Source: Lysobacter capsici (GTDB lineage: Bacteria; Pseudomonadota; Gammaproteobacteria; Xanthomonadales; Xanthomonadaceae). From it: a stretch of 64,000 bases of DNA. Where the stretch lies: assembly GCF_014779555.2 (NCBI RefSeq), contig NZ_CP094357.1, forward strand, positions 1,426,001-1,490,000, given 5' to 3'. The notes under the pieces are model-generated. The model worked only from the letters and a program-made list of their open reading frames with translations. It was not told where the DNA came from and made no database searches. Numbering within the stretch: the stretch's first letter is position 1; every line of letters begins with the position of its first letter. This document shows positions 1-64,000 of this stretch, one piece after another. The position numbers were made by a program, and so were the translations under genes.

Positions 1-170
1 TCAGCGCGGGCGCGGCGGGGTTCAAGCGTCTGCGCGGTGGGGTGCCGAGCATCGAGTACAGCGCGGTGTATATGCGCCATCTGCCTCGCCCGACGCGACG
101 GGTTCTGACGATCATCTCGGCGCTGACACGGCGAGCCGGCGTGCCGATCATGCGCAGGTTCGAGTTGTGA
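1..170 (+). CDS. C-terminal end of an unidentified protein (5' truncated)
   Basis: A reading frame is already open at the window edge (first full codon at base 3) and runs 55 codons to TGA at 168-170. It ends in a basic stretch with the last residues IMRRFEL. The piece is rich in Arg and has no motif I recognise. Codon use is G+C-rich at third positions, like the neighbouring genes, so it is probably genuine coding sequence. The start and most of the protein lie outside the window. It precedes the Rieske oxygenase by about 80 bp in the same direction, but no functional link can be read from this fragment. Confidence 0.5.
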   Translation, partial: SAGAAGFKRLRGGVPSIEYSAVYMRHLPRPTRRVLTIISALTRRAGVPIMRRFEL

Positions 171-249
171 GGGCGGTTTATCGCCCCAAGCCCACGCAAA
201 CTGGGCGGACGATATGCGCGGTGACGGCAAATCGCGGGATAATCCAGGC

Positions 250-1263
250 ATGACAACCTGGCATGCCTCGCACTACGCACGCTGGTTTCCCGCGCTGTGC
301 ACGGACCGCCTCGGCCATAAACCGGCGGCGGTCACCGTGCTCGATCGACCGATCGTGCTCGGCCGCGCGCGCGATGGGCGGTTGTTCGCGTTGGAAGACC
401 GCTGCCCGCATCGGCATGCGCCGCTGTCGGTGGGGACGCTCACTGAGTCGGGCATTGCGTGTCCGTACCACGGCTGGCGCTTCGATGCTGACGGCCGCTT
501 GTGCGAAATTCCCGGTATGCCGGCGGACTGTCCTTTGCCGCAGGTACGTGTACGCAACATCGCGGTGCGCGAACAGGATGGCCTGATCTGGCTGCGCCTG
601 GACGGGCGCGACGAAGGCGCGTTGCCGCGCATGTTGAACGAGAACTCCGCAGGTTCGCGGCGGTTCCTGTGGCAGACGCAATGGCAGGCGCATGTCGTCG
701 ATGCGATCGAGAATTTTCTCGATCCGATGCACACACATTGGATTCACCCCGGCCTGGTGCGCAGCGGCGGCGAACGGCAGCCGATGACGGCGCGATTCGA
801 ACCCGACGATGCCGGGTTCAAGGTGATCTATCGCGATCAGCCGCGGCAGTCGGGTCTGTTGTACCGCCTGTTCGAATCGCCGCGCGAAAGCGAGCAGGCC
901 ATCTTCGACGCACCGGGCAGCGCGCAGATCGAGTACCGCTACGTCAACGGCGGGATCGTTCGCATCAGCCTGCATTTCACCCCGCAGACCCGCGACATCA
1001 CCTCGGTGTTCGCGAGCTTGCACGTGGAAAACCGTTGGGCGCCGGCGTGGCTGGTACGTCGTCTGGTGTGGCCGTTCCTCAAGCGCGTCAACGATCAGGA
1101 CGCGCGCATGCTGGCGATGCAGTCGGCCAATCTGCAGCGCTTTCCGGGCGTGCGCGGCGCATCGACCCAGCTCGATCTGGTGCGGCCGTGGGTCGAGACG
1201 TTCTGGCAGACCGGCGAGGCACCGGCCGATGAGCAGGCCCACGAGGCGCGGATCCTGCTGTAA
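250..1263 (+). CDS. Rieske-type aromatic ring-hydroxylating oxygenase, alpha subunit
   Basis: This is a 337-residue Rieske non-heme iron oxygenase of the short, vanillate-demethylase-like type. The N-terminal Rieske [2Fe-2S] ligands are visible as CPHRH (about residue 50) and CPYHGW (about residue 70). The mononuclear iron site follows in the segment ENFLDPMHTHWIH, which carries the usual Asp-x2-His-x4-His arrangement. Such enzymes hydroxylate or O-/N-demethylate aromatic or cyclic substrates using electrons from a partner reductase, and no reductase gene is adjacent. An in-frame ATG at 214 would add 12 residues. I prefer ATG 250 because MTTWHASHYARW matches where family members begin. The substrate cannot be read from the sequence. 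Confidence 0.88.
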   Translation: MTTWHASHYARWFPALCTDRLGHKPAAVTVLDRPIVLGRARDGRLFALEDRCPHRHAPLSVGTLTESGIACPYHGWRFDADGRLCEIPGMPADCPLPQVRVRNIAVREQDGLIWLRLDGRDEGALPRMLNENSAGSRRFLWQTQWQAHVVDAIENFLDPMHTHWIHPGLVRSGGERQPMTARFEPDDAGFKVIYRDQPRQSGLLYRLFESPRESEQAIFDAPGSAQIEYRYVNGGIVRISLHFTPQTRDITSVFASLHVENRWAPAWLVRRLVWPFLKRVNDQDARMLAMQSANLQRFPGVRGASTQLDLVRPWVETFWQTGEAPADEQAHEARILL

Positions 1264-1283
1264 GGCCGATGCCGGGGCTCAGT

Positions 1284-3125
1284 TCAGTGCGAGTCCGGCG
1301 TTGGCTTCTTGTCCGCCGCGACCGCCGCGGAGGTCTTGTCCGACTTCATCGCCAGCCGCGTCTTCGCGCGTTCTTCCTCAGAATCCATTTCGAACTGCAC
1401 CAGCTTGCCGTCGTCGCCGAACTGGAAGTCCGACCAGCGGCGCGGCACCGCCTTGACTTGCCCCGCGCGCATCGCCGGGGCGACGGTTTCGGCGCGATCG
1501 CCGAGATAGCTGCGGCCGATCTTGTCCCACAGGCCGTCTTCCAGGCTATAGACGAAGCAGGTCGCACCGTATTGCACGGTGTTGCACAACAGGTAGTCGT
1601 TGCGGCCGTTGTGGTCGAGGTCCGGCGTCATCAGCACGCATTGCGAATCGGCATTCAGACAGTCCGGCGTGGGCAGCCGTTGGGCGATCAGGGCCTGCAG
1701 CCACACCGTATCGGGTTGATCGGCGCCCGGCGCGATCTGGATATGTCGCAGCGCCGCAGCGACGGTGTCGGCCTGGGCCTGGACGCGATCGTCCATGCTG
1801 TATTCCCACGGATTTTTCATTTTGAGCACGCGTTCGAGCTTGGCGCTTTGCTTGTCGCCGGCGAATCGCGGATCGCTGCGCAGGCCCTGCAAGGCTTCGT
1901 AGCCGCGCCGGCCGTTCTGGAAACGCAGGTGGCTGAGGTCGAATTCTTCCGCCGGGGTGCGGCCTTCGCGCAGACGCGCGAGTTGATCGTTGACGGTGAG
2001 GCGGTGCGGGTCGAGCACCAGCGAGTTTGCCGCGACCGCGAACGCCATGGCCACCAGCGAGACGATCACGTTGACCCGCATCAGCCCGTGCAGCCAGCCC
2101 AGGCGCGGTCGCAATGCGGCCCAGGCGTAACCGAACGCGTACGCGGTCAGCACGACCGAGGCGATCACCGCCCACAGGCGTTCGGCGGTCCAGCCGTACT
2201 GGCCGATGCGCAAGGCCAGCGCGTACAACCCCAGCATCGCGTAAATCGGCAGGATCAGCAGCGCCGCTTCGACCACTCGCCGCAGCCAGCGCGGATACGG
2301 CGGCTCGCCGTTGCCGTCCTGGTACACCGCGTTGACGAACAGCACCATCACCGCGATCAGGCACATCAGGATCAAGGTCGCCGAGCGGGTCCGCCACAGC
2401 GCGTCCAGGCCGGTGAACGGCAGGCTGATCACGAACAAGATCGCGATCACCGCGACCAGCGGCAGCAGCCCTTTGAAGATCGCGAACAGAATCTGCCGCG
2501 CGACCTGCACCGGCCGCTGCTGGGTGCGGCCGACCAGCACGCCCAGGCCGATCATGATCCCGCTGGCGAGATGGATGAAGCTGCGCATGGTGAACAGATC
2601 GGCGAAGAACTGGATGCCGATCAGCTTGAACAGCACCGCGCACAGGCCGAGCACCGCCCAGCAGATGCCGACGAACACCGCGGTCAACAGCAAGGTCAGC
2701 GCGTTCTGCCAGCCGTGCTCGAACAGTTGATCGTAGGACGCGCGCCAGCGGCCGCTGTCCAGGCGGCATTGCAGATAGGGCAGGGCGATGAACAAGGCGA
2801 TCGCCAGGCTCGCGCCGAACGGCCACAGCACCGCGCTGGCGCTGATGTCGGGCGCGCCGGTCGCGCTCCAGCCGGCCCACCACGCCAGCAGCAGATAAAT
2901 CGCGCCGATGCCGACCGCGTGTTGCCAGAAGCGCGCGTCATTCAGGCGCTGCACCGACAGTATCATCATCGTCGGCACCGACAACACGATGACGTAGCCG
3001 CACACTTCCAGGCCGCTGTTGGCGAACGGGCCGATCCGCAGCAGATACAGCAGCAAGCCCTGCAACAGCGCGACCAGGACGATGAACGAGCGCGTGGCGG
3101 CGGACAGGGTGGAGGGCGAGGTCAT
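1284..3125 (-). CDS. DUF4153 family polytopic membrane protein
   Basis: A 613-residue inner-membrane protein with about ten hydrophobic helices in its first 400 residues, followed by a soluble C-terminal part. The order and spacing of the helices fit the DUF4153 family, whose function is unknown. The soluble region contains DLDHNGRNDYLLCN, which resembles a calcium-binding FG-GAP type loop, and it ends in a charged, Lys-rich tail. The start at 3125 is chosen because AAAGGA lies about 8 bases upstream; the open frame extends to 3206 without a good ribosome site. It is convergent with the Rieske gene, with a 20-bp gap. Confidence 0.75.
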   Translation of the reverse strand: MTSPSTLSAATRSFIVLVALLQGLLLYLLRIGPFANSGLEVCGYVIVLSVPTMMILSVQRLNDARFWQHAVGIGAIYLLLAWWAGWSATGAPDISASAVLWPFGASLAIALFIALPYLQCRLDSGRWRASYDQLFEHGWQNALTLLLTAVFVGICWAVLGLCAVLFKLIGIQFFADLFTMRSFIHLASGIMIGLGVLVGRTQQRPVQVARQILFAIFKGLLPLVAVIAILFVISLPFTGLDALWRTRSATLILMCLIAVMVLFVNAVYQDGNGEPPYPRWLRRVVEAALLILPIYAMLGLYALALRIGQYGWTAERLWAVIASVVLTAYAFGYAWAALRPRLGWLHGLMRVNVIVSLVAMAFAVAANSLVLDPHRLTVNDQLARLREGRTPAEEFDLSHLRFQNGRRGYEALQGLRSDPRFAGDKQSAKLERVLKMKNPWEYSMDDRVQAQADTVAAALRHIQIAPGADQPDTVWLQALIAQRLPTPDCLNADSQCVLMTPDLDHNGRNDYLLCNTVQYGATCFVYSLEDGLWDKIGRSYLGDRAETVAPAMRAGQVKAVPRRWSDFQFGDDGKLVQFEMDSEEERAKTRLAMKSDKTSAAVAADKKPTPDSH

Positions 3126-3228
3126 GCGGAATCCTTTGCGATCAGCTTGGTAAGCGGCGCATCGCGCGGCGCGCGCCGGGGCGGCGCGCATCGCGATGTC
3201 GTCCATGACGATGGGGCGGGCGTGACGG

Positions 3229-4008
3229 TCAGCGGGTCTTCTTCGCCGCGGGCTTGGCGCTCGCGGTTTTCTTTGCGACGGGTTTCTTGCTTGCCGCTGG
3301 TTTGGCGGCTGCTTTCTTGGCCGGCGCCGGCTTGCCGACGCTCTTCTTGGCGACAGTTTTATCGACGGCCTTGGCGGGCGCGGCCTTTGCGTCGCCGGCT
3401 TTCCGCGCTGTGGATCCGGCGGACTTCGAAGCGGGCTTCAGTGCCGCGGCTTGTTCGCGCGCTCGCCGCCAGTACGGCTTGAGCTTGTCGATGCGCTGAT
3501 AGGCCGGGCAGCTTTCGCGATGCGCGCCGGGCAGGTAGCTCAGACTCATCAGGAATTCGTTGGTGATCTCGCCGCCGGTGAAGCGGAAGGTCTTCTTGAA
3601 CAATTTGATCCAGTCGGCTTTCTCGCGCGGCCGGCCGTCGAGCATTTGATGCGCATCTAGCCATTGGGCAAAGCCGCCGTGGCTGGCGCGCAGGCTCTGG
3701 ATCACCTGGGCGTTGTGGATCGCCGCATCGACCTTGAGCCGGTTGCGGATGATGCCGGCGTCCTCGAGCAGGCGCAGGCGCTCGGCCTGTCCGTACGCGG
3801 CGACCTTGTCGACCACGAAACCGTCGTAGGCGCGGCGGAAGCCCTCGCGCTTGCGCAGGATGGTTTCCCAGCTCAGCCCGGCCTGGTTGATTTCCAGGAT
3901 CAGGCGCTCGAACAGGTCCGATTCGTCGCGTTGCGGGAAGCCGTACTCGCGGTCGTGGTACTCGCCATGGACGGGATGGTTTGGGGCGATATTGCAGTAG
4001 CCCGACAT
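3229..4008 (-). CDS. tag: DNA-3-methyladenine glycosylase I with Lys/Ala-rich C-terminal tail
   Basis: A base-excision repair glycosylase that removes N3-methyladenine from alkylated DNA. The 259-residue protein starts [19 protein letters not shown], matching the TAG N-terminus, and carries the zinc-snap ligands: Cys5 and His18 at the N-terminus and the HRESC segment near residue 180. The glycosylase fold ends near residue 195. After it comes a tail of about 65 residues made of AAKK, PAKK and KPAAK-like units, as in bacterial histone-H1-like proteins. The ATG at 4008 is preceded by GAGG five bases upstream. The tail is absent from the E. coli enzyme (187 residues) and may add non-specific DNA binding, which is my inference. 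Confidence 0.92.
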
Positions 4009-4305
4009 GAAAGCCTCGAAGGAGCGCGCTCGAACCGGCGCGGCACTGGATTGTCGGCGCGCCGCCTGGGCGAATCCAGTGGCGGCGCGGATCGGTGGGC
4101 CGCGGACCGCCGCCGGGGGCGGGCGCCGGCGGCTCACGCCGGCTCACGCGCCGCTCGGGCGCGGTCTATCAAGGTTTGGGCGGGATTCGACCGGGTCGGG
4201 CCGGAGCCCGCCCCGGGCGGACATCGGCCCGCGGCCGAACCCGAAGCTGCGCGCCAGCACCCGTTTTCGCGGCCCGCAGCCGCGCCCGGCACGTTAGAAT
4301 GGGCC

Positions 4306-4872
4306 ATGCCCGTGATGCCGACACCCCTTGCCAATCAGGTCCTGATCGCGCTGTCCGCGCTGGCCGATACCAATTTTTCGCGCAGCGTCGCCTTGATCTG
4401 CCAACACGACGACGACGGTGCCATGGGCATCGTGGTCAATCGTCCGTCGGAATACACGCTCGGCGAAGTGTTCGGACAGATGGGCGTGGACGGCGGCGAC
4501 GAATCGCTGCGCGCGCAGGTCGTGCTGGCCGGCGGCCCGGTTCATCCCGAGCGCGGCTTCGTGCTGCACGACGGCGGTACCCGCTGGGATTCGACCCTGG
4601 TCATCGGCAGCGGCCTGTACCTGACCACCTCGCGCGACATCCTCGAGGCCATGGCCGCGGGCGAAGGCCCGGACAACGCCGTGGTCGCGCTGGGTTGCGC
4701 CGGCTGGGGTTCGGGCCAGCTCGAACACGAAATCACCGAGAACGATTGGCTGACCGCGCCGGCCGACGCCGAGCTGCTGTTCGAACTGCCGCTGGACGCG
4801 CGCTGGCAGGCCGCGGCCGGGCGCATCGGCGTCGATCTCGCCCATCTGGCCGATTACGCCGGGCACGCATGA
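4306..4872 (+). CDS. yqgE: YqgE/AlgH family protein
   Basis: A 188-residue member of the YqgE/AlgH (UPF0301) family. Family features are visible: LANQVLIA at the N-terminus, [15 protein letters not shown], the [13 protein letters not shown] segment and [15 protein letters not shown] near the C-terminus. The biochemical role is unknown; in pseudomonads AlgH affects alginate and virulence gene expression. The start at ATG 4306 fits the family N-terminus; the frame is open far upstream but that part is not conserved-looking. Its TGA overlaps the ATG of ruvX (ATGA at 4869-4872), so the two are translationally coupled, the arrangement common across proteobacteria. Confidence 0.93.
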
Positions 4873-5357
4873 GCTCGGAAGCGAGCCATTCGACCATCCG
4901 CAGCGACGGCACCGTGCTCGGATTCGATGTCGGTTCGCGCCGGATCGGGGTCGCGGTCGGCAGCGCGTTCGGCTATGGCGCGCGCGCGCTGGCGGTGATC
5001 GACGTGCACGGCGGCGGCCCGGACTGGGGCGCGATCGATCGCGTGCTCAAGGAATGGCGCCCCGATGGTTTGATCGTCGGCGACCCGATGACGCTCGAAG
5101 GCGGCGACCAGCCCGCGCGCGTGCGCGCGCTGAGCTTCGCGCGGCAATTGCGTCAGCGTTACAAATTGCCGGTGGTGATGGTCGACGAGCGTTCCAGCTC
5201 GGTCGAGGCCGCGCACCGTTTCGCCGCCGATCGCGCCGAAGGCCGCAAGCGCCGCCGCGACGCCGAAGCCCTCGATGCGGTGGCCGCGGCGGTGATCGTC
5301 GAACGCTGGGCGGCGTCTCCCGGCGACGCCACCGATATCGACCTGATTCCGCCCTGA
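4869..5357 (+). CDS. ruvX: Holliday junction resolvase-like / pre-16S rRNA nuclease YqgF
   Basis: A 162-residue RNase-H-fold protein of the YqgF family, which in E. coli completes 5' maturation of 16S rRNA; it was earlier proposed as an alternative Holliday junction resolvase. The N-terminal [14 protein letters not shown] carries the first catalytic Asp, VGDPMTLEG follows near residue 77, and [10 protein letters not shown] carries the conserved acidic residue near 105. A final acidic cluster ([11 protein letters not shown]) provides the last metal ligand. It overlaps yqgE by four bases and is followed 31 bp later by pyrB in the same direction. Confidence 0.92.
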
Positions 5358-5388
5358 CTTACCCGCCCGCTCTCATCAGTCCGCTCCC

Positions 5389-6321
5389 ATGAATTCCTCC
5401 GTTTCCCCCGCTGGTTCGCGCCATCTGCTGAGCCTGCGCGACAGCACGCGCGCATCGCTCGACGCCTTGTTGATCCGCGCGCAGGCCTTCGCCGAAGGCC
5501 ACTACGACAGTCGCGCGCTGGCCGGCATCGCGGTGTGCACGTTGTTTTTCGAGCCGTCCACGCGCACCCGTTTGAGTTTTCAGCTGGCCGCGCAGCAGCT
5601 CGGCGCGCATGTGCTGAACTTCGACGCGTCCACTTCGTCGACCAGCAAGGGCGAGACCGCGCTGGACACGCTCAAGAACATCGAGGCGATGGGCGTGCGC
5701 GGTTTCGTCATCCGCCATCGCGAGGACGGCGCGGTCGCCGCGCTCGCCGAGCAGGCGCGCGAAGGCACTTGCCTGATCAATGCCGGCGATGGACGCAGCG
5801 CGCACCCGACCCAGGGCCTGCTCGACATGCTGACCCTGCGCCAGGCCAAGGGCGCGGATTTTTCCGCGTTGCGCGTGGCCTTGATCGGCGACGTCAAGCA
5901 TTCGCGCGTGGCGCGCTCGGACCTGCAGGCGCTGCGCGCGCTGGGCGCCGGCGAGATCCGCGTATGCGGCCCGGCCTCGCTGTTGCCCGACGACGGCACC
6001 TTGGACGGCTGCGTGGTCACCCAGGATTTCGATGCCGCGCTGGACGGCGTGGACGCGGTAATGATGCTGCGTCTGCAGCGCGAACGCATGGAAGAAGGCC
6101 TGGTCGCATCGCTGGACGATTATCACCGCGATTACGGCCTGACCGCGACGCGCCTGCGCCGCGCCGCCGCCGATGCGGTGGTGATGCATCCCGGCCCGAT
6201 GAACCGCGGGGTCGAGATCACCGACGAAGTGGCCGATGGTCCGCAGTCGCTGATTTTGACTCAGGTCGCCAACGGCGTGGCGGTGCGCATGGCGGTGCTG
6301 GAAACCCTGCTGAAGGGCTGA
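5389..6321 (+). CDS. pyrB: aspartate carbamoyltransferase catalytic subunit
   Basis: A 310-residue ATCase that condenses carbamoyl phosphate with aspartate in the first committed step of pyrimidine synthesis. The carbamoyl-phosphate loop is seen as FEPSTRTRLSF (about residue 53), the second-domain signature as HPTQGLLDML (about residue 141), and the C-terminal MHPGPMNRGVEI. It follows yqgE-ruvX in the same direction, an order found widely in gammaproteobacteria. No pyrI regulatory subunit or pyrC-like partner is present in the window, so this enzyme probably acts without a local regulatory subunit. Confidence 0.96.
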   Translation: MNSSVSPAGSRHLLSLRDSTRASLDALLIRAQAFAEGHYDSRALAGIAVCTLFFEPSTRTRLSFQLAAQQLGAHVLNFDASTSSTSKGETALDTLKNIEAMGVRGFVIRHREDGAVAALAEQAREGTCLINAGDGRSAHPTQGLLDMLTLRQAKGADFSALRVALIGDVKHSRVARSDLQALRALGAGEIRVCGPASLLPDDGTLDGCVVTQDFDAALDGVDAVMMLRLQRERMEEGLVASLDDYHRDYGLTATRLRRAAADAVVMHPGPMNRGVEITDEVADGPQSLILTQVANGVAVRMAVLETLLKG

Positions 6322-6366
6322 CTTTCGCCGCGTCGGGTTGATGCGGCGGCTTACCTGGATATCGAC

Positions 6367-6579
6367 ATGATCGTGAAAGACAGCAACGGCACCGTGCTCG
6401 CCGATGGCGATTCGGTGCTGCTGATCAAGGACCTGAAAGTGAAAGGCACCTCGGTGACGCTCAAGCGCGGCACCTTGTGCAAGAACATCCGCCTGACCGA
6501 CGAGGAAGACGAGATCGAGTGCAACGTCGACAAGGTCAAGGGGCTGGTGTTGCGGACTGAGTTTTTGAAGAAGGCGTAA
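6367..6579 (+). CDS. YjdM (PhnA-domain) protein lacking the zinc-ribbon half
   Basis: A 70-residue protein that corresponds to the C-terminal domain of E. coli YjdM (formerly PhnA). The conserved VKDSNGTVLADGD, LIKDLKVKG, GTLCKNIRL and EFLKKA segments are all present. The N-terminal zinc-ribbon half of YjdM is missing; the ATG follows pyrB by 45 bp and no in-frame zinc ribbon lies upstream. Despite its old name the family has no proven part in phosphonate use. It may be cotranscribed with pyrB. I am confident of the domain but not of any function. Confidence 0.85.
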   Translation: MIVKDSNGTVLADGDSVLLIKDLKVKGTSVTLKRGTLCKNIRLTDEEDEIECNVDKVKGLVLRTEFLKKA

Positions 6580-6741
6580 TCGCGCGGGGAGAGAAAATCC
6601 CCGCTATCGCTTGAAAGGCGGAAGACAGGCGGTGACGCCGAAGATGCATGTCGTCGCCGGCAGCTGATTGCCGGTATGCGCGTTCCCAGGTAGCGGGTAT
6701 TCGCGCTTGTCTCCGCCTGGTTTTTTCGACGGCAGGCAGGC

Positions 6742-7644
6742 TCATCGCCGCTTCGCCTCCTGGCGATAATGCACGAAGCTGCCCACGCAAGCGCCATCGA
6801 GCGCATTGGGATAGATCGTCGTAAAACTTCCCGGCGGATGCGCCTCGTATACGACGGCCTGATCTTGCCTGGGGAACGCGCGTGCACCGGTACGGGTGGC
6901 CGCCCGGTCAATCGGGAAACACGGTTTCGCCGCCAGGGTCAGGCTGATCCCGAAAATCTTGCCGCCCGCGGAATGCGAACGAAGCCGGAGCAGTTGGGCG
7001 TCGCCGACGGCTTTGTCCGCCGCGTCCAATCCGGCGGTGCGCGCCTGTTCCAGTTCGGCCGAGGCCTTTTGCAGATCGGCGGGCTCGCTCGATAAAAGCA
7101 GATCCAGCACGCGCGAAAAGGCGACGCGACCGGAGGCTCGCTCGGCCTCGTCGGATTGCGATTCGGCGGGCGTGGCGCGGTCGAGACTCAGATGCCCCAG
7201 GCAAGCCCTGTCATGGCCCTGAGCCGAGAACCCGCCGCGCACACCGATCGCTTCGAAAGCGAAACCGTCATCGTGCGCGAACGCAAGCCTCGCATAGGTC
7301 TTGGCTACGACCTCGCTCAGGGCGATGCAGTCCGATGGCGCAACCATCAGCGTCAGACCGGTGACGCTGCCGTTTCGCTCGTGGATTGCCCACTTGGTTA
7401 GCCGGGTGCCGTCCGCCAGCGTGACGGGGGCGTCGCTGGCCTTCAGCTCGCCGTTCTTGCGCAAGACTTTGACGATGTCATCGAAGCCGTCGCCGCGCTG
7501 GGTCGTGATCGAGGTCAGAGCATCGAGCAACAAGCCGTTGTCTGGAGTCCGGGAGGCTGGCTGCGTGTTTGCGCACGAAGATAATGCGCAGGGCAGTATC
7601 GCCAGGCCGCTCACCTTGAGTGCGTCGACGCTCATTGCATCCAT
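6742..7644 (-). CDS. hypothetical lipoprotein
   Basis: About 300 residues. Starting at ATG 7644 (MDAMSV), the protein has a short hydrophobic segment and the lipobox-like LSSC near residue 21, so it is probably an outer-membrane or periplasmic lipoprotein. A frame extension to 7734 exists but would bury the signal. The mature part has two Cys-containing segments (SDCIAL, RACLGHL) and no recognisable domain. The alternative start MSVDAL lies three codons downstream. The 3' end faces the yjdM-like gene across 160 bp in which I see no gene. Confidence 0.55.
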   Translation of the reverse strand: MDAMSVDALKVSGLAILPCALSSCANTQPASRTPDNGLLLDALTSITTQRGDGFDDIVKVLRKNGELKASDAPVTLADGTRLTKWAIHERNGSVTGLTLMVAPSDCIALSEVVAKTYARLAFAHDDGFAFEAIGVRGGFSAQGHDRACLGHLSLDRATPAESQSDEAERASGRVAFSRVLDLLLSSEPADLQKASAELEQARTAGLDAADKAVGDAQLLRLRSHSAGGKIFGISLTLAAKPCFPIDRAATRTGARAFPRQDQAVVYEAHPPGSFTTIYPNALDGACVGSFVHYRQEAKRR

Positions 7645-7684
7645 CTTCGCTAACAGCGCTGTGCGGTGCCTGATGAAAGAATGT

Positions 7685-8533
7685 TCACGGCCGATGTTGC
7701 GCGAACACCCATGGCCACAACTCCGCCGTCGCATACGCCGGGTCCCAGGAGTTATGGTCGGCGTCGGGAAATTCGGTGTAGCGCACGTCGGCGCCGGCGC
7801 GCTTGAGCGCGGCGCTCATGTCGCGCGAGTAACGCGGCGGAACCACGTCGTCCTGCGCGCCATGGAAAATCCAGAACGGGATGCCGCGCAGCTTGCGCGC
7901 GGCGGCGTCCAGGTCCAAGGCTCCGCCCAGCGCGGCGATGCGCTCGGCGTCGTAGGCCTTCGGCGGGTCGTAGCCTCCGCAGATCGGCACCACCGCGGCG
8001 AAGCGGTCGGGTTGCATCAGGGCCAGTTCGTAGCTCGCATAACCGCCCATCGACAGGCCGGTCAGCACGATGCGCTTGGGATCGGCGTTGAATTCGGCCT
8101 GGGCGCGGTCGAGAATTTTCAGCGCGGTGCCGGCGAAACGGTCGGCATCGATCTGGTCGGTGTGCATCTGCGGGAACACTACGATCGCCGGGAAGTCGTC
8201 CATGCGTTCGCGGATGATCGGGCCGAGCCCGACCTCGACCTGCTTGCGGTTGTCGTCGCCGCGTTCGCCCGAGCCGTGCAGGAACACGATCAGCGCGGGC
8301 CGTTCGCCGCCGGCCTTGAGCGAGGGCACGAACACTTGATAGCGATGCACGACACCGTGGTCGAGCACCAGTTCGCGGCTCAGGAAACGGCCGTGTTCGC
8401 GTGAATCGGTCATGGCGGAGGACTCCGGAGGCGGGGTTCGCGGCGACGGCGCATGGCTGCACGCGGCGATCAGCGCGATCGAAGCGGACCACAACAGCGC
8501 GGCGGCGAATCGCAGCGGGCGGCAACGGCGCAT
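7685..8533 (-). CDS. alpha/beta-hydrolase (esterase, prolyl-oligopeptidase/PHB-depolymerase-like), lipoprotein
   Basis: A secreted alpha/beta-hydrolase of about 282 residues. The oxyanion segment VFLHGSGERGDD precedes the nucleophile elbow GLSMGGY (Ser in GxSxG); the acid and His are probably in the FHGAQDDVVP and DADHNSW segments near the C-terminus. The N-terminus is Arg-rich, hydrophobic and ends in the lipobox LIAAC, so it is probably a lipoprotein. Two ATGs lie six bases apart (8539 and 8533). GGAGG is one base from the first and seven from the second, so 8533 is preferred. The natural ester substrate is unknown. Confidence 0.8.
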   Translation of the reverse strand: MRRCRPLRFAAALLWSASIALIAACSHAPSPRTPPPESSAMTDSREHGRFLSRELVLDHGVVHRYQVFVPSLKAGGERPALIVFLHGSGERGDDNRKQVEVGLGPIIRERMDDFPAIVVFPQMHTDQIDADRFAGTALKILDRAQAEFNADPKRIVLTGLSMGGYASYELALMQPDRFAAVVPICGGYDPPKAYDAERIAALGGALDLDAAARKLRGIPFWIFHGAQDDVVPPRYSRDMSAALKRAGADVRYTEFPDADHNSWDPAYATAELWPWVFAQHRP

Positions 8534-8656
8534 CGGCATCCTCCGGGGCGGGATATCCGCATCATCGGTTGCGGCCGTCAACGATTCAAGCGCGTGCCGG
8601 TTGACTGTCGCTGACGAATCGCGGCGATGGGCCACGATCCGCAAGGGGCGGCCGAT

Positions 8657-9349
8657 TCAGGCCCGCGCGGCCAGACGTTCATGCAGCAACCGCTGCGCCG
8701 CCAGGATCGCTTCGGCGCTGAGTTGGAACTTGCGCTTCGGCCCGCTGTTCGCGGTCCACGCGAAGCGGCGCCACAGCGCCAGCGGCACGCCGTTTTCCAC
8801 GCTCCAGCCTTGCAGACGGCGCAGCAGGGTTTCGGTGTAGGCGTACAGCGCCAGCGCTTCGCGCAGGTCGGCGTCGCGCATCAGCGCGCTCACTTCGGAT
8901 TCTTCGAGCAGGCGTTCGTGTTCAAGCGCCAGGGCATCGAGGCAGTCGCGCATGCGGCGGTCGGCGCGGCGCTGGTCGCCGTTGCTGAGCGGGCGCGAGC
9001 GCAGGCTCGGTGCGTGGATGAACCAGCTGCACATCTGGCAGAAGCAGTGCGCATCCGGTGAATACCGGCGCAGGCCCGGCTCGGCGACCAGACGATGGCC
9101 GTCGCTCAAGTAACTGGCGAACAGATTGCAGAATTCGCTCAGATGCTCGCGCTGCGGGCGCGCGTCGGGCGGAAATTCGCCGTAGTGGCGTTCGATCCAT
9201 GCGGCGGCGGCGCGGGGATCGTCGGCGTAGGCGTGGGCGGCGTCGAATGCGATGAAGCCGCGCTGGATGCCGTCGGCCATCCATCGCAACAGCGCGTAGC
9301 TGCGTGCCTGCAGGCCGACTGCGTGTTCGAGAGCGTCAGGTTGGAACAT
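8657..9349 (-). CDS. conserved-looking hypothetical protein with a CxCxxC cluster
   Basis: A 230-residue soluble protein that I do not recognise. It starts MFQPDALEHAVGL and is rich in helices. Near residue 102 it has CFCQMCSWFIH, a tight cluster of three Cys followed by His that could bind a metal. A Trp/Arg-rich segment (WRRFAW, GPKRKFQL) follows near the C-terminus. No signal peptide or membrane helix is visible. Codon use matches the surrounding genes. It stands alone between the esterase and mgtE. Confidence 0.6.
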   Translation of the reverse strand: MFQPDALEHAVGLQARSYALLRWMADGIQRGFIAFDAAHAYADDPRAAAAWIERHYGEFPPDARPQREHLSEFCNLFASYLSDGHRLVAEPGLRRYSPDAHCFCQMCSWFIHAPSLRSRPLSNGDQRRADRRMRDCLDALALEHERLLEESEVSALMRDADLREALALYAYTETLLRRLQGWSVENGVPLALWRRFAWTANSGPKRKFQLSAEAILAAQRLLHERLAARA

Positions 9350-9453
9350 GCGCGCAAGCTTAGTGCGCGGGTTTGCGAGGGGCGATGCCGCTGGTCAGGG
9401 TACGGGCGGCTGGGGCAGAGGCGTGGCGTTATGGTTCGCCGGCTCTCACTACT

Positions 9454-9536
9454 GTCATCCCCGCGAAGGCGGGGATCCAGAAATTTCACAGTCATGCCTG
9501 GATGAAGCCCTGGATCCCCGCCTTCGCGGGGATGAC
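9454..9536. repeat. palindromic repeat with 27-bp perfect arms
   Basis: The left arm at 9454-9480 begins GTCATCCCCGCGAAGG and the right arm at 9510-9536 is its exact reverse complement, with a 29-bp spacer. Each arm also contains a small palindrome (CCCCGCGAAGGCGGGG). After it come degenerate GATGACGAGC-type direct repeats to about 9590. This is the layout of a mobile palindromic (REP/MITE-like) element. The whole gap between 9350 and 9644 holds no gene. Confidence 0.75.
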
Positions 9537-9644
9537 GAGCTTGAAGATGACGAGCGGGATGACAAACTGGATGACAAGCGGATGACGAGCGTATGCGGTC
9601 ATGCGAGCGCATGCGGCGCGCCGTGCCGATCGAACCCGACGATT

Positions 9645-11006
9645 TCAATTCAACAAGATCACCGTCGCCAACCCCAGGAAGCTCAGGAAGCCCATCACGT
9701 CGGTCAGCGTGGTCAGCATGACGCCGCCGGCCAGCGCCGGATCGAAGCCCAGGCGCTTGAGGGTGATCGGCACCAGCACGCCGCCGGCGGCGGCGGTCAG
9801 CATGTTGATGGTCAGCGCGGCGCCGATCACCAGCGACAGGCCGGGCTGGCGGAACCAGATCAGCACGATCACGCCCAGGATGATGCCGAGCACCAGGCCG
9901 TTGATCAGCGCGACCGCCAGTTCCTTGCGCAGCAGCACGCCGAGGTTGGAGGCGCCGATCTGGCCCAGGGCGAGGCCGCGGATCATCAGCGCGAGCACCT
10001 GGGTGCCGGCGTTGCCGCCCATGCCGGCGACGATCGGCATCAGCGCGGCCAGCGCGACCAGTTTGGCGATGGAGTCTTCGAACTGGCCGACCACGCTCGC
10101 GGCCAGGAACGCGGTGCACAGATTGATCGACAGCCAGATCAGGCGACGGCGGAACGCGCGCCGCACCGGGCTGAACAGGTCTTCGTCCTCGTCCAGGCCG
10201 GCCGCGCTCAAGGCCTGGTGTTCGGCTTCTTCGCGGATGATGTCGACCACGTCATCGATGGTGATGCGGCCGAGCAGGATGTTGTTGTCGTCGACGACCG
10301 GGGCGCTGATCCAGTCGTGATCGGAGAACTGGCGCGCGACTTCGCCGGCGGTTTCGCCGACGTCGATCGCGGGCTGTTCGTCGTCGATCAGTTTGTTGAT
10401 CGCGGTGCCGGGCTCGTGGGTGAGCAGCGCGGCCAGGGCGATGCGGCCCAGGTATTGATGGCGGCGGCTGACCACGTACAGGTGATCGGTGTGCTCGGGC
10501 AGTTCGCCGCGCAGGCGCAGATAGCGCAGCACCACGTCGATGGTGGTGTCGGCGCGCACCGTCACCACGTCCGGGTTCATCAGGCGGCCGGCGGTGTCTT
10601 CCGGATAGGACAGGACCTGTTCGAGCCGCTCGCGGTTCTCGCGGTCCATCGACTTGAGCACTTCGTCGATGACCGTGTCGGGCAGGTCTTCGACCAGGTC
10701 GGCCAAGTCGTCGATGTCGAGGTCTTCGACCGCGGCGACGATTTCGTCGGTGTCCATGTCCGCGAGCAGGCTCTCGCGCACTTCCTCGCCGACGTGGACC
10801 AGGACCTCGCCGTCGTCCTCCGGATCGACCAGGCCCCAGACGATGACGCGCTTGCCCGGCGGCAGCGATTCGAGCAGGTTGCCGATCTCGGCCGGCGACA
10901 GCGTGTTGACCAGCCGCCGCACCGGACCCAGCCGCCCGCTGTCGAGCGCGTCGGAAAGCAGGCGCAGCTGACGTGCGGTCTTGTCGTGGCGGACGGCTTC
11001 GGCCAA
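9645..11006 (-). CDS. mgtE: magnesium transporter MgtE
   Basis: A 453-residue Mg2+ channel/transporter. Domains in order: an N-terminal superhelical MgtE domain (about 1-130, with DIDDLADLVEDLP repeats), a pair of CBS domains (about 135-260, containing GRLMNPDVVTV and LGRITIDDVVDII), then five membrane helices with the conserved GMGGNAGTQ segment and a final LTDVMGFLSFLGLAT. The cytosolic domains normally sense Mg2+ and close the pore. In relatives mgtE follows ptsI on the same strand, as here, but in this genome a divergent DUF5648 gene stands between them. Confidence 0.95.
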   Translation of the reverse strand: MAEAVRHDKTARQLRLLSDALDSGRLGPVRRLVNTLSPAEIGNLLESLPPGKRVIVWGLVDPEDDGEVLVHVGEEVRESLLADMDTDEIVAAVEDLDIDDLADLVEDLPDTVIDEVLKSMDRENRERLEQVLSYPEDTAGRLMNPDVVTVRADTTIDVVLRYLRLRGELPEHTDHLYVVSRRHQYLGRIALAALLTHEPGTAINKLIDDEQPAIDVGETAGEVARQFSDHDWISAPVVDDNNILLGRITIDDVVDIIREEAEHQALSAAGLDEDEDLFSPVRRAFRRRLIWLSINLCTAFLAASVVGQFEDSIAKLVALAALMPIVAGMGGNAGTQVLALMIRGLALGQIGASNLGVLLRKELAVALINGLVLGIILGVIVLIWFRQPGLSLVIGAALTINMLTAAAGGVLVPITLKRLGFDPALAGGVMLTTLTDVMGFLSFLGLATVILLN

Positions 11007-11500
11007 TGCGGTACTTCCTGGCGGGTGACGGACGCGGCCACGAAGCCGGCGGGGGTCAAACGATCACCCCGCCATTATCTCTTGTGGCGCTGTCAAAGCC
11101 CAGACTAGAAGCCGGGCGCGCTAGGCAGGGTGACGACGCGGCCGCGTGCCGTTGCGCCACGCGCGCGGGGCGGCCGCGTCGAGCGCTTCGGGCCGCATGC
11201 GCGATCCAGGCCGGCCGGCCTGTCGACGCCGAACGCCGACATCCGCTGCGATCGCATGGCCATGCCGGCGCGCGTCGAGCGATCGCATGCGCGGGCCGAC
11301 GCCTCAGGCGAAAAAAACGGCCAGAACGATGAGCCGATCCGCTCCCCTTTTCCGAGTCATGTCAGGCAGCCCAGATGCGCGCCGCCGATGAGGCCTTGCC
11401 CGGGAGGGACCCGCCCAGTTGCCCACCGTCATTGAAGACACCTGCTCATCCATTTCGATCGGCCGTTCGCCGATTCGAATCACTGCCTAAGGACGATGTC
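11007..11500. other. 494-bp intergenic region between mgtE and the DUF5648 gene
   Basis: Divergent promoter space. Short open frames on the plus strand are Arg-rich and look like shadow frames of G+C-rich DNA. I see no RNA gene, no long inverted repeat and no obvious Mg2+ leader element. Confidence 0.5.
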
Positions 11501-12730
11501 ATGAACAAGCTTTTGTTGATCGCCGCCGCTTTGCTGGTCGGGGCTCCGCTGCTCGCCTCGGCGACGGCGTATGTGCCGCGGCCGTCGTATGCCGGGGTGT
11601 ACCAGACCTACAACCCCACGATCACCGATTATTTCTATACGACCAATTACCCCGAGTCCTATGCCTCGCTGTCCAACGGCTACAGCAGCCAGGGCGTGCC
11701 GTTCTACATCGAACAAACCCCGCAGGCGCATACGATCCCGCTGCATCGCTACTGGAAGGGCGCGCCCAGCACCGAGCACGTCTACATCACGCCCGACCAA
11801 TACCCGCAGGACCTGGTCAACGTCACCAATGCCGGCTACACCTATCAGGGCATCGCCGGCTACATCTATCCCAAGTCGCTGGTCGACAATCTGGCGCCGC
11901 AGTTGCTCGGCGGGATGGTGCCGCTGTATCGCCTGGCCAAGTTCAATGGCAACAACAACGATCTGCAGCACAAGTTCACCATCTCCGAGACCGAGAAGAA
12001 CACGTTGATGGCCGATGGCTGGAGCTTCGATCACGTCGAAGGCTACGTGCCCCGGTGGACGGTCAACGCGCAGTTCCTCGGCGGCTATCCGGCCTTCACC
12101 GGTGGTCACGTCATGACCCGGCGCTGCGGCCCCAGCGGTCCGTGCCCGGGCGGCGCGTCGTTCCGCAACGGCTACAACGGCTACAAGTTCGTCAACTCGA
12201 CCAGCAAGCCGGCCGGCAAGACCACCCAGGTCATGACCTTCGATCTGTTCACCCCGGACTATTTCGCCGCCGGCCAGAGCGATCACATCGCGATCGGCCT
12301 GCACGGGCACTGGAACATCGACCTGAGCAATATCGACAACAGTTCGAACCCGGCCAACAACCACCATGCGCTGGGCGTCATCATCGGCGCCTCGTCGTGC
12401 GGCATCAACGTGCGGGTCGAAGCGTTCTGGCCCACCGGCAACAACCTGTCGGCCTGCAACGGTCAGGGCAATCTGCTCAACAACCAGACCTACCGCTTCC
12501 GCATCGCGGTCACCGACGCCGGCATGATCAGCTACACCGTGCACAGCATCAGCCCCAGCGGCATGGTGATCGCCCAGGTCGCCAGCGACGTGGTCAACGG
12601 CAACAGCTTGTTCACCGCGCCGGGCTACGGCTTCCCGGCCGCCGACACCGGTTATTTCATGGTCCAGGCTACGATGGACCAGGCCGATTACTCGGTCTAC
12701 TTCAGCAACCTCAACGTGACCTGGCAGTAA
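11501..12730 (+). CDS. secreted protein with DUF5648 repeats and a lectin-like C-terminal domain
   Basis: A 409-residue exported protein. A clear signal peptide (MNKLLLIAAALLVGAPLLAS, cut near ATA) is followed by three DUF5648-like units at about residues 25-75, 77-128 and 147-185, each with a Tyr-rich core and a G-Y-x-x-x-G-x-x-x-Y ending (e.g. GIAGYIYP). The remaining 210 residues look like a beta-rich, Asn-rich domain reminiscent of concanavalin-type lectin/glucanase folds, with paired Cys (RRCGPSGPC; SSCGINV and SACNG). The ATG at 11501 has TAAGGA about eight bases upstream. A terminator follows. A role at the cell surface in binding glycans is only a guess. Confidence 0.75.
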   Translation: MNKLLLIAAALLVGAPLLASATAYVPRPSYAGVYQTYNPTITDYFYTTNYPESYASLSNGYSSQGVPFYIEQTPQAHTIPLHRYWKGAPSTEHVYITPDQYPQDLVNVTNAGYTYQGIAGYIYPKSLVDNLAPQLLGGMVPLYRLAKFNGNNNDLQHKFTISETEKNTLMADGWSFDHVEGYVPRWTVNAQFLGGYPAFTGGHVMTRRCGPSGPCPGGASFRNGYNGYKFVNSTSKPAGKTTQVMTFDLFTPDYFAAGQSDHIAIGLHGHWNIDLSNIDNSSNPANNHHALGVIIGASSCGINVRVEAFWPTGNNLSACNGQGNLLNNQTYRFRIAVTDAGMISYTVHSISPSGMVIAQVASDVVNGNSLFTAPGYGFPAADTGYFMVQATMDQADYSVYFSNLNVTWQ

Positions 12731-12754
12731 GCGCCAACGCACGCAATGCGGCGG

Positions 12755-12778
12755 AAACGGGCCTTCGGGCCCGTTTTC
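12755..12778. terminator. intrinsic terminator, bidirectional
   Basis: A GC-rich hairpin AACGGGCC-TTCG-GGCCCGTT with a TTCG tetraloop and short A and T runs on either side, located 25 bp after the DUF5648 stop. It can also serve transcripts reading off the end of ptsI on the other strand. Confidence 0.8.
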
Positions 12779-12835
12779 GTTCGCGGCGGTTGTCGTGCGT
12801 GACGCGAGGGCCACGCGCAGTGCGTGGCGGTGGGC

Positions 12836-14548
12836 TCAGGTCTTGTTGAGCCAGGCTTCGATGCCGGCGCGGTCCTTGGCCCGCAACAGCGCCGGTGCGC
12901 GCTTGCGCAGCGATTCCAGGTCGAGGCCGCGGATCGCCCGGCGCAGTTCCAGCAAGGTCGCCGGATGCAGGCTGAATTCCTCCAGCCCCAATGCCAGCAA
13001 CAGCGGCGCGAAATTGGAATCGCCGGCCATTTCGCCGCACACCGCGACCGGTTTGCCGCGCGCCTTGGCCAGCCGGATCACGTCGCGGATCACCCGCAGC
13101 ACCGCCGGATGCAGCGGGGTGTACAGATCGCTGAGCGCTTCGTTGTTGCGATCGACCGCGAGCAGGTACTGGACCAGATCGTTGGTGCCGATCGACAGGA
13201 AATCGATCAGGCCGATGAAGCCGGGCAGGGCGATCGCCGCGGCCGGCACTTCGATCATCGCGCCCAGCGGGGTGTGCTCGGCGATCTCGTGGCCCTGCTT
13301 GCGCAGGTCGGCGGCGACTTTCTTGAGCAGCTTGCGGACCGTGCTGACTTCCTCGGTCGAGCTGATCATCGGCACCAGCACCCGCACCGGGCCGTAGCCC
13401 GAGGCGCGCAGGATCGCGCGCAACTGGGTTTCGAGCAGGCCCTCGCGCGCCATCGACAGGCGCACGCCGCGCACGCCCAGCGCCGGGTTGGGTTCGTCGC
13501 GCAGCGCCAGGCCGGTCTTGTCGGCCTTGTCGGCGCCCAGATCGAGGGTGCGGATGGTGACGGTGCGGCCGGTCATGCCGAGCACGACGTCGCGGTAGAC
13601 GCGGAACTGTTCGTCCTCGTCGGGCAATTCGTTGCGCTGCAGGAACAGGAATTCGGTGCGGTACAGGCCCACGCCGGCCGCGCCGAGCGCATGCGCCTCG
13701 GCCACGTCCTCGCGCGATTCGGCGTTGGCGTACAGCTTGATGTCGACGCCGTCGAGGGTGCGGGTGGGCTCGCGGCGCAGGCGGTGCAGTTGCTTGCGTT
13801 CGCGCGCCAGCTCGCGGGTGCGCGCGCGGTGCGCGCGCAGGTCCTCGGCATTGGGTTCCAGGATCACCGTGCCGGTGCCGCCGTCGACCACCAGCGCATC
13901 GCCGTCGTTGATCTTAAGCAGCGCATGCGCGGTGCCGACGATAAGCGGCAGGTGCAGGCTGCGCGCCAGGATCGCGCTGTGCGACAGGGTGCTGCCGGCG
14001 GCGGTGACGATCGCCATGACCCCTTGCGCCTGCAGCTGCGCCAGTTCGGCCGGGGCGACGTTGTCGGTGACCAAGATCTCGCCCGCGACTCCGGACGTGT
14101 CGTGATCGCGGCGATGCAGCGCGGCATGGATGCGCCCGATCACCTGATCGATATCGTCCACGCGGCTGCGGAAATACGCATCGTCCATCGCTTCGAACAC
14201 CGAGGCGATGCGGTCGCGTTGCAGGCGCAGGGCGTAGTCGGCGGCGTAGTGGCCGGTGCGGATCAGTTCGTCCAGGCCCTGCAGCAGTTCGGGGTCGTCG
14301 AGCAGCAGTGTGTGCAGGTCGAGGAATTCGCCGACTTCGTGGGCGAGCGCGCCGTGCAGGCGGTCGCGCAGCGCGTGCATCTCGCTGCGCACGATGTCGA
14401 TGGCGGTGTGCAGGCGCGCGAGTTCGGTTTCGACCTGGCCGGCGCCGATGCGCTCCTCGGCGACTTCCAGCGCGTGCGGCAGGCGGACCCGGGCGCGACC
14501 GAGCGCGCTGCCTCTGGATGCGCCGTGACCTTGGAATAGCTGCCGCAT
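12836..14548 (-). CDS. ptsI: phosphoenolpyruvate-protein phosphotransferase (enzyme I)
   Basis: A 570-residue PTS enzyme I that takes phosphate from PEP and passes it to HPr. The phosphorylated His is in STLSHSAILAR (about residue 192). The PEP-binding C-terminal barrel shows GVGLYRTEFLF (about 293), IRTLDLGADK and the terminal GxxVCGEMAGD segment with the active Cys region. Length is normal for EI, and there is no N-terminal GAF domain, so it is EI rather than PtsP. It lies 13 bp after ptsH in the same operon. No EIIB/EIIC sugar permease is present in the window, so this chain appears to be regulatory. Confidence 0.95.
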   Translation of the reverse strand: MRQLFQGHGASRGSALGRARVRLPHALEVAEERIGAGQVETELARLHTAIDIVRSEMHALRDRLHGALAHEVGEFLDLHTLLLDDPELLQGLDELIRTGHYAADYALRLQRDRIASVFEAMDDAYFRSRVDDIDQVIGRIHAALHRRDHDTSGVAGEILVTDNVAPAELAQLQAQGVMAIVTAAGSTLSHSAILARSLHLPLIVGTAHALLKINDGDALVVDGGTGTVILEPNAEDLRAHRARTRELARERKQLHRLRREPTRTLDGVDIKLYANAESREDVAEAHALGAAGVGLYRTEFLFLQRNELPDEDEQFRVYRDVVLGMTGRTVTIRTLDLGADKADKTGLALRDEPNPALGVRGVRLSMAREGLLETQLRAILRASGYGPVRVLVPMISSTEEVSTVRKLLKKVAADLRKQGHEIAEHTPLGAMIEVPAAAIALPGFIGLIDFLSIGTNDLVQYLLAVDRNNEALSDLYTPLHPAVLRVIRDVIRLAKARGKPVAVCGEMAGDSNFAPLLLALGLEEFSLHPATLLELRRAIRGLDLESLRKRAPALLRAKDRAGIEAWLNKT

Positions 14549-14561
14549 GCGCGCCTCCGGC

Positions 14562-14831
14562 TCAGCTGTCTTCGTCGAAGCGACGATCGAACAGCGCCGT
14601 GACCGCCTCGGCGGCGTTGGCTTCGTCCTCGCCCTCGACCCGCAGCTTGACGTGGGTGCCCTGGCCGGCGGCGAGCAGCATCACGCCCATGATGCTCTTG
14701 GCGTTGACCTCGCGGCCCTTGGCGGTGAGCGTGGCGTTGCTGCGGAAACCCGACAGCACCTGCACCAGCTTGGCGGTGGCGCGGGCGTGCAGGCCCAGTC
14801 GGTTGGAAACGGTGAGTTCGCGTTCGATCAT
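14562..14831 (-). CDS. ptsH: phosphocarrier protein HPr
   Basis: An 89-residue HPr. The phosphorylated His sits in GLHARAT (residue 16) and the regulatory Ser region in NAKSIMGVMLLAAGQG (about residue 46), which is the target of HPr kinase/phosphorylase; hprK is in the same cluster. ATG 14831 (MIERELTV) is chosen because GAGGA lies eight bases upstream; the open frame extends six codons further but would give a non-family N-terminus. It sits between EIIA-Man and ptsI. Confidence 0.95.
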   Translation of the reverse strand: MIERELTVSNRLGLHARATAKLVQVLSGFRSNATLTAKGREVNAKSIMGVMLLAAGQGTHVKLRVEGEDEANAAEAVTALFDRRFDEDS

Positions 14832-14962
14832 GTCGGGGTCCTCAGGCAATGGTCAAACGCAGCGTGCGTGGCGGTGCGGGTGTGCGTTGGTGCGGTCGCG
14901 TCATGCGGTTTCAGGTTTTCCAAACAGGGGCTTCCAGCGGTGTGGTGATCGGGGGCTTGCGC

Positions 14963-15355
14963 TCAGGCATCGTCGAGTATCACACCGTTGCGGGCGCCGG
15001 CCGCGGCGACCGCGGGCAATTGGTCCAGTTCGAGCTCGGCGTAGTTCATCACCCGCAGCAGCATCGGCAGATTCAAGGCCGACACGCGGCGTACCGGCGT
15101 GCCCAGGCGCGCGACCCGCGCGGCCAGGTTGTTCGGCGAGGCGCCGTACAGATCGGTGAGCACCAGCACGCCGTCGCCGTCGTCGACCCGGCGCAGGGCC
15201 GCGCTCGCCGCCGGCAGCAGGCTGTCCAGATCGGCATCGAACGGCACCTCCAGCGCTTCGGTGCGCAGCGGCAGCGGATTCAACAGACGTTGGGCCACCG
15301 ACAGCAGTGCGCTGCCGATTCCGGAATGAGTGATGAGCAGGACGCCGACGGACAT
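14963..15355 (-). CDS. PTS EIIA component, mannose family
   Basis: A 130-residue EIIA of the mannose/sorbose family. The phosphorylatable His is in LITHSGIG (residue 10), and GVLVLTDLYGASPNN follows near residue 62. Such stand-alone EIIA-Man proteins upstream of ptsH-ptsI are typical of proteobacterial regulatory PTS clusters, where they serve as phosphate sinks or signal outputs rather than in sugar uptake. The gap of about 130 bp before ptsH holds no gene. In relatives rapZ lies immediately upstream; here about 1.3 kb with two envelope-protein genes intervenes. Confidence 0.92.
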   Translation of the reverse strand: MSVGVLLITHSGIGSALLSVAQRLLNPLPLRTEALEVPFDADLDSLLPAASAALRRVDDGDGVLVLTDLYGASPNNLAARVARLGTPVRRVSALNLPMLLRVMNYAELELDQLPAVAAAGARNGVILDDA

Positions 15356-15618
15356 GGCTCCAACTTAGCAGAGCACGGTGACAGGCCGGAAGCTCCCCGT
15401 GCGGTGTTTGCGCGTCCGGCCGCGTTCTCGTCCGGGCGTCGGTCCGGTGAATGCGCCGTGGCGCCTGGCGATGGCTGGATTGCCGCTCGCGCCGGCGGCG
15501 TCGTTGCGCCACTGGAACAGCGTGTCGGATGCATGCCGGCTGGATGCGCGAGTCCAGGCATGCGGTCGGCCGCCCCGTCCGTGCGGCTTTCGGCAGGGTC
15601 GTGGGGCGAGCACAAAAA

Positions 15619-15642
15619 ACGGGCAGCCATATGGCTGCCCGT
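15619..15642 (-). terminator. intrinsic terminator after the Pro-rich lipoprotein gene
   Basis: A perfect 24-bp palindrome (ACGGGCAGCCAT and its mirror). Read on the minus strand it is followed by TTTTTT, so it terminates transcripts coming from the gene that ends at 15663. Confidence 0.85.
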
Positions 15643-15662
15643 CGGGTGGATCGAACCGCCGC

Positions 15663-15959
15663 TTACTGCTTGGGCGGGGTCTGGCTGTCGGCCGGCGGCG
15701 GTGCGGTCGGATCGTTGGGCTGCGGGTTCGCCGGCGGCATGTCGTTGGGCGGCGTGTCGGCCGGCGGCGGCAGTTCGCCCGGCGGCGTGGTGTCGGCGGG
15801 CGGCGTGGTGGCCGGAGCGGTGGTGTCGCTCGGCGCGGTCGCGGCGGGGCCGGCGGCGGTCGGCTCGGTGGGCTTGTTGCAGGCGCTCAGCAGGCCGGCG
15901 GCGAGCAGCGCGCTCAGGATCGCGGCGAGCGGACGCGGACGGGGCAGGGGAATGTTCAT
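15663..15959 (-). CDS. small proline/threonine-rich lipoprotein
   Basis: A 98-residue protein with an N-terminal hydrophobic stretch and a lipobox LLSAC (Cys near residue 27). The mature part is almost entirely Pro, Ala, Thr and Asp (PPADT, TAPATTPP units) and should be an extended, disordered linker. No domain is recognisable. It lies 69 bp downstream of the EF-hand gene in the same direction and ends at a strong terminator, so the two are probably one transcript. Both separate rapZ from EIIA-Man. Confidence 0.7.
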   Translation of the reverse strand: MNIPLPRPRPLAAILSALLAAGLLSACNKPTEPTAAGPAATAPSDTTAPATTPPADTTPPGELPPPADTPPNDMPPANPQPNDPTAPPPADSQTPPKQ

Positions 15960-16028
15960 CGGAATCCTTTGCTGATCGGATCAGCGCTGTGTGGGAGATG
16001 GGGCGTCGCGACGCAAGTGCGACGCGGA

Positions 16029-16442
16029 TTATTTTTCGTCGACCACCTTGCCGCGCTCGGTCGGCTTGTTCTGCCCGGCCTGATATTCCGTCGACGACAG
16101 CGCGCCGTCGCCGTCGAGGTCGTGGATCGAGAAATTGGCCGCCAGTCGCGCGTCGAGCGCGGCTTCGTCGCGGCTGATCCTGCCGTCGCCGTTGGCGTCG
16201 AGTTCGGCGAAGGTGGCCGGGCCGATCGCATCGTTCGGCGCGGGCGGGGTGCGGCTGTCGCCGCGCTGGTCGTTGACCGGCGGTTCGGTGCGCTGCATCG
16301 AGGTGTCGGGCGAGGTGCTCGGGTTTTGCGGCCTGTGTTGCGCGAGCGCGGTCGAACTCAGGCTCACGGTTGCAAGCGCGAGCAGGCACGCGCTCGTCAG
16401 CGGTCTCAGTGTCTGGCTGAGGCTGCGGGTCATGGGGTTCAT
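16029..16442 (-). CDS. periplasmic EF-hand protein
   Basis: A 137-residue exported protein. The N-terminus has a signal peptide ending ALAQ, followed by a disordered Pro/Ser-rich segment. Two EF-hand calcium loops are visible: DANGDGRISRDE (about residues 85-96) and DLDGDGALSSTE (about 113-124), both with Asp at positions 1, 3 and 5 and Glu at 12. The start MNPMTRS at 16442 gives a normal signal peptide; the frame is open upstream to 16517. Probably a calcium-binding periplasmic protein of unknown partner, cotranscribed with the lipoprotein gene downstream. Confidence 0.75.
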   Translation of the reverse strand: MNPMTRSLSQTLRPLTSACLLALATVSLSSTALAQHRPQNPSTSPDTSMQRTEPPVNDQRGDSRTPPAPNDAIGPATFAELDANGDGRISRDEAALDARLAANFSIHDLDGDGALSSTEYQAGQNKPTERGKVVDEK

Positions 16443-16694
16443 GTCGCGGCTCCGTAGCGGGGAAGGCCGGAGACTCGTCTCCGTGCGATTCGACCCTACG
16501 TGGACGCATGCAAGCATCGCGGCACGGCGATGGGAAAATTTCGTAAGACGACGCGCGCAGCTGGCGAACGGCTCATGGGCGATTCAGTCCGGCGTGATCT
16601 TCGTGCATGACCGCGCGCATCGCCGCGCAGGCGATGCTTATGCGCCCGGTTAAGCGATATGGCTGCGCGATTGCGACAGCACGCGCGCTTTCAC

Positions 16695-17561
16695 TTAATC
16701 CAATTCGCGATGATGCACCGCGACTTCGTTCCAGCCGCGCGTGCGCGCGTGCTCGGCCAGGCGTTCGGCCAGATACACCGAACGATGGCGGCCGCCGGTG
16801 CAGCCGAAGGCGATGGTCGCGTAGCTGCGGGTGCTGTCGGCCTGCAAGCGCGGCAGCCAGGTGTCGAGGAACTGGCTGATCTGCTCGACGTACAGATTCA
16901 CGTCGGCCTGCGCTTCCATGTAGTCGCGCACGCCGCCGTCGCGGCCCGACAGCGGGCGCAGCGCCGGGTTCCAGTGCGGGTTGGGCAATGCGCGCGCGTC
17001 GAACACGAAGTCCGCGTCGGCCGGCACGCCGCGGCGATAGGCGAAGGATTCGAACAACAGCGACATGCCCGCTTCGCCGCCCAGGCCGAATTCGGTGATG
17101 ACGTGGCGGCGCAGCTGGTGGATGTTGAGCTCGCTGGTGTCGACGATCGCATCGGCGATCTGGCGCAGCGGCTTGAGCACCTGGCGTTCGAGCGAAATCG
17201 CATCGGCCAGGGCCAGTCCGAACTGGCTCAACGGATGGCGTCGGCGGGTGTCTGCGTAGCGCTTGAGCAGCACCGCGTCGCTGGATTCGAAATACACCAG
17301 CTTCGGGTCGGCACCGAGCGCGCCGACTGCCGACAACCACTCCGGGATGTTGGCCAGATCGCTATGGCGATTGCGCACGTCGATGCCGACCGCGAGCTTG
17401 GTCGGCATGCCGTCCTCGGCCTTGATCACGTTCTGCACGAACTGCGGCAGCAACTCGGCCGGCAGATTGTCGACGCAGTAGAAGCCCAGGTCTTCGAAGG
17501 TGTTGAGCGCCACCGACTTGCCCGAGCCGGACATGCCGCTGACGATCACCAGGGTGAACAT
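16695..17561 (-). CDS. rapZ: RNase adapter protein RapZ
   Basis: A 288-residue P-loop protein of the RapZ/YvcJ family. The Walker A is [10 protein letters not shown] (about residues 6-15), [13 protein letters not shown] follows, and the C-terminal half has the conserved [19 protein letters not shown] and [14 protein letters not shown] segments. In enterobacteria RapZ binds glucosamine-6-phosphate and guides GlmZ decay; elsewhere its targets are less clear. The ATG at 17561 places Walker A where the family has it. An alternative GTG at 17636 overlaps the hprK stop (GTGA) and would add 25 low-complexity residues, so translation may be coupled there. Confidence 0.93.
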
Positions 17562-17632
17562 GCTCGGTTCGAGCAGGCTGGGTTCGAGCGCGGGCGCGGT
17601 GTTCGGGCCGGGGGCTTGGGGGGATGTCGTGC

Positions 17633-18583
17633 TCACGATTCGCCGCGCTCCAGGAAATTGCTGTGCCGGGCGATGAAGGCCGCGGCCGGGTCGAGCCCTT
17701 TCATGCGCAGGCTGTGCAGGCGCGTGGCCGCTTCGGTCAGCACCGCGAGATTGCGGCCGGGCATGACCGGCAGGGTGATCATCGGCACGTCGAGATCGAG
17801 CACCCGGCGCAGGCCGCTGTCGCCGGTGAGGCGTTCCATGCCGGCCGGCTTGGGTTCGCTCATCGGCTTGGTCAGATGCACGATCAGGCGCAGGTACTTG
17901 TTGTTCTTCACCGCGGTGTCGCCGAACATCTGGCGGATATTGAGCACGCCCAGGCCGCGCACTTCCAGCAGGTCCTGCAGCATGTCCGGGCAGGTGCCGT
18001 CGAGCACGTCGGGGGCGATCTGGGTGAATTCGGGCGCGTCGTCGGCGACCAACCGATGCCCGCGCGTCACCAATTCGAGCGCCAGTTCGCTCTTGCCTGA
18101 TCCCGATTCGCCGGTGATCAACACCCCGATCGAATAGATCTCCATGAACACCCCGTGCAGGGTGATCTGCGGCGCCAGCGCGCGCGCCAGGTGGTATTGC
18201 AGGTGATTGAGCAGCTCGTGCCCGCGCCGCGGCGACACCCACAGCGGCGTGTCGGTTTCCTCCGCGGCGATGCGCAGATCCTCGGGGCAGGGTTGGTCCT
18301 TGCTGATGACCAGCGCCAGCGGCCGGAACTGGATGATCTTCTCGATCGTTTCCCAGCGCAGCCGCGAATCCAGGCCGTCGAGCCAGGTCAGTTCCTCGGT
18401 GCCGAGGATCTGGACCTTGTTCGGGTAGATCGCATTGAGATACCCGGCCAGCGACGGCCGTCGCGCGACCGTATTGACCGCCTCGACCAGCCGCCCGTCG
18501 CCGCGTTGACCGGCCAGCCAGCGCAGCGCCAGGCGGTCGCGCTGCTGTTCGAACAGTTCGCCTGCACGGATGCTTTTGCTCAT
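17633..18583 (-). CDS. hprK: HPr kinase/phosphorylase
   Basis: A 316-residue bifunctional enzyme that phosphorylates and dephosphorylates the regulatory Ser of HPr. The Walker A is [16 protein letters not shown] (about residue 153), with the preceding [14 protein letters not shown] and the C-terminal signature [13 protein letters not shown]. Its target ptsH lies in the same cluster, with the regulatory Ser conserved. In proteobacteria HprK tunes the regulatory PTS rather than sugar catabolite repression. Its stop overlaps a possible GTG of rapZ. About 500 bp of repeat-rich DNA separates it from ptsN. Confidence 0.95.
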
Positions 18584-18631
18584 GGGGCAAGTTTACGAGC
18601 AAAGGGCGGTGGTGTCGCATCGGGGGCGCGC

Positions 18632-19027
18632 TCCGTGCGCGATAACCATGCCCACTTTGTAAAAGGGGGCGAGCGCCCGGCGCGGGTTCGAGGTTGGGTC
18701 AATAGCTCAGCGCGGGGATTCGCTTTTGCTTTCGGGGGAGTTGTGGAGCAAGAGCAAAAGCGAATCCCCCCTGCCCCCCCTTTTACAAAGGGGGGAACAG
18801 CCAAACCAGGAAGGGGAACGGGTAAGTCATGTCGCGCTGAGATGCGCGACATCGACTCGCTCTTCGTGCGCGCTACCCATGCCCACTTTGTAAAAGGGGG
18901 CGAGCGCCCGGCGCGGGCTCGAGGTTGGGTCGATAGCTCAGCGCGGGGGATTCGCTTTTGCTCTTGGTCGAGTTGCTGAGCAAAAAAAAGCGAATCCCCC
19001 CTGGCCCCCCTTTTACAAAGGGGGGAA
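18632..19027. repeat. two direct copies of a roughly 150-bp palindrome-bounded element
   Basis: Copy 1 covers about 18648-18795 and copy 2 about 18882-19026. Each begins CCACTTTGTAAAAGGGGGCG and ends with the inverse CCCCCCTTTTACAAAGG, so each is bounded by inverted arms. Inside there is a second inverted pair, GATTCGCTTTTGCT and AGCAAAAGCGAATC. The copies are near identical apart from small indels, and the linker before each (CGTGCGCG) is also similar. Nothing in the 507-bp gap looks coding. The layout is MITE- or REP-like. Confidence 0.75.
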
Positions 19028-19090
19028 TCGGTAGGTTGGGATAAGGAGATCTGGATGAGGTTGGAGGCGGGGCGTCGAGTCGCCCGAAAC

Positions 19091-19555
19091 TCAAGCCGCG
19101 CTACGCCGACAATAATCCAGCAACCGATAACTCAACTCGGCCTCGTTCGGCGCGCCGCGCAAACGTTCGCGAAAGGCCTCGTCGGCGAAGCGCTCGGCCA
19201 GTTCGGCCAGCAGTTGCAGATGCTGCTGCACGTGATGCTCGGGCACCGCCATCGCCAGCACCAGATCCACCGGCTGGCCGTCGGCCGCGCCGAAATCCAC
19301 CGGTTGCGCGAGCCGCAAAAAGGCCGCACGGCTGTGTTCGAACAGCGGCGTGCGGCCGTGTGGGATGGCCACGCCATGGCCGATCGCGGTACTGGCCAAG
19401 GTTTCGCGTTCCTGCAGGCCTTTGCTGAGCGCGGCGGTCATCCGTAGATGGCCTTCGCAAAGCAGATGGGCAGCGGTATCAAGCACTGCGTTGCGATCGC
19501 CGGGGTGTTCCAGGATGACAACGCGCTGTGCGCTCAACAATTCGTAAAGCGGCAT
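19091..19555 (-). CDS. ptsN: nitrogen regulatory PTS EIIA (EIIA-Ntr)
   Basis: A 154-residue EIIA of the fructose/nitrogen family. The phosphorylated His lies in GHGVAIPHGR (about residue 66), and the second conserved His region is AVPEHHVQQHLQLLAELA. It is the usual output of the regulatory PTS, acting by protein-protein contacts on kinases and transporters. It lies 52 bp after hpf in the rpoN-hpf-ptsN order found in most proteobacteria. Confidence 0.94.
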   Translation of the reverse strand: MPLYELLSAQRVVILEHPGDRNAVLDTAAHLLCEGHLRMTAALSKGLQERETLASTAIGHGVAIPHGRTPLFEHSRAAFLRLAQPVDFGAADGQPVDLVLAMAVPEHHVQQHLQLLAELAERFADEAFRERLRGAPNEAELSYRLLDYCRRSAA

Positions 19556-19607
19556 GGCGGTGTGCTTGAGTGGCTGGCGGAAAGCGGGCGCGGAAGGACG
19601 GGAGGGG

Positions 19608-19934
19608 TCAGCCGAATTCGCCGCTGCGGGCGAGGCTTTCGCCGCGATGATGATCGACCTGCTTGCTCTTGTGCTTCATCAATGCGCGGTCGAGCTTGTC
19701 GGCGAGCAGATCGATGGCGGCGTACATGTCGATGGTGGCGGCGTCGCAGTGCAGGGTGCGTCCGGCGATCAGGACGGTGGCTTCGGCTCGATGGTCGGGC
19801 TTGTCGAGGCTGAGCTGGATTCGCACGTCGAAGGGTTGGTCGTAGTGGCGTTGCAGACGGGCCAGCTTGGTTTCAACGTAATCACGCAGCGGAGCGGTGA
19901 CTTCAATCTGCTGGCCGTGGGTTTCGATACGCAT
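19608..19934 (-). CDS. hpf: ribosome hibernation promoting factor HPF (short form)
   Basis: A 108-residue HPF/RaiA-family protein that binds the 30S subunit and helps form inactive 100S ribosomes. It starts MRIETHGQQIEVT and contains the family IQLSLDKPDHRAEATVLIAG core and DMYAAIDLLADKLDRALMKHK helix. The length corresponds to the short form without a dimerisation domain. A good AGGAGG ribosome site lies about six bases before the ATG. The neighbour upstream is rpoN. Confidence 0.95.
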   Translation of the reverse strand: MRIETHGQQIEVTAPLRDYVETKLARLQRHYDQPFDVRIQLSLDKPDHRAEATVLIAGRTLHCDAATIDMYAAIDLLADKLDRALMKHKSKQVDHHRGESLARSGEFG

Positions 19935-20353
19935 CGGGGACCTCCTTCACGTCGCGGGTGAATGCAGAAACGTGTTCCGACCGGTCTTGCCGGACCGAAA
20001 CGGAACCGGGTGACGCCCTGGCCGCGAATAACCGACCAGGGAGTCCAGCATCGCATGCTGAGCCTGCGGCGCAAGAGGCCGGCGTAGCCCTTTGGTCTTA
20101 TCCCGGGCGGAAATGCTTGATCGGCCAAGCGTTTTCAAAGGATGTAAAAGTTTTGAAATGGCTCGACTCGGCAAGGTCGGGCGTTTGCGCGGGGCCGGTG
20201 AGATCGGGTGAGTCGGCGCTGCAGCCCTTGGCGGATAAAGATTGCGCAGTTTTCCGGGCGCGTGACCGCGGCCCGGCGCGGCGGGCGCGGGGCAGTGACG
20301 GGTCCGATGAGCCGATGTTACGGCCGTGCGAAACGGCCGCGCATGCCTCGGCT
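19935..20353. other. 419-bp gap between rpoN and hpf
   Basis: No convincing open frame. The region probably holds the hpf-ptsN promoter. I looked for a sigma-54 GG-N10-GC element reading toward hpf and found no good match. Confidence 0.4.
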
Positions 20354-21793
20354 TCAGGCCATGCGCACGCGATCTTGCGAGGACGGAATGCTCATCGCTT
20401 CGCGGTACTTGGCGACGGTGCGGCGCGCGACCGGCACGCCGGTGGCCTTCAAGGTTTCGGCCAGGCGCGCATCCGACAGCGGCTTGCGCGGATTTTCCGC
20501 TTCGATCAGGCGCCGGATCATCGCCTGGATCGCGGTGCTGGACGCTTCGCCGCCGGCGCCGGTGTCGATGCCCGAGGCGAAGAACGCGCGCAGCGGCATC
20601 GTGCCGCGCGGGGTGCGCGCGTACTTGCGCGCGATCGCGCGCGAGACCGTGGATTCGTGCAGGCCGACTTCGGTGGCGACTTCGCGCAAGGTCAGCGGTC
20701 GCAGCGCGCTGTCGCCGAATTCGAGGAACGCGGCTTGTTGCTTGAGCAGGCAGCGCGCCACTTTCAACAAGGTATCGCCGCGCGCTTCCAGACTCTTGAG
20801 CAGCCAGCGCGCCTCCTGCAGATGGCCGCGCAGATAACTCGCGTCGGACGCGCTGGCGTGGCGGATCATGCCTTCGTAGCCGCGATGGATCGAAATACGC
20901 GGACGCATCGATTCCGACAACGCGACCCGCCACAGGCCTTGCTGACGCCAGATCACCACGTCGGGCGTGACGTAGGTGTCGGTGGAAATCGCGCCCATCT
21001 GCGCGCCCGGACGCGGGTCGAGTGAGCGCAGCAATTGCACCGCGGTGTCGACCTGGGCGGTGTCGAGCTTGAGTTCGTTGGCCAACCCGGCCACGCCGAC
21101 GCGCGGCAGGCGTTCGAGCGGGCCGCTGGCGATCTGCGCGGCCAGCGCCTTGCCCGGGGTGTCGTCGGGCAAGGTGCCCAGTTGCAGGTTGAGGCATTCG
21201 CCGAGCGAACGCGCGGCCACGCCGACCGGATCGAAGCGCTGCACCTGATGCAGCACGGTGGCCACTTCGTCTTCGCCGACGGTGAGTTCCGGCGCGAGCG
21301 AGGCGGCGATCGCGTCCAACGGTTCGCGCAGGTAACCGTCGTCGTCGATCGCCTCGATCAGGGCCACGCCGATGCTGCGGTCGCGCTGCGACAGCGGGCT
21401 CAGGTGCAATTGCCACAACAGGTGATCGAGCAGGGTCTCGGCATCGGCGACCTGTTCGGCCGCGGGCGAGTCTTCGTCGTGGTCGGAGGGGCCGACCCGT
21501 TCGTACCAGGTCTCGCCGTCGTCCATGGTCCACTCGGGCTCGGCGACCGGCGCTTCGGTGCTGCTGCCGGCCTCGCTGCCGCCGCCTTCCTCGCCGCTGG
21601 GCACGACCACGCGCGGCTCGTCCTCGGCCGCGGACGGTTCGGTCCAGTCGAGCAGCGGATTGCTTTCGACGGCGGTCGCGAGCTCGGCTTCCAGTTCCAC
21701 CGCCGACAACTGCAGCAGGCGAATCGCCTGACGCAATTGCGGCGTCATCACCAGCTGTTGTCCGAGTGAGGCTTGGAGGCGGGGCTTCATCAT
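20354..21793 (-). CDS. rpoN: RNA polymerase sigma-54 factor
   Basis: A 479-residue sigma-54. The Gln-rich activator-interaction region I is at the N-terminus (LGQQLVMTPQLRQAIRLLQLS), followed by an acidic region II (about 55-110), the core-binding and DNA-binding region, and the RpoN box ARRTVAKYRE near residue 460 that reads the -24 element. The start at ATG 21793 (MMKPRLQ) is chosen because the family begins there; the next codon is also ATG. It lies 88 bp after lptB, as in most gammaproteobacteria. Confidence 0.95.
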   Translation of the reverse strand: MMKPRLQASLGQQLVMTPQLRQAIRLLQLSAVELEAELATAVESNPLLDWTEPSAAEDEPRVVVPSGEEGGGSEAGSSTEAPVAEPEWTMDDGETWYERVGPSDHDEDSPAAEQVADAETLLDHLLWQLHLSPLSQRDRSIGVALIEAIDDDGYLREPLDAIAASLAPELTVGEDEVATVLHQVQRFDPVGVAARSLGECLNLQLGTLPDDTPGKALAAQIASGPLERLPRVGVAGLANELKLDTAQVDTAVQLLRSLDPRPGAQMGAISTDTYVTPDVVIWRQQGLWRVALSESMRPRISIHRGYEGMIRHASASDASYLRGHLQEARWLLKSLEARGDTLLKVARCLLKQQAAFLEFGDSALRPLTLREVATEVGLHESTVSRAIARKYARTPRGTMPLRAFFASGIDTGAGGEASSTAIQAMIRRLIEAENPRKPLSDARLAETLKATGVPVARRTVAKYREAMSIPSSQDRVRMA

Positions 21794-21881
21794 CGATTGC
21801 AGACGCGACCTGAATAGGCGACCTGAGACGGCGGCCGAGTCGCGCGTCGCGGGCGTCGTTACGCGCCCGGCAACCCACAGG

Positions 21882-22600
<719 letters not shown>

Positions 22601-22601
<1 letters not shown>

Positions 22602-23128
22602 CAGCCGCCTCCCTTGGCCGGCGCGGCGGTCTTGCTCTTGGGCTGCAGGCGCATGTTGACGCGGCCGCCGGTGCCGCCGCTCTCGATCTGGCCGGTCTTG
22701 GAGTTGTAGACGATGCGTTCGCTCTTGATCGTGTCGCCGGCTTTGTCGACGAAGGCGTTGCCGGTCAGGATGATGATTTCCTTCGGCATGTCGTAGTCGA
22801 CCTTGTTGGCGCGGCCGGCGAACGGCGAGCCGTCGTCGAGTTGTTGCTTGATGGTGACCTGCGAGCCGGTCATGGTCACGTAGGTGACCTCGCCGTTGCT
22901 GCGCTTGAGGTCGGCCTTGGCGGCGTTGATGACCAGGGTGCCCTGGACGATCTTGACGTTGCCGGTCATCACGCACGGCGCGGTGTCGTTGCTGACCGAG
23001 CAGTTGCTGCTGTCGGCGTCGATGTCGGTGGGCTGATTGCGATCCGAGGAGCGCGCGAGCACGGCCGCCGGCGCCAGTGCAACGGCGACCAGGCACAGCG
23101 CGAGCAAATTAGCGAGCTTTCGCTTCAT
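22601..23128 (-). CDS. lptA: LPS transport periplasmic protein LptA
   Basis: A 175-residue periplasmic protein that forms the LPS bridge between inner and outer membranes. A signal peptide (about residues 1-25, ending VLA) precedes the beta-jellyroll with the family elements [23 protein letters not shown] and [18 protein letters not shown]. It ends in a Lys/Ala/Gly tail. It overlaps the end of lptC by 20 bases and the lptB start by one base, so the three are translationally linked. Confidence 0.94.
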
Positions 23129-23672
23129 AGCGGACCTTGACGTTGGGAATGATGACGTTCTTGGTTTCGAGATCGGCCTGCAATCCCGAGCCGTTCATTG
23201 TAATACCGGGCTGTATCATCTTGACCGGAACGGCCGAAGTGGCCTTGTTCGCGTCGGGGAACACGTTCAGTTCCTCGCTGGTGATGTTGATCGGCTTGCC
23301 TTCGGCGTTGGTGCTGTCGGCATGGACCTGGCCGCGCAGGCGCACCTCGTCGGCCTCGGCGCTGACCCAGCCGCGCTGCGATTTCACTTCCCACGGGCCG
23401 CCGTTGGCGCCGGGCTTGGCCGGGATCAGGAACACCGGGGTGGTGATGTCCATGGTCTTGACGTTGGGGTCGCGGGTCAGCTTGGGCGCGCGCAGGGTGA
23501 ACGATTCCTTGCCCTGCTTGTCGAGCACGACCGCTTCGAAGTCGTTGAGCACGTAATCCGGACGCGTGCTGGTCGGGCCGGAGACCGGCTTTTCGCGCTG
23601 CGACCACAGCGCCCAGCCGCTGAGCGCGGCGGCGGCGAGCAGGATCAGGGTGAGCATGCCGCGCCAGCTCAT
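23109..23672 (-). CDS. lptC: LPS export protein LptC
   Basis: A 187-residue bitopic protein with one N-terminal membrane helix (LTLILLAAAALSGWALW) and a periplasmic jellyroll that passes LPS to LptA. Family segments PDYVLNDFEAVVLDKQG and SEELNVFPDANKA are visible. The start at ATG 23672 overlaps the kdsC stop (ATGA), which decides it over longer open-frame options. Confidence 0.93.
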   Translation of the reverse strand: MSWRGMLTLILLAAAALSGWALWSQREKPVSGPTSTRPDYVLNDFEAVVLDKQGKESFTLRAPKLTRDPNVKTMDITTPVFLIPAKPGANGGPWEVKSQRGWVSAEADEVRLRGQVHADSTNAEGKPINITSEELNVFPDANKATSAVPVKMIQPGITMNGSGLQADLETKNVIIPNVKVRYEAKAR

Positions 23673-24217
23673 CCCAGCGCTCCGGCCAGGGCGTCTTCGG
23701 CGTGGCCTTGCGCGGCCAGCAGCAGATCGCACAGTTCGCGCGCCGCGCCTTCGCCGCCGCGCGCCACCGTGCGCCAGTGCACCCGCTCGCGCACCCACGG
23801 GTGCGCGTTGGCCGGCGCGACCGCCAGGCCGACGTGCGGCAGGATCCGCAGGTCGGCGAGGTCGTCGCCCATGAAGGCGACCTGTTCCAGGGTGAGCCCC
23901 AGACTTTCGGCGATCAGCTTGACGCAGACCAGCTTGTCCTTGACCTCGCCGTGCGAGGTCGCGCCGAGTTCGGCGGCGCGGTGGGCGGCGATGGTGCCGC
24001 CGCGCGCGGTCACGAAATGCACGGCGATGCCGACCTTGCGCAGCAGCGCCAGGCCCTGGCCGTCCTGGACATGGAAGCTCTTGTACTCGCGCCCGGTGCT
24101 GTCGAAGGTCAGCCGCCCGTCGGTCAAGGTGCCGTCGACGTCGAAGCAGGCCAGCCGGATGCGCGCGGCGCGTTCGCGGATGGCGGCGGGGTAGTCGTTT
24201 AGGTGGCTGTAGGGCAC
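23669..24217 (-). CDS. kdsC: 3-deoxy-D-manno-octulosonate 8-phosphate phosphatase
   Basis: A 182-residue HAD-family phosphatase that releases Kdo from Kdo-8-phosphate. Motif I is CFDVDGTLTDGRL (about residue 28), motif II is VTARGG and motif III lies in VAFMGDDLADL. It sits between kdsD and lptC, the standard arrangement of Kdo synthesis next to LPS export. It overlaps lptC by four bases. Confidence 0.95.
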   Translation of the reverse strand: MPYSHLNDYPAAIRERAARIRLACFDVDGTLTDGRLTFDSTGREYKSFHVQDGQGLALLRKVGIAVHFVTARGGTIAAHRAAELGATSHGEVKDKLVCVKLIAESLGLTLEQVAFMGDDLADLRILPHVGLAVAPANAHPWVRERVHWRTVARGGEGAARELCDLLLAAQGHAEDALAGALG

Positions 24218-24218
24218 T

Positions 24219-24328
24219 GGGTTCGGGAATAGGGAATGGGGAATTGGGAATCGGAAAGCGTTTGCCCGGCGAGCGGAGAGATCGCGAGGAACCGCTTTCC
24301 GATTCCCAATTCCCGATTCCCCAATCCC
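24219..24328. repeat. GATTCCC/GGGAAT palindromic repeat
   Basis: The left half is a run of GGGAATAGGGAATGGGGAATTG-type units ending at CGGAAAGCG. The right half (CGCTTTCCGATTCCCAATTCCC onward) is its imperfect reverse complement. It sits between kdsD and kdsC. Related copies lie before murA and after the FAD oxidoreductase gene. Confidence 0.7.
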
Positions 24329-24333
24329 GGCCG

Positions 24334-25347
24334 TTAAACCACTCTGGCCCGCAACAAGTCGTGAATGTTCAGGGCACCGACCACGCGGCGTTCAGTGTCC
24401 ACGACCAGCAGGCCGCTGATCTTGTGCGTTTCCATGAGCTGCGCGGCTTCCACCGCGAGCGCGTCGGCGCCGATGGTCTTGGGCGAGCGGGTCATGACCT
24501 CTTTGATCTGGGTCGAGCGCAGGTCCACGCCGGGGTCGTCGAGGGTGCGGCGCAAGTCGCCGTCGGTGTACAGGCCGATCAGGCGCCGCGCGTCGTCGAC
24601 CACCGCGGTCATGCCCAGGCGCTTGCGGCTCATCTCGACCAGGGCTTCGCTGACGCTGGCGTCGGCGCCGACCGTGGGCACCTCGTCGCCGGCATGCATG
24701 ATGTCGGTGATGTGCAGCAGCAGGCGCCGGCCGAGCGCGCCGGCCGGGTGCGAACGGGCGAAGTCGTCGGCGGTGAAGCCGCGCGCCTCGAGCAGCGCGA
24801 CCGCGATCGCGTCGCCCATCGCCAGCGAGGCGGTGGTGCTGGAGGTCGGCGCCAGCGCCAGCGGGCAGGCCTCGGCCGGCACGCTGACGTCGAGGTGGAC
24901 GTCGGATTCGCGGGCCAGGGTCGATTGCGGCCGTCCGGTCATGCCGATCACCGCATTGCCCTGGCGCTTGAGCACCGGCAGCAGCATCAGCACTTCGTCG
25001 CTTTCGCCCGAGTAGGACAGGGCCAGGACCACGTCGGTGTCGGTGATCATGCCCAGGTCGCCGTGGCCGGCCTCGCCCGGGTGAACGTAGAACGAGGGCG
25101 TGCCGGTCGAGGCCAGGGTCGCGGCGATCTTGCGCGCGATGTGGCCCGACTTGCCCATTCCGGTGCAGACCACGCGGCCCTGGGCGCGCAGAATCAGCTT
25201 GCAGGCGGCGGTGAAGTCGCCGTCGATACGCGCGGCGACCGCGGCCAGGGCCTGCCCCTCGATCTCGAACACGCGCCGGCCGCTGGTGGCCAGGCCGGCC
25301 TCGGTGGCGCCGCTGGGATCGAGCAGGGACGGTGCGGGACTGATCAT
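24334..25347 (-). CDS. kdsD: D-arabinose-5-phosphate isomerase
   Basis: A 337-residue isomerase that converts ribulose-5-phosphate to arabinose-5-phosphate, the first step toward Kdo. The N-terminal SIS domain shows GMGKSGHIARKIAATLASTGTP (about residue 60) and PAEACPLALAPTSSTTASLAMGD; two CBS domains follow (about 205-330). ATG 25347 (MISPAPS) is used; another ATG nine codons upstream (25374) is equally possible because neither has a clear ribosome site. It is followed by kdsC after a repeat. Confidence 0.93.
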   Translation of the reverse strand: MISPAPSLLDPSGATEAGLATSGRRVFEIEGQALAAVAARIDGDFTAACKLILRAQGRVVCTGMGKSGHIARKIAATLASTGTPSFYVHPGEAGHGDLGMITDTDVVLALSYSGESDEVLMLLPVLKRQGNAVIGMTGRPQSTLARESDVHLDVSVPAEACPLALAPTSSTTASLAMGDAIAVALLEARGFTADDFARSHPAGALGRRLLLHITDIMHAGDEVPTVGADASVSEALVEMSRKRLGMTAVVDDARRLIGLYTDGDLRRTLDDPGVDLRSTQIKEVMTRSPKTIGADALAVEAAQLMETHKISGLLVVDTERRVVGALNIHDLLRARVV

Positions 25348-25582
25348 AGAAATCGCCGTTTCGAAGGTCGCCATTTCGGACCGGAGGGCTTTCCGCTAGG
25401 CTAATCCGTCAATTCTAAGCGGTTCGCCCGTCCAGCGCCGTGCCCCGCGGCAGATCCGCGCCGGACCGGGGCATCGCCCATTCAGCCGGCTTCCGTCCCG
25501 TCCAGCGCGTCTGGGCCGGCCCGGTCGCCGCTCCGTCCACCGTCCGGCCCCGCCGGTCCGTCAGTTCAAAGGCTCCCGATAC

Positions 25583-25807
25583 GTGAACGCCGAAACCATC
25601 CGCACCCTGATCGAAAACGGCCTGCCTGGCGCGCAAGCGCGGGTCCAGGGCGACGACGGCGTCCATTTCGAGGCCACGGTCGTGGCCGAAGCCTTCCGCG
25701 GCAAGCTGCCGCTGGCGCGCCACCGCCTGGTCTACGCGACCCTGGGCGAGCGCATGGGCGGCGAGATCCATGCCTTGGCGTTGAAGACGTTGACGCCGGA
25801 AGAAGCC

Positions 25808-25822
<15 letters not shown>
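25583..25822 (+). CDS. ibaG: BolA-family protein, IbaG type
   Basis: A 79-residue BolA/IbaG protein starting at GTG 25583 (VNAETIRTLIENGLPGA). The class II KH-like fold is suggested by GVHFEATVVAEAFRGKLPLARHRLVYATLGERMGGEIHALALKT, with the conserved His before R-x-VY. IbaG partners monothiol glutaredoxin in iron-sulfur traffic. It lies just upstream of murA in the same direction, as in many gammaproteobacteria. Its last codons run into a palindromic repeat (the final GNRE comes from the repeat), so the C-terminus has been extended by it. Confidence 0.92.
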
Positions 25823-27199
<1,377 letters not shown>

Positions 27200-27308
27200 T
27201 ACCTCGCATGGCGTGCGGCGAATGGATCGCGGCGCGTGGATCGCGGGGAGAGTGGGTTGCGGCGCGTGGGTTGATGCGGCTCGTTAACGACACCTAGTGC
27301 GTAGCATT

Positions 27309-27433
27309 CCCTCTCCCGCTTGCGGGAGAGGGCCAGGGTGAGGGCGCTTCTGCTCTTTGTTCAAACAGCAACGGCATTCGCGTCTGCGGCGCTTATTCCC
27401 TCACCCCAACCCTCTCCCGCAAGCGGGAGAGGG
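27309..27433. repeat. pair of CCCTCTCCCGC palindromic (REP-type) elements, inverted
   Basis: The first element (27309-27343) is CCCTCTCCCGC-TT-GCGGGAGAGGG followed by a GGGTGAGGG tail. The second (27398-27433) is in opposite orientation, with a CCTCACCCC lead. Together they form a head-to-head pair. The DNA from 27200 to 27308 has short GCGCGTGGAT-type direct repeats and no gene. Confidence 0.75.
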
Positions 27434-27493
27434 AGCCTGTTGCTCGCTTGCTCGGGCGAACGCTTGAGGCGGTCGGACTGGTGTCTGCAGCAA

Positions 27494-27523
27494 CAAAAAA
27501 GCCCCGCGATCGCGGGGCTTTTT
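27494..27523. terminator. bidirectional intrinsic terminator
   Basis: AAAAAGCCCCGCG and its exact reverse complement form an uninterrupted stem with A and T runs at both ends. It lies between convergent murA and the DUF3108 operon and can serve both. Confidence 0.88.
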
Positions 27524-27564
27524 GTTGCTCGCATGCATCGGTTACTCGCCGCGACAAGCGCCGA

Positions 27565-28272
27565 TCAACGCACCGCCTGCACCCGCAGATCGATCGCATC
27601 GCTGCCGTTCTCGCGCTGCAGAATGCGCGCCGGCACCGGCATGCCCGGCACGACCCAGGCGATGGTTTCCTTGTCGCCGTTCTTGCTCGAGACCTTGGTC
27701 GCCTGCTGCGACTTGCCGCCGACCGTGATCGCTTCCTTGCCGACCACCGTGTAGCTCAGTTGCTTGACCCGGCCGTCCTCGACCATGCGGTAGCTCATCG
27801 GCTTGCCGGCGTTGGCGTCGCGGACCAGGGCCAGGTTGACCAGCAACGCGTCGAGGTCGCCGCTCTGCAATTTGATCGGGCCGGCGCGCTCGGGCTTGAT
27901 GTCGCCGGTCCAGGTGGCGACGCTGCGCGACCAGTCGTAGGCGGCGTTGACCGACTTCTTCTTGGTCAGCACCTTGCTCGAATCGCTGCCGCTGACCGGG
28001 CGCAACTGGCCGTTGCTGTCCTCGAACACGGTCGACTGCTGCAGATCGGCCAGCGGGCTGGTGATCGACAGGCTGTACTTCCAGCGGTTGCCCTCGGCGG
28101 CGACGGTCATGCGGCCGTTGCCCTGCATGCCCATGTAGCTGGCCGAGTAGTCGGCGCTGAACGGCTTGACCGCGAGCGCGGGCGCGCTGACGACGGCCAG
28201 GGCCGCGGCGAGCACGGCCAGGCCGGTCTTGAAGGTGCGGACCGTTACGGTGCGGTCGGTGGTGTGGCTCAT
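27565..28272 (-). CDS. DUF3108 periplasmic protein, second copy
   Basis: A 235-residue exported protein with a signal peptide ending APALA, then the DUF3108 pattern: PFSADYSASYMGMQ, KYSLSITSPLA, SVNAAYDWS, LDALLVNLALVRD and VPARILQRENG. Function of the family is unknown; it is predicted to be a periplasmic beta-rich protein. Its ATG overlaps the stop of the upstream paralogue (ATGA at 28269-28272), giving two coupled copies. The two share many segments (QQSTLF/QQSTVFED, TGDIK, VPxPVRILQRE), so they arose by duplication. Confidence 0.82.
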   Translation of the reverse strand: MSHTTDRTVTVRTFKTGLAVLAAALAVVSAPALAVKPFSADYSASYMGMQGNGRMTVAAEGNRWKYSLSITSPLADLQQSTVFEDSNGQLRPVSGSDSSKVLTKKKSVNAAYDWSRSVATWTGDIKPERAGPIKLQSGDLDALLVNLALVRDANAGKPMSYRMVEDGRVKQLSYTVVGKEAITVGGKSQQATKVSSKNGDKETIAWVVPGMPVPARILQRENGSDAIDLRVQAVR

Positions 28273-28988
28273 GATCCGTTGACTCCTTTGTATTCGACCA
28301 GGCGCAAATCGTAGGTGTCCTGGCCATCTTCGCGCTGCAGGATGCGCACGGGGGTGGGAACGCCGTCGACCACCCAAATGGATGTTTCCTCGTTGCCGCT
28401 CTGCACGCGGTTGACGCGCATCGCGTTGAAGCTCATATCGTCGACCTTGACGCCTTCCAGGTCCTGGCTCACCAGGTATTGATGGGGGCGCAGGCGGCCG
28501 GAATCCACAAACCGGTAATTCAGGGTCTTGCCGGGCTGGGCGTCGCGGACCACCGCCAAGTTGATCAGCAGCCCGCTCATGTCGCCGTCCTGCAGCGCGA
28601 TCGGCTTGCGCCGGTGCTCCTTGATGTCGCCGGTCCATTGCGCGGCATGCTGGGCCCAGTCGTAGGTGCCGGTGATGATCCGCTTGGAGAACAACACCTT
28701 GCGCACCATGGTCTGGCTCAACGGCCGGTAGGTCTCACCGACCAGGTCGAACAGCGTGCTCTGCTGCGCGGCCGCGCCGGTCAGGCCCATCATGCCGTGC
28801 TCGGCGCGGATGTCGAGGTCGATGCGCCAGTGGCCGCCCTCGGGCTTGACCTGCATGGTCGCGTCGCCGAGCGCCTTGCCGCCGTTGAAGACCTGGTAAT
28901 TGGCCACGAACGGCTCCAGCGCGAACGCGCTGCCGGGGAGGGCCGCGCCGGTCAGCGTGGCCAGGATCAGGGGCAGGAGGGACTTCAT
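28269..28988 (-). CDS. DUF3108 periplasmic protein, first copy
   Basis: A 239-residue paralogue of the next gene. Signal peptide MKSLLPLILATLTGAALPGSAFA, then PFVANYQVFNGGKALGDATM, GTYDWAQHAAQWTGDIK, LLINLAVVRD and TPVRILQREDGQDTYDLRLVEY. ATG 28988 gives a clean signal peptide; the frame is open a further ten codons. The gene follows purN with a 91-bp gap in the same direction, so it may be cotranscribed with it. Confidence 0.83.
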   Translation of the reverse strand: MKSLLPLILATLTGAALPGSAFALEPFVANYQVFNGGKALGDATMQVKPEGGHWRIDLDIRAEHGMMGLTGAAAQQSTLFDLVGETYRPLSQTMVRKVLFSKRIITGTYDWAQHAAQWTGDIKEHRRKPIALQDGDMSGLLINLAVVRDAQPGKTLNYRFVDSGRLRPHQYLVSQDLEGVKVDDMSFNAMRVNRVQSGNEETSIWVVDGVPTPVRILQREDGQDTYDLRLVEYKGVNGS

Positions 28989-29079
28989 GACGACGCGGGC
29001 GAGTCCTGGGGCGCGCACAGGCGCAGGGATTAGGAATGCGTTGTGGAACCCGACGTATTCGGCGCACGGGCCGCGGCGT

Positions 29080-29763
29080 TCAGGCCGCGATGCCGGTCGC
29101 CGGATGGGTCAATCGGCCGGCGAAATCTAAACGCAGCGGCGTAAATAGCGGATGACCGTCGAGGGCCACGGTTGCGCCGTGTTCAGCCAGGCGGCCATCG
29201 ACGGCCAGTCTCATCACCGCCAGCAACAACGGGTGCTCCACATCGAGTACGCGCGCGGCCAGGGATTCGGGTGTATCTCCGGCATCGATCGCGACCACGG
29301 CGTGTGCGATCACGCCACCGGCGTCGAGCTCGGGGATCACGAAATGCACGCTTGCGCCGTGTTCGCGTTCGCCCTCCTCGATCGCCCGCGCATGGGTGTG
29401 CAGGCCGCGGAACTTGGGCAGCAGCGAGGGATGGATGTTGATCGTGCGGCCGCGGAAGCGGTCGACGAAGGCGCTGCCGAGGATGCGCAGGTAGCCGGCG
29501 CACAAGATCCAGTCCGGACGCACGGCCGCGACCGCTTGCGCGAGATCGGCGTCGAAGGCCTCGCGGCTTGGGTAATTCTTGGGGCTGGCCGACCAGCGCA
29601 GCGGCTGCGCGACGCGTTGCAGCGCGGCCGCGGCGGGTTTGTCGGAGAACACGCCGACCACCTCGGCCGTCAGGGTGCCGGCGGCGATGGCGTCGAGCAC
29701 GGCCTGCAGGTTGCTGCCGCGGCCCGATGCGAGGACGGCGATGCGGGGGAGCGGCTGGGGCAT
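29080..29763 (-). CDS. purN: phosphoribosylglycinamide formyltransferase
   Basis: A 227-residue GAR transformylase that uses 10-formyl-THF in purine synthesis. The N-terminus IAVLASGRGSNLQAVLDAI binds phosphate, and the catalytic region INIHPSLLPKFRGLHTHARAIEEGE carries Asn and His, with the partner Asp in HFVIPELDAGGVIAHAVV. The C-terminus is slightly extended. purM, which often precedes purN, is 18 kb away at 47656, so the pair is split here. Confidence 0.95.
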   Translation of the reverse strand: MPQPLPRIAVLASGRGSNLQAVLDAIAAGTLTAEVVGVFSDKPAAAALQRVAQPLRWSASPKNYPSREAFDADLAQAVAAVRPDWILCAGYLRILGSAFVDRFRGRTINIHPSLLPKFRGLHTHARAIEEGEREHGASVHFVIPELDAGGVIAHAVVAIDAGDTPESLAARVLDVEHPLLLAVMRLAVDGRLAEHGATVALDGHPLFTPLRLDFAGRLTHPATGIAA

Positions 29764-29835
29764 GCGGGCCGGGCGATGGGGCGGGGCTGCATTTTAGGCG
29801 ATATGGGCGGTGCCGATGGCGGCCCTCGCGCCGGC

Positions 29836-29962
29836 CCTCACCCCAACCCCTCTCCCGCAGGCGGGAGAGGGACCTAAGCGGGGGCATCGGGTTTTGGTTG
29901 TTTTCCCTCTCCCGCTTGCGGCGACCGAAGGAAGTGCAGAGCTGAGAGGGTTAGGGTGAGGG
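29836..29962. repeat. CCCTCTCCCGC palindromic elements, the second interrupted
   Basis: The element at 29836-29872 is intact (CCTCACCCC lead, then CCCTCTCCCGC-AG-GCGGGAGAGG). The element at 29905-29962 starts CCCTCTCCCGCTTGCGG, but its second arm is displaced by about 22 bases and resumes as TGAGAGGGTTAGGGTGAGGG. Confidence 0.7.
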
Positions 29963-29970
29963 CCGCCCCG

Positions 29971-32289
29971 TCAGAACTTCGCCTCCACCGAAACGAACCA
30001 CTGCCGCGGCGCGCCGGTCAGCAAGGTCTGGAACGTGCCCCGCGGGTCGTAATCGCGAAACCCGTTGCTGCCGAGCGTGGCGATGTAGGTCTTGTCGAGC
30101 AGGTTGTAGACATTGAGCCCGACCCGCAGCGATTGAATCTGGCCGACATCCTTGCGCTGCCAGCTCACCCCCGCGTCCCACAGCCAGAACGCGTCGGTGC
30201 CGGCGTCGTTGCTGTAGGTGTAGTAACGCCGGCCGGTGTACTTGCCGCCCAGGCGCAGTTCGACCTCGCCCACGCCATAGCTGACTTCGGTCGCGAACAA
30301 CTGCTTGGGCGTATCCACCATCTGCTTGCCGCGTACCTCGACCAGCTTGCCGCTGCTCAGATAATTCGAGCGGTACTGCGAATCGTTGTAGGCGTAACTC
30401 GCGAGCCAGCGGAACTGCGCGGTCGGCGTCCACACGAAGGCGAACTCGCCGCCGAGCGTGCGCGCCTTGCCGACATTGGCGAACTGGTTCGGACAGCTGA
30501 CCACGCCGGGGCAGGGCACGATCACCAGTTGGCGATCGTCGAAATTGACGCCGTACAAGGTGGTCGACAGCTGGTAATGGTCGTCGCCGTAACGCCAACC
30601 CAGTTCCAGGGTCTTGGACTGTTCGGGTTTGGCGCTGGCGCGGCTGAGGTCGAACGAAGCCTGAGTCAGCGACCACGCGCCGTTGACCCCGGGCCGGAAC
30701 GCAGCCTGATTTTCGGCGTAATTGGCGAACACGTCGCTGTGTTCGTTCAAGCTCCAGGCCACGCCGAGCTGCGGCAGGAAGTTGTCGCGCGCGCGCAGCC
30801 GTCCGCCGGCGCGGCCGGCGACCACGACGGTGCCGTCGGTAACCACGTCCTGGCCCTTGAAGCCGGCGCTGACGGTCAGGCGATCGTCGAACCAGCGCAT
30901 CGTGTCCTGCACGAACCACTGGCGGGTGCGGGTGTCGAAGCGCTGGCGGAACAGGCGCTGGGCGAATTCGCTCTGATCGAAGAAGCGCTGGTCGTCGATC
31001 GGCCCGGCGATGTTGACGAAACTGCGGCCGGCGCCGTGCACGCTGTCTTCGAACCACACGCCGCCTTCGAGCGTGTGATGCTCCAGTTGGTAACTCGCGC
31101 GCGCGTTCAAACCGCTGCGTTCGATGTCGTAACTGGTGATGCGCAGCGCCATCGGGATCGTCGGCGAACTGATGTACGGCGTGAACCAGTGGCCCTGGCC
31201 TTCGTTGCGATGGTAATAAGCGGTCGCGTCCACGCGCAGTTTTTCGCTGAGGTCGAATTCGCCCGAGATGCTGGCCAGATCGTCATTGCGGAGGCCGCGC
31301 GCGAGGTAGTACGCATCGTCCTTGGTGGTCACGCAGCCGCTGAACTTGCCGTTGGCCGCGGCCAGCGCGCGCTGCCAGTCGGGCGCGTAGTTGTCCCAGT
31401 CGTAGCCGCAGCGGCGGATCAGGTCGAGCGACAGGTCCGGATCGTCGGTCTCGTTGCGGCGCGAGGTCGACAACCACGCCGCGATGCGGCCGTTGTCCCA
31501 TTGATACACGGCCTTGCCGTTGAACTGCCGCTGCTCCTGCACGCCGGCGCCCTTCCAGCGGTCGGCCTGATTGTTCATGCCCGACACGTAGGCGCTGAAG
31601 CCGTTGTGCTCGCCGGTGTCGACGCGGACGAAGGCGCGCATCGTCGCGTTGTCGCCGTAGGCGAAGTTGGCGCGCGCGCCGAACTGGCTCTGCGGGTCGG
31701 CCGAATGCAGCAGCAACGCGCCGCCGAGATTGCTGGTCGAGGGAATGCGCAACGCGCCCGCGCCCTGGGCGAGTTCGAGTTCGGCGATGTTTTCCGGCAG
31801 GATCGCGCGATTGGGCGACAGGCCGTTGTTGTTGGCGTAGCTGTTGTCGCCGAGCGGGATGTCGTCGAGCGCATAGCCCAGTTGGTTCTGGGCGAAGCCG
31901 CGGATCGCGATGCGGTTGGACCATTCGTAACTGCCCCACGGATCGGACGATACGAAATGCACGCCGGGCAGTTTCTCCAGCACCTTGACCGGGTTGGTGC
32001 CGAGTGCGACGGCCTGCAGTTCGGCCTTGCCGATGCGCTGCACCTGACGGGTTTCGCGATGGCCGACCACCGAGATCGTGTCGAGGGTGGCCGGATCGCC
32101 GGCGCCGCTGTCGAGCGGCGCGCCGCTGGCGGCGAGGCTGGCGGTCGCGTGGGTGTCGCCGGCATGGGGCGCGGTAGCGTCGGTGCTGGCGGCCGGCGCG
32201 GTTTCGGCGCGCGCGGTCGGCGCGAGCGTCGTCATCGACAGCGCGGCGAGCAAGGCCAGCGCCAGGGGCGTGCGGATCGGGGTAATCAT
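29971..32289 (-). CDS. TonB-dependent outer-membrane receptor
   Basis: A 772-residue TonB-dependent receptor. A signal peptide (MITPIRTPLALALLAALSM, ending ARA) precedes an Ala/Thr-rich linker and a TonB-box-like DTISVVGH. The plug domain follows (LEKLPGVHFVSSD, IRGFAQNQLGYALDDIPLGD), and the 22-strand barrel ends in the outer-membrane sorting sequence WFVSVEAKF. An ATG five codons upstream (32304) is also possible. The ligand is unknown. About 98 bp upstream lies the same 11-mer found before the phnM-like and phnX-like genes, so I infer that it is in the same regulon and may import an organophosphonate or its complex. Confidence 0.9.
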   Translation of the reverse strand: MITPIRTPLALALLAALSMTTLAPTARAETAPAASTDATAPHAGDTHATASLAASGAPLDSGAGDPATLDTISVVGHRETRQVQRIGKAELQAVALGTNPVKVLEKLPGVHFVSSDPWGSYEWSNRIAIRGFAQNQLGYALDDIPLGDNSYANNNGLSPNRAILPENIAELELAQGAGALRIPSTSNLGGALLLHSADPQSQFGARANFAYGDNATMRAFVRVDTGEHNGFSAYVSGMNNQADRWKGAGVQEQRQFNGKAVYQWDNGRIAAWLSTSRRNETDDPDLSLDLIRRCGYDWDNYAPDWQRALAAANGKFSGCVTTKDDAYYLARGLRNDDLASISGEFDLSEKLRVDATAYYHRNEGQGHWFTPYISSPTIPMALRITSYDIERSGLNARASYQLEHHTLEGGVWFEDSVHGAGRSFVNIAGPIDDQRFFDQSEFAQRLFRQRFDTRTRQWFVQDTMRWFDDRLTVSAGFKGQDVVTDGTVVVAGRAGGRLRARDNFLPQLGVAWSLNEHSDVFANYAENQAAFRPGVNGAWSLTQASFDLSRASAKPEQSKTLELGWRYGDDHYQLSTTLYGVNFDDRQLVIVPCPGVVSCPNQFANVGKARTLGGEFAFVWTPTAQFRWLASYAYNDSQYRSNYLSSGKLVEVRGKQMVDTPKQLFATEVSYGVGEVELRLGGKYTGRRYYTYSNDAGTDAFWLWDAGVSWQRKDVGQIQSLRVGLNVYNLLDKTYIATLGSNGFRDYDPRGTFQTLLTGAPRQWFVSVEAKF

Positions 32290-32386
32290 CGGGGTCTCGT
32301 GCATTGCGCGCCACGGTGCGGCGTGATGGCGGCATTACAACGGTCGCAGATGAAGGCTTGCGCGCGCGGGACGGACCGCGTGGCGT

Positions 32387-32397
32387 ACCTGTCTAGT
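32387..32397 (-). promoter_or_regulatory. predicted PhnF/HutC-type operator upstream of the TonB receptor
   Basis: ACCTGTCTAGT, identical to the sites at 33830 and 44021. It contains GTCTAGT, close to the GT-N-TA-N-AC pattern described for HutC-subfamily GntR regulators. It lies 98 bp upstream of the receptor start. Confidence 0.6.
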
Positions 32398-32462
32398 GGC
32401 TCGTTCGGGGAGGCGGGTTCAGGTTGTTTCGAATGCCTCGATTGGTTCCCTCGACACGCTAT

Positions 32463-32574
32463 GTTCCCTCTCCCGCTTGCGGGAGAGGGTTAGGGTGAGG
32501 GTGTGCGAGTTGCGATGTGTGCATCGATAGCTCTTGCCCTCACCCCGGCCCTCTCCCGCAAGCGGGAGAGGGAG
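32463..32574. repeat. head-to-head pair of CCCTCTCCCGC palindromic elements
   Basis: Element one (about 32463-32500) has stem CCCTCTCCCGC/GCGGGAGAGGG with a GGGTGAGGG tail. Element two (about 32537-32574) is the inverted copy. The roughly 300-bp gap between the receptor and the phnM-like gene holds these and the operator, and no gene. Confidence 0.75.
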
Positions 32575-32605
32575 ATGAGCGAGGCAGCGCGGGCCGTGGC
32601 GGATC

Positions 32606-33742
32606 TCAATACCGCCGCTCACCCCGCACCCAAACCGCCTCGACCTGCGGCAATCCGTCGACCACGCGTACACGCAGCAGATCCGCGCGCAGCCCCGTAG
32701 CAATCTCGCCGCGATCGCGATAGCCGATCGCGCGCGCGGGCGTACGCGTGACCATCGCCACCGCGCGCGCCAGGCCGATCGATTCCCAGCCGCCGAGCTG
32801 GAACGCCGCCAGCAACAAACTGCCGGGCACGTAATCCGACGACAGCGCATCGAGCACGCCGGCGCGGGCGAGGTCGGCGGCGGCGACGTTGCCGCTATGC
32901 GAACCGCCGCGCACCAGGTTCGGTGCGCCGGCCAACACCTGCAACCCGGCCGCGTGCGCGGCGACCGCGGTGGCGAGGTTGACCGGGAATTCGGCGATGC
33001 AGGCGTTGGCTTCGACCGCTTCGGCGATGTGGATCAATTCCGAATCGTCGTGGCTCGCCAGCGGCAATCCCAGTTCCAGCGCCAAGGCGATCACCCGTTG
33101 CCGATTGGCATCGGCGTGACGGCGTTGCAAATCCTGCAGATGGCGCACGCGCGCATCGAACTGGTCGTCGTCGCGGGCGTTGCCGTGACGCGCGCTGTAG
33201 GCGCGGTAACGCTCCAGATCGTGGAACTGGCGCTGGCCCGGGGTGTGATCCATCAACGACAACAGCCGCAGCGCGGGCGTCGCGAGCAAGGGCTGCAGAC
33301 GCTGCGCCAGATCGGGGCAGGGCAGTTCGCAGCGCAGATGCACGGCGTGTTCGATGCGCAGGCTGTGCGCGGCGCGCGCATCGGCCAGCGCGCTCAGCAC
33401 CTGTTGCGGATCGACCGCTTCCTCGGCGTCCTCTTCGCCGACCGAGATCGCGTTGAGCGCGGTGGTGATGCCGGCGGCAAGCAGTTGCGCATCGTGCGCG
33501 CGCAGCGCGGCGGCGGCCGGCCAATGCGCGCCCGGACGCGGCAGCAGGTGCTTTTCCAGGTTGTCGGTGTGCAGCTCGACCAGGCCGGGCAGCAGGTAAT
33601 CGCCGTCGCAGTCGATCGCCGCGGCGTGCGCGATCCGGCCTTCGCCGATCTGCGCGATCGCGCCGTCGGCGATGCGCAGGTGGCCGTGCGCGATCGTGTC
33701 GGGCAGGACCAGGCGGGCGTTGTCGAGCAGCAGATCGGGCAT
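32606..33742 (-). CDS. phnM: PhnM-like amidohydrolase (alpha-D-ribose 1-methylphosphonate 5-triphosphate diphosphatase family)
   Basis: A 378-residue metal-dependent hydrolase of the PhnM family. The characteristic LPGLVELHTDNLEKHLLPRPG (about residues 50-70) carries the HxD metal site, LSLMDHTPGQRQF lies near residue 190, and the C-terminus has the family SSDYVPGSLLLAA. PhnM normally splits pyrophosphate from ribosylated phosphonate triphosphate within the C-P lyase pathway, but no phnG-L genes occur in the window. The divergent gene encodes a PhnF-type regulator, with one predicted operator 88 bp upstream of this start. It may serve another phosphonate or nucleotide-like substrate, or C-P lyase may be encoded elsewhere. 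Confidence 0.88.
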   Translation of the reverse strand: MPDLLLDNARLVLPDTIAHGHLRIADGAIAQIGEGRIAHAAAIDCDGDYLLPGLVELHTDNLEKHLLPRPGAHWPAAAALRAHDAQLLAAGITTALNAISVGEEDAEEAVDPQQVLSALADARAAHSLRIEHAVHLRCELPCPDLAQRLQPLLATPALRLLSLMDHTPGQRQFHDLERYRAYSARHGNARDDDQFDARVRHLQDLQRRHADANRQRVIALALELGLPLASHDDSELIHIAEAVEANACIAEFPVNLATAVAAHAAGLQVLAGAPNLVRGGSHSGNVAAADLARAGVLDALSSDYVPGSLLLAAFQLGGWESIGLARAVAMVTRTPARAIGYRDRGEIATGLRADLLRVRVVDGLPQVEAVWVRGERRY

Positions 33743-33829
33743 CGCGGTGGGCGTCCGGTGGCGGAAGGGCGGAATTTGTCATGGCCGTGCAACGCGCACG
33801 CGCTCTCATGGCCACGGGTGCGGTACTCG

Positions 33830-33840
33830 ACCTGTCTAGT
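33830..33840. promoter_or_regulatory. predicted PhnF/HutC-type operator between phnM and phnF
   Basis: ACCTGTCTAGT in the divergent promoter region, 88 bp upstream of phnM and 25 bp upstream of the regulator GTG. Its position so close to the regulator gene suggests autoregulation. Confidence 0.65.
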
Positions 33841-33864
33841 CAAGCAAGCGCAGATGGAGGTTGT

Positions 33865-34731
33865 GTGACAGCCACTGGGTCCAAACACACCGGGTTAAAG
33901 CAGGCCGGTCTCAAACAGGCGCGCCCGATCAAGGCGGGCGACGCTGCGACTGCGTCCGTCGATTCGGCCGATGCCGAGTCGGCGCCCGCCGCGCCCGCCG
34001 AGAACCTGACCCAGCGCGACGCCGCGCAACCGCTGTGGCAGCAGATCGAAACCGCCCTGCTCAAGCAGATCCGCTCCGGCGCGCTCAGCGAAGGCGACCG
34101 GCTGCCGTCGGCGTTCGATCTGGCCAAGCGTTTCGGGGTCAACCGCCACACCGTGCGGCGCGCGATCGAAGCGCTGGAGGAACGCGGCTTCCTGCGCACC
34201 GAAACCGGGCGCGGCAGTTTCGTCCAGGAGCATCCGTATCACTACCCGATCGGCCGCCGTACGCGGTTCGGCAAGGCGATGCACGATCTCAATGTCGAAA
34301 GCCGCTACCGCCTGATCGAAACCGGCCTGCAGACGCCGCCGCGCCAGGTCGCGCGCTCGCTGGGATTGATCTCGGGCGAACGCGTGCATCGCGTGGTCTA
34401 TTCCAGCGAAGTCGAGGGCCGTACCGTCGATCACAGCGAGGCGTGGTTTCCCGCGTCGCGTTTTCCCGGTCTGGACCGCGTATTCGCCGAGCAGTTGTCG
34501 GTGACCCGCACCCTGGCCGAATTCGGCGTTCACGATTATCTGCGCAAACACACCTCAGTGATGGCGCGCTTGCCCGGCGCCGAAGTCGCGCGCGTGCTCG
34601 GGCAATCGACCCGGCGACCGGTGCTGTGCGTGCATTCGCTCAATGTCGATGCGCAGGGCGTGCCGGTGCAGTTCGGGGTGACTTCGTTCGCCGGCGATTG
34701 GGTCCAGTTGATGGTGATGACCGAAACGTGA
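33865..34731 (+). CDS. phnF: GntR-family (HutC/PhnF-type) transcriptional regulator
   Basis: A 288-residue regulator. An N-terminal disordered segment of about 50 residues is followed by the winged-helix GntR domain (PLWQQIETALLKQIRSGAL, RLPSAFDLAKRFGVNRHTVRRAIEALEERGFL), then a UTRA effector domain (about 120-285, with ARSLGLISGERVHRVVYSSEVEG and HSEAWFPASRFPG). This matches phosphonate regulators such as PhnF. The start is uncertain: GTG 33865 has GGAGG four bases upstream and is preferred over ATG 33781, which would put the operator inside the gene. It is divergent from phnM. I infer that it represses the receptor, phnM and the phnX-like operon via the shared 11-mer. Confidence 0.88.
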   Translation: MTATGSKHTGLKQAGLKQARPIKAGDAATASVDSADAESAPAAPAENLTQRDAAQPLWQQIETALLKQIRSGALSEGDRLPSAFDLAKRFGVNRHTVRRAIEALEERGFLRTETGRGSFVQEHPYHYPIGRRTRFGKAMHDLNVESRYRLIETGLQTPPRQVARSLGLISGERVHRVVYSSEVEGRTVDHSEAWFPASRFPGLDRVFAEQLSVTRTLAEFGVHDYLRKHTSVMARLPGAEVARVLGQSTRRPVLCVHSLNVDAQGVPVQFGVTSFAGDWVQLMVMTET

Positions 34732-34831
34732 CAGGTAGCGGCCCGGCCGCGCGCGTTGCGCGGTTTGGGTCACATGCGCGCGCGCAGACGTGGCCTAGGC
34801 TCGCGGCTCCTTTCACCGCAGGAGCCTCGCA

Positions 34832-36856
34832 ATGTCCCGTCGCAGTTTGCGTTTCACCACTCTGGCCCTGGCTTGCGCGCTCGCTGCGCCGGCCCTGGCG
34901 AAAACGCCGAAGGTGTTGTTCATCGGCACCGACGGTTTTCGCGGCGATGTCTACGGCACGATCGCCACGCCGAATCTCGATGCGCTGGTTGCCGACGGTT
35001 ACCTCGGTCGCGAAGGCCTCACCGCCGATACCGCGATCAGCGGCACGGGTTGGTCGTCGCTGTTCACCGGCGTGGAGCGCGACAAGCACGGCGTCTACGA
35101 CAACAGTTTCAGCGGCAAGAACTACGCCGACTGGCCGGACGTGCTCAGCCGGATCGAGCGCGTCGCGCCGAGCAAGAACACCGCGGTCGCGCTGGCGTGG
35201 TCGCCGCTGGCGACGCAACTGCTGTGGACCGGCGTGGACACGGTCTACGACGCCGGCAGCGACGCCAATGTGTTGAGCAAGGCCTTGCAACTGCTCGGCC
35301 AGGCCGCCGGTCCGGACGTGCTGTTGCTCGACTTCAACGAACCCGACGGCGCCGGCCATGCCGGCACTTATTTCAATCGCGATGCGAGCGGCTACACCGA
35401 CGCGATCCGCGGCGTCGATGCATCGATCGGCAAGCTGATGACCGCGCTGCGCGCGCGGCCCAACTATGCCAACGAAGACTGGCTGGTGATCGTCGGCACC
35501 GATCACGGCGGTTCGATCCACCATGGTCACAACACGCCGGAGGATCGCAAGACCCTGATCGCCTTCAGCGGCGAATCGGTGCCCAAGCTCGGTCTGGAGC
35601 CGCTGCGCTTGGCGCCGCGTCAAGTCGATGTCGCGCCGAGCATCCTCGCCCATCTGGGATTGGTGATTCCCGCGGGCCTGGACGGACGGCCGATGCAGCG
35701 GCCCGCGCGCGAGGCCGCGCCGGCGTTCGGGGCCAATCTGCTCGCCAACGGCGATGCGGAGTATTCGGTCGGTCGCAGCGATCGCGGCTACGACAGCGAC
35801 GTGCCGGGCTGGCGCAAGGGCCGCGGCGGGCAGGTGGTCGAGTACGCGCGCTATACGTGGTTGCCGGCGCCGCTGGCCGGCGGCGGGCGCAATCTGTTTA
35901 TCGGTCGCGATACCGGCAAGAGCAATACGCTGAGTCAGCGCGTCGATCTGCGCGGTCTGGATCTTACCCAAGCACGCTTCAAGCTGTCGGCCGACCTCGG
36001 CGCCGCCAGCGGCCATCGCGCTCGCGTGCTGCTGCGCTTCTACGATCTGCGCGGGATGGCGAGTTTCGGCGCCGGCGGCAGCGGGCATGTGTTCCGCGGC
36101 GGCGACTACTACAAATATGACATCGCCGCCGATCGCGTGGTCAGCGGTTATCCGCAGCCGATCGCGACGCAATGGCCGGGCCTGGATCGGTTCGCCGGTG
36201 GCGCGCGCGATCTCGACGCGGCGTTCGAGGCCGGCAACGGCAAGGTGTATTTCTTCAAGGACGCGCAGTACCTGCGTTACGACCTCGCCGCGGGCGCGGC
36301 CGATCCGGGTTATCCCTTGGCGATCGCCGGCAATTGGCCGGGCCTGGAGAAATTCGCCGGCGGCGCGCGCGATCTAGACGCGGCGATGTTCGTCAGCCGA
36401 AGCAAGCTGTATTTCTTCAAGGGCGATCAATACATCCGCTACAACCTCGACAACGATCGCGCCGATGCCTATTACCCGGCGTATCTGTCGGAAAGCACCT
36501 GGCCGGGCACGGGTTACTGGCCGGCGTACTGGTCGGGCGCGCTGAACTTCGCCAGCGGCAAGTCGTATCTGTTCAAGCCCGGCGAGTATCTGCGTTACGA
36601 CCGCGTGCTCGATCGCGCCGACGCCGGCTATCCGGCCGCGATCAACGCATCGAACTGGCCGGGCCTGCAGGCGCTGTACGCCGGCAGCGCGTTCGAACTC
36701 GCGCCCACCGGCGGCAGTGGCGCGCTGCGCAACTACGAGCTCACTGGCGCGGTGCCGAAGGATGCGCAATGGGCTGAGGTCGAAATCCGTTTCGAGCATG
36801 CCAATGCGAACGGCGACGCGTACGCCGATCGGGTGCATCTGAGCTTGGAGCGCTGA
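34832..36856 (+). CDS. secreted alkaline-phosphatase-superfamily phosphoesterase with C-terminal hemopexin propeller
   Basis: A 674-residue exported enzyme. Signal peptide MSRRSLRFTTLALACALAAPALA. Residues about 25-300 form a nucleotide-pyrophosphatase/phosphodiesterase-like catalytic domain: FIGTDGFRGDV (metal Asp), TAISGTGWSSLFTG (nucleophile Thr/Ser region), DFNEPDGAGHAG (Asp, His), GTDHGG and HHGHNTPED. A beta-rich domain follows, then at about 412-620 four hemopexin-type repeats (KVYFFKDAQYLRYD, KLYFFKGDQYIRYN and similar) expected to form a four-bladed propeller. GGAG lies nine bases before the ATG. It follows phnF by 100 bp. Hemopexin domains bind metals, heme or proteins; here perhaps the substrate or cell surface. 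Confidence 0.85.
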   Translation: MSRRSLRFTTLALACALAAPALAKTPKVLFIGTDGFRGDVYGTIATPNLDALVADGYLGREGLTADTAISGTGWSSLFTGVERDKHGVYDNSFSGKNYADWPDVLSRIERVAPSKNTAVALAWSPLATQLLWTGVDTVYDAGSDANVLSKALQLLGQAAGPDVLLLDFNEPDGAGHAGTYFNRDASGYTDAIRGVDASIGKLMTALRARPNYANEDWLVIVGTDHGGSIHHGHNTPEDRKTLIAFSGESVPKLGLEPLRLAPRQVDVAPSILAHLGLVIPAGLDGRPMQRPAREAAPAFGANLLANGDAEYSVGRSDRGYDSDVPGWRKGRGGQVVEYARYTWLPAPLAGGGRNLFIGRDTGKSNTLSQRVDLRGLDLTQARFKLSADLGAASGHRARVLLRFYDLRGMASFGAGGSGHVFRGGDYYKYDIAADRVVSGYPQPIATQWPGLDRFAGGARDLDAAFEAGNGKVYFFKDAQYLRYDLAAGAADPGYPLAIAGNWPGLEKFAGGARDLDAAMFVSRSKLYFFKGDQYIRYNLDNDRADAYYPAYLSESTWPGTGYWPAYWSGALNFASGKSYLFKPGEYLRYDRVLDRADAGYPAAINASNWPGLQALYAGSAFELAPTGGSGALRNYELTGAVPKDAQWAEVEIRFEHANANGDAYADRVHLSLER

Positions 36857-36893
36857 GCCCGCAACCGGTCTGGATCGGCTCGATCCGGGCCGC

Positions 36894-36929
36894 CCGCGCA
36901 GGCCGTCGCGACTGTGACGGCCTGCGCGG
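36894..36929 (+). terminator. 14-bp perfect hairpin after the hemopexin phosphoesterase gene
   Basis: CCGCGCAGGCCGTC pairs exactly with GACGGCCTGCGCGG across an 8-base loop, 38 bp after the stop. There is no T-run, so it is a structure-only or Rho-assisted terminator candidate. Confidence 0.55.
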
Positions 36930-37034
36930 ATTGGTCGGTCGAGAGAGGCGGACAGCGCTGAACCAGCGCAACCCTCGCTTTCGCTCCGCGCCAGGATCGG
37001 CAAAGCTGCGCTCTGCGGCAGCCGGGAGCGGGGC

Positions 37035-39242
37035 GTGGGCGAACACAGGGCGAAGCGTTGGGTGGGTGCGGTGTGGGCGGGAAGTTGGTCGTTGGCGGTG
37101 GCGGCGATGGGCCCCGCGGCGGGTACGGACATGGCGGCGCAAGGCGCCGGTGTCGCCGCGCCCGTCGATTCGCCGTCGCGCTGCCAAGCGGCGCCCGCCG
37201 CCGCGCTGCCCGCGCCGGCGCAATGCCTGCGGCGTTTCGGTATCGAGCCCGGCGGCAGCGAGGCCTCGGTCCTGGAAGCGCTGTACGCGCGCAGCATCGA
37301 ATTTCAGCATCGCAGCGATTTCGTCCAGGCCTCGGCGGCGCTGGACTGCGCCCAGGCGAGCGCCGGCGATCGCGCCGGCGGCGCGCTCGAATACGAGTTG
37401 CTGCGGCGTCGCGGCGTGATCGACTACCGCAACGAATGCCAGGTCGAGGCGCTGGCCAAGTTCAAGCAGGCGCTGCAACTGGCCCAGCACCGCGAAGACC
37501 GCCCGGCGCAGTCGAAGATCTGGAACAACATCGGCTCGACCCTGCGCCGGCTCGGCGACTACCGCGGCGCGCTGCAGGCGCTGATGTCCAGCCTGGAACT
37601 GCAGCGCAGCCTGCCCGAACGCGATTCGGGCCCGGCCTTGAACAACATCGCCGACCTGTACCGCGACTTCGGCGACACCGCCGCCGCGGTGCGTCATTAC
37701 GACCAGGCCCGCGCCGAATTCCTGCGCGCCGGCAACCGCATCGAAGCCGCGCACGTGCTGGCCAGCCAGGGCGTGCTGGCGCTCGACGCCGGCCAGATCG
37801 GCCGCGGCCAGGCCTTGCTGGAACAGGCGCGCGGCGAACTCGACAAGGCCGGCGACCGCACCTATGTGCTGCGCGTCCACGCCGAACTCGGCCGCGCCGC
37901 GATCGCCCGCGGCGATCTGGTCCAGGCCAAGCGCTGGACCGACAGCGGCCTGGCGATCGCCGCGCAGGCCGGCACCGCGGTGCCGGCGCCGCTGCAATTG
38001 CAGGCCGCGCGCGGCGACCGCCTGCGCGGGCAGGCGCGCGCCGCGCAGTTGCGGGTGCAGACCGCGCTGGCCGCGCTGGCGCCGCAGGACAGCGACCGGC
38101 CCGCCTTGCTGACCGAACTGGCCGACGATTTCGAGGCCCAGGGCGAATGGCCGCGCGCGCTGGCCGCGCTGCGCGACTCCGAAGCCGCCGCGCGCGCCTT
38201 GCGCGAGGCGCGTTACGACCGCGAGATGAAGTGGCTGCAACTGCGCTTCGAGACCGCCGAGCGCGACCGCACCATCGCCGCGCTGGCCACCGAGAATCAG
38301 GTCCGCGCGCTGAGCCTGAAGCAGCGCACCCTGGCGCTGTGGCTGACCGTGGTCTCGGCGCTGGCGGCCTTGCTCGGGCTGACCGTGTTCTTCCTGCGCC
38401 GCCAGCATCGGGTGCGGGTGGCCGAAGCGGCGCGGCGCGCGCGTCTGGCCGAGGAGGTCGAGTACTACCGCCGCGCCGCCGCCGATCTCGGCGTCGACCG
38501 CGCGCGTCTGCAGGCCGCGTTGGACAGCCGCGACGACGCGGTGCTGATCCTGGACGTCGCCGGGCATGTGCTCGCGGCCAACCGCAGCGCCGGCGAATTG
38601 CTTCAGCACCCGGGTGCCAGCGCATTGTCGGGACGCGCGTTCGGCGAATTGCTCGACGAAGCGGGCGCGCACCGTTTCGCCCAGGCGCTGGAACGGCTGG
38701 ACGAATCCTCGGCTCCGCAGCGTTTCGATTTCCGCCTCGGCGCCCGGCGCGACGCCTTGAGCGCCCAGCTCAGCGAAAGCGGGCAGGGCGAGGGCCTGAT
38801 CGTGCTCGGTCTCAAACCGGCCGCCTCGGCCAGCGGCGTCGCCCCGGCCGTGGCCGACGGCACCGAGCACGAACCGCTGAGCGTGGAAACGCCGGCGCTG
38901 GCCGACGACGACGAATTGCGCCAGTCGTTCCGGCGCGCGTTGGTCGAGCTGATGCTCGCGGTGGTCGAGGCCTGGGAACGCAGCACCGGCCAGGGTCGGC
39001 TGGAGCTGGCCGAGAAGAGCCGGATCTGGCGGGTCACTGTCGACGACGGCCGCCTGCGCGCGCGCGCTATGGAACGCTATCTGAGCCTGTCCAAGCTGCC
39101 GCGCCAACCGCGTTGGCGCGACGTGCTGCGTTCGGGCTACTACGTGCTGGCCGAATGCAGCCTGGACGAATCGGTGCGCGGCGAACTGCAGCGTCATGTC
39201 GACGCCGTGCTGGCCTATACGCGACGCCACGCGCTGGTGTGA
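37035..39242 (+). CDS. TPR-PAS membrane-anchored sensor-like protein
   Basis: A 735-residue protein. After an N-terminal export segment (AVWAGSWSLAVAAMG), residues about 75-400 form tetratricopeptide-like helices (NNIGSTLRRLGDYRGALQAL, NNIADLYRDFGDTAAAVRHYDQA). A coiled coil and one membrane helix follow (TLALWLTVVSALAALLGLTVFFL, about 435-457), then a cytoplasmic coiled coil and a PAS-like domain (ALDSRDDAVLILDVAGHVLAANRSAGELL). The last 125 residues (ELMLAVVEAWERSTGQGRLEL, YLSLSKLPRQPRWRDVLRSGYYVL) are helical, resembling winged-helix output modules, with no GGDEF, kinase or phosphatase motif. Probably a periplasmic sensor signalling through an unidentified cytoplasmic output. Confidence 0.72.
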   Translation: MGEHRAKRWVGAVWAGSWSLAVAAMGPAAGTDMAAQGAGVAAPVDSPSRCQAAPAAALPAPAQCLRRFGIEPGGSEASVLEALYARSIEFQHRSDFVQASAALDCAQASAGDRAGGALEYELLRRRGVIDYRNECQVEALAKFKQALQLAQHREDRPAQSKIWNNIGSTLRRLGDYRGALQALMSSLELQRSLPERDSGPALNNIADLYRDFGDTAAAVRHYDQARAEFLRAGNRIEAAHVLASQGVLALDAGQIGRGQALLEQARGELDKAGDRTYVLRVHAELGRAAIARGDLVQAKRWTDSGLAIAAQAGTAVPAPLQLQAARGDRLRGQARAAQLRVQTALAALAPQDSDRPALLTELADDFEAQGEWPRALAALRDSEAAARALREARYDREMKWLQLRFETAERDRTIAALATENQVRALSLKQRTLALWLTVVSALAALLGLTVFFLRRQHRVRVAEAARRARLAEEVEYYRRAAADLGVDRARLQAALDSRDDAVLILDVAGHVLAANRSAGELLQHPGASALSGRAFGELLDEAGAHRFAQALERLDESSAPQRFDFRLGARRDALSAQLSESGQGEGLIVLGLKPAASASGVAPAVADGTEHEPLSVETPALADDDELRQSFRRALVELMLAVVEAWERSTGQGRLELAEKSRIWRVTVDDGRLRARAMERYLSLSKLPRQPRWRDVLRSGYYVLAECSLDESVRGELQRHVDAVLAYTRRHALV

Positions 39243-39326
39243 GCGTTCCCTGCCCTGACAGCGGTTGAGCCACCAGCGGGCGGCGGCGCGGTTTACTCGG
39301 TGGTTGCCGTGTCGATCGACATCCGG

Positions 39327-39761
39327 TTACGGGCTGCGCGCCGGCAACTTGATCGGCGTGCTCGGCGACGGCAGCCGGCAGATCAGGCAGACGCCCTGCA
39401 GATCGGGCGTGCCCGGGCCGAAGCTGTAGGCGGTGTGGTGCAGCTGCGGATCGTTGTAACTGGTCGGCGAGGTCACCTGGGCCACGCTGCCGGGCACGAT
39501 CTGTTCGCAGTAGTCGAACGCGCGCTTGGTCGCGACCGACCAATGATCGTCGACGATGCCGCAGCTCTTGGGCGTGCACACGCCGCCGCCGGCCTGGCTT
39601 TGTTCGGCGTAGGCCATCAGGTCGCGCGAAGTGAATCTGAACGATCCGACCACCACCATCTGCGCGCCTTCCACGCCGCAGGTGCCGTCGGTGTTGTGCG
39701 CGCTCGCGCTGCCGCAGACCAATGCCGCGGCCAGAACCAAACTCTTGAGTGTCGTACGCAT
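39327..39761 (-). CDS. small secreted Cys-containing protein, function unknown
   Basis: A 144-residue exported protein with signal peptide MRTTLKSLVLAAALVCGSASA. The mature part starts HNTDGTCGVEGAQM and contains six Cys (DGTC, GGVCTPKSCG, DYCEQ, GVCLIC), likely three disulfides or a metal site; the CLIC ending is notable. AGGGG lies five bases before ATG 39761. I do not recognise the family. It is convergent with the TPR-PAS gene. Confidence 0.6.
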   Translation of the reverse strand: MRTTLKSLVLAAALVCGSASAHNTDGTCGVEGAQMVVVGSFRFTSRDLMAYAEQSQAGGGVCTPKSCGIVDDHWSVATKRAFDYCEQIVPGSVAQVTSPTSYNDPQLHHTAYSFGPGTPDLQGVCLICRLPSPSTPIKLPARSP

Positions 39762-40162
39762 GATCGCCCCCTGTGGCGAGTGCATCAGGAGCGGCCAGCC
39801 TACGAACCGCGCGCCACCGGGTCCAAGCAATTCACGGGCACAAAGCGGGAACGTTTCGGCCCGAATCCGACGCAGGCCCGATCGGTGTGTGATCGGGTTG
39901 GCGATCGGTCGCGACGACCGGGCCGCGGCGCGGCGAAATCTTCCCGCCGTGTCCCGATTCCGTCCCGGATCGTTCCTCGCAAATCCGCGCGCCAGGGCGG
40001 TAAATGGAATGCGTTCCCGCCGCACCGTTCGCCGCCCCTGGCCCCTCCCGGCCGCCGCGACGGACACGCTGGCGGGGCATCGTCGACAGGGGCGCGTCGG
40101 CGCGCAGGGGCCTTGAGCACCTGCGCCGGCCGACGCGGTCGATCCATCTCACGAGGGCGCCG

Positions 40163-40264
40163 TTGCGACGCATCGAACAGTTCAACCGCGAGCAGGAACT
40201 GCTGATCGAGACCATCGAGGCCATGCCCGGCGCGATCGTCGAAGGTCAAGGCGGCGGCCGCTAG
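40163..40264 (+). CDS. possible 33-residue small protein
   Basis: A TTG start with GAGGG five bases upstream opens a frame that reads LRRIEQFNREQELLIETIEA and continues to TAG at 40264. The peptide is amphipathic, acidic and helical, and its codons look like those of real genes, unlike the Arg-rich frames around it. A strong terminator lies about 330 bp downstream on the same strand. It could also be a relic of a larger gene. Weak evidence. Confidence 0.25.
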   Translation: MRRIEQFNREQELLIETIEAMPGAIVEGQGGGR

Positions 40265-40591
40265 CCGCCGGAGATTTCCACCGCATCGCGCCACGAACGG
40301 CACGCTCCCGGTCGTGGCGCGGTGCGGCGGATCCGCGGACCCGGCGGCGCGCCGTCGCTGAGGTCGGCAACGAGGTTCAGGTCCGTCGGACCAGGCGCAG
40401 GCATTCCGTGGCTCCCCTGTGGGCCTCACGGACGGAGGCCGGGCGCCAGTGCGACGGACCGGTAAAGGCATAGGGAAATGCCGCCCGCCCCGCATCGACA
40501 CGGACGTCGAGGCGGTCGGTAGCGCCGCGCCATGCGCGGCCGCTGGCGGGGAGCGGCTGGTCCGGTTGGGGGAGCCAGCGGACCGGGCGCA

Positions 40592-40638
40592 GCGGGCTAT
40601 GGCGGATCAGGACGCCATAGCCCGCGTTGGATTTTTTT
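40592..40638 (+). terminator. strong plus-strand intrinsic terminator with no assigned gene
   Basis: GCGGGCTATGGCG pairs perfectly with CGCCATAGCCCGC across an 8-base loop and is followed six bases later by TTTTTTT. The T-run is only on the plus-strand side. No confident plus-strand gene precedes it for more than 1.3 kb (the nearest is the TPR-PAS gene ending at 39242). Confidence 0.82.
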
Positions 40639-40642
40639 GGAG

Positions 40643-40759
40643 CCGGGAATCGGGAGTCGGGAATCGGTTGAAGCTGGAGCCGAGGCGTTCGAGTTCCGAC
40701 GCTTCCTTCCGGTTACCGGCGAACCGCTTTTCCGATTCCCCATTCCCCATTCCCGGGCC
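40643..40759. repeat. GGGAATC/GATTCCC palindromic repeat
   Basis: The left arm is CCGGGAATCGGGAGTCGGG and the right arm CCGATTCCCCATTCCCC, with an internal TTCGAGTTCC region. It is the same family as the repeats at 24219 and 25808 and lies just past the end of the FAD oxidoreductase gene. Confidence 0.65.
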
Positions 40760-40772
40760 GCGACTAGCGTCC

Positions 40773-41927
40773 TTACGCCGCGCGACGCATCGCACCATAG
40801 CGGCCCTCAACAATCTCCTCGGCCAGACCGAAACTCAACGTCATCCCCAGCCCGCCGCCGCCGACCGCGTTGACGATGGTCACGCCGGGCGCCGCTTCGG
40901 CGACGAATTCGCTGCTGCCGTCGGTCAGCTTGGGATAGATGCCGTGCCAGGTCTGGATCACGCGTGGGTCGGGCAGGCGCGCGAAGCGGGCCAGATAATC
41001 GAGCACTTTGGCGTTGATGGCGTGCTCGTCGAACGGGTCGTGGGTATGCGCGTAGGCGTGCGAGTCGCCGATGGTGATCTCGCCGCGGCCGTTCTGCGCC
41101 GCCATCACGTGGATGCCCAGTTCGATCAGGTCGCCGAATTGCGCCTCGTAGCGCGCGCGCAGCGGCGCCACGTCGGCGGCTTGCTGGAAACCGGCGTAAT
41201 GCACCAGCGACAGGCCGCCGCATAGCGCGGCGCCGAGGCGGAAGCCGTCGGGTTGCGGCGCCAGACGCATCATCTGCAGCTTGCAGCGGGTCAGCGGCGC
41301 GGCGGCATACAACTGCGGATAGAGCTGTTCGAACTCCGGGCCGCTGCACACGAACACCTGATCGGCGTCGAAACGCCGCGTGCCCGACCAGGCGCGACCG
41401 GTTTCGACTGCGGTCACCGGCACGCGCCAGTGAAACTCGACGCCGTAGCGTTCGTGCAGATACGCCGGGATCGTGCGCAGCGCTTCGCGCGGATCGACGA
41501 TCATTTCATCTTGGTTGAACAGCGCGCCGCGCAATCCTTCGCTGACCAAGGCCGGCGAACGCGCCAGCGCCGCGTCGCGATCGAGCAGGCTGCACGGCCG
41601 CATCGCGCGATTGGCGTGTTCGTACTGTTCCAGCACGTCCCACTCGTCCTGCGCATAGGCCAGATGCAGCGAGCCGCAGGGGTCGTGCCACAGCCGCGCA
41701 TCCTCGATCAGCTCGCGCCAGATCGCGCGCGAACGCAACGCGCGTTCGTAGGCCGCGCCGTTGGGTACGCCGATCGGCCAGATCATGCCGAAGTTGCGTA
41801 CCGATGCGCCGACCGCGCGGTCAAAGCGCTCCAGCACGGTGACGCGGTGGCCGCGCACGGCGAGCGCGCGGGCGATGGACAGGCCGACGATGCCGGCGCC
41901 GATGACGAGAGCGGAAGGAGCGTTCAT
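40773..41927 (-). CDS. FAD-dependent amine oxidase, HpnW/PbfD-type (TIGR03364-like)
   Basis: A 384-residue DAO-family flavoenzyme. The N-terminal Rossmann motif is VIGAGIVGLSIARALAVRG (about residues 8-26) followed by the Glu in TVLER; the C-terminal FAD segment is VNAVGGGGLGMTLSFGLAEEI. This clade is known to travel with PhnX-like phosphonatases, and a related enzyme (PbfD) oxidises N-methylated 2-aminoethylphosphonate to phosphonoacetaldehyde. Here it is the last gene of an operon with the DUF5690 transporter (18-bp gap) and a PhnX-like hydrolase. I assign the role by sequence type and neighbours; the exact amine substrate is not determined by what I can see. Confidence 0.85.
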   Translation of the reverse strand: MNAPSALVIGAGIVGLSIARALAVRGHRVTVLERFDRAVGASVRNFGMIWPIGVPNGAAYERALRSRAIWRELIEDARLWHDPCGSLHLAYAQDEWDVLEQYEHANRAMRPCSLLDRDAALARSPALVSEGLRGALFNQDEMIVDPREALRTIPAYLHERYGVEFHWRVPVTAVETGRAWSGTRRFDADQVFVCSGPEFEQLYPQLYAAAPLTRCKLQMMRLAPQPDGFRLGAALCGGLSLVHYAGFQQAADVAPLRARYEAQFGDLIELGIHVMAAQNGRGEITIGDSHAYAHTHDPFDEHAINAKVLDYLARFARLPDPRVIQTWHGIYPKLTDGSSEFVAEAAPGVTIVNAVGGGGLGMTLSFGLAEEIVEGRYGAMRRAA

Positions 41928-41945
41928 GCGATGGTTTCGAAAGAC

Positions 41946-43241
41946 TCAGACGGGCGCGAGCGCCGCCGCGGCGACGCGACGGGTGACGCGATGGTGGAAG
42001 TACAGCGCCGAAGCGATCAGGCATGCGCCGCCGATCATCGCCAGCGTCAGCACGATCTGGGCGAAGAACTGGGTCCACGACAGCTGCACGCCGGAAAATT
42101 CCTTGGTCAGCAGCACCGCGACGCTGCCCAGATAGCCGAAGGCATCCGACAGGTACATCAGGAAGCCGACGTTGCCGGCAACGCGGAAGGTCGCGATCAG
42201 GCGCTCGTAGAACACGCAGTTGAACGGCACATAGGCCAGATACAGACCGAAGCCGACCAGGGCCAGCCACCACAGCGGCGGCAGCGCGCCGGCGCGGAAC
42301 GCGAGCGTGCTGATGCCCGCCACCGCCAGGCCGGCGAACATCAGCCCGTGCAAGGCCATCAGGCCGCGCAGATTGTCGCGGAACCACGTCAGTCCCGCGG
42401 TCAAGGCGAGCACCGCCAACGCGATCGGCGTTTCGATCAGCGCGAACACGCCGGCATTGCCGCCATAGCCCAGATCGGCGAACAACTCGGCTTCGAAGTT
42501 GTCGCGAAAATCGCGCACCACGGTCAACGCGACATAGCAGCCGATCATCAGCACCAGCCCCGGCAGGAAGCCGCGCACGAAGGCCATGCGTTCGGCGCGG
42601 CTCATCGGCTGGCGTTCGCTGCGTTCGCGCCGGTCGTCGGCGTCGGGCTCGGGCACGCGTTCGAGAAAATGCACCGCGATCAGCAACAGCGGCAGAAACA
42701 GCAGGCCGGTCACGAACGGCATCCAGAACTCATCGACGCCCGACAGCAGCAGCCATTTGCCGACGCTTTTGACCACGCCGGAGGCCATGATGAAACTCGA
42801 AGCGAGGATCGCGCCCATCGCCTCGGTGGTGCGGCGGCCTTCCAGGTAACTGAACACCAGGCCCCAGACCATGCCCAGCGGCAGGCCGTTGAGGAACAGG
42901 AACGGGATGTTCCAGGGCGCCGGCGTCAGCGCGAACCCCAGCAGCGCCAGCCAGGCGATGCCGATCAGGCTCAGCAGCAAACGCGCGCGGTGTTCGCGGC
43001 GCAACCCGCCGATCACGCCGATACCGACGAACTTGCTGCACATATAGCCCAGGATCTGCGCGACCACCAGCCAGACTTTGTAGTCGACGCCGAACAGCGG
43101 ATGCCCGGCGAACGACGCGGCGGCGAACGGTTTGCGGAACGCGTACATGCAGGCATAGGTGACCAGCGCCGCGCCGCCGGCGAGCAGGGTCACCTGCCAC
43201 TGGCGCGCGCGTTCGCTGGTCGGGGCGCGCAACGCGTTCAT
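41946..43241 (-). CDS. DUF5690 MFS-type transporter, candidate phosphonate importer
   Basis: A 431-residue inner-membrane protein with about twelve helices and an MFS-like layout. The first loop YAFRKPFAAASF and the segment LGMVWGLVFSYLEGRRTTEAMGAILASSF are typical of DUF5690 proteins, which resemble sugar-phosphate/glycerol-3-phosphate antiporters. A cytoplasmic loop (about 210-235) is charged. Its ATG overlaps the stop of the PhnX-like gene (ATGA at 43238-43241), so the two are coupled. It replaces the usual phosphonate ABC transporter genes, so uptake of the phosphonate across the inner membrane is the natural inference. Confidence 0.83.
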   Translation of the reverse strand: MNALRAPTSERARQWQVTLLAGGAALVTYACMYAFRKPFAAASFAGHPLFGVDYKVWLVVAQILGYMCSKFVGIGVIGGLRREHRARLLLSLIGIAWLALLGFALTPAPWNIPFLFLNGLPLGMVWGLVFSYLEGRRTTEAMGAILASSFIMASGVVKSVGKWLLLSGVDEFWMPFVTGLLFLPLLLIAVHFLERVPEPDADDRRERSERQPMSRAERMAFVRGFLPGLVLMIGCYVALTVVRDFRDNFEAELFADLGYGGNAGVFALIETPIALAVLALTAGLTWFRDNLRGLMALHGLMFAGLAVAGISTLAFRAGALPPLWWLALVGFGLYLAYVPFNCVFYERLIATFRVAGNVGFLMYLSDAFGYLGSVAVLLTKEFSGVQLSWTQFFAQIVLTLAMIGGACLIASALYFHHRVTRRVAAAALAPV

Positions 43242-43936
43242 GCGGCGGCGTGGCGCGCGTCGCGGTCGGACGCATCCAGCCCCAGCAGGGCCGGCAGTTC
43301 GAACAGGCCATCGATGATGCGGTCGGGCGCGTAGGGCTCGAGTTCGGCACGGGTGAACGCGCCGGTGGTGACCGCCACCACCAGGCCGACCCGGGCCGCG
43401 CGGCCTTCGCCGATATCGACCTCGGTGTCGCCGATCTTGATCACCTGGGCCGGATCGTCGATCCGCAGGCGTTGCATCAGCGCGTGGATCATGTCCGGCG
43501 CCGGCCGGCCCTGCGCGACTTCGTCGCTGGCGATCAGCGCGTCGATGCGTTGCGACCACTGCAGGCGCTCGACGATGGCGTCGGCGATGTCGCGCGAAAA
43601 CCCGGTGTTCAGCGCGACCTGGATGCCGTTCGCGCGCAGTACCGCGAACACCGATTCGGCGCCGGGCAACGGCTCGATGCCGGGCCATTCGCGATAGCAC
43701 ACCAGCATGCGCTGGACGAAGTCGGCATGGATCGCGGCGATCCGCGGGTCATCGGCCTGTGTACCGAGCAGCCGCGCGATCGCCAGCGGCTTGGGATAGC
43801 CCATCAGCGGCCGGCAGGCCTCGTGGTCGATCGGGTGGCCGGCGGCGCTCATCGCGCCGACGAAGGCCTGGGCGACGAAGCCGGGGTCCGACACGGTGGT
43901 GCCGGCGATATCGAACAGGGCAAGGCGGAAGGTCAT
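43238..43936 (-). CDS. PhnX-like phosphonatase (HAD family, TIGR03351-like)
   Basis: A 232-residue HAD hydrolase with the features that set phosphonatases apart. Motif I is FDIAGTTV (nucleophile Asp9, Ala at +2 instead of Asp), the cap has the Schiff-base Lys in LMGYPKP (Lys49), and Arg replaces the usual Lys before motif III (VAQGRPAPDM), which ends KIGDTEVDIGEG. These residues predict cleavage of a C-P bond in phosphonoacetaldehyde or a close analogue. ATG 43936 is used; the frame is open to 43987. First gene of the operon, with the shared operator 85 bp upstream. A -35/-10 pair (TTCACC, 17 bp, TAATAA) can be drawn between operator and gene. Confidence 0.88.
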   Translation of the reverse strand: MTFRLALFDIAGTTVSDPGFVAQAFVGAMSAAGHPIDHEACRPLMGYPKPLAIARLLGTQADDPRIAAIHADFVQRMLVCYREWPGIEPLPGAESVFAVLRANGIQVALNTGFSRDIADAIVERLQWSQRIDALIASDEVAQGRPAPDMIHALMQRLRIDDPAQVIKIGDTEVDIGEGRAARVGLVVAVTTGAFTRAELEPYAPDRIIDGLFELPALLGLDASDRDARHAAA

Positions 43937-44020
43937 CGCGGCGGGACGCACTGGGGAACAGGCGTCCAGCATGGGCGGCGTGCGCAACCCGGTTATTACA
44001 GCGCGGGGACAAGTGGGTGA

Positions 44021-44031
44021 ACCTGTCTAGT
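44021..44031 (-). promoter_or_regulatory. predicted PhnF/HutC-type operator upstream of the PhnX-like operon
   Basis: ACCTGTCTAGT, identical to the sites at 32387 and 33830 and in the same orientation, 85 bp upstream of the PhnX-like start and abutting the possible -35 TTCACC on the minus strand. Confidence 0.62.
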
Positions 44032-44100
44032 GCGTCGGAGCGGGGCAGTAGCCGACCCGAGCGGGCGGGCGAGGCCCGATCCGGCCAGGCGGATCCGGTA

Positions 44101-44532
44101 TCAGCCCTCGCCGCGCGACAGGGCGCCAAACCGCGGCAAATCGTAGAGATCGGACGTGGCGCTGGCTCGCAGGCATGCGCTTACCACCGGCGCCAGCCAC
44201 AGCCCGTCGTGATCGTCGTCCAGCACGCTGGGCTGGAAGCGCTGCATCAAGCCGCTCGCCACTTCCAACGCCAAGCGTGCATTCTCGCCGTGACGGGAGG
44301 ACAGGCAAAAGGCGCTACGTGGCGTAGCGCCGAGCAAGGCGACCAGCGCTTCGCGTTCGGCGGGTTCGTACTCGGCAAGCTGTTCCTGTTCCGAGTAACG
44401 TTCGAAATAGCAATATCGTTCACCCGAGCGGATGGTTTCGCTGGAGCCGTCGCGATTGAATTCGAAGGCCCGGACCGCCGCTTCGATCTGTTCGGAGTCG
44501 GCCTGGCCGAAATACAGGATCACTGAGTCCAT
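44101..44532 (-). CDS. hypothetical protein
   Basis: A 143-residue soluble, acidic protein starting MDSVILYFGQADSEQIEAAV. No signal peptide, membrane helix or known motif. Segments such as YCYFERYSEQEQL and VLDDDHDGLWLAP suggest a compact alpha/beta fold, like many small immunity-type or Smi1-like proteins, but I cannot place it. ATG 44532 fits a natural N-terminus; the frame extends to 44589. It precedes the phosphonate operon promoter in the same direction but lies outside it. Confidence 0.55.
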   Translation of the reverse strand: MDSVILYFGQADSEQIEAAVRAFEFNRDGSSETIRSGERYCYFERYSEQEQLAEYEPAEREALVALLGATPRSAFCLSSRHGENARLALEVASGLMQRFQPSVLDDDHDGLWLAPVVSACLRASATSDLYDLPRFGALSRGEG

Positions 44533-44697
44533 TGACGGCTCCGTTTTCTGGCCGGGATCACCGTGCGGTCCGTTTCGCGGCCGCCGCAAAACTACTTCGT
44601 CCGATCGAAAAGCGTCGGCGCCGAAAGCCCCGTCCCCAAAAGACCTCTAGTTCCGTGATAGCCACGACGAAATCGGGCATCGACGATGCCCGTCGCA

Positions 44698-45111
44698 TCA
44701 AAACGCCAAACGCGCCCGCAGCTGCGTTACATCGTCGGTCCATGCCGCGTAGTCGTCGCTTTCTTCCCACAGCGCGCGCAGTTCCGAGTGCGGGCCGAGG
44801 ATGCGATCGATCGCGCTGAGCGCGTCGGCGATCAGCGCCGCATCGGGCGAGGGCCGCATCTTCGAGATCCAGATCATCAGTTCTTCCTGCTTGCGCGCCG
44901 CGCCCGAGGGCCGGCCGATCGCGGCGGCGATCAGTTCGCTCGCGGCCAGCGCCGCGGACGCCAGGGGCGCGTCCACTTCTTCATCCGGCTCGACCTCCAG
45001 CACCGCGGCGATGGTTTCGCGCACCAGCGCCAGGCTCTGGTGATCGCTCAGTTCGTCCAGCCAGTCGGCCGCGTCGTCGTTGTCGAATGTGGTGAAACCC
45101 CAAGCGCCCAT
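44698..45111 (-). CDS. DUF4259 protein
   Basis: A 137-residue soluble protein. The start MGAWGFTTFDNDDAADWLDEL is the hallmark of DUF4259, and the end contains ELRALWEES and the Trp-rich AAWTDDV. The family is of unknown function, often found singly. AGAGGA lies nine bases before ATG 45111. A hairpin (CGGGCATCGACGATGCCCG, 44677-44695) directly after the stop may terminate it. Confidence 0.75.
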   Translation of the reverse strand: MGAWGFTTFDNDDAADWLDELSDHQSLALVRETIAAVLEVEPDEEVDAPLASAALAASELIAAAIGRPSGAARKQEELMIWISKMRPSPDAALIADALSAIDRILGPHSELRALWEESDDYAAWTDDVTQLRARLAF

Positions 45112-45179
45112 CGTGTAATCCTCTTTTTGAATAATGCATTCCGCCCTCGGCGGAAGGTGAAACGGTGATCTTCCCGGGC

Positions 45180-45653
45180 TCAGGTCCGCCCCGCGAACAT
45201 CGCTTTCACCGACGGTCGGTTTAACACGATCAGGGTGAATACGCCCAGCGCGGTGCCGAATGGAATCTGCATGCACGACACCGCGGCCACGACGATGCAC
45301 AAGGTGAGACTGCGCCGCTGGCTCAGACGGCGCGCGGCCATCAAGGTCAGGATGCCGCCGACGATTCCGATGAACATCATCGCCGCGGCCAGGCCCAGCA
45401 GCACCCAGCCCGATGCGGTGTCCTGGGTCGCGGTATCGGCCGGCAGCGTGCCGTTGAGCAGGCCCAAGCCCATGAACGCGTACAGCGCGCCGATCAGCAG
45501 CGGCAGCAGATTGAAGCTGGAGAAAACGTAATACAGGATGCTCAGCGTCCTCAGGTACGACGCGTCGCGCGGATCTTCCGTCGTCATCGGTTCGTGGCTC
45601 GTGTGGATCGGAACGTTCATCGCGGGCGGCGGGTCGCTGTCGATGCGCGGCAT
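45180..45653 (-). CDS. small multipass membrane protein, tandem paralogue 3
   Basis: A 157-residue protein with a polar N-terminus of about 35 residues and four predicted helices. It shares the ILYYVFSSFN segment, the RRLSQRR loop and the ending IPFGTALGVFTLIVLNRPSV with the genes at 45835 and 46352. Its ATG overlaps the stop of the 60-residue gene upstream (TGATG at 45651-45655), so the three genes 46287 to 45180 form one coupled operon. Function unknown. Confidence 0.65.
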   Translation of the reverse strand: MPRIDSDPPPAMNVPIHTSHEPMTTEDPRDASYLRTLSILYYVFSSFNLLPLLIGALYAFMGLGLLNGTLPADTATQDTASGWVLLGLAAAMMFIGIVGGILTLMAARRLSQRRSLTLCIVVAAVSCMQIPFGTALGVFTLIVLNRPSVKAMFAGRT

Positions 45654-45835
45654 CAGCCGGCACCGCGCAGATACGCCTGCAGGAAATCGACCAGCGCGGC
45701 GACGTCGCGATCCGACAGCTCGACCGGATCGCCCGCTCCGCTCAGCGCCTTGATATGGATCGCGTTGTCCTGCTCCACCCAGGCGCGCAACTGCCCGTCG
45801 GACAATGCGATGGCGACGGGCGCGCCGTCGCTCAT
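45653..45835 (-). CDS. 60-residue small protein inside the membrane-protein operon
   Basis: A small acidic protein (MSDGAPVAIALSDGQLRAWV, later VELSDRDVAALVDFLQAYL). No membrane helix. It overlaps both neighbours by one base (TGATG at each end), which is strong support that it is translated. The C-terminal helix could dock to a partner, perhaps the flanking membrane proteins. No family recognised. Confidence 0.6.
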   Translation of the reverse strand: MSDGAPVAIALSDGQLRAWVEQDNAIHIKALSGAGDPVELSDRDVAALVDFLQAYLRGAG

Positions 45836-46287
45836 CAGGCCCGCTCGCCGAACAAGGCGCGCACCGACGGACGATTGAGCACGATCAGGGTGAACACGCC
45901 CAGCGCGGTGCCGAACGGAATCGACAGGCAGGTCACCGCCGCGACGATCTGGCAGAACTTGAACCCGCGGCGTTGGCGCAGGCGCTGGCCGACCATGAAG
46001 TGCAGCGCCGCGAACAGCAGGCATAGCAGGGTGAAGAAGACGAAAAAGCCGATGATCATCGGCAGCGCGGCATCCATGTCGGCGTTGGGGCCGCTTTCGG
46101 GCGCGGCGCTGAACACCGCGCCCATCAGCACGCCGTAGAACCCCATCAGCAGCACCGAAAACGCGTTCAGGCCGGCGAACACGTAGTAGAAGATCGCCAG
46201 AATCTGCAGATGCGAGGCATCGTCGGGATTGGCGGCGGGCGGCGGCGAGTGCGGTTGCGATGAAACGGGCGGGTAGTCGGACATCAC
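45835..46287 (-). CDS. small multipass membrane protein, tandem paralogue 2
   Basis: A 150-residue paralogue with N-terminal Pro-rich tail, ILAIFYYVFAGLNAFSVLLMG, a QRLRQRRGF loop and the ending CLSIPFGTALGVFTLIVLNRPSVRALF. First gene of the coupled trio; the fourth relative lies 64 bp upstream. Function unknown; the invariant Pro-Phe-Gly-Thr-Ala-Leu-Gly-Val-Phe helix marks the family. Confidence 0.65.
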   Translation of the reverse strand: MMSDYPPVSSQPHSPPPAANPDDASHLQILAIFYYVFAGLNAFSVLLMGFYGVLMGAVFSAAPESGPNADMDAALPMIIGFFVFFTLLCLLFAALHFMVGQRLRQRRGFKFCQIVAAVTCLSIPFGTALGVFTLIVLNRPSVRALFGERA

Positions 46288-46351
46288 GGGATCCCCCTGG
46301 GTTGGATGCGGCGGTTGAAATGTCGGAAGCGTTCGCGCCGCCGATCGGAAG

Positions 46352-46831
46352 TTACTTCGCGTCGGCGGGCGCGGATTCGAACACGGCCCTGATCGGCGCC
46401 TTGGTCAGCACGACCAGGGCGAACACGCCCAGCGCGGTGCCGAACGGCATCGACAGGCAGCTCACGGCGCTGGCGACCACGCAGAACATATAGCCGCGAC
46501 GTTGCCGCAGCCTGCGCGCGACCATCACGAACAGCGCCGTCAGGATCATGCCGAAGCCGATCAGCGACACCGCCACGCCGACGAACAACCAACCGACCAG
46601 CGCGGCGTCGTGCGCCGGCTGTCCAGGCTGCGCCGGAAGCATGAGGATGCCGATGCCGGCGATCAGATGGATCACCGGAAACAGCGCGAACAGCGCGGTG
46701 ATGCCGGCGAGGACGTAATAAAGGATCCCGATCGTGTCGAGATGAGCGAGGTCCTGCGCGGACGGCTCGGCGGCGACCGATGCCGTCGCCGGAAGGGCGG
46801 GCGGCTCGGCTGGAATAGGGGCGTGGTCCAT
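46352..46831 (-). CDS. small multipass membrane protein, tandem paralogue 1
   Basis: A 159-residue paralogue of the two genes downstream: IGILYYVLAGITALFALFPV, RRLRQRRGYMFC and CLSMPFGTALGVFALVVLTKAPI. ATG 46831 (MDHAPIPAEPP) gives a polar, Pro-rich N-terminus like its relatives; the frame is open to 46921. Probably cotranscribed with the genes to 45180. Confidence 0.65.
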   Translation of the reverse strand: MDHAPIPAEPPALPATASVAAEPSAQDLAHLDTIGILYYVLAGITALFALFPVIHLIAGIGILMLPAQPGQPAHDAALVGWLFVGVAVSLIGFGMILTALFVMVARRLRQRRGYMFCVVASAVSCLSMPFGTALGVFALVVLTKAPIRAVFESAPADAK

Positions 46832-46962
46832 GACGCGGTGGATCTCCTGTGTGGCGCGTTGCGGGCGCGCGGGCCGGGCCTGGGGCCGGACCGCGCACGA
46901 CTCGCGGCCATGCTGCGCCAAGCCGCGGCGTGCGTCGAGTCAGGCCGGCGCGGCCGGCGTGT

Positions 46963-47619
46963 TCAGCGGCGGCCGCGCGGCCATGCCGCCAGCGAACCCA
47001 GCGTGGCCAGGAACATGTCGGTGTGCGCGTCCCAGATGTCGCCCTGCTGGCCGTTGTAGGACTCCGCGTCCTCCGGCGACATGGTCAGCGCGATGGCCCA
47101 TTCGATCCATTCGTAGATCAGGCTGGTGCACATGATCGCGGCGACCGCGAGCGTGAAGGCCTGACGCGCCGACAGCGCCGGCCAGCGTTGCCGGAAGTAC
47201 TCGCGCACCGCCGGCGCGAAGCACACGCCATAGAGGAAATGGATCAGCCGGTCGAAGTGATTGCGTTCGAAGCCGAACGCCTTGTCCAGCGACCAGCCGC
47301 CGGTCAGCCACTGGATCCACTGATCGTAGGGCACGTACGAATACAGCCAGCGCGCGGCGATGCAGTGCGCGGTCATGAACACGCAGATCGCGACGAAATG
47401 GCCGTCGCGCAGCGGCCAGCGGCGGTCGTGCCGCCACAGCCACAGCAGGCCGACCACGGTCAGCACGCTGTGCATGGCTTGTTCGAACGGGCTCTTGGGC
47501 GCGATCCAGCTGACGGCGAAAACCGTCAGCGTTACGGCGAGGGCGAGCTTTTTCGCAGCAGTGAGTCTGGAGGAGTGAGAAACGAGTGAAGCGGTTGCGT
47601 CGCCAGCGCTTTTACTCAC
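46963..47619 (-). CDS. yjdF: YjdF/DUF2238 family membrane protein
   Basis: A 218-residue membrane protein with six predicted helices. Family motifs are visible: NHFDRLIHFLYGVCFAPAVREYF (with His and Asp) and YEWIEWAIALTMSPEDAESYNGQQGDIWDAHTDMFLATLG. Function unknown; the conserved Glu/Asp/His suggest a metal site in the membrane. It lies 36 bp downstream of purM in the same direction. Confidence 0.85.
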   Translation of the reverse strand: MSKSAGDATASLVSHSSRLTAAKKLALAVTLTVFAVSWIAPKSPFEQAMHSVLTVVGLLWLWRHDRRWPLRDGHFVAICVFMTAHCIAARWLYSYVPYDQWIQWLTGGWSLDKAFGFERNHFDRLIHFLYGVCFAPAVREYFRQRWPALSARQAFTLAVAAIMCTSLIYEWIEWAIALTMSPEDAESYNGQQGDIWDAHTDMFLATLGSLAAWPRGRR

Positions 47620-47655
47620 TTTTCACTCCTGTGAACTCGTTTTTGCTTCAAAGGT

Positions 47656-48723
47656 TTAGCCAATGTGGACGCGCTCGCCTTCGCCGGCGTGGGCGACGAC
47701 TTCACCGATGCGCCAATGCGACAGGCCCAGGCGGGCGAGGTCGGCCTGAGTCGCGGCGACCGCGTCCTCGGGCACCACCAGCACGAAGCCGATGCCGCAG
47801 TTGAAGGTGCGCCACATTTCCTCGCGCGGCACCGCGCCTTCGCGCTGCAGCCAGTCGAACACAGGCGGCAGTTGCCAGGTGGCGGTGCGGATGTCCAGGC
47901 CGAGCCCGGCCGGGATCACCCGGATGATGTTCTCGGTCAGGCCGCCGCCGGTGATGTGGGCCATCGCGTGGATGCGGTGCTCGCCGCCGTTGGCGCGCAG
48001 CAGTTCCAGGATCGGCTTGACGTACAGCGCGGTCGGCTCCATCAGCGCGTCGATCAGGCGCACGCCGCCGACGGCGACGTCGCCAGGGCGGCCGGCGCGG
48101 TCGAAGATCCGGCGGATCAGCGAGTAACCGTTGGAATGCGGGCCGCTGGAGGCGATGCCGATCAGCACGTCGCCCTTCCGCACGCGCGCGCCGTCGAGGA
48201 TCTGCGACTTCTCGACCGCGCCGACGGTGAAGCCGGCCAGGTCGTATTCGCCCGGCGGGTACATGTCGGGCATCTCGGCGGTTTCGCCGCCGATCAGCGC
48301 GCAGCCGGCCAGTTCGCAGCCGCGCGCGATGCCGCCGACCACGGCGACCGTGGTGTCCACGTCGAGCTTGCCGGTGGCGAAGTAATCCAGGAAGAACAGC
48401 GGCTCGGCGCCCTGCACCAGCACGTCGTTGACGCACATGCCGACCAGGTCGATGCCGATGGTGTCGTGGCGATTGAGCTGCTGGGCCAGCTTGAGCTTGG
48501 TGCCGACGCCGTCGGTGCCCGACACCAGCACCGGCTCGCGGTACTTGCCGGACAGGTCGAACAGGGCGCCGAAGCCGCCCAGGCCGCCCATCACCTCGGG
48601 CCGGAAGCTGCGCTTGACCAGCGGCTTGATGCGTTCGACCACCTCGTTGCCGGCGTCGATATCGACGCCCGCGTCGCGGTAGGTCAGCGGCTTGGGGGGG
48701 GTGTCGGAAGAAGATGCGGTCAC
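47656..48723 (-). CDS. purM: phosphoribosylformylglycinamidine cyclo-ligase
   Basis: A 355-residue AIR synthetase. [34 protein letters not shown] (about residue 46) and the [20 protein letters not shown] segment are characteristic, as are [16 protein letters not shown] and [11 protein letters not shown]. It is divergent from the DUF2066-permease-hda operon, an order common in gammaproteobacteria. purN is not adjacent. Confidence 0.95.
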
Positions 48724-49238
48724 GGCGGCCCCGGCGGTCGCGGAAGGAAACGAGAGATTTTAGCAGGCAACCGAAGCCCGGCCGTCACACCCGCCCGGTC
48801 GTTTCAGCAATCACTCCCGATCCGGACCTCACGATCGGACCGGCAGGGCCCCGCCGGCTTTGCCGATCTTCGTTCATACGCAGCTTTTCCGTGGATGCCA
48901 TGGGGACCGAGCCAGGCGCCATCGCACGGGCGAGGATCCGGATTTCGCGCAATCGCGCCCCCATCGCCGCGCCCGCGCGCCGCCCATTAGGCCGTTCAGG
49001 CATGCGAATGGACGCGCCGACGCCACTGCGGCACCATTTCGAACCTTGAGCACCGTCGGCGCCGCGCATGCGTGGCCGCCGGACCGACGCAGGACGCGGC
49101 GGCGGAGCGGGGACGATCGCATTGACGGCGGTCACCGCATCCGGTGACGGGTGGGCAACGCACGCGGACGGTCCGCGCCGTGGCCGACCCGCGACCTGGG
49201 ACGCGGGCGGGATGCGCGCTTTTCAACAACAGTTAGGG
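48724..49238. other. 515-bp divergent promoter region, purM to DUF2066 gene
   Basis: Small Arg-rich frames on both strands are not convincing. I see no hairpin with a T-run and no repeat of the families found elsewhere. A purine operator search (PurR ACGCAAACGTTTTCGT-type) gave no match by eye. Confidence 0.4.
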
Positions 49239-50321
49239 ATGGCGATGGGCAAGGCAATCCGGGTTTTGATGGTCGCAACGTTGCTGCTGGCGAGTTTCGC
49301 CGCGGCCGCCCAGCGGGTCGAGGGCGATCGCGCCCAGGCCGACGGCGCCTACTCGGCCGAAGTGCCGGTGGCCGGGCAGGGCGAGGCCGAGCGCAACGGC
49401 GCCATGGCGCGCGCGCTGGCCCAGGTGCTGGGCAAGCTGTCGGGCGACCGCGCCGCGGCCGGCCGGCCGGGCGTCGGCCAGGAACTGCGCCGGGCCAAGG
49501 ACTACGTCACCGGTTACGACTACCGCCAGGACGAGGGCGTGTCCCAGTCCACCGGCGCGCCGACCTTCCAGACCACCTTGATCGTCAATTTCGATCAGGC
49601 CAAGGTCGAAGGCCTGGCCTCGACCCTCGGCCTGCCGATCTGGCCGCAGCCGCGGCCCAAGCCGGTGCTGTGGATGGCGATCGACGACGGCAGCGGCCCG
49701 CGCCTGGTCGGCCTGGCCCAGGCCAACGCCGCGCGCGCCGCGCTCAATCGCGCGATCGAACGCGGTTACAAGCTCGGCCTGCCGACCGGCAATGCCGCCG
49801 AACAGGCCAGCGTCGGCGCGATCTGGCGCGGCGACGCCGCTGCGGTCGCGCGCGTCTCGTCCCGCTACAGCCCGCCGATGCAGCTGATCGGCAAGATCTA
49901 CCGGGTCAAGACCGGCGGCTGGAAAGGCGACTGGAGCTTCGTCGACGGCGGCAAGGTGCTGGGCAGCTGGTCCAACAGCGACCCCGACGCGCGCAAGGTC
50001 ATGAGCGGCGGCGCCGACGGCGCGGCCGATGCGCTGATGAAGCGTTACGCCAAGCGCAGCGTGGCCGGTCCGCCGGGCACCTACCGCGTGGTGTTCAGCG
50101 GCGTGCGCAGCGCCGACGACTACATCCGCCTGGCCGGCTACCTGCAAGGCCTGGCGGTGATCCGCAAGATCACCCCGATCCGCGCCACCCCGGACACCCT
50201 GGAGTACGACCTGGAACTGCTGTCCGGCCTGCCCGGCCTCAAGCGCATGACCGACGCCGGCGACACCCTGGTGCAGCTGGACGGCCTGGAAGGCCAGCCG
50301 CCCGTGTTCCAGTTGCACTGA
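49239..50321 (+). CDS. DUF2066 domain protein, exported
   Basis: A 360-residue exported protein. A signal peptide (about 1-27, ending AAA) is followed by the DUF2066 pattern: YSAEVPVAGQGEAERNGAMARALAQVLGKLSG, VTGYDYRQDEG and TTLIVNFDQAKVEGLASTLGLPIW, with PKPVLWMAIDDGS after it. Family function is unknown. It is the first gene of a conserved trio with the AI-2E-type permease and hda; the permease ATG lies two bases after its stop. ATG 49239 is used; another lies two codons on. Confidence 0.88.
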   Translation: MAMGKAIRVLMVATLLLASFAAAAQRVEGDRAQADGAYSAEVPVAGQGEAERNGAMARALAQVLGKLSGDRAAAGRPGVGQELRRAKDYVTGYDYRQDEGVSQSTGAPTFQTTLIVNFDQAKVEGLASTLGLPIWPQPRPKPVLWMAIDDGSGPRLVGLAQANAARAALNRAIERGYKLGLPTGNAAEQASVGAIWRGDAAAVARVSSRYSPPMQLIGKIYRVKTGGWKGDWSFVDGGKVLGSWSNSDPDARKVMSGGADGAADALMKRYAKRSVAGPPGTYRVVFSGVRSADDYIRLAGYLQGLAVIRKITPIRATPDTLEYDLELLSGLPGLKRMTDAGDTLVQLDGLEGQPPVFQLH

Positions 50322-50323
50322 CC

Positions 50324-51514
50324 ATGGACCGCACCCCGCTGGAAGACATCGCGCTGTTCCTGCGCCGCCTGCAATGGACGGCGCTCGGCGTCGGCGCGTG
50401 CTGGCTGCTGTGGGTGCTGGCCCCGGTGCTGACGCCGTTCGTGATCGCCGCGATGCTCGGCTGGCTCGGCGACCCGCTGGTCGACCGGCTCGAACGCACC
50501 GGCCGTTCGCGCAACACCTCGGTGATCCTGGTGTTCACCCTGATGGCGCTGCTGGTGGTGCTGGTGCTGCTGATCCTGGTGCCGCTGATCGAGCGCCAGA
50601 TCACCACCCTGATCGTGTCGCTGCCCAGTTACCGCGACTGGTTCACCGGCACCGCGATCCCGTGGCTGGAGCAGCGCACCGGTTTCGAGATCAGCGCCTG
50701 GCTCGACCTCAACCACCTGATCGAACTGGTGCGCAGCAATTGGGAGCGCGCCGGCGGCGTGGCGACCACGATGCTGGGCTATCTGTCGCGTTCGGGCTTC
50801 GCGGTGATGGCGATGATCGCCAACATCGCGCTGCTGCCGGTGCTGACGTTCTTCTTCCTGCGCGACTGGGACGTGCTGGTCGACCGCGTGGCCTCGCTGA
50901 TCCCGCGCGATCATCTGGCCACCGCGAGCCGTCTGGCGAAGGCCTCCAGCGACGTGCTCGGCGCGTTCCTGCGTGGCCAGTTCCTGGTGATGATCACCCT
51001 CGGCGTGATGTACGGCATCGGCCTGTGGGCGGTCGGCCTGGACCTGGGCATCCTGATCGGCATCATCGCCGGCCTGCTGACCTTCGTGCCTTACCTCGGC
51101 CCGGCCAGCGGCATCATCCTCGGCGTGGTCGCCGCGCTGGTGCAGTACGGCGACTGGAAATACGTGGCTGGCGTGCTCGCCGTGTTCGGCGTGGGCCAGG
51201 TGATCGAAAGCTATTGGCTGACCCCGAAGCTGGTCGGCGACCGCATCGGCCTGCATCCGGTCGCGGTGATCTTCGCCGTGCTCGCCGGCGGCACCTTGTT
51301 CGGTTTCCTCGGCATGCTGCTGGCGCTGCCGGTGGCGGCGGTGGCCAACGTGCTGCTGCGCTATGCGCAGGAGCGCTACACCCACAGCCGCCTGTACGCC
51401 GGCGATCATCCGACCATCCTGCTCGACCCGGCCTCCAATCCGGTGTCGCCGCAGGCCGAGGGCACCCGCGCCGCGCCCGCCGCCGACGTGTCCACGGAGC
51501 GCGCGCCGCAGTGA
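50324..51514 (+). CDS. perM: AI-2E family transporter / PerM-like permease
   Basis: A 396-residue inner-membrane protein of the AI-2 exporter/PerM superfamily with about eight helices. The family LSYPKLV-like region is seen as FVPYLGPASGIILG and QVIESYWLTPKLVGDRIGLHPVAVIFAVLAGGTLFGFLGMLLALPVAA, with the invariant LTPKLVGDRIGLHP. The C-terminus is a polar tail. True substrates of most members are unknown. Its stop overlaps the hda GTG start (GTGA at 51511-51514). Confidence 0.92.
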   Translation: MDRTPLEDIALFLRRLQWTALGVGACWLLWVLAPVLTPFVIAAMLGWLGDPLVDRLERTGRSRNTSVILVFTLMALLVVLVLLILVPLIERQITTLIVSLPSYRDWFTGTAIPWLEQRTGFEISAWLDLNHLIELVRSNWERAGGVATTMLGYLSRSGFAVMAMIANIALLPVLTFFFLRDWDVLVDRVASLIPRDHLATASRLAKASSDVLGAFLRGQFLVMITLGVMYGIGLWAVGLDLGILIGIIAGLLTFVPYLGPASGIILGVVAALVQYGDWKYVAGVLAVFGVGQVIESYWLTPKLVGDRIGLHPVAVIFAVLAGGTLFGFLGMLLALPVAAVANVLLRYAQERYTHSRLYAGDHPTILLDPASNPVSPQAEGTRAAPAADVSTERAPQ

Positions 51515-52239
51515 GCGTTCCGCAGTTGCCGCTGACCTTGCGTTATCCGCCGGATCAGAGCCTGGACACCTATGTGGATGCGCCCGCGGGCGCGATCGCG
51601 CAATTGCGCGCGCTGGCGACGCACACCCACGAAACCGCCGGTTATGCCGATCCGACCGGCGCCGACTGGGTGTACCTGGCCGGTCCGGCCGGCGTCGGCA
51701 AGACCCATCTGCTGCTCGGCGCCTGCGCCGCGGCCGAAACGGCCGGACGCCGCGCCGCCTATGTGCCGCTGGCCGCCGCGGCCGGGCGCTTGCGCGAAGC
51801 GCTGCACGCGCTGGAGGGCAACGACCTGCTGGCGCTGGACGGCATCGAAGCGATCGCGGGCGACCGCGACGACGAAGTCGCCTTGTTCGACACCCACAAC
51901 CGCGCGCGTCAGGCCGGCATCGCGATCATCTACGCGGCGCGCGAGAATCCCGACGAACTCGCATTGGTCCTGCCCGACCTGCGTTCGCGCCTGTCGCAGT
52001 GCACGCGCATCGTGCTGAGCCCGCTGAACGACGCCGGTCGCGGCGAGGTGTTGCGTCAGCGCGCGCAGCGGCGCGGTCTGGCGCTGGAAGAGGCGGCGCT
52101 GGACTGGATGCTCAAGCGGGTCGACCGGGATCTGGGCGGCTTGACCGCGCTGCTGGACAAGCTCGATCGCGCTTCGCTCGCGGCGCAGCGGCGGATCACG
52201 GTGCCGTTTTTGCGGCAGACGCTGGAACTCGATAACTGA
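51511..52239 (+). CDS. hda: DnaA regulatory inactivator Hda
   Basis: A 242-residue AAA+ protein homologous to domain III of DnaA. With the beta clamp it stimulates ATP hydrolysis by DnaA to prevent re-initiation. Visible parts are the N-terminal clamp-binding motif QLPLTL, YLAGPAGVGKTHLLLGACAAA (Walker A), LLALDGIEAIAGD (Walker B), and sensor/lid residues in LSQCTRIVLSPL and DLGGLTALLDKLDRAS. It starts at GTG 51511, overlapping the permease stop. Confidence 0.94.
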   Translation: MSVPQLPLTLRYPPDQSLDTYVDAPAGAIAQLRALATHTHETAGYADPTGADWVYLAGPAGVGKTHLLLGACAAAETAGRRAAYVPLAAAAGRLREALHALEGNDLLALDGIEAIAGDRDDEVALFDTHNRARQAGIAIIYAARENPDELALVLPDLRSRLSQCTRIVLSPLNDAGRGEVLRQRAQRRGLALEEAALDWMLKRVDRDLGGLTALLDKLDRASLAAQRRITVPFLRQTLELDN

Positions 52240-52559
52240 CGGTTGGTCTGGTTTTCGCTTGGCGCGGGAATTTCGCGTTGATGCGCCGGATGTGTCGGCA
52301 TCGATGGCGTATGCGCGTATCGGGTTGATTCCTGAGCTCTGCTTGTTGAGCTGGTCGCTTACGGACTTACGACGAGTTTTCGTCTGTGTTGACGCGCGTG
52401 TTGTGGTTTGCGTGCCGAGCTGAGCTTTCGCTCCGAGCTGGGGAATGTCGCATAGCGACTCGTGTTGCTGTCTGCTTGCGGCGCTCGTGCTCAAGTTGAC
52501 GATGCCTCCCAGCATCACGCCGCACTGGCATTCGAGTCGATTGTGATTGCTGCCGAACC

Positions 52560-53260
52560 TCGGCCTCAGCCCTTTGCTTCGGCTCTTTGGTTTGGCCTTT
52601 GTTTCGGTTCTTGCTTCAGCCTTTGCTTTGGTCCTTTGCTTGGGCTTTTAGCTTTGGCCCGGCGCGGCTTGTAACTCGCGATGCAATAGCAGGCCCGAAG
52701 GGCGGCACGCATGGATGCGTGCCGTAGGCCACCCAGGACATGGATGTCCTGTGTGGCCTACCCCCGCGTATGCATCGCACTTGCGGGCTCTTGATTCGAA
52801 ACAGGAACGCCTTTTTCTTTGGTTACTTTCTTTTGTGGCTTTGGACAAAAGAAAGTTACCCGCCGCTTTAGCGGCGGAAGCTTTTGATGTTGCTTCAAGC
52901 TTTGAAGCTCTAGAGCTTTTGAAGCCAGAAGCCAGATCAACAGCTTTCGTCCGCAAGCGGCCGAGTTACTTTCTTTTGTCTAAAGCAACAAAAGAAAGGT
53001 AACCAAAGAAAAATGCTTTTTTGTGAATCAAGGGCCTGCACGATCGGTGCTTACGCGGGCATGCGCCACACGGGACATCCTGTCCCGGTGGCGCACGGCG
53101 CACATCCTTGTGCGCCGCCCTTCGGGTGTGCTGTTGTTCTCGCGAGTTCCAAGCTTCGCAGCGCTGGATGAACTGCTCGGCTTCAATCATTGGGTCAAGG
53201 CCAAGGCCAAGGCCGAAGCAAAAGCAAAAGCCAAATTTGAAGCGGGAGCCGGGGAAAGCC
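52560..53260. repeat. large mirror-like inverted repeat cluster, gene-free 1.1-kb region
   Basis: The DNA between hda and the macrodomain gene (52240-53379) has no credible gene. Left to right it holds a degenerate CCTTTGCTT-type tandem repeat (52565-52660), a CCCGAAGGGCGG hairpin with GGCACGCATGGATGCGTGCC (52695-52763), and TTTCTTTGGTTACTTTCTTTTG (52811). After a core at about 52880-52960 the same modules return inverted: AAAAGAAAGGTAACCAAAGAAA (ending 53011), GTGCGCCGCCCTTCGGG (about 53110) and AAGGCCAAGGCCGAAGCAAAAGC (53195-53240). Confidence 0.7.
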
Positions 53261-53379
53261 GCAGCTGAAACAGGCGGAAACTGAGTTCGGGTCGAATCAT
53301 TGGGCGTTTGCAAAAGTCGCCGCGACATGCCGCGACCGTGGCCCGAACGCGATAACGCGTTCTCAATCGCAACCGCACA

Positions 53380-53880
53380 CTAAGCCAACAACTCCCGATA
53401 AACCGCCAGATCGGCCTCGGAAAAACAACAGAACACCACCTCGTCGATCGAGCCGTCGCGCTGCGCGAAATCGTGCGTCGTCGCCACCGCGATCTCGGCC
53501 GCCGCCCGCGGCGGATAACCGAAAATACCCGTGCTGATGCAAGGAAACGCGATACGCCTGAGCCCGCGCTTTGCCGCGATCTCCAAAGACTGTCGATAGC
53601 AAGAAGCCAACAACGCCGGCTCGCCCTGATCGCCGCCGCGCCAGACCGGGCCGACGGTGTGGATCACGTACTGCGACGGCAGGCGATAACCGCGCGTCAG
53701 CTTGGCCTCGCCGGTCTTGCAGCCGCCGAGCAAGCGGCATTCGGACACCAAGTCCGGCCCGGCCGCGCGATGGATCGCGCCGTCCACGCCGCCGCCGCCG
53801 AGCAGCGAGGAATTGGCCGCGTTGACGATCGCATCGAGGGCCAGCTTGGTGATGTCGCCTTGGATCGCGCGCAGTTGCAT
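53380..53880 (-). CDS. ymdB: O-acetyl-ADP-ribose deacetylase-type macrodomain protein
   Basis: A 166-residue stand-alone macrodomain. ADP-ribose binding elements are visible: [30 protein letters not shown] (about residues 8-37) and [11 protein letters not shown] (about 115-125). The catalytic Asp/Asn pair in the first segment fits the MacroD/YmdB type, which hydrolyses O-acetyl-ADP-ribose, ADP-ribosyl-protein bonds or related ADP-ribose derivatives. It lies 15 bp downstream of kptA in the same direction. Confidence 0.93.
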
Positions 53881-53895
53881 TGATCCCGTCCTGTA

Positions 53896-54450
53896 TCAGT
53901 CGTGTTCCGGCCAATCGATGAATTCGGCCGCGACCGCATCGGTCAGCCACACGCCGTTGGCGGACTGATAGAAGCTCAGCCCGCGCGCATGCATATCGCC
54001 GGCGCGGATGGTCAGCACCAGGGCCTTGCCGTGGCGGCTGCCGACCTTGATCGCGGTGGCTTGATCCGACGACAGATGCACGTGCTGGCGGCTTTGCTTG
54101 ACCAGTCCGAGCTTGCGGATCGATTTGGCGAAGCGGGTCGCGGTGCCGTGGTACAGCGTGGCCGGCGGCGGCAGCGGCGCCAGTTCCAGGTCGACCTCGA
54201 TCGAATGGCCCTGGTTGGCGCGGATGCGCGCGCCGTCTTCGCTGATCGCGAAGCGCTGCTTGTCGCTGTCGCGCACGACCTGTTCGATCAGTTCGCGGGT
54301 CACCGGCTTGCCGTCGGCGTTGGCCAGGCGGACCAGTTCGTCGAGGTCGGCCCAGCCGTTCGCGTCGAGGGTCAGGCCGATCGCTTCGGGTTCGTGGCGC
54401 AGCACGAGGCTGAGGAATTTGCTGGTCTTGGTGAGGTTGACGGAGCTCAT
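53896..54450 (-). CDS. kptA: RNA 2'-phosphotransferase KptA/Tpt1
   Basis: A 184-residue enzyme that transfers an RNA internal 2'-phosphate to NAD+, releasing ADP-ribose 1'',2''-cyclic phosphate and nicotinamide. The N-terminal winged lobe shows [31 protein letters not shown]; the ART-fold lobe has LYHGTATRF and QHVHLSSD. Active-site Arg and His are present. In bacteria, which lack the 2'-phosphate-forming tRNA ligation pathway, its natural substrate is unclear. The adjacent macrodomain gene offers a way to process the ADP-ribose product. Confidence 0.93.
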
Positions 54451-54533
54451 GTGCGTTCCAATTCGGTAGGGGCGGCGGCGCGATCCGGCGCTGTGGCCGG
54501 TCGCGTCGCGCGAAGCAAGAAGTAAGGCGATGC

Positions 54534-55262
54534 TCAGCCGTTCGCCGCGGCGGCCAGCGCCGCGTCGAGCTGTTGCAATCGTTCCGGGGTGCCGACATCG
54601 GTCCAGCGGCCGCGATGGTGTTCGCCGTGCAGGCGGCCGCGCGCGGCGGCGGCGCGCAGCAGCGGCACGGTGCTGAAGCGCGGCGGTTGCAACTGCGCGC
54701 CGGGCGCGTCGCCGAGCAGGTCGCGCCAGCCGTCGAACAGGCTCGCGCGGTACAGGCCGATGCCGGAGTAGGTGAGTCGCGACGGGCCGTCGTTGTGCAG
54801 CAAGCCGCCGTCATCGAGTTGGAAATCGCCGCGCGGATGCTGCGAAGGATTGTCCACCAGCACCAGATACGCATCGCCGTCGAATTCGCGCGGCAGCGCG
54901 GCGAAGTCGTAATCGGTCCAGATATCGCCGTTGGCGACGAGGAACGGCGCGTTCGGATCGGCGCCGTCGAGCAGCATCGGCAGAGCGTTCAGCAGGCCGC
55001 CGCCGGTTTCCAGCGGGGTGGTACCTTCGTAGGAATAGCGCAGGCGCAGGCCCCAGCGCGCGCCGTCGCCGAGGGTGTCGGCGAACTGCGGCGCGAGCCA
55101 CGATGTGTTGACGATCACCTCGCTCACGCCGATGGCGGCGAGTTTTTCCAGATGCCATTCGATCAGGCGCTTGCCGCCGACCGCGAGCAGCGGCTTGGGC
55201 GTGTGCAGGGTCAGCGGGCGCATGCGCTCGCCCAGGCCGGCGGCGAAGATCAGCGCCCTCAT
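54534..55262 (-). CDS. murU: N-acetylmuramate-1-phosphate uridylyltransferase MurU
   Basis: A 242-residue nucleotidyltransferase. The N-terminal [26 protein letters not shown] is the GT-A uridylyltransferase signature, the metal site is in [13 protein letters not shown], and the C-terminus has the [11 protein letters not shown] element. MurU makes UDP-MurNAc from MurNAc-1-phosphate in peptidoglycan recycling. Its ATG overlaps the amgK stop (ATGA at 55259-55262), the known amgK-murU operon. Confidence 0.92.
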
Positions 55263-56296
55263 GCCGGCTGGGTCGCGGTGGTGGAGGTCAGCGCCGGGCG
55301 CACGTAGCGCTCGACGATCCGCGCCAGCGGCGCCAGTTCGGAATACCGCGGCAACACCACGTCGAGGTAGCCGAGGAAACGCGGCGCATCGGCCAGATAC
55401 TTCGGCTTGCCGTCGCGGTGATGCAGGCGCGCGAACAGGCCGATGATCTTGATGTGGCGCTGCAGGCCGGCGTAGTCGGCGTCGCGGCGGAAACGGGCGA
55501 AGTCCGGCAGCGGGATGCCGGCGGCGATCGCGCGGGCGTGGTAGCGCGCGAGCCAGCCGTCGATGCGCGGCTCCGGCCAGCTGACGAAGGCGTCGCGGAA
55601 CAGGCTGATCGGGTCGTAGGCGATCGGCCCGCGCAGCGCGCCCTGGAAATCGATCACCGCCACGCCGCCGTCGACCGGCATCAGATTGCGCGGCATGTAG
55701 TCGCGGTGCACGAACACTTGGCGCTGGGCGAGCACGTTGTCGAGGATGCGGCGATAGGCCAGGTCGAGGTTTTCCAGGTCGTCGCAATCCAGGCTCAGGC
55801 CCAGATGGCGGCCGAGGAACCATTCGTCGAACAGGCGCAGCTCGCGCGCCAGGAAGGCCTCGTCGTAGGGCTGCAGGTCGTCGGGGCAGGGCAGGGCCTG
55901 GATCTTGAGCAACTGGTCGAAGGCGGCGTCGAACAGCGCGTCGGCGTCGGCGTCGCCGGCCTCGAAGGCCTGCAGGAAGGTCTGCTGGCCGAGGTCCTCG
56001 AGCAGCAGGAAACCCAGCTCCATGTCCTGCGCATGCACCTGCGGGACCCGCACGCCGCCGGCCAGCAGCATCTCGCGGATGCGCAGCCACGGCCGGGCGT
56101 CTTCGAGCTCGGGCGGGGAATCCATGACGATGACGCTGCGCTCGGCCGCGCCGCCGGCGTCGGCCAAGCCGCGCCAATAGCTGCGGAAACCGGCGTCGAA
56201 CGAGGCGCGGGTCAGGTCGAGGCGGGCGTCGCCGGTCGCCGCGCGCGCCCAGGCCAGGCGGGCGTTGTCGCGGTCGGTAGGGTGCGGCTGGGTCAT
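55259..56296 (-). CDS. amgK: anomeric MurNAc/GlcNAc kinase AmgK
   Basis: A 345-residue kinase with the aminoglycoside-phosphotransferase fold. The catalytic loop is VFVHRDYMPRNLMP (about residue 200), followed by VIDFQGALRGPIAYD, which carries the metal-binding Asp. AmgK phosphorylates the anomeric OH of MurNAc and GlcNAc, feeding MurU. The pair bypasses MurA and is linked to intrinsic fosfomycin tolerance in pseudomonads. ATG 56296 (MTQPHPTDRDNARL) is used; the frame is open to 56401. Confidence 0.92.
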   Translation of the reverse strand: MTQPHPTDRDNARLAWARAATGDARLDLTRASFDAGFRSYWRGLADAGGAAERSVIVMDSPPELEDARPWLRIREMLLAGGVRVPQVHAQDMELGFLLLEDLGQQTFLQAFEAGDADADALFDAAFDQLLKIQALPCPDDLQPYDEAFLARELRLFDEWFLGRHLGLSLDCDDLENLDLAYRRILDNVLAQRQVFVHRDYMPRNLMPVDGGVAVIDFQGALRGPIAYDPISLFRDAFVSWPEPRIDGWLARYHARAIAAGIPLPDFARFRRDADYAGLQRHIKIIGLFARLHHRDGKPKYLADAPRFLGYLDVVLPRYSELAPLARIVERYVRPALTSTTATQPA

Positions 56297-56382
56297 GCGT
56301 GCTCCATGCGGCCGGGGCGGCCGCAGGTGCACAGGGTAAACGTCCGTGGGCCACGGGTGAATGTTCGGCGGCCGAAGGCCCT

Positions 56383-56580
56383 TCATCCGCCCTTCGGGCA
56401 CCTTCTCCCGCTAGCGGGAGAAGGGGGCAAGCCAAGCTCTCCCACTCGCGTGGGAGTGAGCGACAAGGGAAGCCCACTCACTCGTGTGGGAGAGGGGGCA
56501 AGAGAAGCCCACTCACTCGTATGGGAGAGGGGGCAAGAGAAGCCCTCTCCCGCGCGCGGGAGAGGGTGGGGTGAGGGCAG
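56383..56580. repeat. tandem array of related CTCCCRC hairpins
   Basis: Five successive palindromes: CTTCTCCCGC-TA-GCGGGAGAAG, CTCCCACTCGCGTGGGAG, two CCCACTCACTCGTRTGGGAG units joined by GGGGGCAAGAGAAG, and CCCTCTCCCGCGCGCGGGAGAGGG with a GTGAGGG tail. The middle units are point-mutated versions of the outer ones. Gene-free. Confidence 0.7.
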
Positions 56581-56733
56581 ACACGCTCGCATCGCGCTGC
56601 CGGGTCTCACGGATAGATAGAAGTAGGGCGGAGCCCTCGCCGCAGATTCCTCCAACGCAGTCGCCACCGCTGCCTTCGGATTTCCTGCGCCGAGAACCCC
56701 GCCCTACAGGTACAGCTGCATCACTCAAAACCG

Positions 56734-56774
56734 CTCAAGGAGAACAACTCAAGGAGAACACTCAAGGAGAACAA
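56734..56774 (+). repeat. three tandem CTCAAGGAGAACAA units
   Basis: Units of 14, 13 and 14 bp, each containing a perfect AAGGAG Shine-Dalgarno core. No start codon follows at a normal distance in a convincing frame. Within the 647-bp gap between amgK and cysK. Confidence 0.7.
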
Positions 56775-56858
56775 CTACGTCTTTCAACATCGACTGCTTT
56801 GCAAGCAACAACCTAGGGACAAGCAACCACACAAAAAACGATCACATCCAATGGAAGC

Positions 56859-56937
56859 GCGGGGCGAGGCCGGCGCGGCGCCGGTTTCCGCGTAGCGGCA
56901 CGTGTACGCGGTTCCGTCGCGCACGGCCTCGCCCCGC
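56859..56937. other. 14-bp perfect inverted repeat beyond the cysK stop
   Basis: GCGGGGCGAGGCCG at 56859-56872 is matched by its exact reverse complement at 56924-56937, with a 51-base loop that holds further GC-rich hairpins. It directly follows the cysK stop on the minus strand and may act as a terminator or mRNA-stabilising structure. No T-run. Confidence 0.5.
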
Positions 56938-56943
56938 CTGTTG

Positions 56944-57927
56944 CTAGGCCGCGACCGGCTCCTCGGTCTTGTCCAGAGAGGCCAGCCATTCGTCGTCCGA
57001 TCCGTCCGCCACGCCTTCGAACAGGAACGTCGACAGATAGCGCTCGCCGGTGTCGGGCAGCATCGCCAGCAGCACCGAACCTTCCGGCGCGCTTTCCGCG
57101 ACCTGCAGCGCGGCGGCCACGGTCGCGCCGGCGGAGATGCCGACGAACAAACCCTCCTCCGACGCGAGCCGGCGCGCGGTGTCGCGCGCGGTGACGTCGT
57201 CGACCGGGCGGATTTCGTCGGCGACGCCGCGATCGAGCACGCCGGGGACGAAGTCCGGGGTCCAGCCCTGGATCTTGTGCGGCTGCCAGCTGGCGCCGCT
57301 GAGCAGGGACGCGCCGGCCGGTTCGGAGGTGATGATCTTCAGATCCGGACGCGCGACTTTCAGCACCTGGCCGGCGCCGGTCAGGGTGCCGCCGGTGCCC
57401 CAGCCGGTGACGAAGAAATCGAGCCGCTTGCCGGCGAAATCGCGCAGGATTTCCGGGCCGGTGGTGCTGCGGTGATAAGCCGGATTGGCCGGATTCTCGA
57501 ATTGCTGAGCGAGGAACCAGCCGTGCTTCTCGGCCAGTTCGGCGGCCTTGCGGACCATGCCGGTGCCGCGTTCGGCGGCCGGGGTCAGGATCACTTTCGC
57601 GCCGTAGGCGCGCATCAGCTTGCGTCGTTCGATCGAGAAGGTTTCGGTCATCACCGCGACGAAGGGATAGCCGCGCGCGGCGGCGACCAGGGCCAGCGCG
57701 ATGCCGGTATTGCCCGAGGTCGCTTCCACGATCGTCTGGCCGGGCTTGAGCGCGCCGCTGCGTTCGGCGTCGAGCACGATCGCCAGGGCGAGACGGTCCT
57801 TGACCGAGCCGCCGGGATTGAACGATTCGACTTTCGCGTACAGCGACACGTGCTTGGGCGCGATGCGATGCAGTTTGACGATCGGGGTGTTGCCGATGGT
57901 GTCGAGGATGCTGTCGTACAAAGGCAT
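56944..57927 (-). CDS. cysK: cysteine synthase A (O-acetylserine sulfhydrylase)
   Basis: A 327-residue PLP enzyme that makes cysteine from O-acetylserine and sulfide. IGNTPIVKLHRI at the N-terminus, PLP Lys in NPGGSVKDRLAL (about residue 43), the substrate loop EATSGNTGIALA (about 70) and the phosphate-binding GTGGTLTGAG are all present. The C-terminus is extended by about 15 acidic residues. It lies 31 bp downstream of cysG and is probably cotranscribed. Confidence 0.94.
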   Translation of the reverse strand: MPLYDSILDTIGNTPIVKLHRIAPKHVSLYAKVESFNPGGSVKDRLALAIVLDAERSGALKPGQTIVEATSGNTGIALALVAAARGYPFVAVMTETFSIERRKLMRAYGAKVILTPAAERGTGMVRKAAELAEKHGWFLAQQFENPANPAYHRSTTGPEILRDFAGKRLDFFVTGWGTGGTLTGAGQVLKVARPDLKIITSEPAGASLLSGASWQPHKIQGWTPDFVPGVLDRGVADEIRPVDDVTARDTARRLASEEGLFVGISAGATVAAALQVAESAPEGSVLLAMLPDTGERYLSTFLFEGVADGSDDEWLASLDKTEEPVAA

Positions 57928-57958
57928 TGGAAGGTCTCCCGTGGCGTGGGTGATGAGG

Positions 57959-59428
57959 TCAGGCGGCCGCGGCGAACGCGGTGTCGCTGGAAATTTCGAA
58001 GGTGTGCGTATCGAATGCGGGAACGTCGGTCAACGGCGCAGCACCGAACCAGTGCAGGCGCGCGGCGAGCGCGGCGACTTCGCCGACGATCAACAAGGCC
58101 GGCGACTGCACGTCGTGACCGCGCGCGCGCTCGGCCAGATCGGCGAGGGTGCCGGTGACCACGCGTTGTTCGCGACGCGAACCGTTTTCGATCAATGCGA
58201 ACTGGGTGCTGGCGGAGCGGCCGTGTTCGATCAGCTTGTCGCGCAGCACGTCCAGGCCGGACACGCCCATGTACACCGCGAGGGTCTGTTTTTCCTGGGC
58301 CAGCGACTGCCAGTCGAGCGCGTCGGCGGAATCCTTCAAGTGCGCGGTAACCACCCGCAGCGACTGAGCATGCTCGCGATGGGTCAGCGGAATGCCGGCG
58401 TAGGCGGCACACGCCAGCGCGGCGGTGATGCCCGGCACCACTTCGAAGGCGATGCCGGCATCGGCCAGCACTTCGAGCTCTTCGCCGCCGCGGCCGAACA
58501 CGAACGGATCGCCGCCCTTGAGCCGCACCACGCGCTTGCCGGCGCGGGCATGTTCGAGCATCAACTCGTGGATGCGATCCTGGGTGGTGTGGTGATTGCC
58601 GGCCTGCTTGCCGACTTCGATCAGTTCGGCGTCGCGGCGCGCGAGCCGCAGCACGTCGGCGCTGACCAAGCGGTCATGCAAAATTACGTCGGCTTCGTTG
58701 AGCACGCGCAAACCGCGCAAGGTCATCAATCCCGCATCGCCCGGGCCGGCACCGACCAGCGCGACCGTGCCGGCCTGCGGCGTGGCGGGCTTGTCGTCGA
58801 TCAAGGCCACGCCGAACGCGCGCTGGGCCTCGTCGAGGCGGCCTTCGCGCAGCAGCGACGGAATCGGCCCGGACAGCACGCGGTCGAAGAAACGACGGCG
58901 CAGGCCCATGTCGGGGTAGTGCTTGCGAATGCGCGCGCGTTCGCGCGTCAGCAGGTGCGCGAGCGCGCCGAGCGATTCGTCGAATTGGGTTTCCAGGGTT
59001 TCGCGCAGATGGCGCGCGAGCATCGGCGCGCCGCCGCCGCTGGAGATCGCGATCTGCACCGGGCCGCGTTCGACCCGCGCCGGGACGTGGAAGCTGGAGG
59101 CGTCCACATCGTCGACCACGTTGACCCAGACCCGCTGCGCCAGACCGGCGTCGGCGACGGCGCGGTTGACCGCGGCATCGTCGGTCGCGGCGATCGCGAG
59201 CCAGGCGCCTTCGAGCCACTCGGGGGCGAATGATCCGCTGAGGTGTTCGATCCGGCCTTGTCCGGCCCAGGCCGCGAGCGTGGCCGACAGTTCCGGCGCC
59301 CCGACCCGCACCCGCGCCCCGGCCTCCAGCAGCGCCGCGGCCTTGCGCTGCGCCACCGCGCCACCGCCGACCACCAGCACGAGACGCTCGCGCAGGTCGG
59401 CAAACAGCGGGAACAGGAGGCTGGTCAT
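57959..59428 (-). CDS. cysG: siroheme synthase (fused CysG)
   Basis: A 489-residue trifunctional enzyme. The N-terminal third is the precorrin-2 dehydrogenase/ferrochelatase ([23 protein letters not shown], then [16 protein letters not shown] with the NAD site). The C-terminal half is uroporphyrinogen III methyltransferase ([35 protein letters not shown]). The enzyme supplies siroheme for the CysI sulfite reductase encoded 2.3 kb away. It is divergent from cysB with a 335-bp shared control region. The C-terminus runs about 25 residues past the usual end. Confidence 0.95.
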
Positions 59429-59569
59429 GGCGGCGTGGACTGGATCCGGGGACGATGGAACGACCCTAAGGCCGCCGCCGGGCGACCGGAAATGACGCCG
59501 CCGCCTTTGCTCATGCCGTCACGTAATGAGTCGCAGCGTTGCGGCGCGGATACTGGACAAAGCCACCAT

Positions 59570-59620
59570 ACGCCAGCTAGCCTATAAATCCCTTTATCCG
59601 AATAGAGCGATAAATACGTG
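59570..59620. promoter_or_regulatory. AT-rich dyad in the cysG-cysB divergent promoter region
   Basis: Within the 335-bp gap the sequence CCTATAAATCCCTTTATCC, followed by a GATAAAT, is unusually AT-rich for this genome and contains a TTTATC/GATAAA dyad. The TATAAAT and TTAT elements resemble promoter -10 boxes and the loose A/T-rich LysR/CysB binding sites. Assignment to CysB is inference from position. Confidence 0.35.
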
Positions 59621-59763
59621 GACGCGACCCGTCAGCGAATGTCCCGCGCACCGGCTTCGGCCCCGGTCGTCCGGAAACGGAACGACGCGGGTTGTTGTCG
59701 CCCGTGCCGACAGCGCGCTGCCCATCGCCTCCACCGCGGTCCTCTTTTACGGATAGTTTCGCC

Positions 59764-60747
59764 ATGACCCTGACTCAGCTGCGTTATCTGGTCGCCATCG
59801 CCGATTCCGGCCTCAACATCACCTTGGCCGCCGAGCGCGTCCACGCCACCCAGCCCGGTCTGTCCAAGCAGCTCAAGCAGCTGGAGGACGAGCTGGGTTT
59901 TCTGTTGTTCGTGCGCAAGGGCCGCAGTCTGGAAGCGATCGCGCCGGCCGGCGAGCGCGTGCTCGAACACGCGCGCCGCATTCTCGAAGAGGCCGGCAAT
60001 ATCCGCGCCTACGCCGCCAACGAGCGCGGCCAGCATGCCGGTCGCCTGGTGCTGTCGACCACGCATACCCAGGCGCGTTATGTGTTGCCGCCGATCATCG
60101 CCCAGGTCAAGCGCGACTTCCCGCAGGTCAGCGTGCATCTGCAGGCCGCGGCCGACGGCGAGGTGCTGTCGCATCTGTCGCACGGCAACGCCGATCTGGC
60201 GGTGATCAGCACCGCCGGCGCCGCGCCCGAAGGCGGGTTGGCGGTGCCGTTGTTCCGCTGGCGCCGGGTGGTGCTGGTGCCGCGCACGCATGCGCTGGCC
60301 AAGCTCGATCGCGCGCCGACCCTGGCCGATCTGGCCGGGCAGCCGTTGATCAGTTACGAATCCTCGACCCGGCCGGAATCCTCGTTGCGCCGCGCGTTCG
60401 CCGCCGGCGGACACGAACCGCAGCTGGCCATGACCGCGCGCGACGCGGATCTGATCAAGACCTATGTGCGCGCCGGATTGGGCGTGGGCGTGCTGGCCGA
60501 GATGGCGGTGACCTCGCGCGACGAAGACCTCAAGTCGCTGGTCGCGCCGGATGCGTTCCCCGAGTGCATCACCTGGGCGGTGATCCCGCGCGCGCGCGTG
60601 TTGCGCGATTACGCGCTGGAGTTGCTGCACGGGTTGGCGCCGCAGATCGACCGGCGCGATCTGCGCCGGGTGCTGGAAGGCAATCTGGAGCCGCAATGGC
60701 CGACGGCGCCGACCTGGGTTGAGTTGACCCAGCCGATCAGTTCCTGA
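59764..60747 (+). CDS. cysB: LysR-family regulator of sulfur assimilation, CysB-type
   Basis: A 327-residue LysR regulator. The winged HTH is QLRYLVAIADSGLNITLAAERVHATQPGLSKQLKQLEDELG (about residues 5-45), ending in RKGRSLEAIAPAGE as in CysB. The effector domain has the STTHTQARYVLPPI sulfate/acetylserine-binding region. ATG 59764 is chosen; the upstream open frame is not conserved-looking. Divergent from cysG-cysK and followed by the cysJ-I-H operon on the other strand, its expected targets. Confidence 0.93.
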   Translation: MTLTQLRYLVAIADSGLNITLAAERVHATQPGLSKQLKQLEDELGFLLFVRKGRSLEAIAPAGERVLEHARRILEEAGNIRAYAANERGQHAGRLVLSTTHTQARYVLPPIIAQVKRDFPQVSVHLQAAADGEVLSHLSHGNADLAVISTAGAAPEGGLAVPLFRWRRVVLVPRTHALAKLDRAPTLADLAGQPLISYESSTRPESSLRRAFAAGGHEPQLAMTARDADLIKTYVRAGLGVGVLAEMAVTSRDEDLKSLVAPDAFPECITWAVIPRARVLRDYALELLHGLAPQIDRRDLRRVLEGNLEPQWPTAPTWVELTQPISS

Positions 60748-60802
60748 TCGCGCTGGCTGTCGTTCCTTTTCCTGCTCGCTTTCACTCCTTTTGCTTTCGC
60801 TC

Positions 60803-60966
60803 CCTCTCCCGCTTGCGGGAGAGGGCTGGGGTGAGGGCGCGCGAATCCACGGCCGCTGTTGTTGCCCCAGGGCCCTGAGTCGAATCCGCGACAAACCTTC
60901 ACGATGATCGGTTCGCCCGCGCGCCCTCATCCGGCCCTTCGGGCCACCTTCTCCCGCTGCGCGGGA
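60803..60966. repeat. CCCTCTCCCGC-type palindromic elements between cysB and cysH
   Basis: Element one (60803-60838) has the stem CCCTCTCCCGC-TT-GCGGGAGAGGG and tail GGGTGAGGG. Element two (about 60923-60968) has CCCTCATCCGGCCCTTCGGGCC, then CTTCTCCCGC-TGC-GCGGGAGAAG. They lie between convergent cysB and cysH and may double as transcription barriers. Confidence 0.7.
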
Positions 60967-61009
60967 GAAGGATTCGTCATCGAAGTTTTCGAGTCGCCTT
61001 CCGAAATCT

Positions 61010-61762
61010 TCAAGCCGCCTTGTTCTCCGCAGCCGGCTCGCTATCGAAATGCAGCCCGCATTCGCGCTTGAGCCCGAAGAACCGGGTGTCCTCCTCGCGC
61101 ATGCCCGGTTCCAGACGACGCGTCGTGTGGATGTCGCCGATCGACACATAACCGTCGTGCCACAACGGGTGATACGGCAGATCGTGGGCCTGCAGGTATT
61201 GCCAGACTTCGCGGTCGCTCCAGTCGGCCAGCGGATGCAGTTTCCAGCGGCCGTCCTTGATCTGCAGGAAATCCAGGTTGGCGCGGCTGCCCGACTGGCT
61301 GCGGCGCAGGCCGGCGATCCAGGTGCGCACGCCCAGTTCGTTCAAGGCGCGCTGCATCGGCTCGACCTTGCGCATCCGGTTGTAGCGCTCGATGCCTTCC
61401 AGCCCTTGTTCCCACAGGCGGCCGAACTTCGCTTCCATCCAGGCCACGCCGATCTGCGGGCGATACACCTTGAGGTTGAGCTTGAGCCGGTCGCCGAGTT
61501 CGTCGATGAAGCGGTAGGTCTCGGGAAACAGATAGCCGGTATCGACCACAATCACCGGGATCCGCGGCGCTTGCGCCGTGACCATGTGCAGCGACACCGC
61601 CGACTGCGCGCCGAAACTCGACGACAGCGCGTGCTCGCCTGCGGTGTTTTCCAGCGCCCAGGCGACGCGCTGTTCGGCCGACTGCGTGCCCAGCCAGGCG
61701 TTGAGTTCGGCCAGCGCGCGCGGCGACTCGGCGGCGGTGACGGGATCGGTGGGAGCGCTCAT
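61010..61762 (-). CDS. cysH: phosphoadenylyl-sulfate (PAPS) reductase
   Basis: A 250-residue thioredoxin-dependent PAPS reductase. [14 protein letters not shown] is the PP-loop, [15 protein letters not shown] follows, and the C-terminal catalytic Cys lies in KRECGLHF. The paired Cys for an iron-sulfur cluster (CC...CxxC) of APS reductases are absent, so PAPS is the likely substrate. ATG 61762 overlaps the cysI stop (ATGA). The C-terminal tail is short and Ala/Glu-rich. Confidence 0.94.
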
Positions 61763-63513
61763 GCGTGGGCCTCGGTGACCAGGACCACCGGAATGCCGGT
61801 GGGAGTGGGATAGGGGACGGATACGACGTCGCGGCGGACCAGGTAATCGCCGAAACCTTCCTCGCCGTCGCGCTCGCTGGCGTAGCCGGCGAACAGCGGA
61901 TCGAGCGCGGCCAGGATCTCGGGTTCGGCGATGTTTTCGCGGTACAGCGTGTTCAGGCGCTGGCCGCGATGGTCGGCGCCGAGCATCAGGTTGTAGCGGC
62001 CCGGCGCCTTGCCGACCAGGGCGATCTCGCCCAGGTACGGACGCGAGCAACCGTTCGGGCAACCGCTGATGCGCAGGTTGATCGAGGCATCGGGGATCGC
62101 GTGCTTGGCCAGCAGTTTTTCGACCTCGCCGACGAAATCGGGTAGATAACGTTCGGCTTCGGCCATGGCCAGGCCGCAGGTCGGCAGCGCCACGCAGGCC
62201 AGCGCATTGCGCCGCACCGCGCTGGCCCGCACATGCCCGTCCAGGCCGTGTTGCGCGACCAGCGCATCGACCTGCGCGCGCAGCGCCGCCGGCACGCCGG
62301 CGATGACCAGGTTCTGATTCGGGGTCATGCGGAATTCGGCGCCGTCGTGTCCGTCGAGCAGTTGCGCGATCTCGCGCAGGCCGCTCAGATGCGTGACCGC
62401 TTCGCCCAGGCCGTCGAGCGCGCCGTCGACGATGCGTCCGGCCGGGATACGCAGGGTCAGATGGGCGACACCGCCATGGTCCGCATCGCCGTCGCTGTCG
62501 ACCCAGCCGAACCGGTCGCCGTTATGGCGGAAGCCGAACGCGCGCGCCGGAAGGAGAGGGAAACCGGCGCGGCGTTCGACTTCCGCCTTGAACCACTCGA
62601 GCCCGCGATCGTCGATGGTGTACTTCAGCCGCGCGCGCTTGCGCACCGCGCGATTGCCGAAATCGCGCTGCGCGGTCACCACCGCCACGCCGATGTCGAT
62701 CACCTGATCGGGGGTCACGAAACCGATCACGTCGGCGACCCGCGGATAGGTTTCCGCATCGCCATGGGTCGCGCCCATGCCGCCGCCGATGGTGACGTTG
62801 TAGCCCAGCAGTTCGCCGTCTTCGATGATCGCGATATAGCCCAGATCCTGGGCGAACACGTCGACGTCGTTGTACGGCGGAATCGCGAAACCGATCTTGA
62901 ATTTGCGCGGCAGGTAGGCGTTGCCGTAGATCGGCTCGTCCTCGCTGCCGCTGCCGTCGACTCTTTCCTCGTCGAGCCAGATCTCGTAATAGGCGCGGGT
63001 GTTCGGCAGCAGATGCTCCGACAAGGCCGCGGCCTGGGCGAACACCTGCGCGTGCGAGGCCGAGACCTGCGGATTGGCGGCGACCGCGACGTTGCGGTTG
63101 ACGTCGCCGCAGGCGGCCAGGGTGTCGATCAGGGCGGCATTGATCGCCTGCATGGTCGACTTGAGTTCGGTCTTGATCACGCCGTGGAACTGGAACGCCT
63201 GGCGGGTGGTGATGCGCAGGCCGCGTTCGGCATAGGTCGTCGCGATCGCGTCGAGCTTGAGCCACTGCCGCGGCGACACCACGCCGCCCGGGGTGCGGGT
63301 GCGGATCATGAAGCTGTAGGCCGGTTCCAGCAGCGCCTGACGGCGTTCTTCGCGGACGTCGCGATCGTCCTGCTGGTAGCTGCCGTGGTACTTGATCAGG
63401 GTCTGATCGTCGTCGTTGAGCGCGCCGGTGACCTGATTGGCCAGGCTCTCCAGCAGCGTGCCGCGCAGGCGCGCGCTGTTGTGCTTGATGTCCTCGACCG
63501 AGTGCGCGCTCAT
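61759..63513 (-). CDS. cysI: sulfite reductase (NADPH) hemoprotein beta-component
   Basis: A 584-residue siroheme and [4Fe-4S] enzyme that reduces sulfite to sulfide. Cluster ligands are seen in [15 protein letters not shown] (C-x5-C) and [15 protein letters not shown] (C-x3-C). Siroheme/sulfite-binding Arg residues lie in the [12 protein letters not shown] and [11 protein letters not shown] segments. Partner flavoprotein CysJ is encoded just upstream. cysH follows with a 4-base overlap. Siroheme comes from cysG nearby. Confidence 0.96.
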
Positions 63514-63764
63514 GCGCGCGCTCCGCGCGGCGACCGACGTAGACCGAACGGATGCAGCCCGAACAGAACGCGGCCCGCCGACGATGCCGCGCTCTTGCCG
63601 GCGCGTGCGGTCGAGGCAGTGTCGTTTCCGCGTTCCATCCGGACTGCCGGGGCAACTGGCGTTCCGTCGCGATCAGTAGACACGAACATGCACACGGCGA
63701 CTTGCGACGCGCGGCCCGATTCGATGAAGTGCCGTTGCGAACGGCGATGGCCTTGCGCGTGCAT
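63510..63764 (-). CDS. possible 84-residue ORF between cysJ and cysI
   Basis: The frame starts with ATG 63764, overlapping the cysJ stop as TGATG, and ends by overlapping the cysI ATG (ATGA at 63510-63513). It fills the whole 250-bp gap. The product begins [20 protein letters not shown], is Arg/Ser/Ala-rich and has no known domain. Tight coupling at both ends supports translation, at least as a coupling device, but the composition also fits a chance frame in G+C-rich DNA. Confidence 0.35.
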
Positions 63765-64000
63765 CAGTAAACGTCCCGGGCGTAGCGGCCCTGTTGCTGC
63801 AAATCGTTCAGATACTCTTCGGCGGCTTCGGGGCTCTTGCCGCCGTGTTCGGCGATCACCGCCAGCAACGCGGCGTGCACGTCCTTGGCCATGCGGGTGG
63901 CATCGCCGCACACGTACAGATGCGCGCCGCCTTGCAGCCAGTCGTACAGGTCGCGGCTGTGTTCGCGCAGGCGATGCTGGACGTAGATCTTCCGCGCCTG
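63764..64000 (-). CDS. cysJ: sulfite reductase (NADPH) flavoprotein alpha-component, C-terminal part
   Basis: The last 78 codons of CysJ; the rest lies beyond the window. The visible end reads through YVCGDATRMAKDVHAALL (NADPH-binding C-terminal motif) to LNDLQQQGRYARDVY, the typical CysJ C-terminus. The flavoprotein passes electrons from NADPH via FAD and FMN to CysI. First recognised gene of the cysJ-cysI-cysH operon in this window. Confidence 0.9.
   Translation of the reverse strand, partial: QARKIYVQHRLREHSRDLYDWLQGGAHLYVCGDATRMAKDVHAALLAVIAEHGGKSPEAAEEYLNDLQQQGRYARDVY

Follow-up and report, generated by a model that had tools for sequence, protein, structure and literature searches.

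The window that we analysed, a stretch of 64,000 nucleotides, lies in the genome of Lysobacter capsici (6.24 Mb, one contig). Three co-directional genes were observed on the minus strand between positions 43936 and 40773, encoding a HAD hydrolase, a DUF5690 protein and an FAD oxidase:

43238..43936, minus strand: HAD hydrolase, PhnX-like, probable phosphonoacetaldehyde hydrolase (232 aa; TIGR03351 and TIGR01422 scores, motif alignment)
41946..43241, minus strand: DUF5690 membrane protein, probable single-component aminophosphonate importer (431 aa; PF18943, fold, OPA profile, linkage)
40773..41927, minus strand: FAD-dependent amine oxidase, TIGR03364/PbfD type (384 aa; TIGR03364 score)

A first-pass annotation made from the sequence had described an operon of phosphonatase, DUF5690 transporter and flavin oxidase genes, and all three genes were present. 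The ATGA coupling that it reported was confirmed as an overlap of the HAD and DUF5690 genes at 43241-43238, while a gap of 18 nt was measured from the DUF5690 gene to the oxidase gene. The upper coordinate of the HAD gene (43936) is the ATG that we used, and a further in-frame TTG was observed upstream at 43987. The order HAD, DUF5690, oxidase was kept in all of the Lysobacter and Stenotrophomonas DUF5690 loci found, which argues that the three-gene arrangement is not due to chance. The DUF5690 protein itself was 98% identical to that of a close relative, Lysobacter sp. Root690.

The DUF5690 family and its gene neighbourhoods

Loci encoding DUF5690 were gathered irrespective of their neighbours. 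Twelve of 397 Pseudomonadota genomes matched DUF5690, with 11 above the cut-off, a further 72 loci were taken from a genome collection, and annotated records of three plasmids were also included. Phosphonate catabolic genes were present in the fetched flanks of 57 of 83 loci. With clusters formed at 80% identity, 24 of 35, in at least five phyla, had phosphonate-degradation genes (PhnX-type, PbfD, PhnW, PhnZ-type, PbfA or C-P lyase) at a distance of no more than about 7 kb, while none of 16 control OPA/MFS transporter loci had phosphonate genes (Fisher p 1.9e-6) and all four AepP-like loci, included as a positive control, adjoined PhnW-PhnX. The first-pass annotation had proposed such a neighbourhood count as a check, and the linkage across many phyla supports the importer role for which it had put DUF5690 forward. 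A phosphonate gene was found on the same strand and at most 150 nt away in 28 of the 52 linked loci, and in Dyella and some Spirosoma it lay 2-6 kb from the DUF5690 gene, outside its operon.

The partners, whose identities were confirmed with curated models, differed between groups: HAD plus PbfD in Lysobacter and Stenotrophomonas, PhnX-PhnW in Parabacteroides, Bacteroides and Shewanella, a PhnZ-type oxygenase in Spirosoma, and C-P lyase genes in Dyella, with PbfA likewise among the partners. The annotated plasmids carried DUF5690-TIGR03364-PhnX in Novosphingobium and DUF5690-phnX-phnW in Parabacteroides and Bacteroides. The linkage to the HAD and oxidase families that had been proposed for DUF5690 was therefore observed but was not specific to them, extending to PhnZ-type, PhnW, PbfA and C-P lyase genes. 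Taken over several phyla, nearly all known types of phosphonate-degrading genes were represented among its neighbours. On a quick tree of DUF5690, in which long branches are uncertain, the type of context switched at least 17 times with DUF5690 retained. About a third of the loci, including those of Larkinella, Runella and several alphaproteobacteria, had no nearby phosphonate gene.

The Lysobacter protein matched PF18943 with 540.6 bits (cut-off 25), and three DUF5690 proteins gave no match to MFS_1 (PF07690) at E 0.001. A search of PDB sequences with the DUF5690 profile returned nothing at E 10, so that the evidence for a relation to the OPA family comes from fold search and profile-profile alignment. 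The AF2 model (pLDDT 90.3) contained 12 long helices in an MFS fold, and the top seven Foldseek matches in the PDB were all human G6PT/SLC37A4, an organophosphate:phosphate antiporter, at 17-19% identity. Comparison of the model with G6PT by VIA gave a Z of 32.8 with an rmsd of 3.4 over 362 aligned positions. Other MFS proteins scored close behind (full-length MFS matches had Z values of about 28-33), so the fold by itself does not point to the OPA family in particular. The profile comparison did so: hhalign of DUF5690 against an OPA alignment gave a probability of 93 (E 3.5e-7), compared to 0.1 for a control MFS family that itself matched OPA strongly. This alignment paired R35, Y32, Y65, K69 and R242 of DUF5690 with R45, Y42, Y76, K80 and R269 of GlpT, respectively, and the five DUF5690 residues were invariant in 43 diverse sequences. 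Of the GlpT residues, R45, K80 and R269 belong to the phosphate site. The OPA antiporters GlpT, UhpT and human G6PT thus resemble DUF5690 in their 12-helix MFS fold and in the conservation of these three positions, but are remote in sequence, with an identity of about 17-20% in structural alignment. A GlpT search of the genome did not retrieve DUF5690, whose relation to the OPA family was seen at the profile and fold level only.

A functional parallel is AepP, the characterised GlpT-related permease for 2-aminoethylphosphonate (AEP) of Pseudomonas putida BIRD-1, which has the phosphate-binding residues of GlpT (PMC8316502). Like DUF5690, it keeps these residues, consists of a single MFS component and is encoded in linkage with genes for AEP catabolism; AepP-like proteins, however, match Pfam MFS_1 and align with GlpT at 25-30% identity, whereas DUF5690 matches PF18943 alone. 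Most likely, the DUF5690 protein imports aminophosphonates as a single component, in the manner of AepP, though it belongs to a separate family.

DUF5690 could instead be a broader organophosphate transporter, carrying glycerol-3-phosphate, phosphoethanolamine or similar esters, with phosphonates as one substrate or as a by-product of shared phosphorus-scavenging loci. Members of the related OPA family carry phosphate esters, and some of the DUF5690 loci without phosphonate genes adjoin phosphatases or phosphodiesterases, with metallophosphoesterase, glycerophosphodiesterase-like, phospholipase-C-like and PhoX-like neighbours (named by eye; PF00149 and PF01663 were confirmed for representatives). 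We nonetheless consider this unlikely, as most clusters were associated with phosphonate-specific genes, in many cases within overlapping or neighbouring operons, and the pathways differed by phylum.

A literature search found no paper naming DUF5690, and its candidacy as an aminophosphonate importer is the new part of this work. Few steps of phosphonate use are as little known as transport, and DUF5690 is found repeatedly next to hydrolytic, oxidative and C-P-lyase pathways, in bacteria from soil, water and the gut. It may serve as a marker for phosphonate uptake in clusters without the usual ABC importers, including the Parabacteroides and Bacteroides plasmid records. Its function is directly testable, since a single gene, a single class of candidate substrates and three candidate residues are involved.

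The flanking enzymes and the predicted pathway

The best family for the HAD hydrolase was TIGR03351 ('PhnX-like', 'phosphonatase-like'), with 194.6 bits against a cut-off of 218.9; a literature search found no paper naming this family. The match to TIGR01422 (PhnX) was also under its cut-off (107.9 bits, cut-off 220), and was the best to this model in the whole genome. Homologues adjoining DUF5690 elsewhere scored 186-214 bits against TIGR03351, all just short of the cut-off, so that the HAD and its homologues form a coherent sister set. Alignment with true PhnX proteins placed DIAGTT (from D9 onward; DxAGT motif), the cap Lys49 and the Arg of GRP before IGDT at the corresponding positions, and these were the phosphonatase residues that had been claimed in the first-pass annotation (DIAGTT, Lys49 and the Arg before motif III). 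The cap Lys is the Schiff-base Lys in established PhnX chemistry. DxAGT, the cap Lys, the GRP Arg and IGDT were also present in the homologues. The same alignment showed that the His of the PhnX K-x-D-H cap motif was missing in the HAD and its homologues. The earlier description as a PhnX-like phosphonatase can thus be kept as far as the signature residues are concerned, but is qualified by scores below both curated cut-offs and by the missing His, which make PhnX activity no more than likely. In the Novosphingobium plasmid the place of the HAD beside the DUF5690-TIGR03364 pair was taken by a true PhnX (344 bits, cut-off 220), from which we argue that the HAD plays the part of PhnX.

The oxidase matched TIGR03364 with 406.6 bits, above the cut-off of 285.1, which agrees with its earlier placement in the DAO-type HpnW/PbfD clade. 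This family includes the characterised PbfD1; PbfD enzymes make phosphonoacetaldehyde from N-methyl-AEP, and PbfD2 also makes it from AEP without PhnW (PMC10590968). None of PhnW, PhnX and PhnJ was observed above cut-off anywhere in the genome. The PhnW-free route proposed in the first-pass annotation holds up as plausible for the Lysobacter operon, and since such a PbfD route is already published (PMC10590968) it is not the novelty here. Clusters of PbfD and PhnX without PhnW, such as that of PbfD2 in Mariniblastus fucicola (PMC10590968), combine a TIGR03364-type oxidase with a C-P hydrolase, as here; the Lysobacter cluster differs in that its hydrolase is a divergent PhnX-like HAD and in that a DUF5690 gene lies between the enzymes.

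There is a low probability that the HAD and the oxidase act on a different, related aminophosphonate, such as 1-hydroxy-AEP, and that the HAD is no phosphonoacetaldehyde hydrolase, a reading compatible with DUF5690 as phosphonate importer. It would account for the scores of the HAD and its homologues beside DUF5690 under the PhnX and PhnX-like cut-offs and for the missing K-x-D-H His, and 1-hydroxy-AEP was proposed in the TIGR03364 description as quoted in PMC10590968. From N-methyl-AEP or AEP, however, the product of the characterised PbfD enzymes is phosphonoacetaldehyde (PMC10590968), and the DUF5690-TIGR03364 pair of Novosphingobium stands with a true PhnX and not with the HAD.

We consider it probable that the operon takes up and mineralises AEP and/or N-methyl-AEP, with DUF5690 as the importer and PhnF in control. 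DUF5690, an MFS transporter of one protein, would bring the phosphonate through the inner membrane, and may do so by exchanging it for phosphate in the way of the OPA family. By analogy with PbfD1 and PbfD2, the flavoenzyme would then convert the amine to phosphonoacetaldehyde with release of ammonia or methylamine and H2O2. The HAD, if it follows PhnX chemistry, would form a Schiff base on Lys49 and cleave the C-P bond to give acetaldehyde and phosphate.

It is very improbable that DUF5690 is an exporter, for example of phosphate from phosphonates used for carbon or nitrogen, with another system serving import, as DUF5690 was the sole transporter beside the enzymes in several compact operons and phosphate export would be senseless under phosphorus starvation, which C-P lyase loci usually serve. 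In favour of such a role are the phosphate-binding OPA-type site, the presence in the genome of binding proteins above the PF12974 and PF13343 cut-offs, which could serve other importers, and the phosphate export reported for Stappia growing on AEP as nitrogen source (PMC8316502).

A candidate PhnF regulon

Comparison of upstream regions revealed a shared 10-base site, CTAGACAGGT, that connects the operon with genes elsewhere in the window:

44021..44031, minus strand: candidate PhnF operator ACTAGACAGGT, 84 nt before the start codon (ATG) of the HAD gene (CTAGACAGGT match; same place in relatives)
33830..33840, minus strand: candidate PhnF operator, lying 87 nt before the phnM start codon (ATG), between this gene and phnF (CTAGACAGGT match)
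32387..32397, minus strand: candidate PhnF operator, 82 nt before the start codon (ATG) of the TonB receptor gene (CTAGACAGGT match)
33781..34731, plus strand: PhnF regulator, GntR/HutC, true start probably downstream of 33840 (TIGR02325, 229.5 bits, cut-off 156.8)
32606..33742, minus strand: PhnM (TIGR02318, 437.7 bits, cut-off 390.55)
29971..32304, minus strand: TonB-dependent outer-membrane receptor, probable regulon member (PF00593, PF07715; operator upstream)
34832..36856, plus strand: alkaline-phosphatase-superfamily phosphodiesterase with hemopexin repeats and a signal-like N-terminus (PF01663, 64.1 bits; PF00045, 107.7 bits)

The exact site occurred three times in the 6.24-Mb genome, and all three occurrences were within the window, each on the strand of its gene and 82-87 nt upstream of the start codon. 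The reversed control pattern occurred 15 times in the genome. Only the exact-match result is meaningful, as at 2 mismatches the window count of 4 showed no excess over the 3.0 expected by chance. The gene for PhnF was divergent from phnM, and the TIGR02325 match began at residue 79 of its open reading frame. The HutC consensus is GTMTAKAC (PMC4494728), and CTAGAC within the site matches the MTAKAC half of it, making PhnF the obvious candidate for binding the site. Similar sites were observed in nearly all relatives 93-95 nt before the HAD ATG, a distance measured to the first base of the site. The phnF-phnM interval of relatives also held such a site, and in Dyella one separated phnF from C-P lyase genes (phnG). 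One exception was Stenotrophomonas rhizophila L036, whose regions upstream of the HAD gene and phnM lacked the motif (best 4-5 mismatches).

These observations suggest that the operon, phnM and the TonB receptor gene form one PhnF regulon, with PhnF probably acting through the common site. The first-pass annotation had missed this probable regulon (PhnF, PhnM and TonB receptor), 7-14 kb from the operon.

PhnJ was absent genome-wide, so phnM is kept here without C-P lyase. It was likewise absent in the three tested relatives bearing the HAD-DUF5690-oxidase triad (G147, G557 and G684), and on these grounds a C-P lyase role for the operon was rejected.

The phosphodiesterase gene begins 100 nt after phnF, and from this position its product is weakly assigned as a possible phosphonate-ester hydrolase. 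We hold only tentatively, and with more doubt than belief, a wider reading in which DUF5690 is a phylum-crossing family of aminophosphonate:phosphate antiporters that in Lysobacter and Stenotrophomonas handles passage through the inner membrane within a complete scavenging system under PhnF control. There the phosphodiesterase would be secreted and free phosphonates from lipid or glycan esters, the TonB receptor would take them in, and PhnM without C-P lyase would have been recruited to a new step. PhnF-regulated C-P lyase operons likewise have PhnF and PhnM nearby and similar sites (Dyella), whereas Lysobacter is without PhnJ and its predicted regulon consists of the triad, phnM and the TonB receptor gene.

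phnM and the C-P lyase

No C-P lyase was found in a genome-wide search of the L. capsici genome, yet phnM is present there.

32606-33742: phnM, adjoining phnF

Retention of phnM with the C-P lyase absent was likewise observed in the Stenotrophomonas and Lysobacter relatives examined. Five Dyella loci (L042, L044, L045, L047, L097) had DUF5690 close to a C-P lyase operon, and in several of these the phnF-phnG gap held one or two sites resembling CTAGACAGGT, the candidate PhnF operator.

Genes flanking phnF and the operon

34832-36856: immediately past phnF, an AP-superfamily phosphodiesterase whose N-terminus is signal-like and which carries hemopexin repeats
45180-46831: three similar-looking small membrane proteins in tandem (150-160 aa each), upstream of the HAD-DUF5690-oxidase operon

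The first of these is possibly a phosphonate-ester hydrolase. A repeated family (cluster c38) was observed at the same place as the small membrane proteins in other Lysobacter loci.

DUF5690 neighbours in other genomes

A phospholipase-C-like family of ~700 aa, assigned by eye, was repeatedly observed close to DUF5690 (L015, L020, L022, L039, L040, L044, L046, L047, L081) and might free phosphonates from lipids. In L019 and L020, the neighbours of DUF5690, assigned by eye, include DeoR regulators together with genes resembling those for glycerophosphodiesterase, metallophosphoesterase or phospholipase C; no phosphonate genes lie among them. DUF5690-phnX-phnW was also observed on two plasmid records.

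L109, 4267-7550: DUF5690-phnX-phnW, Parabacteroides distasonis
L110, 7926-11264: DUF5690-phnX-phnW, Bacteroides finegoldii
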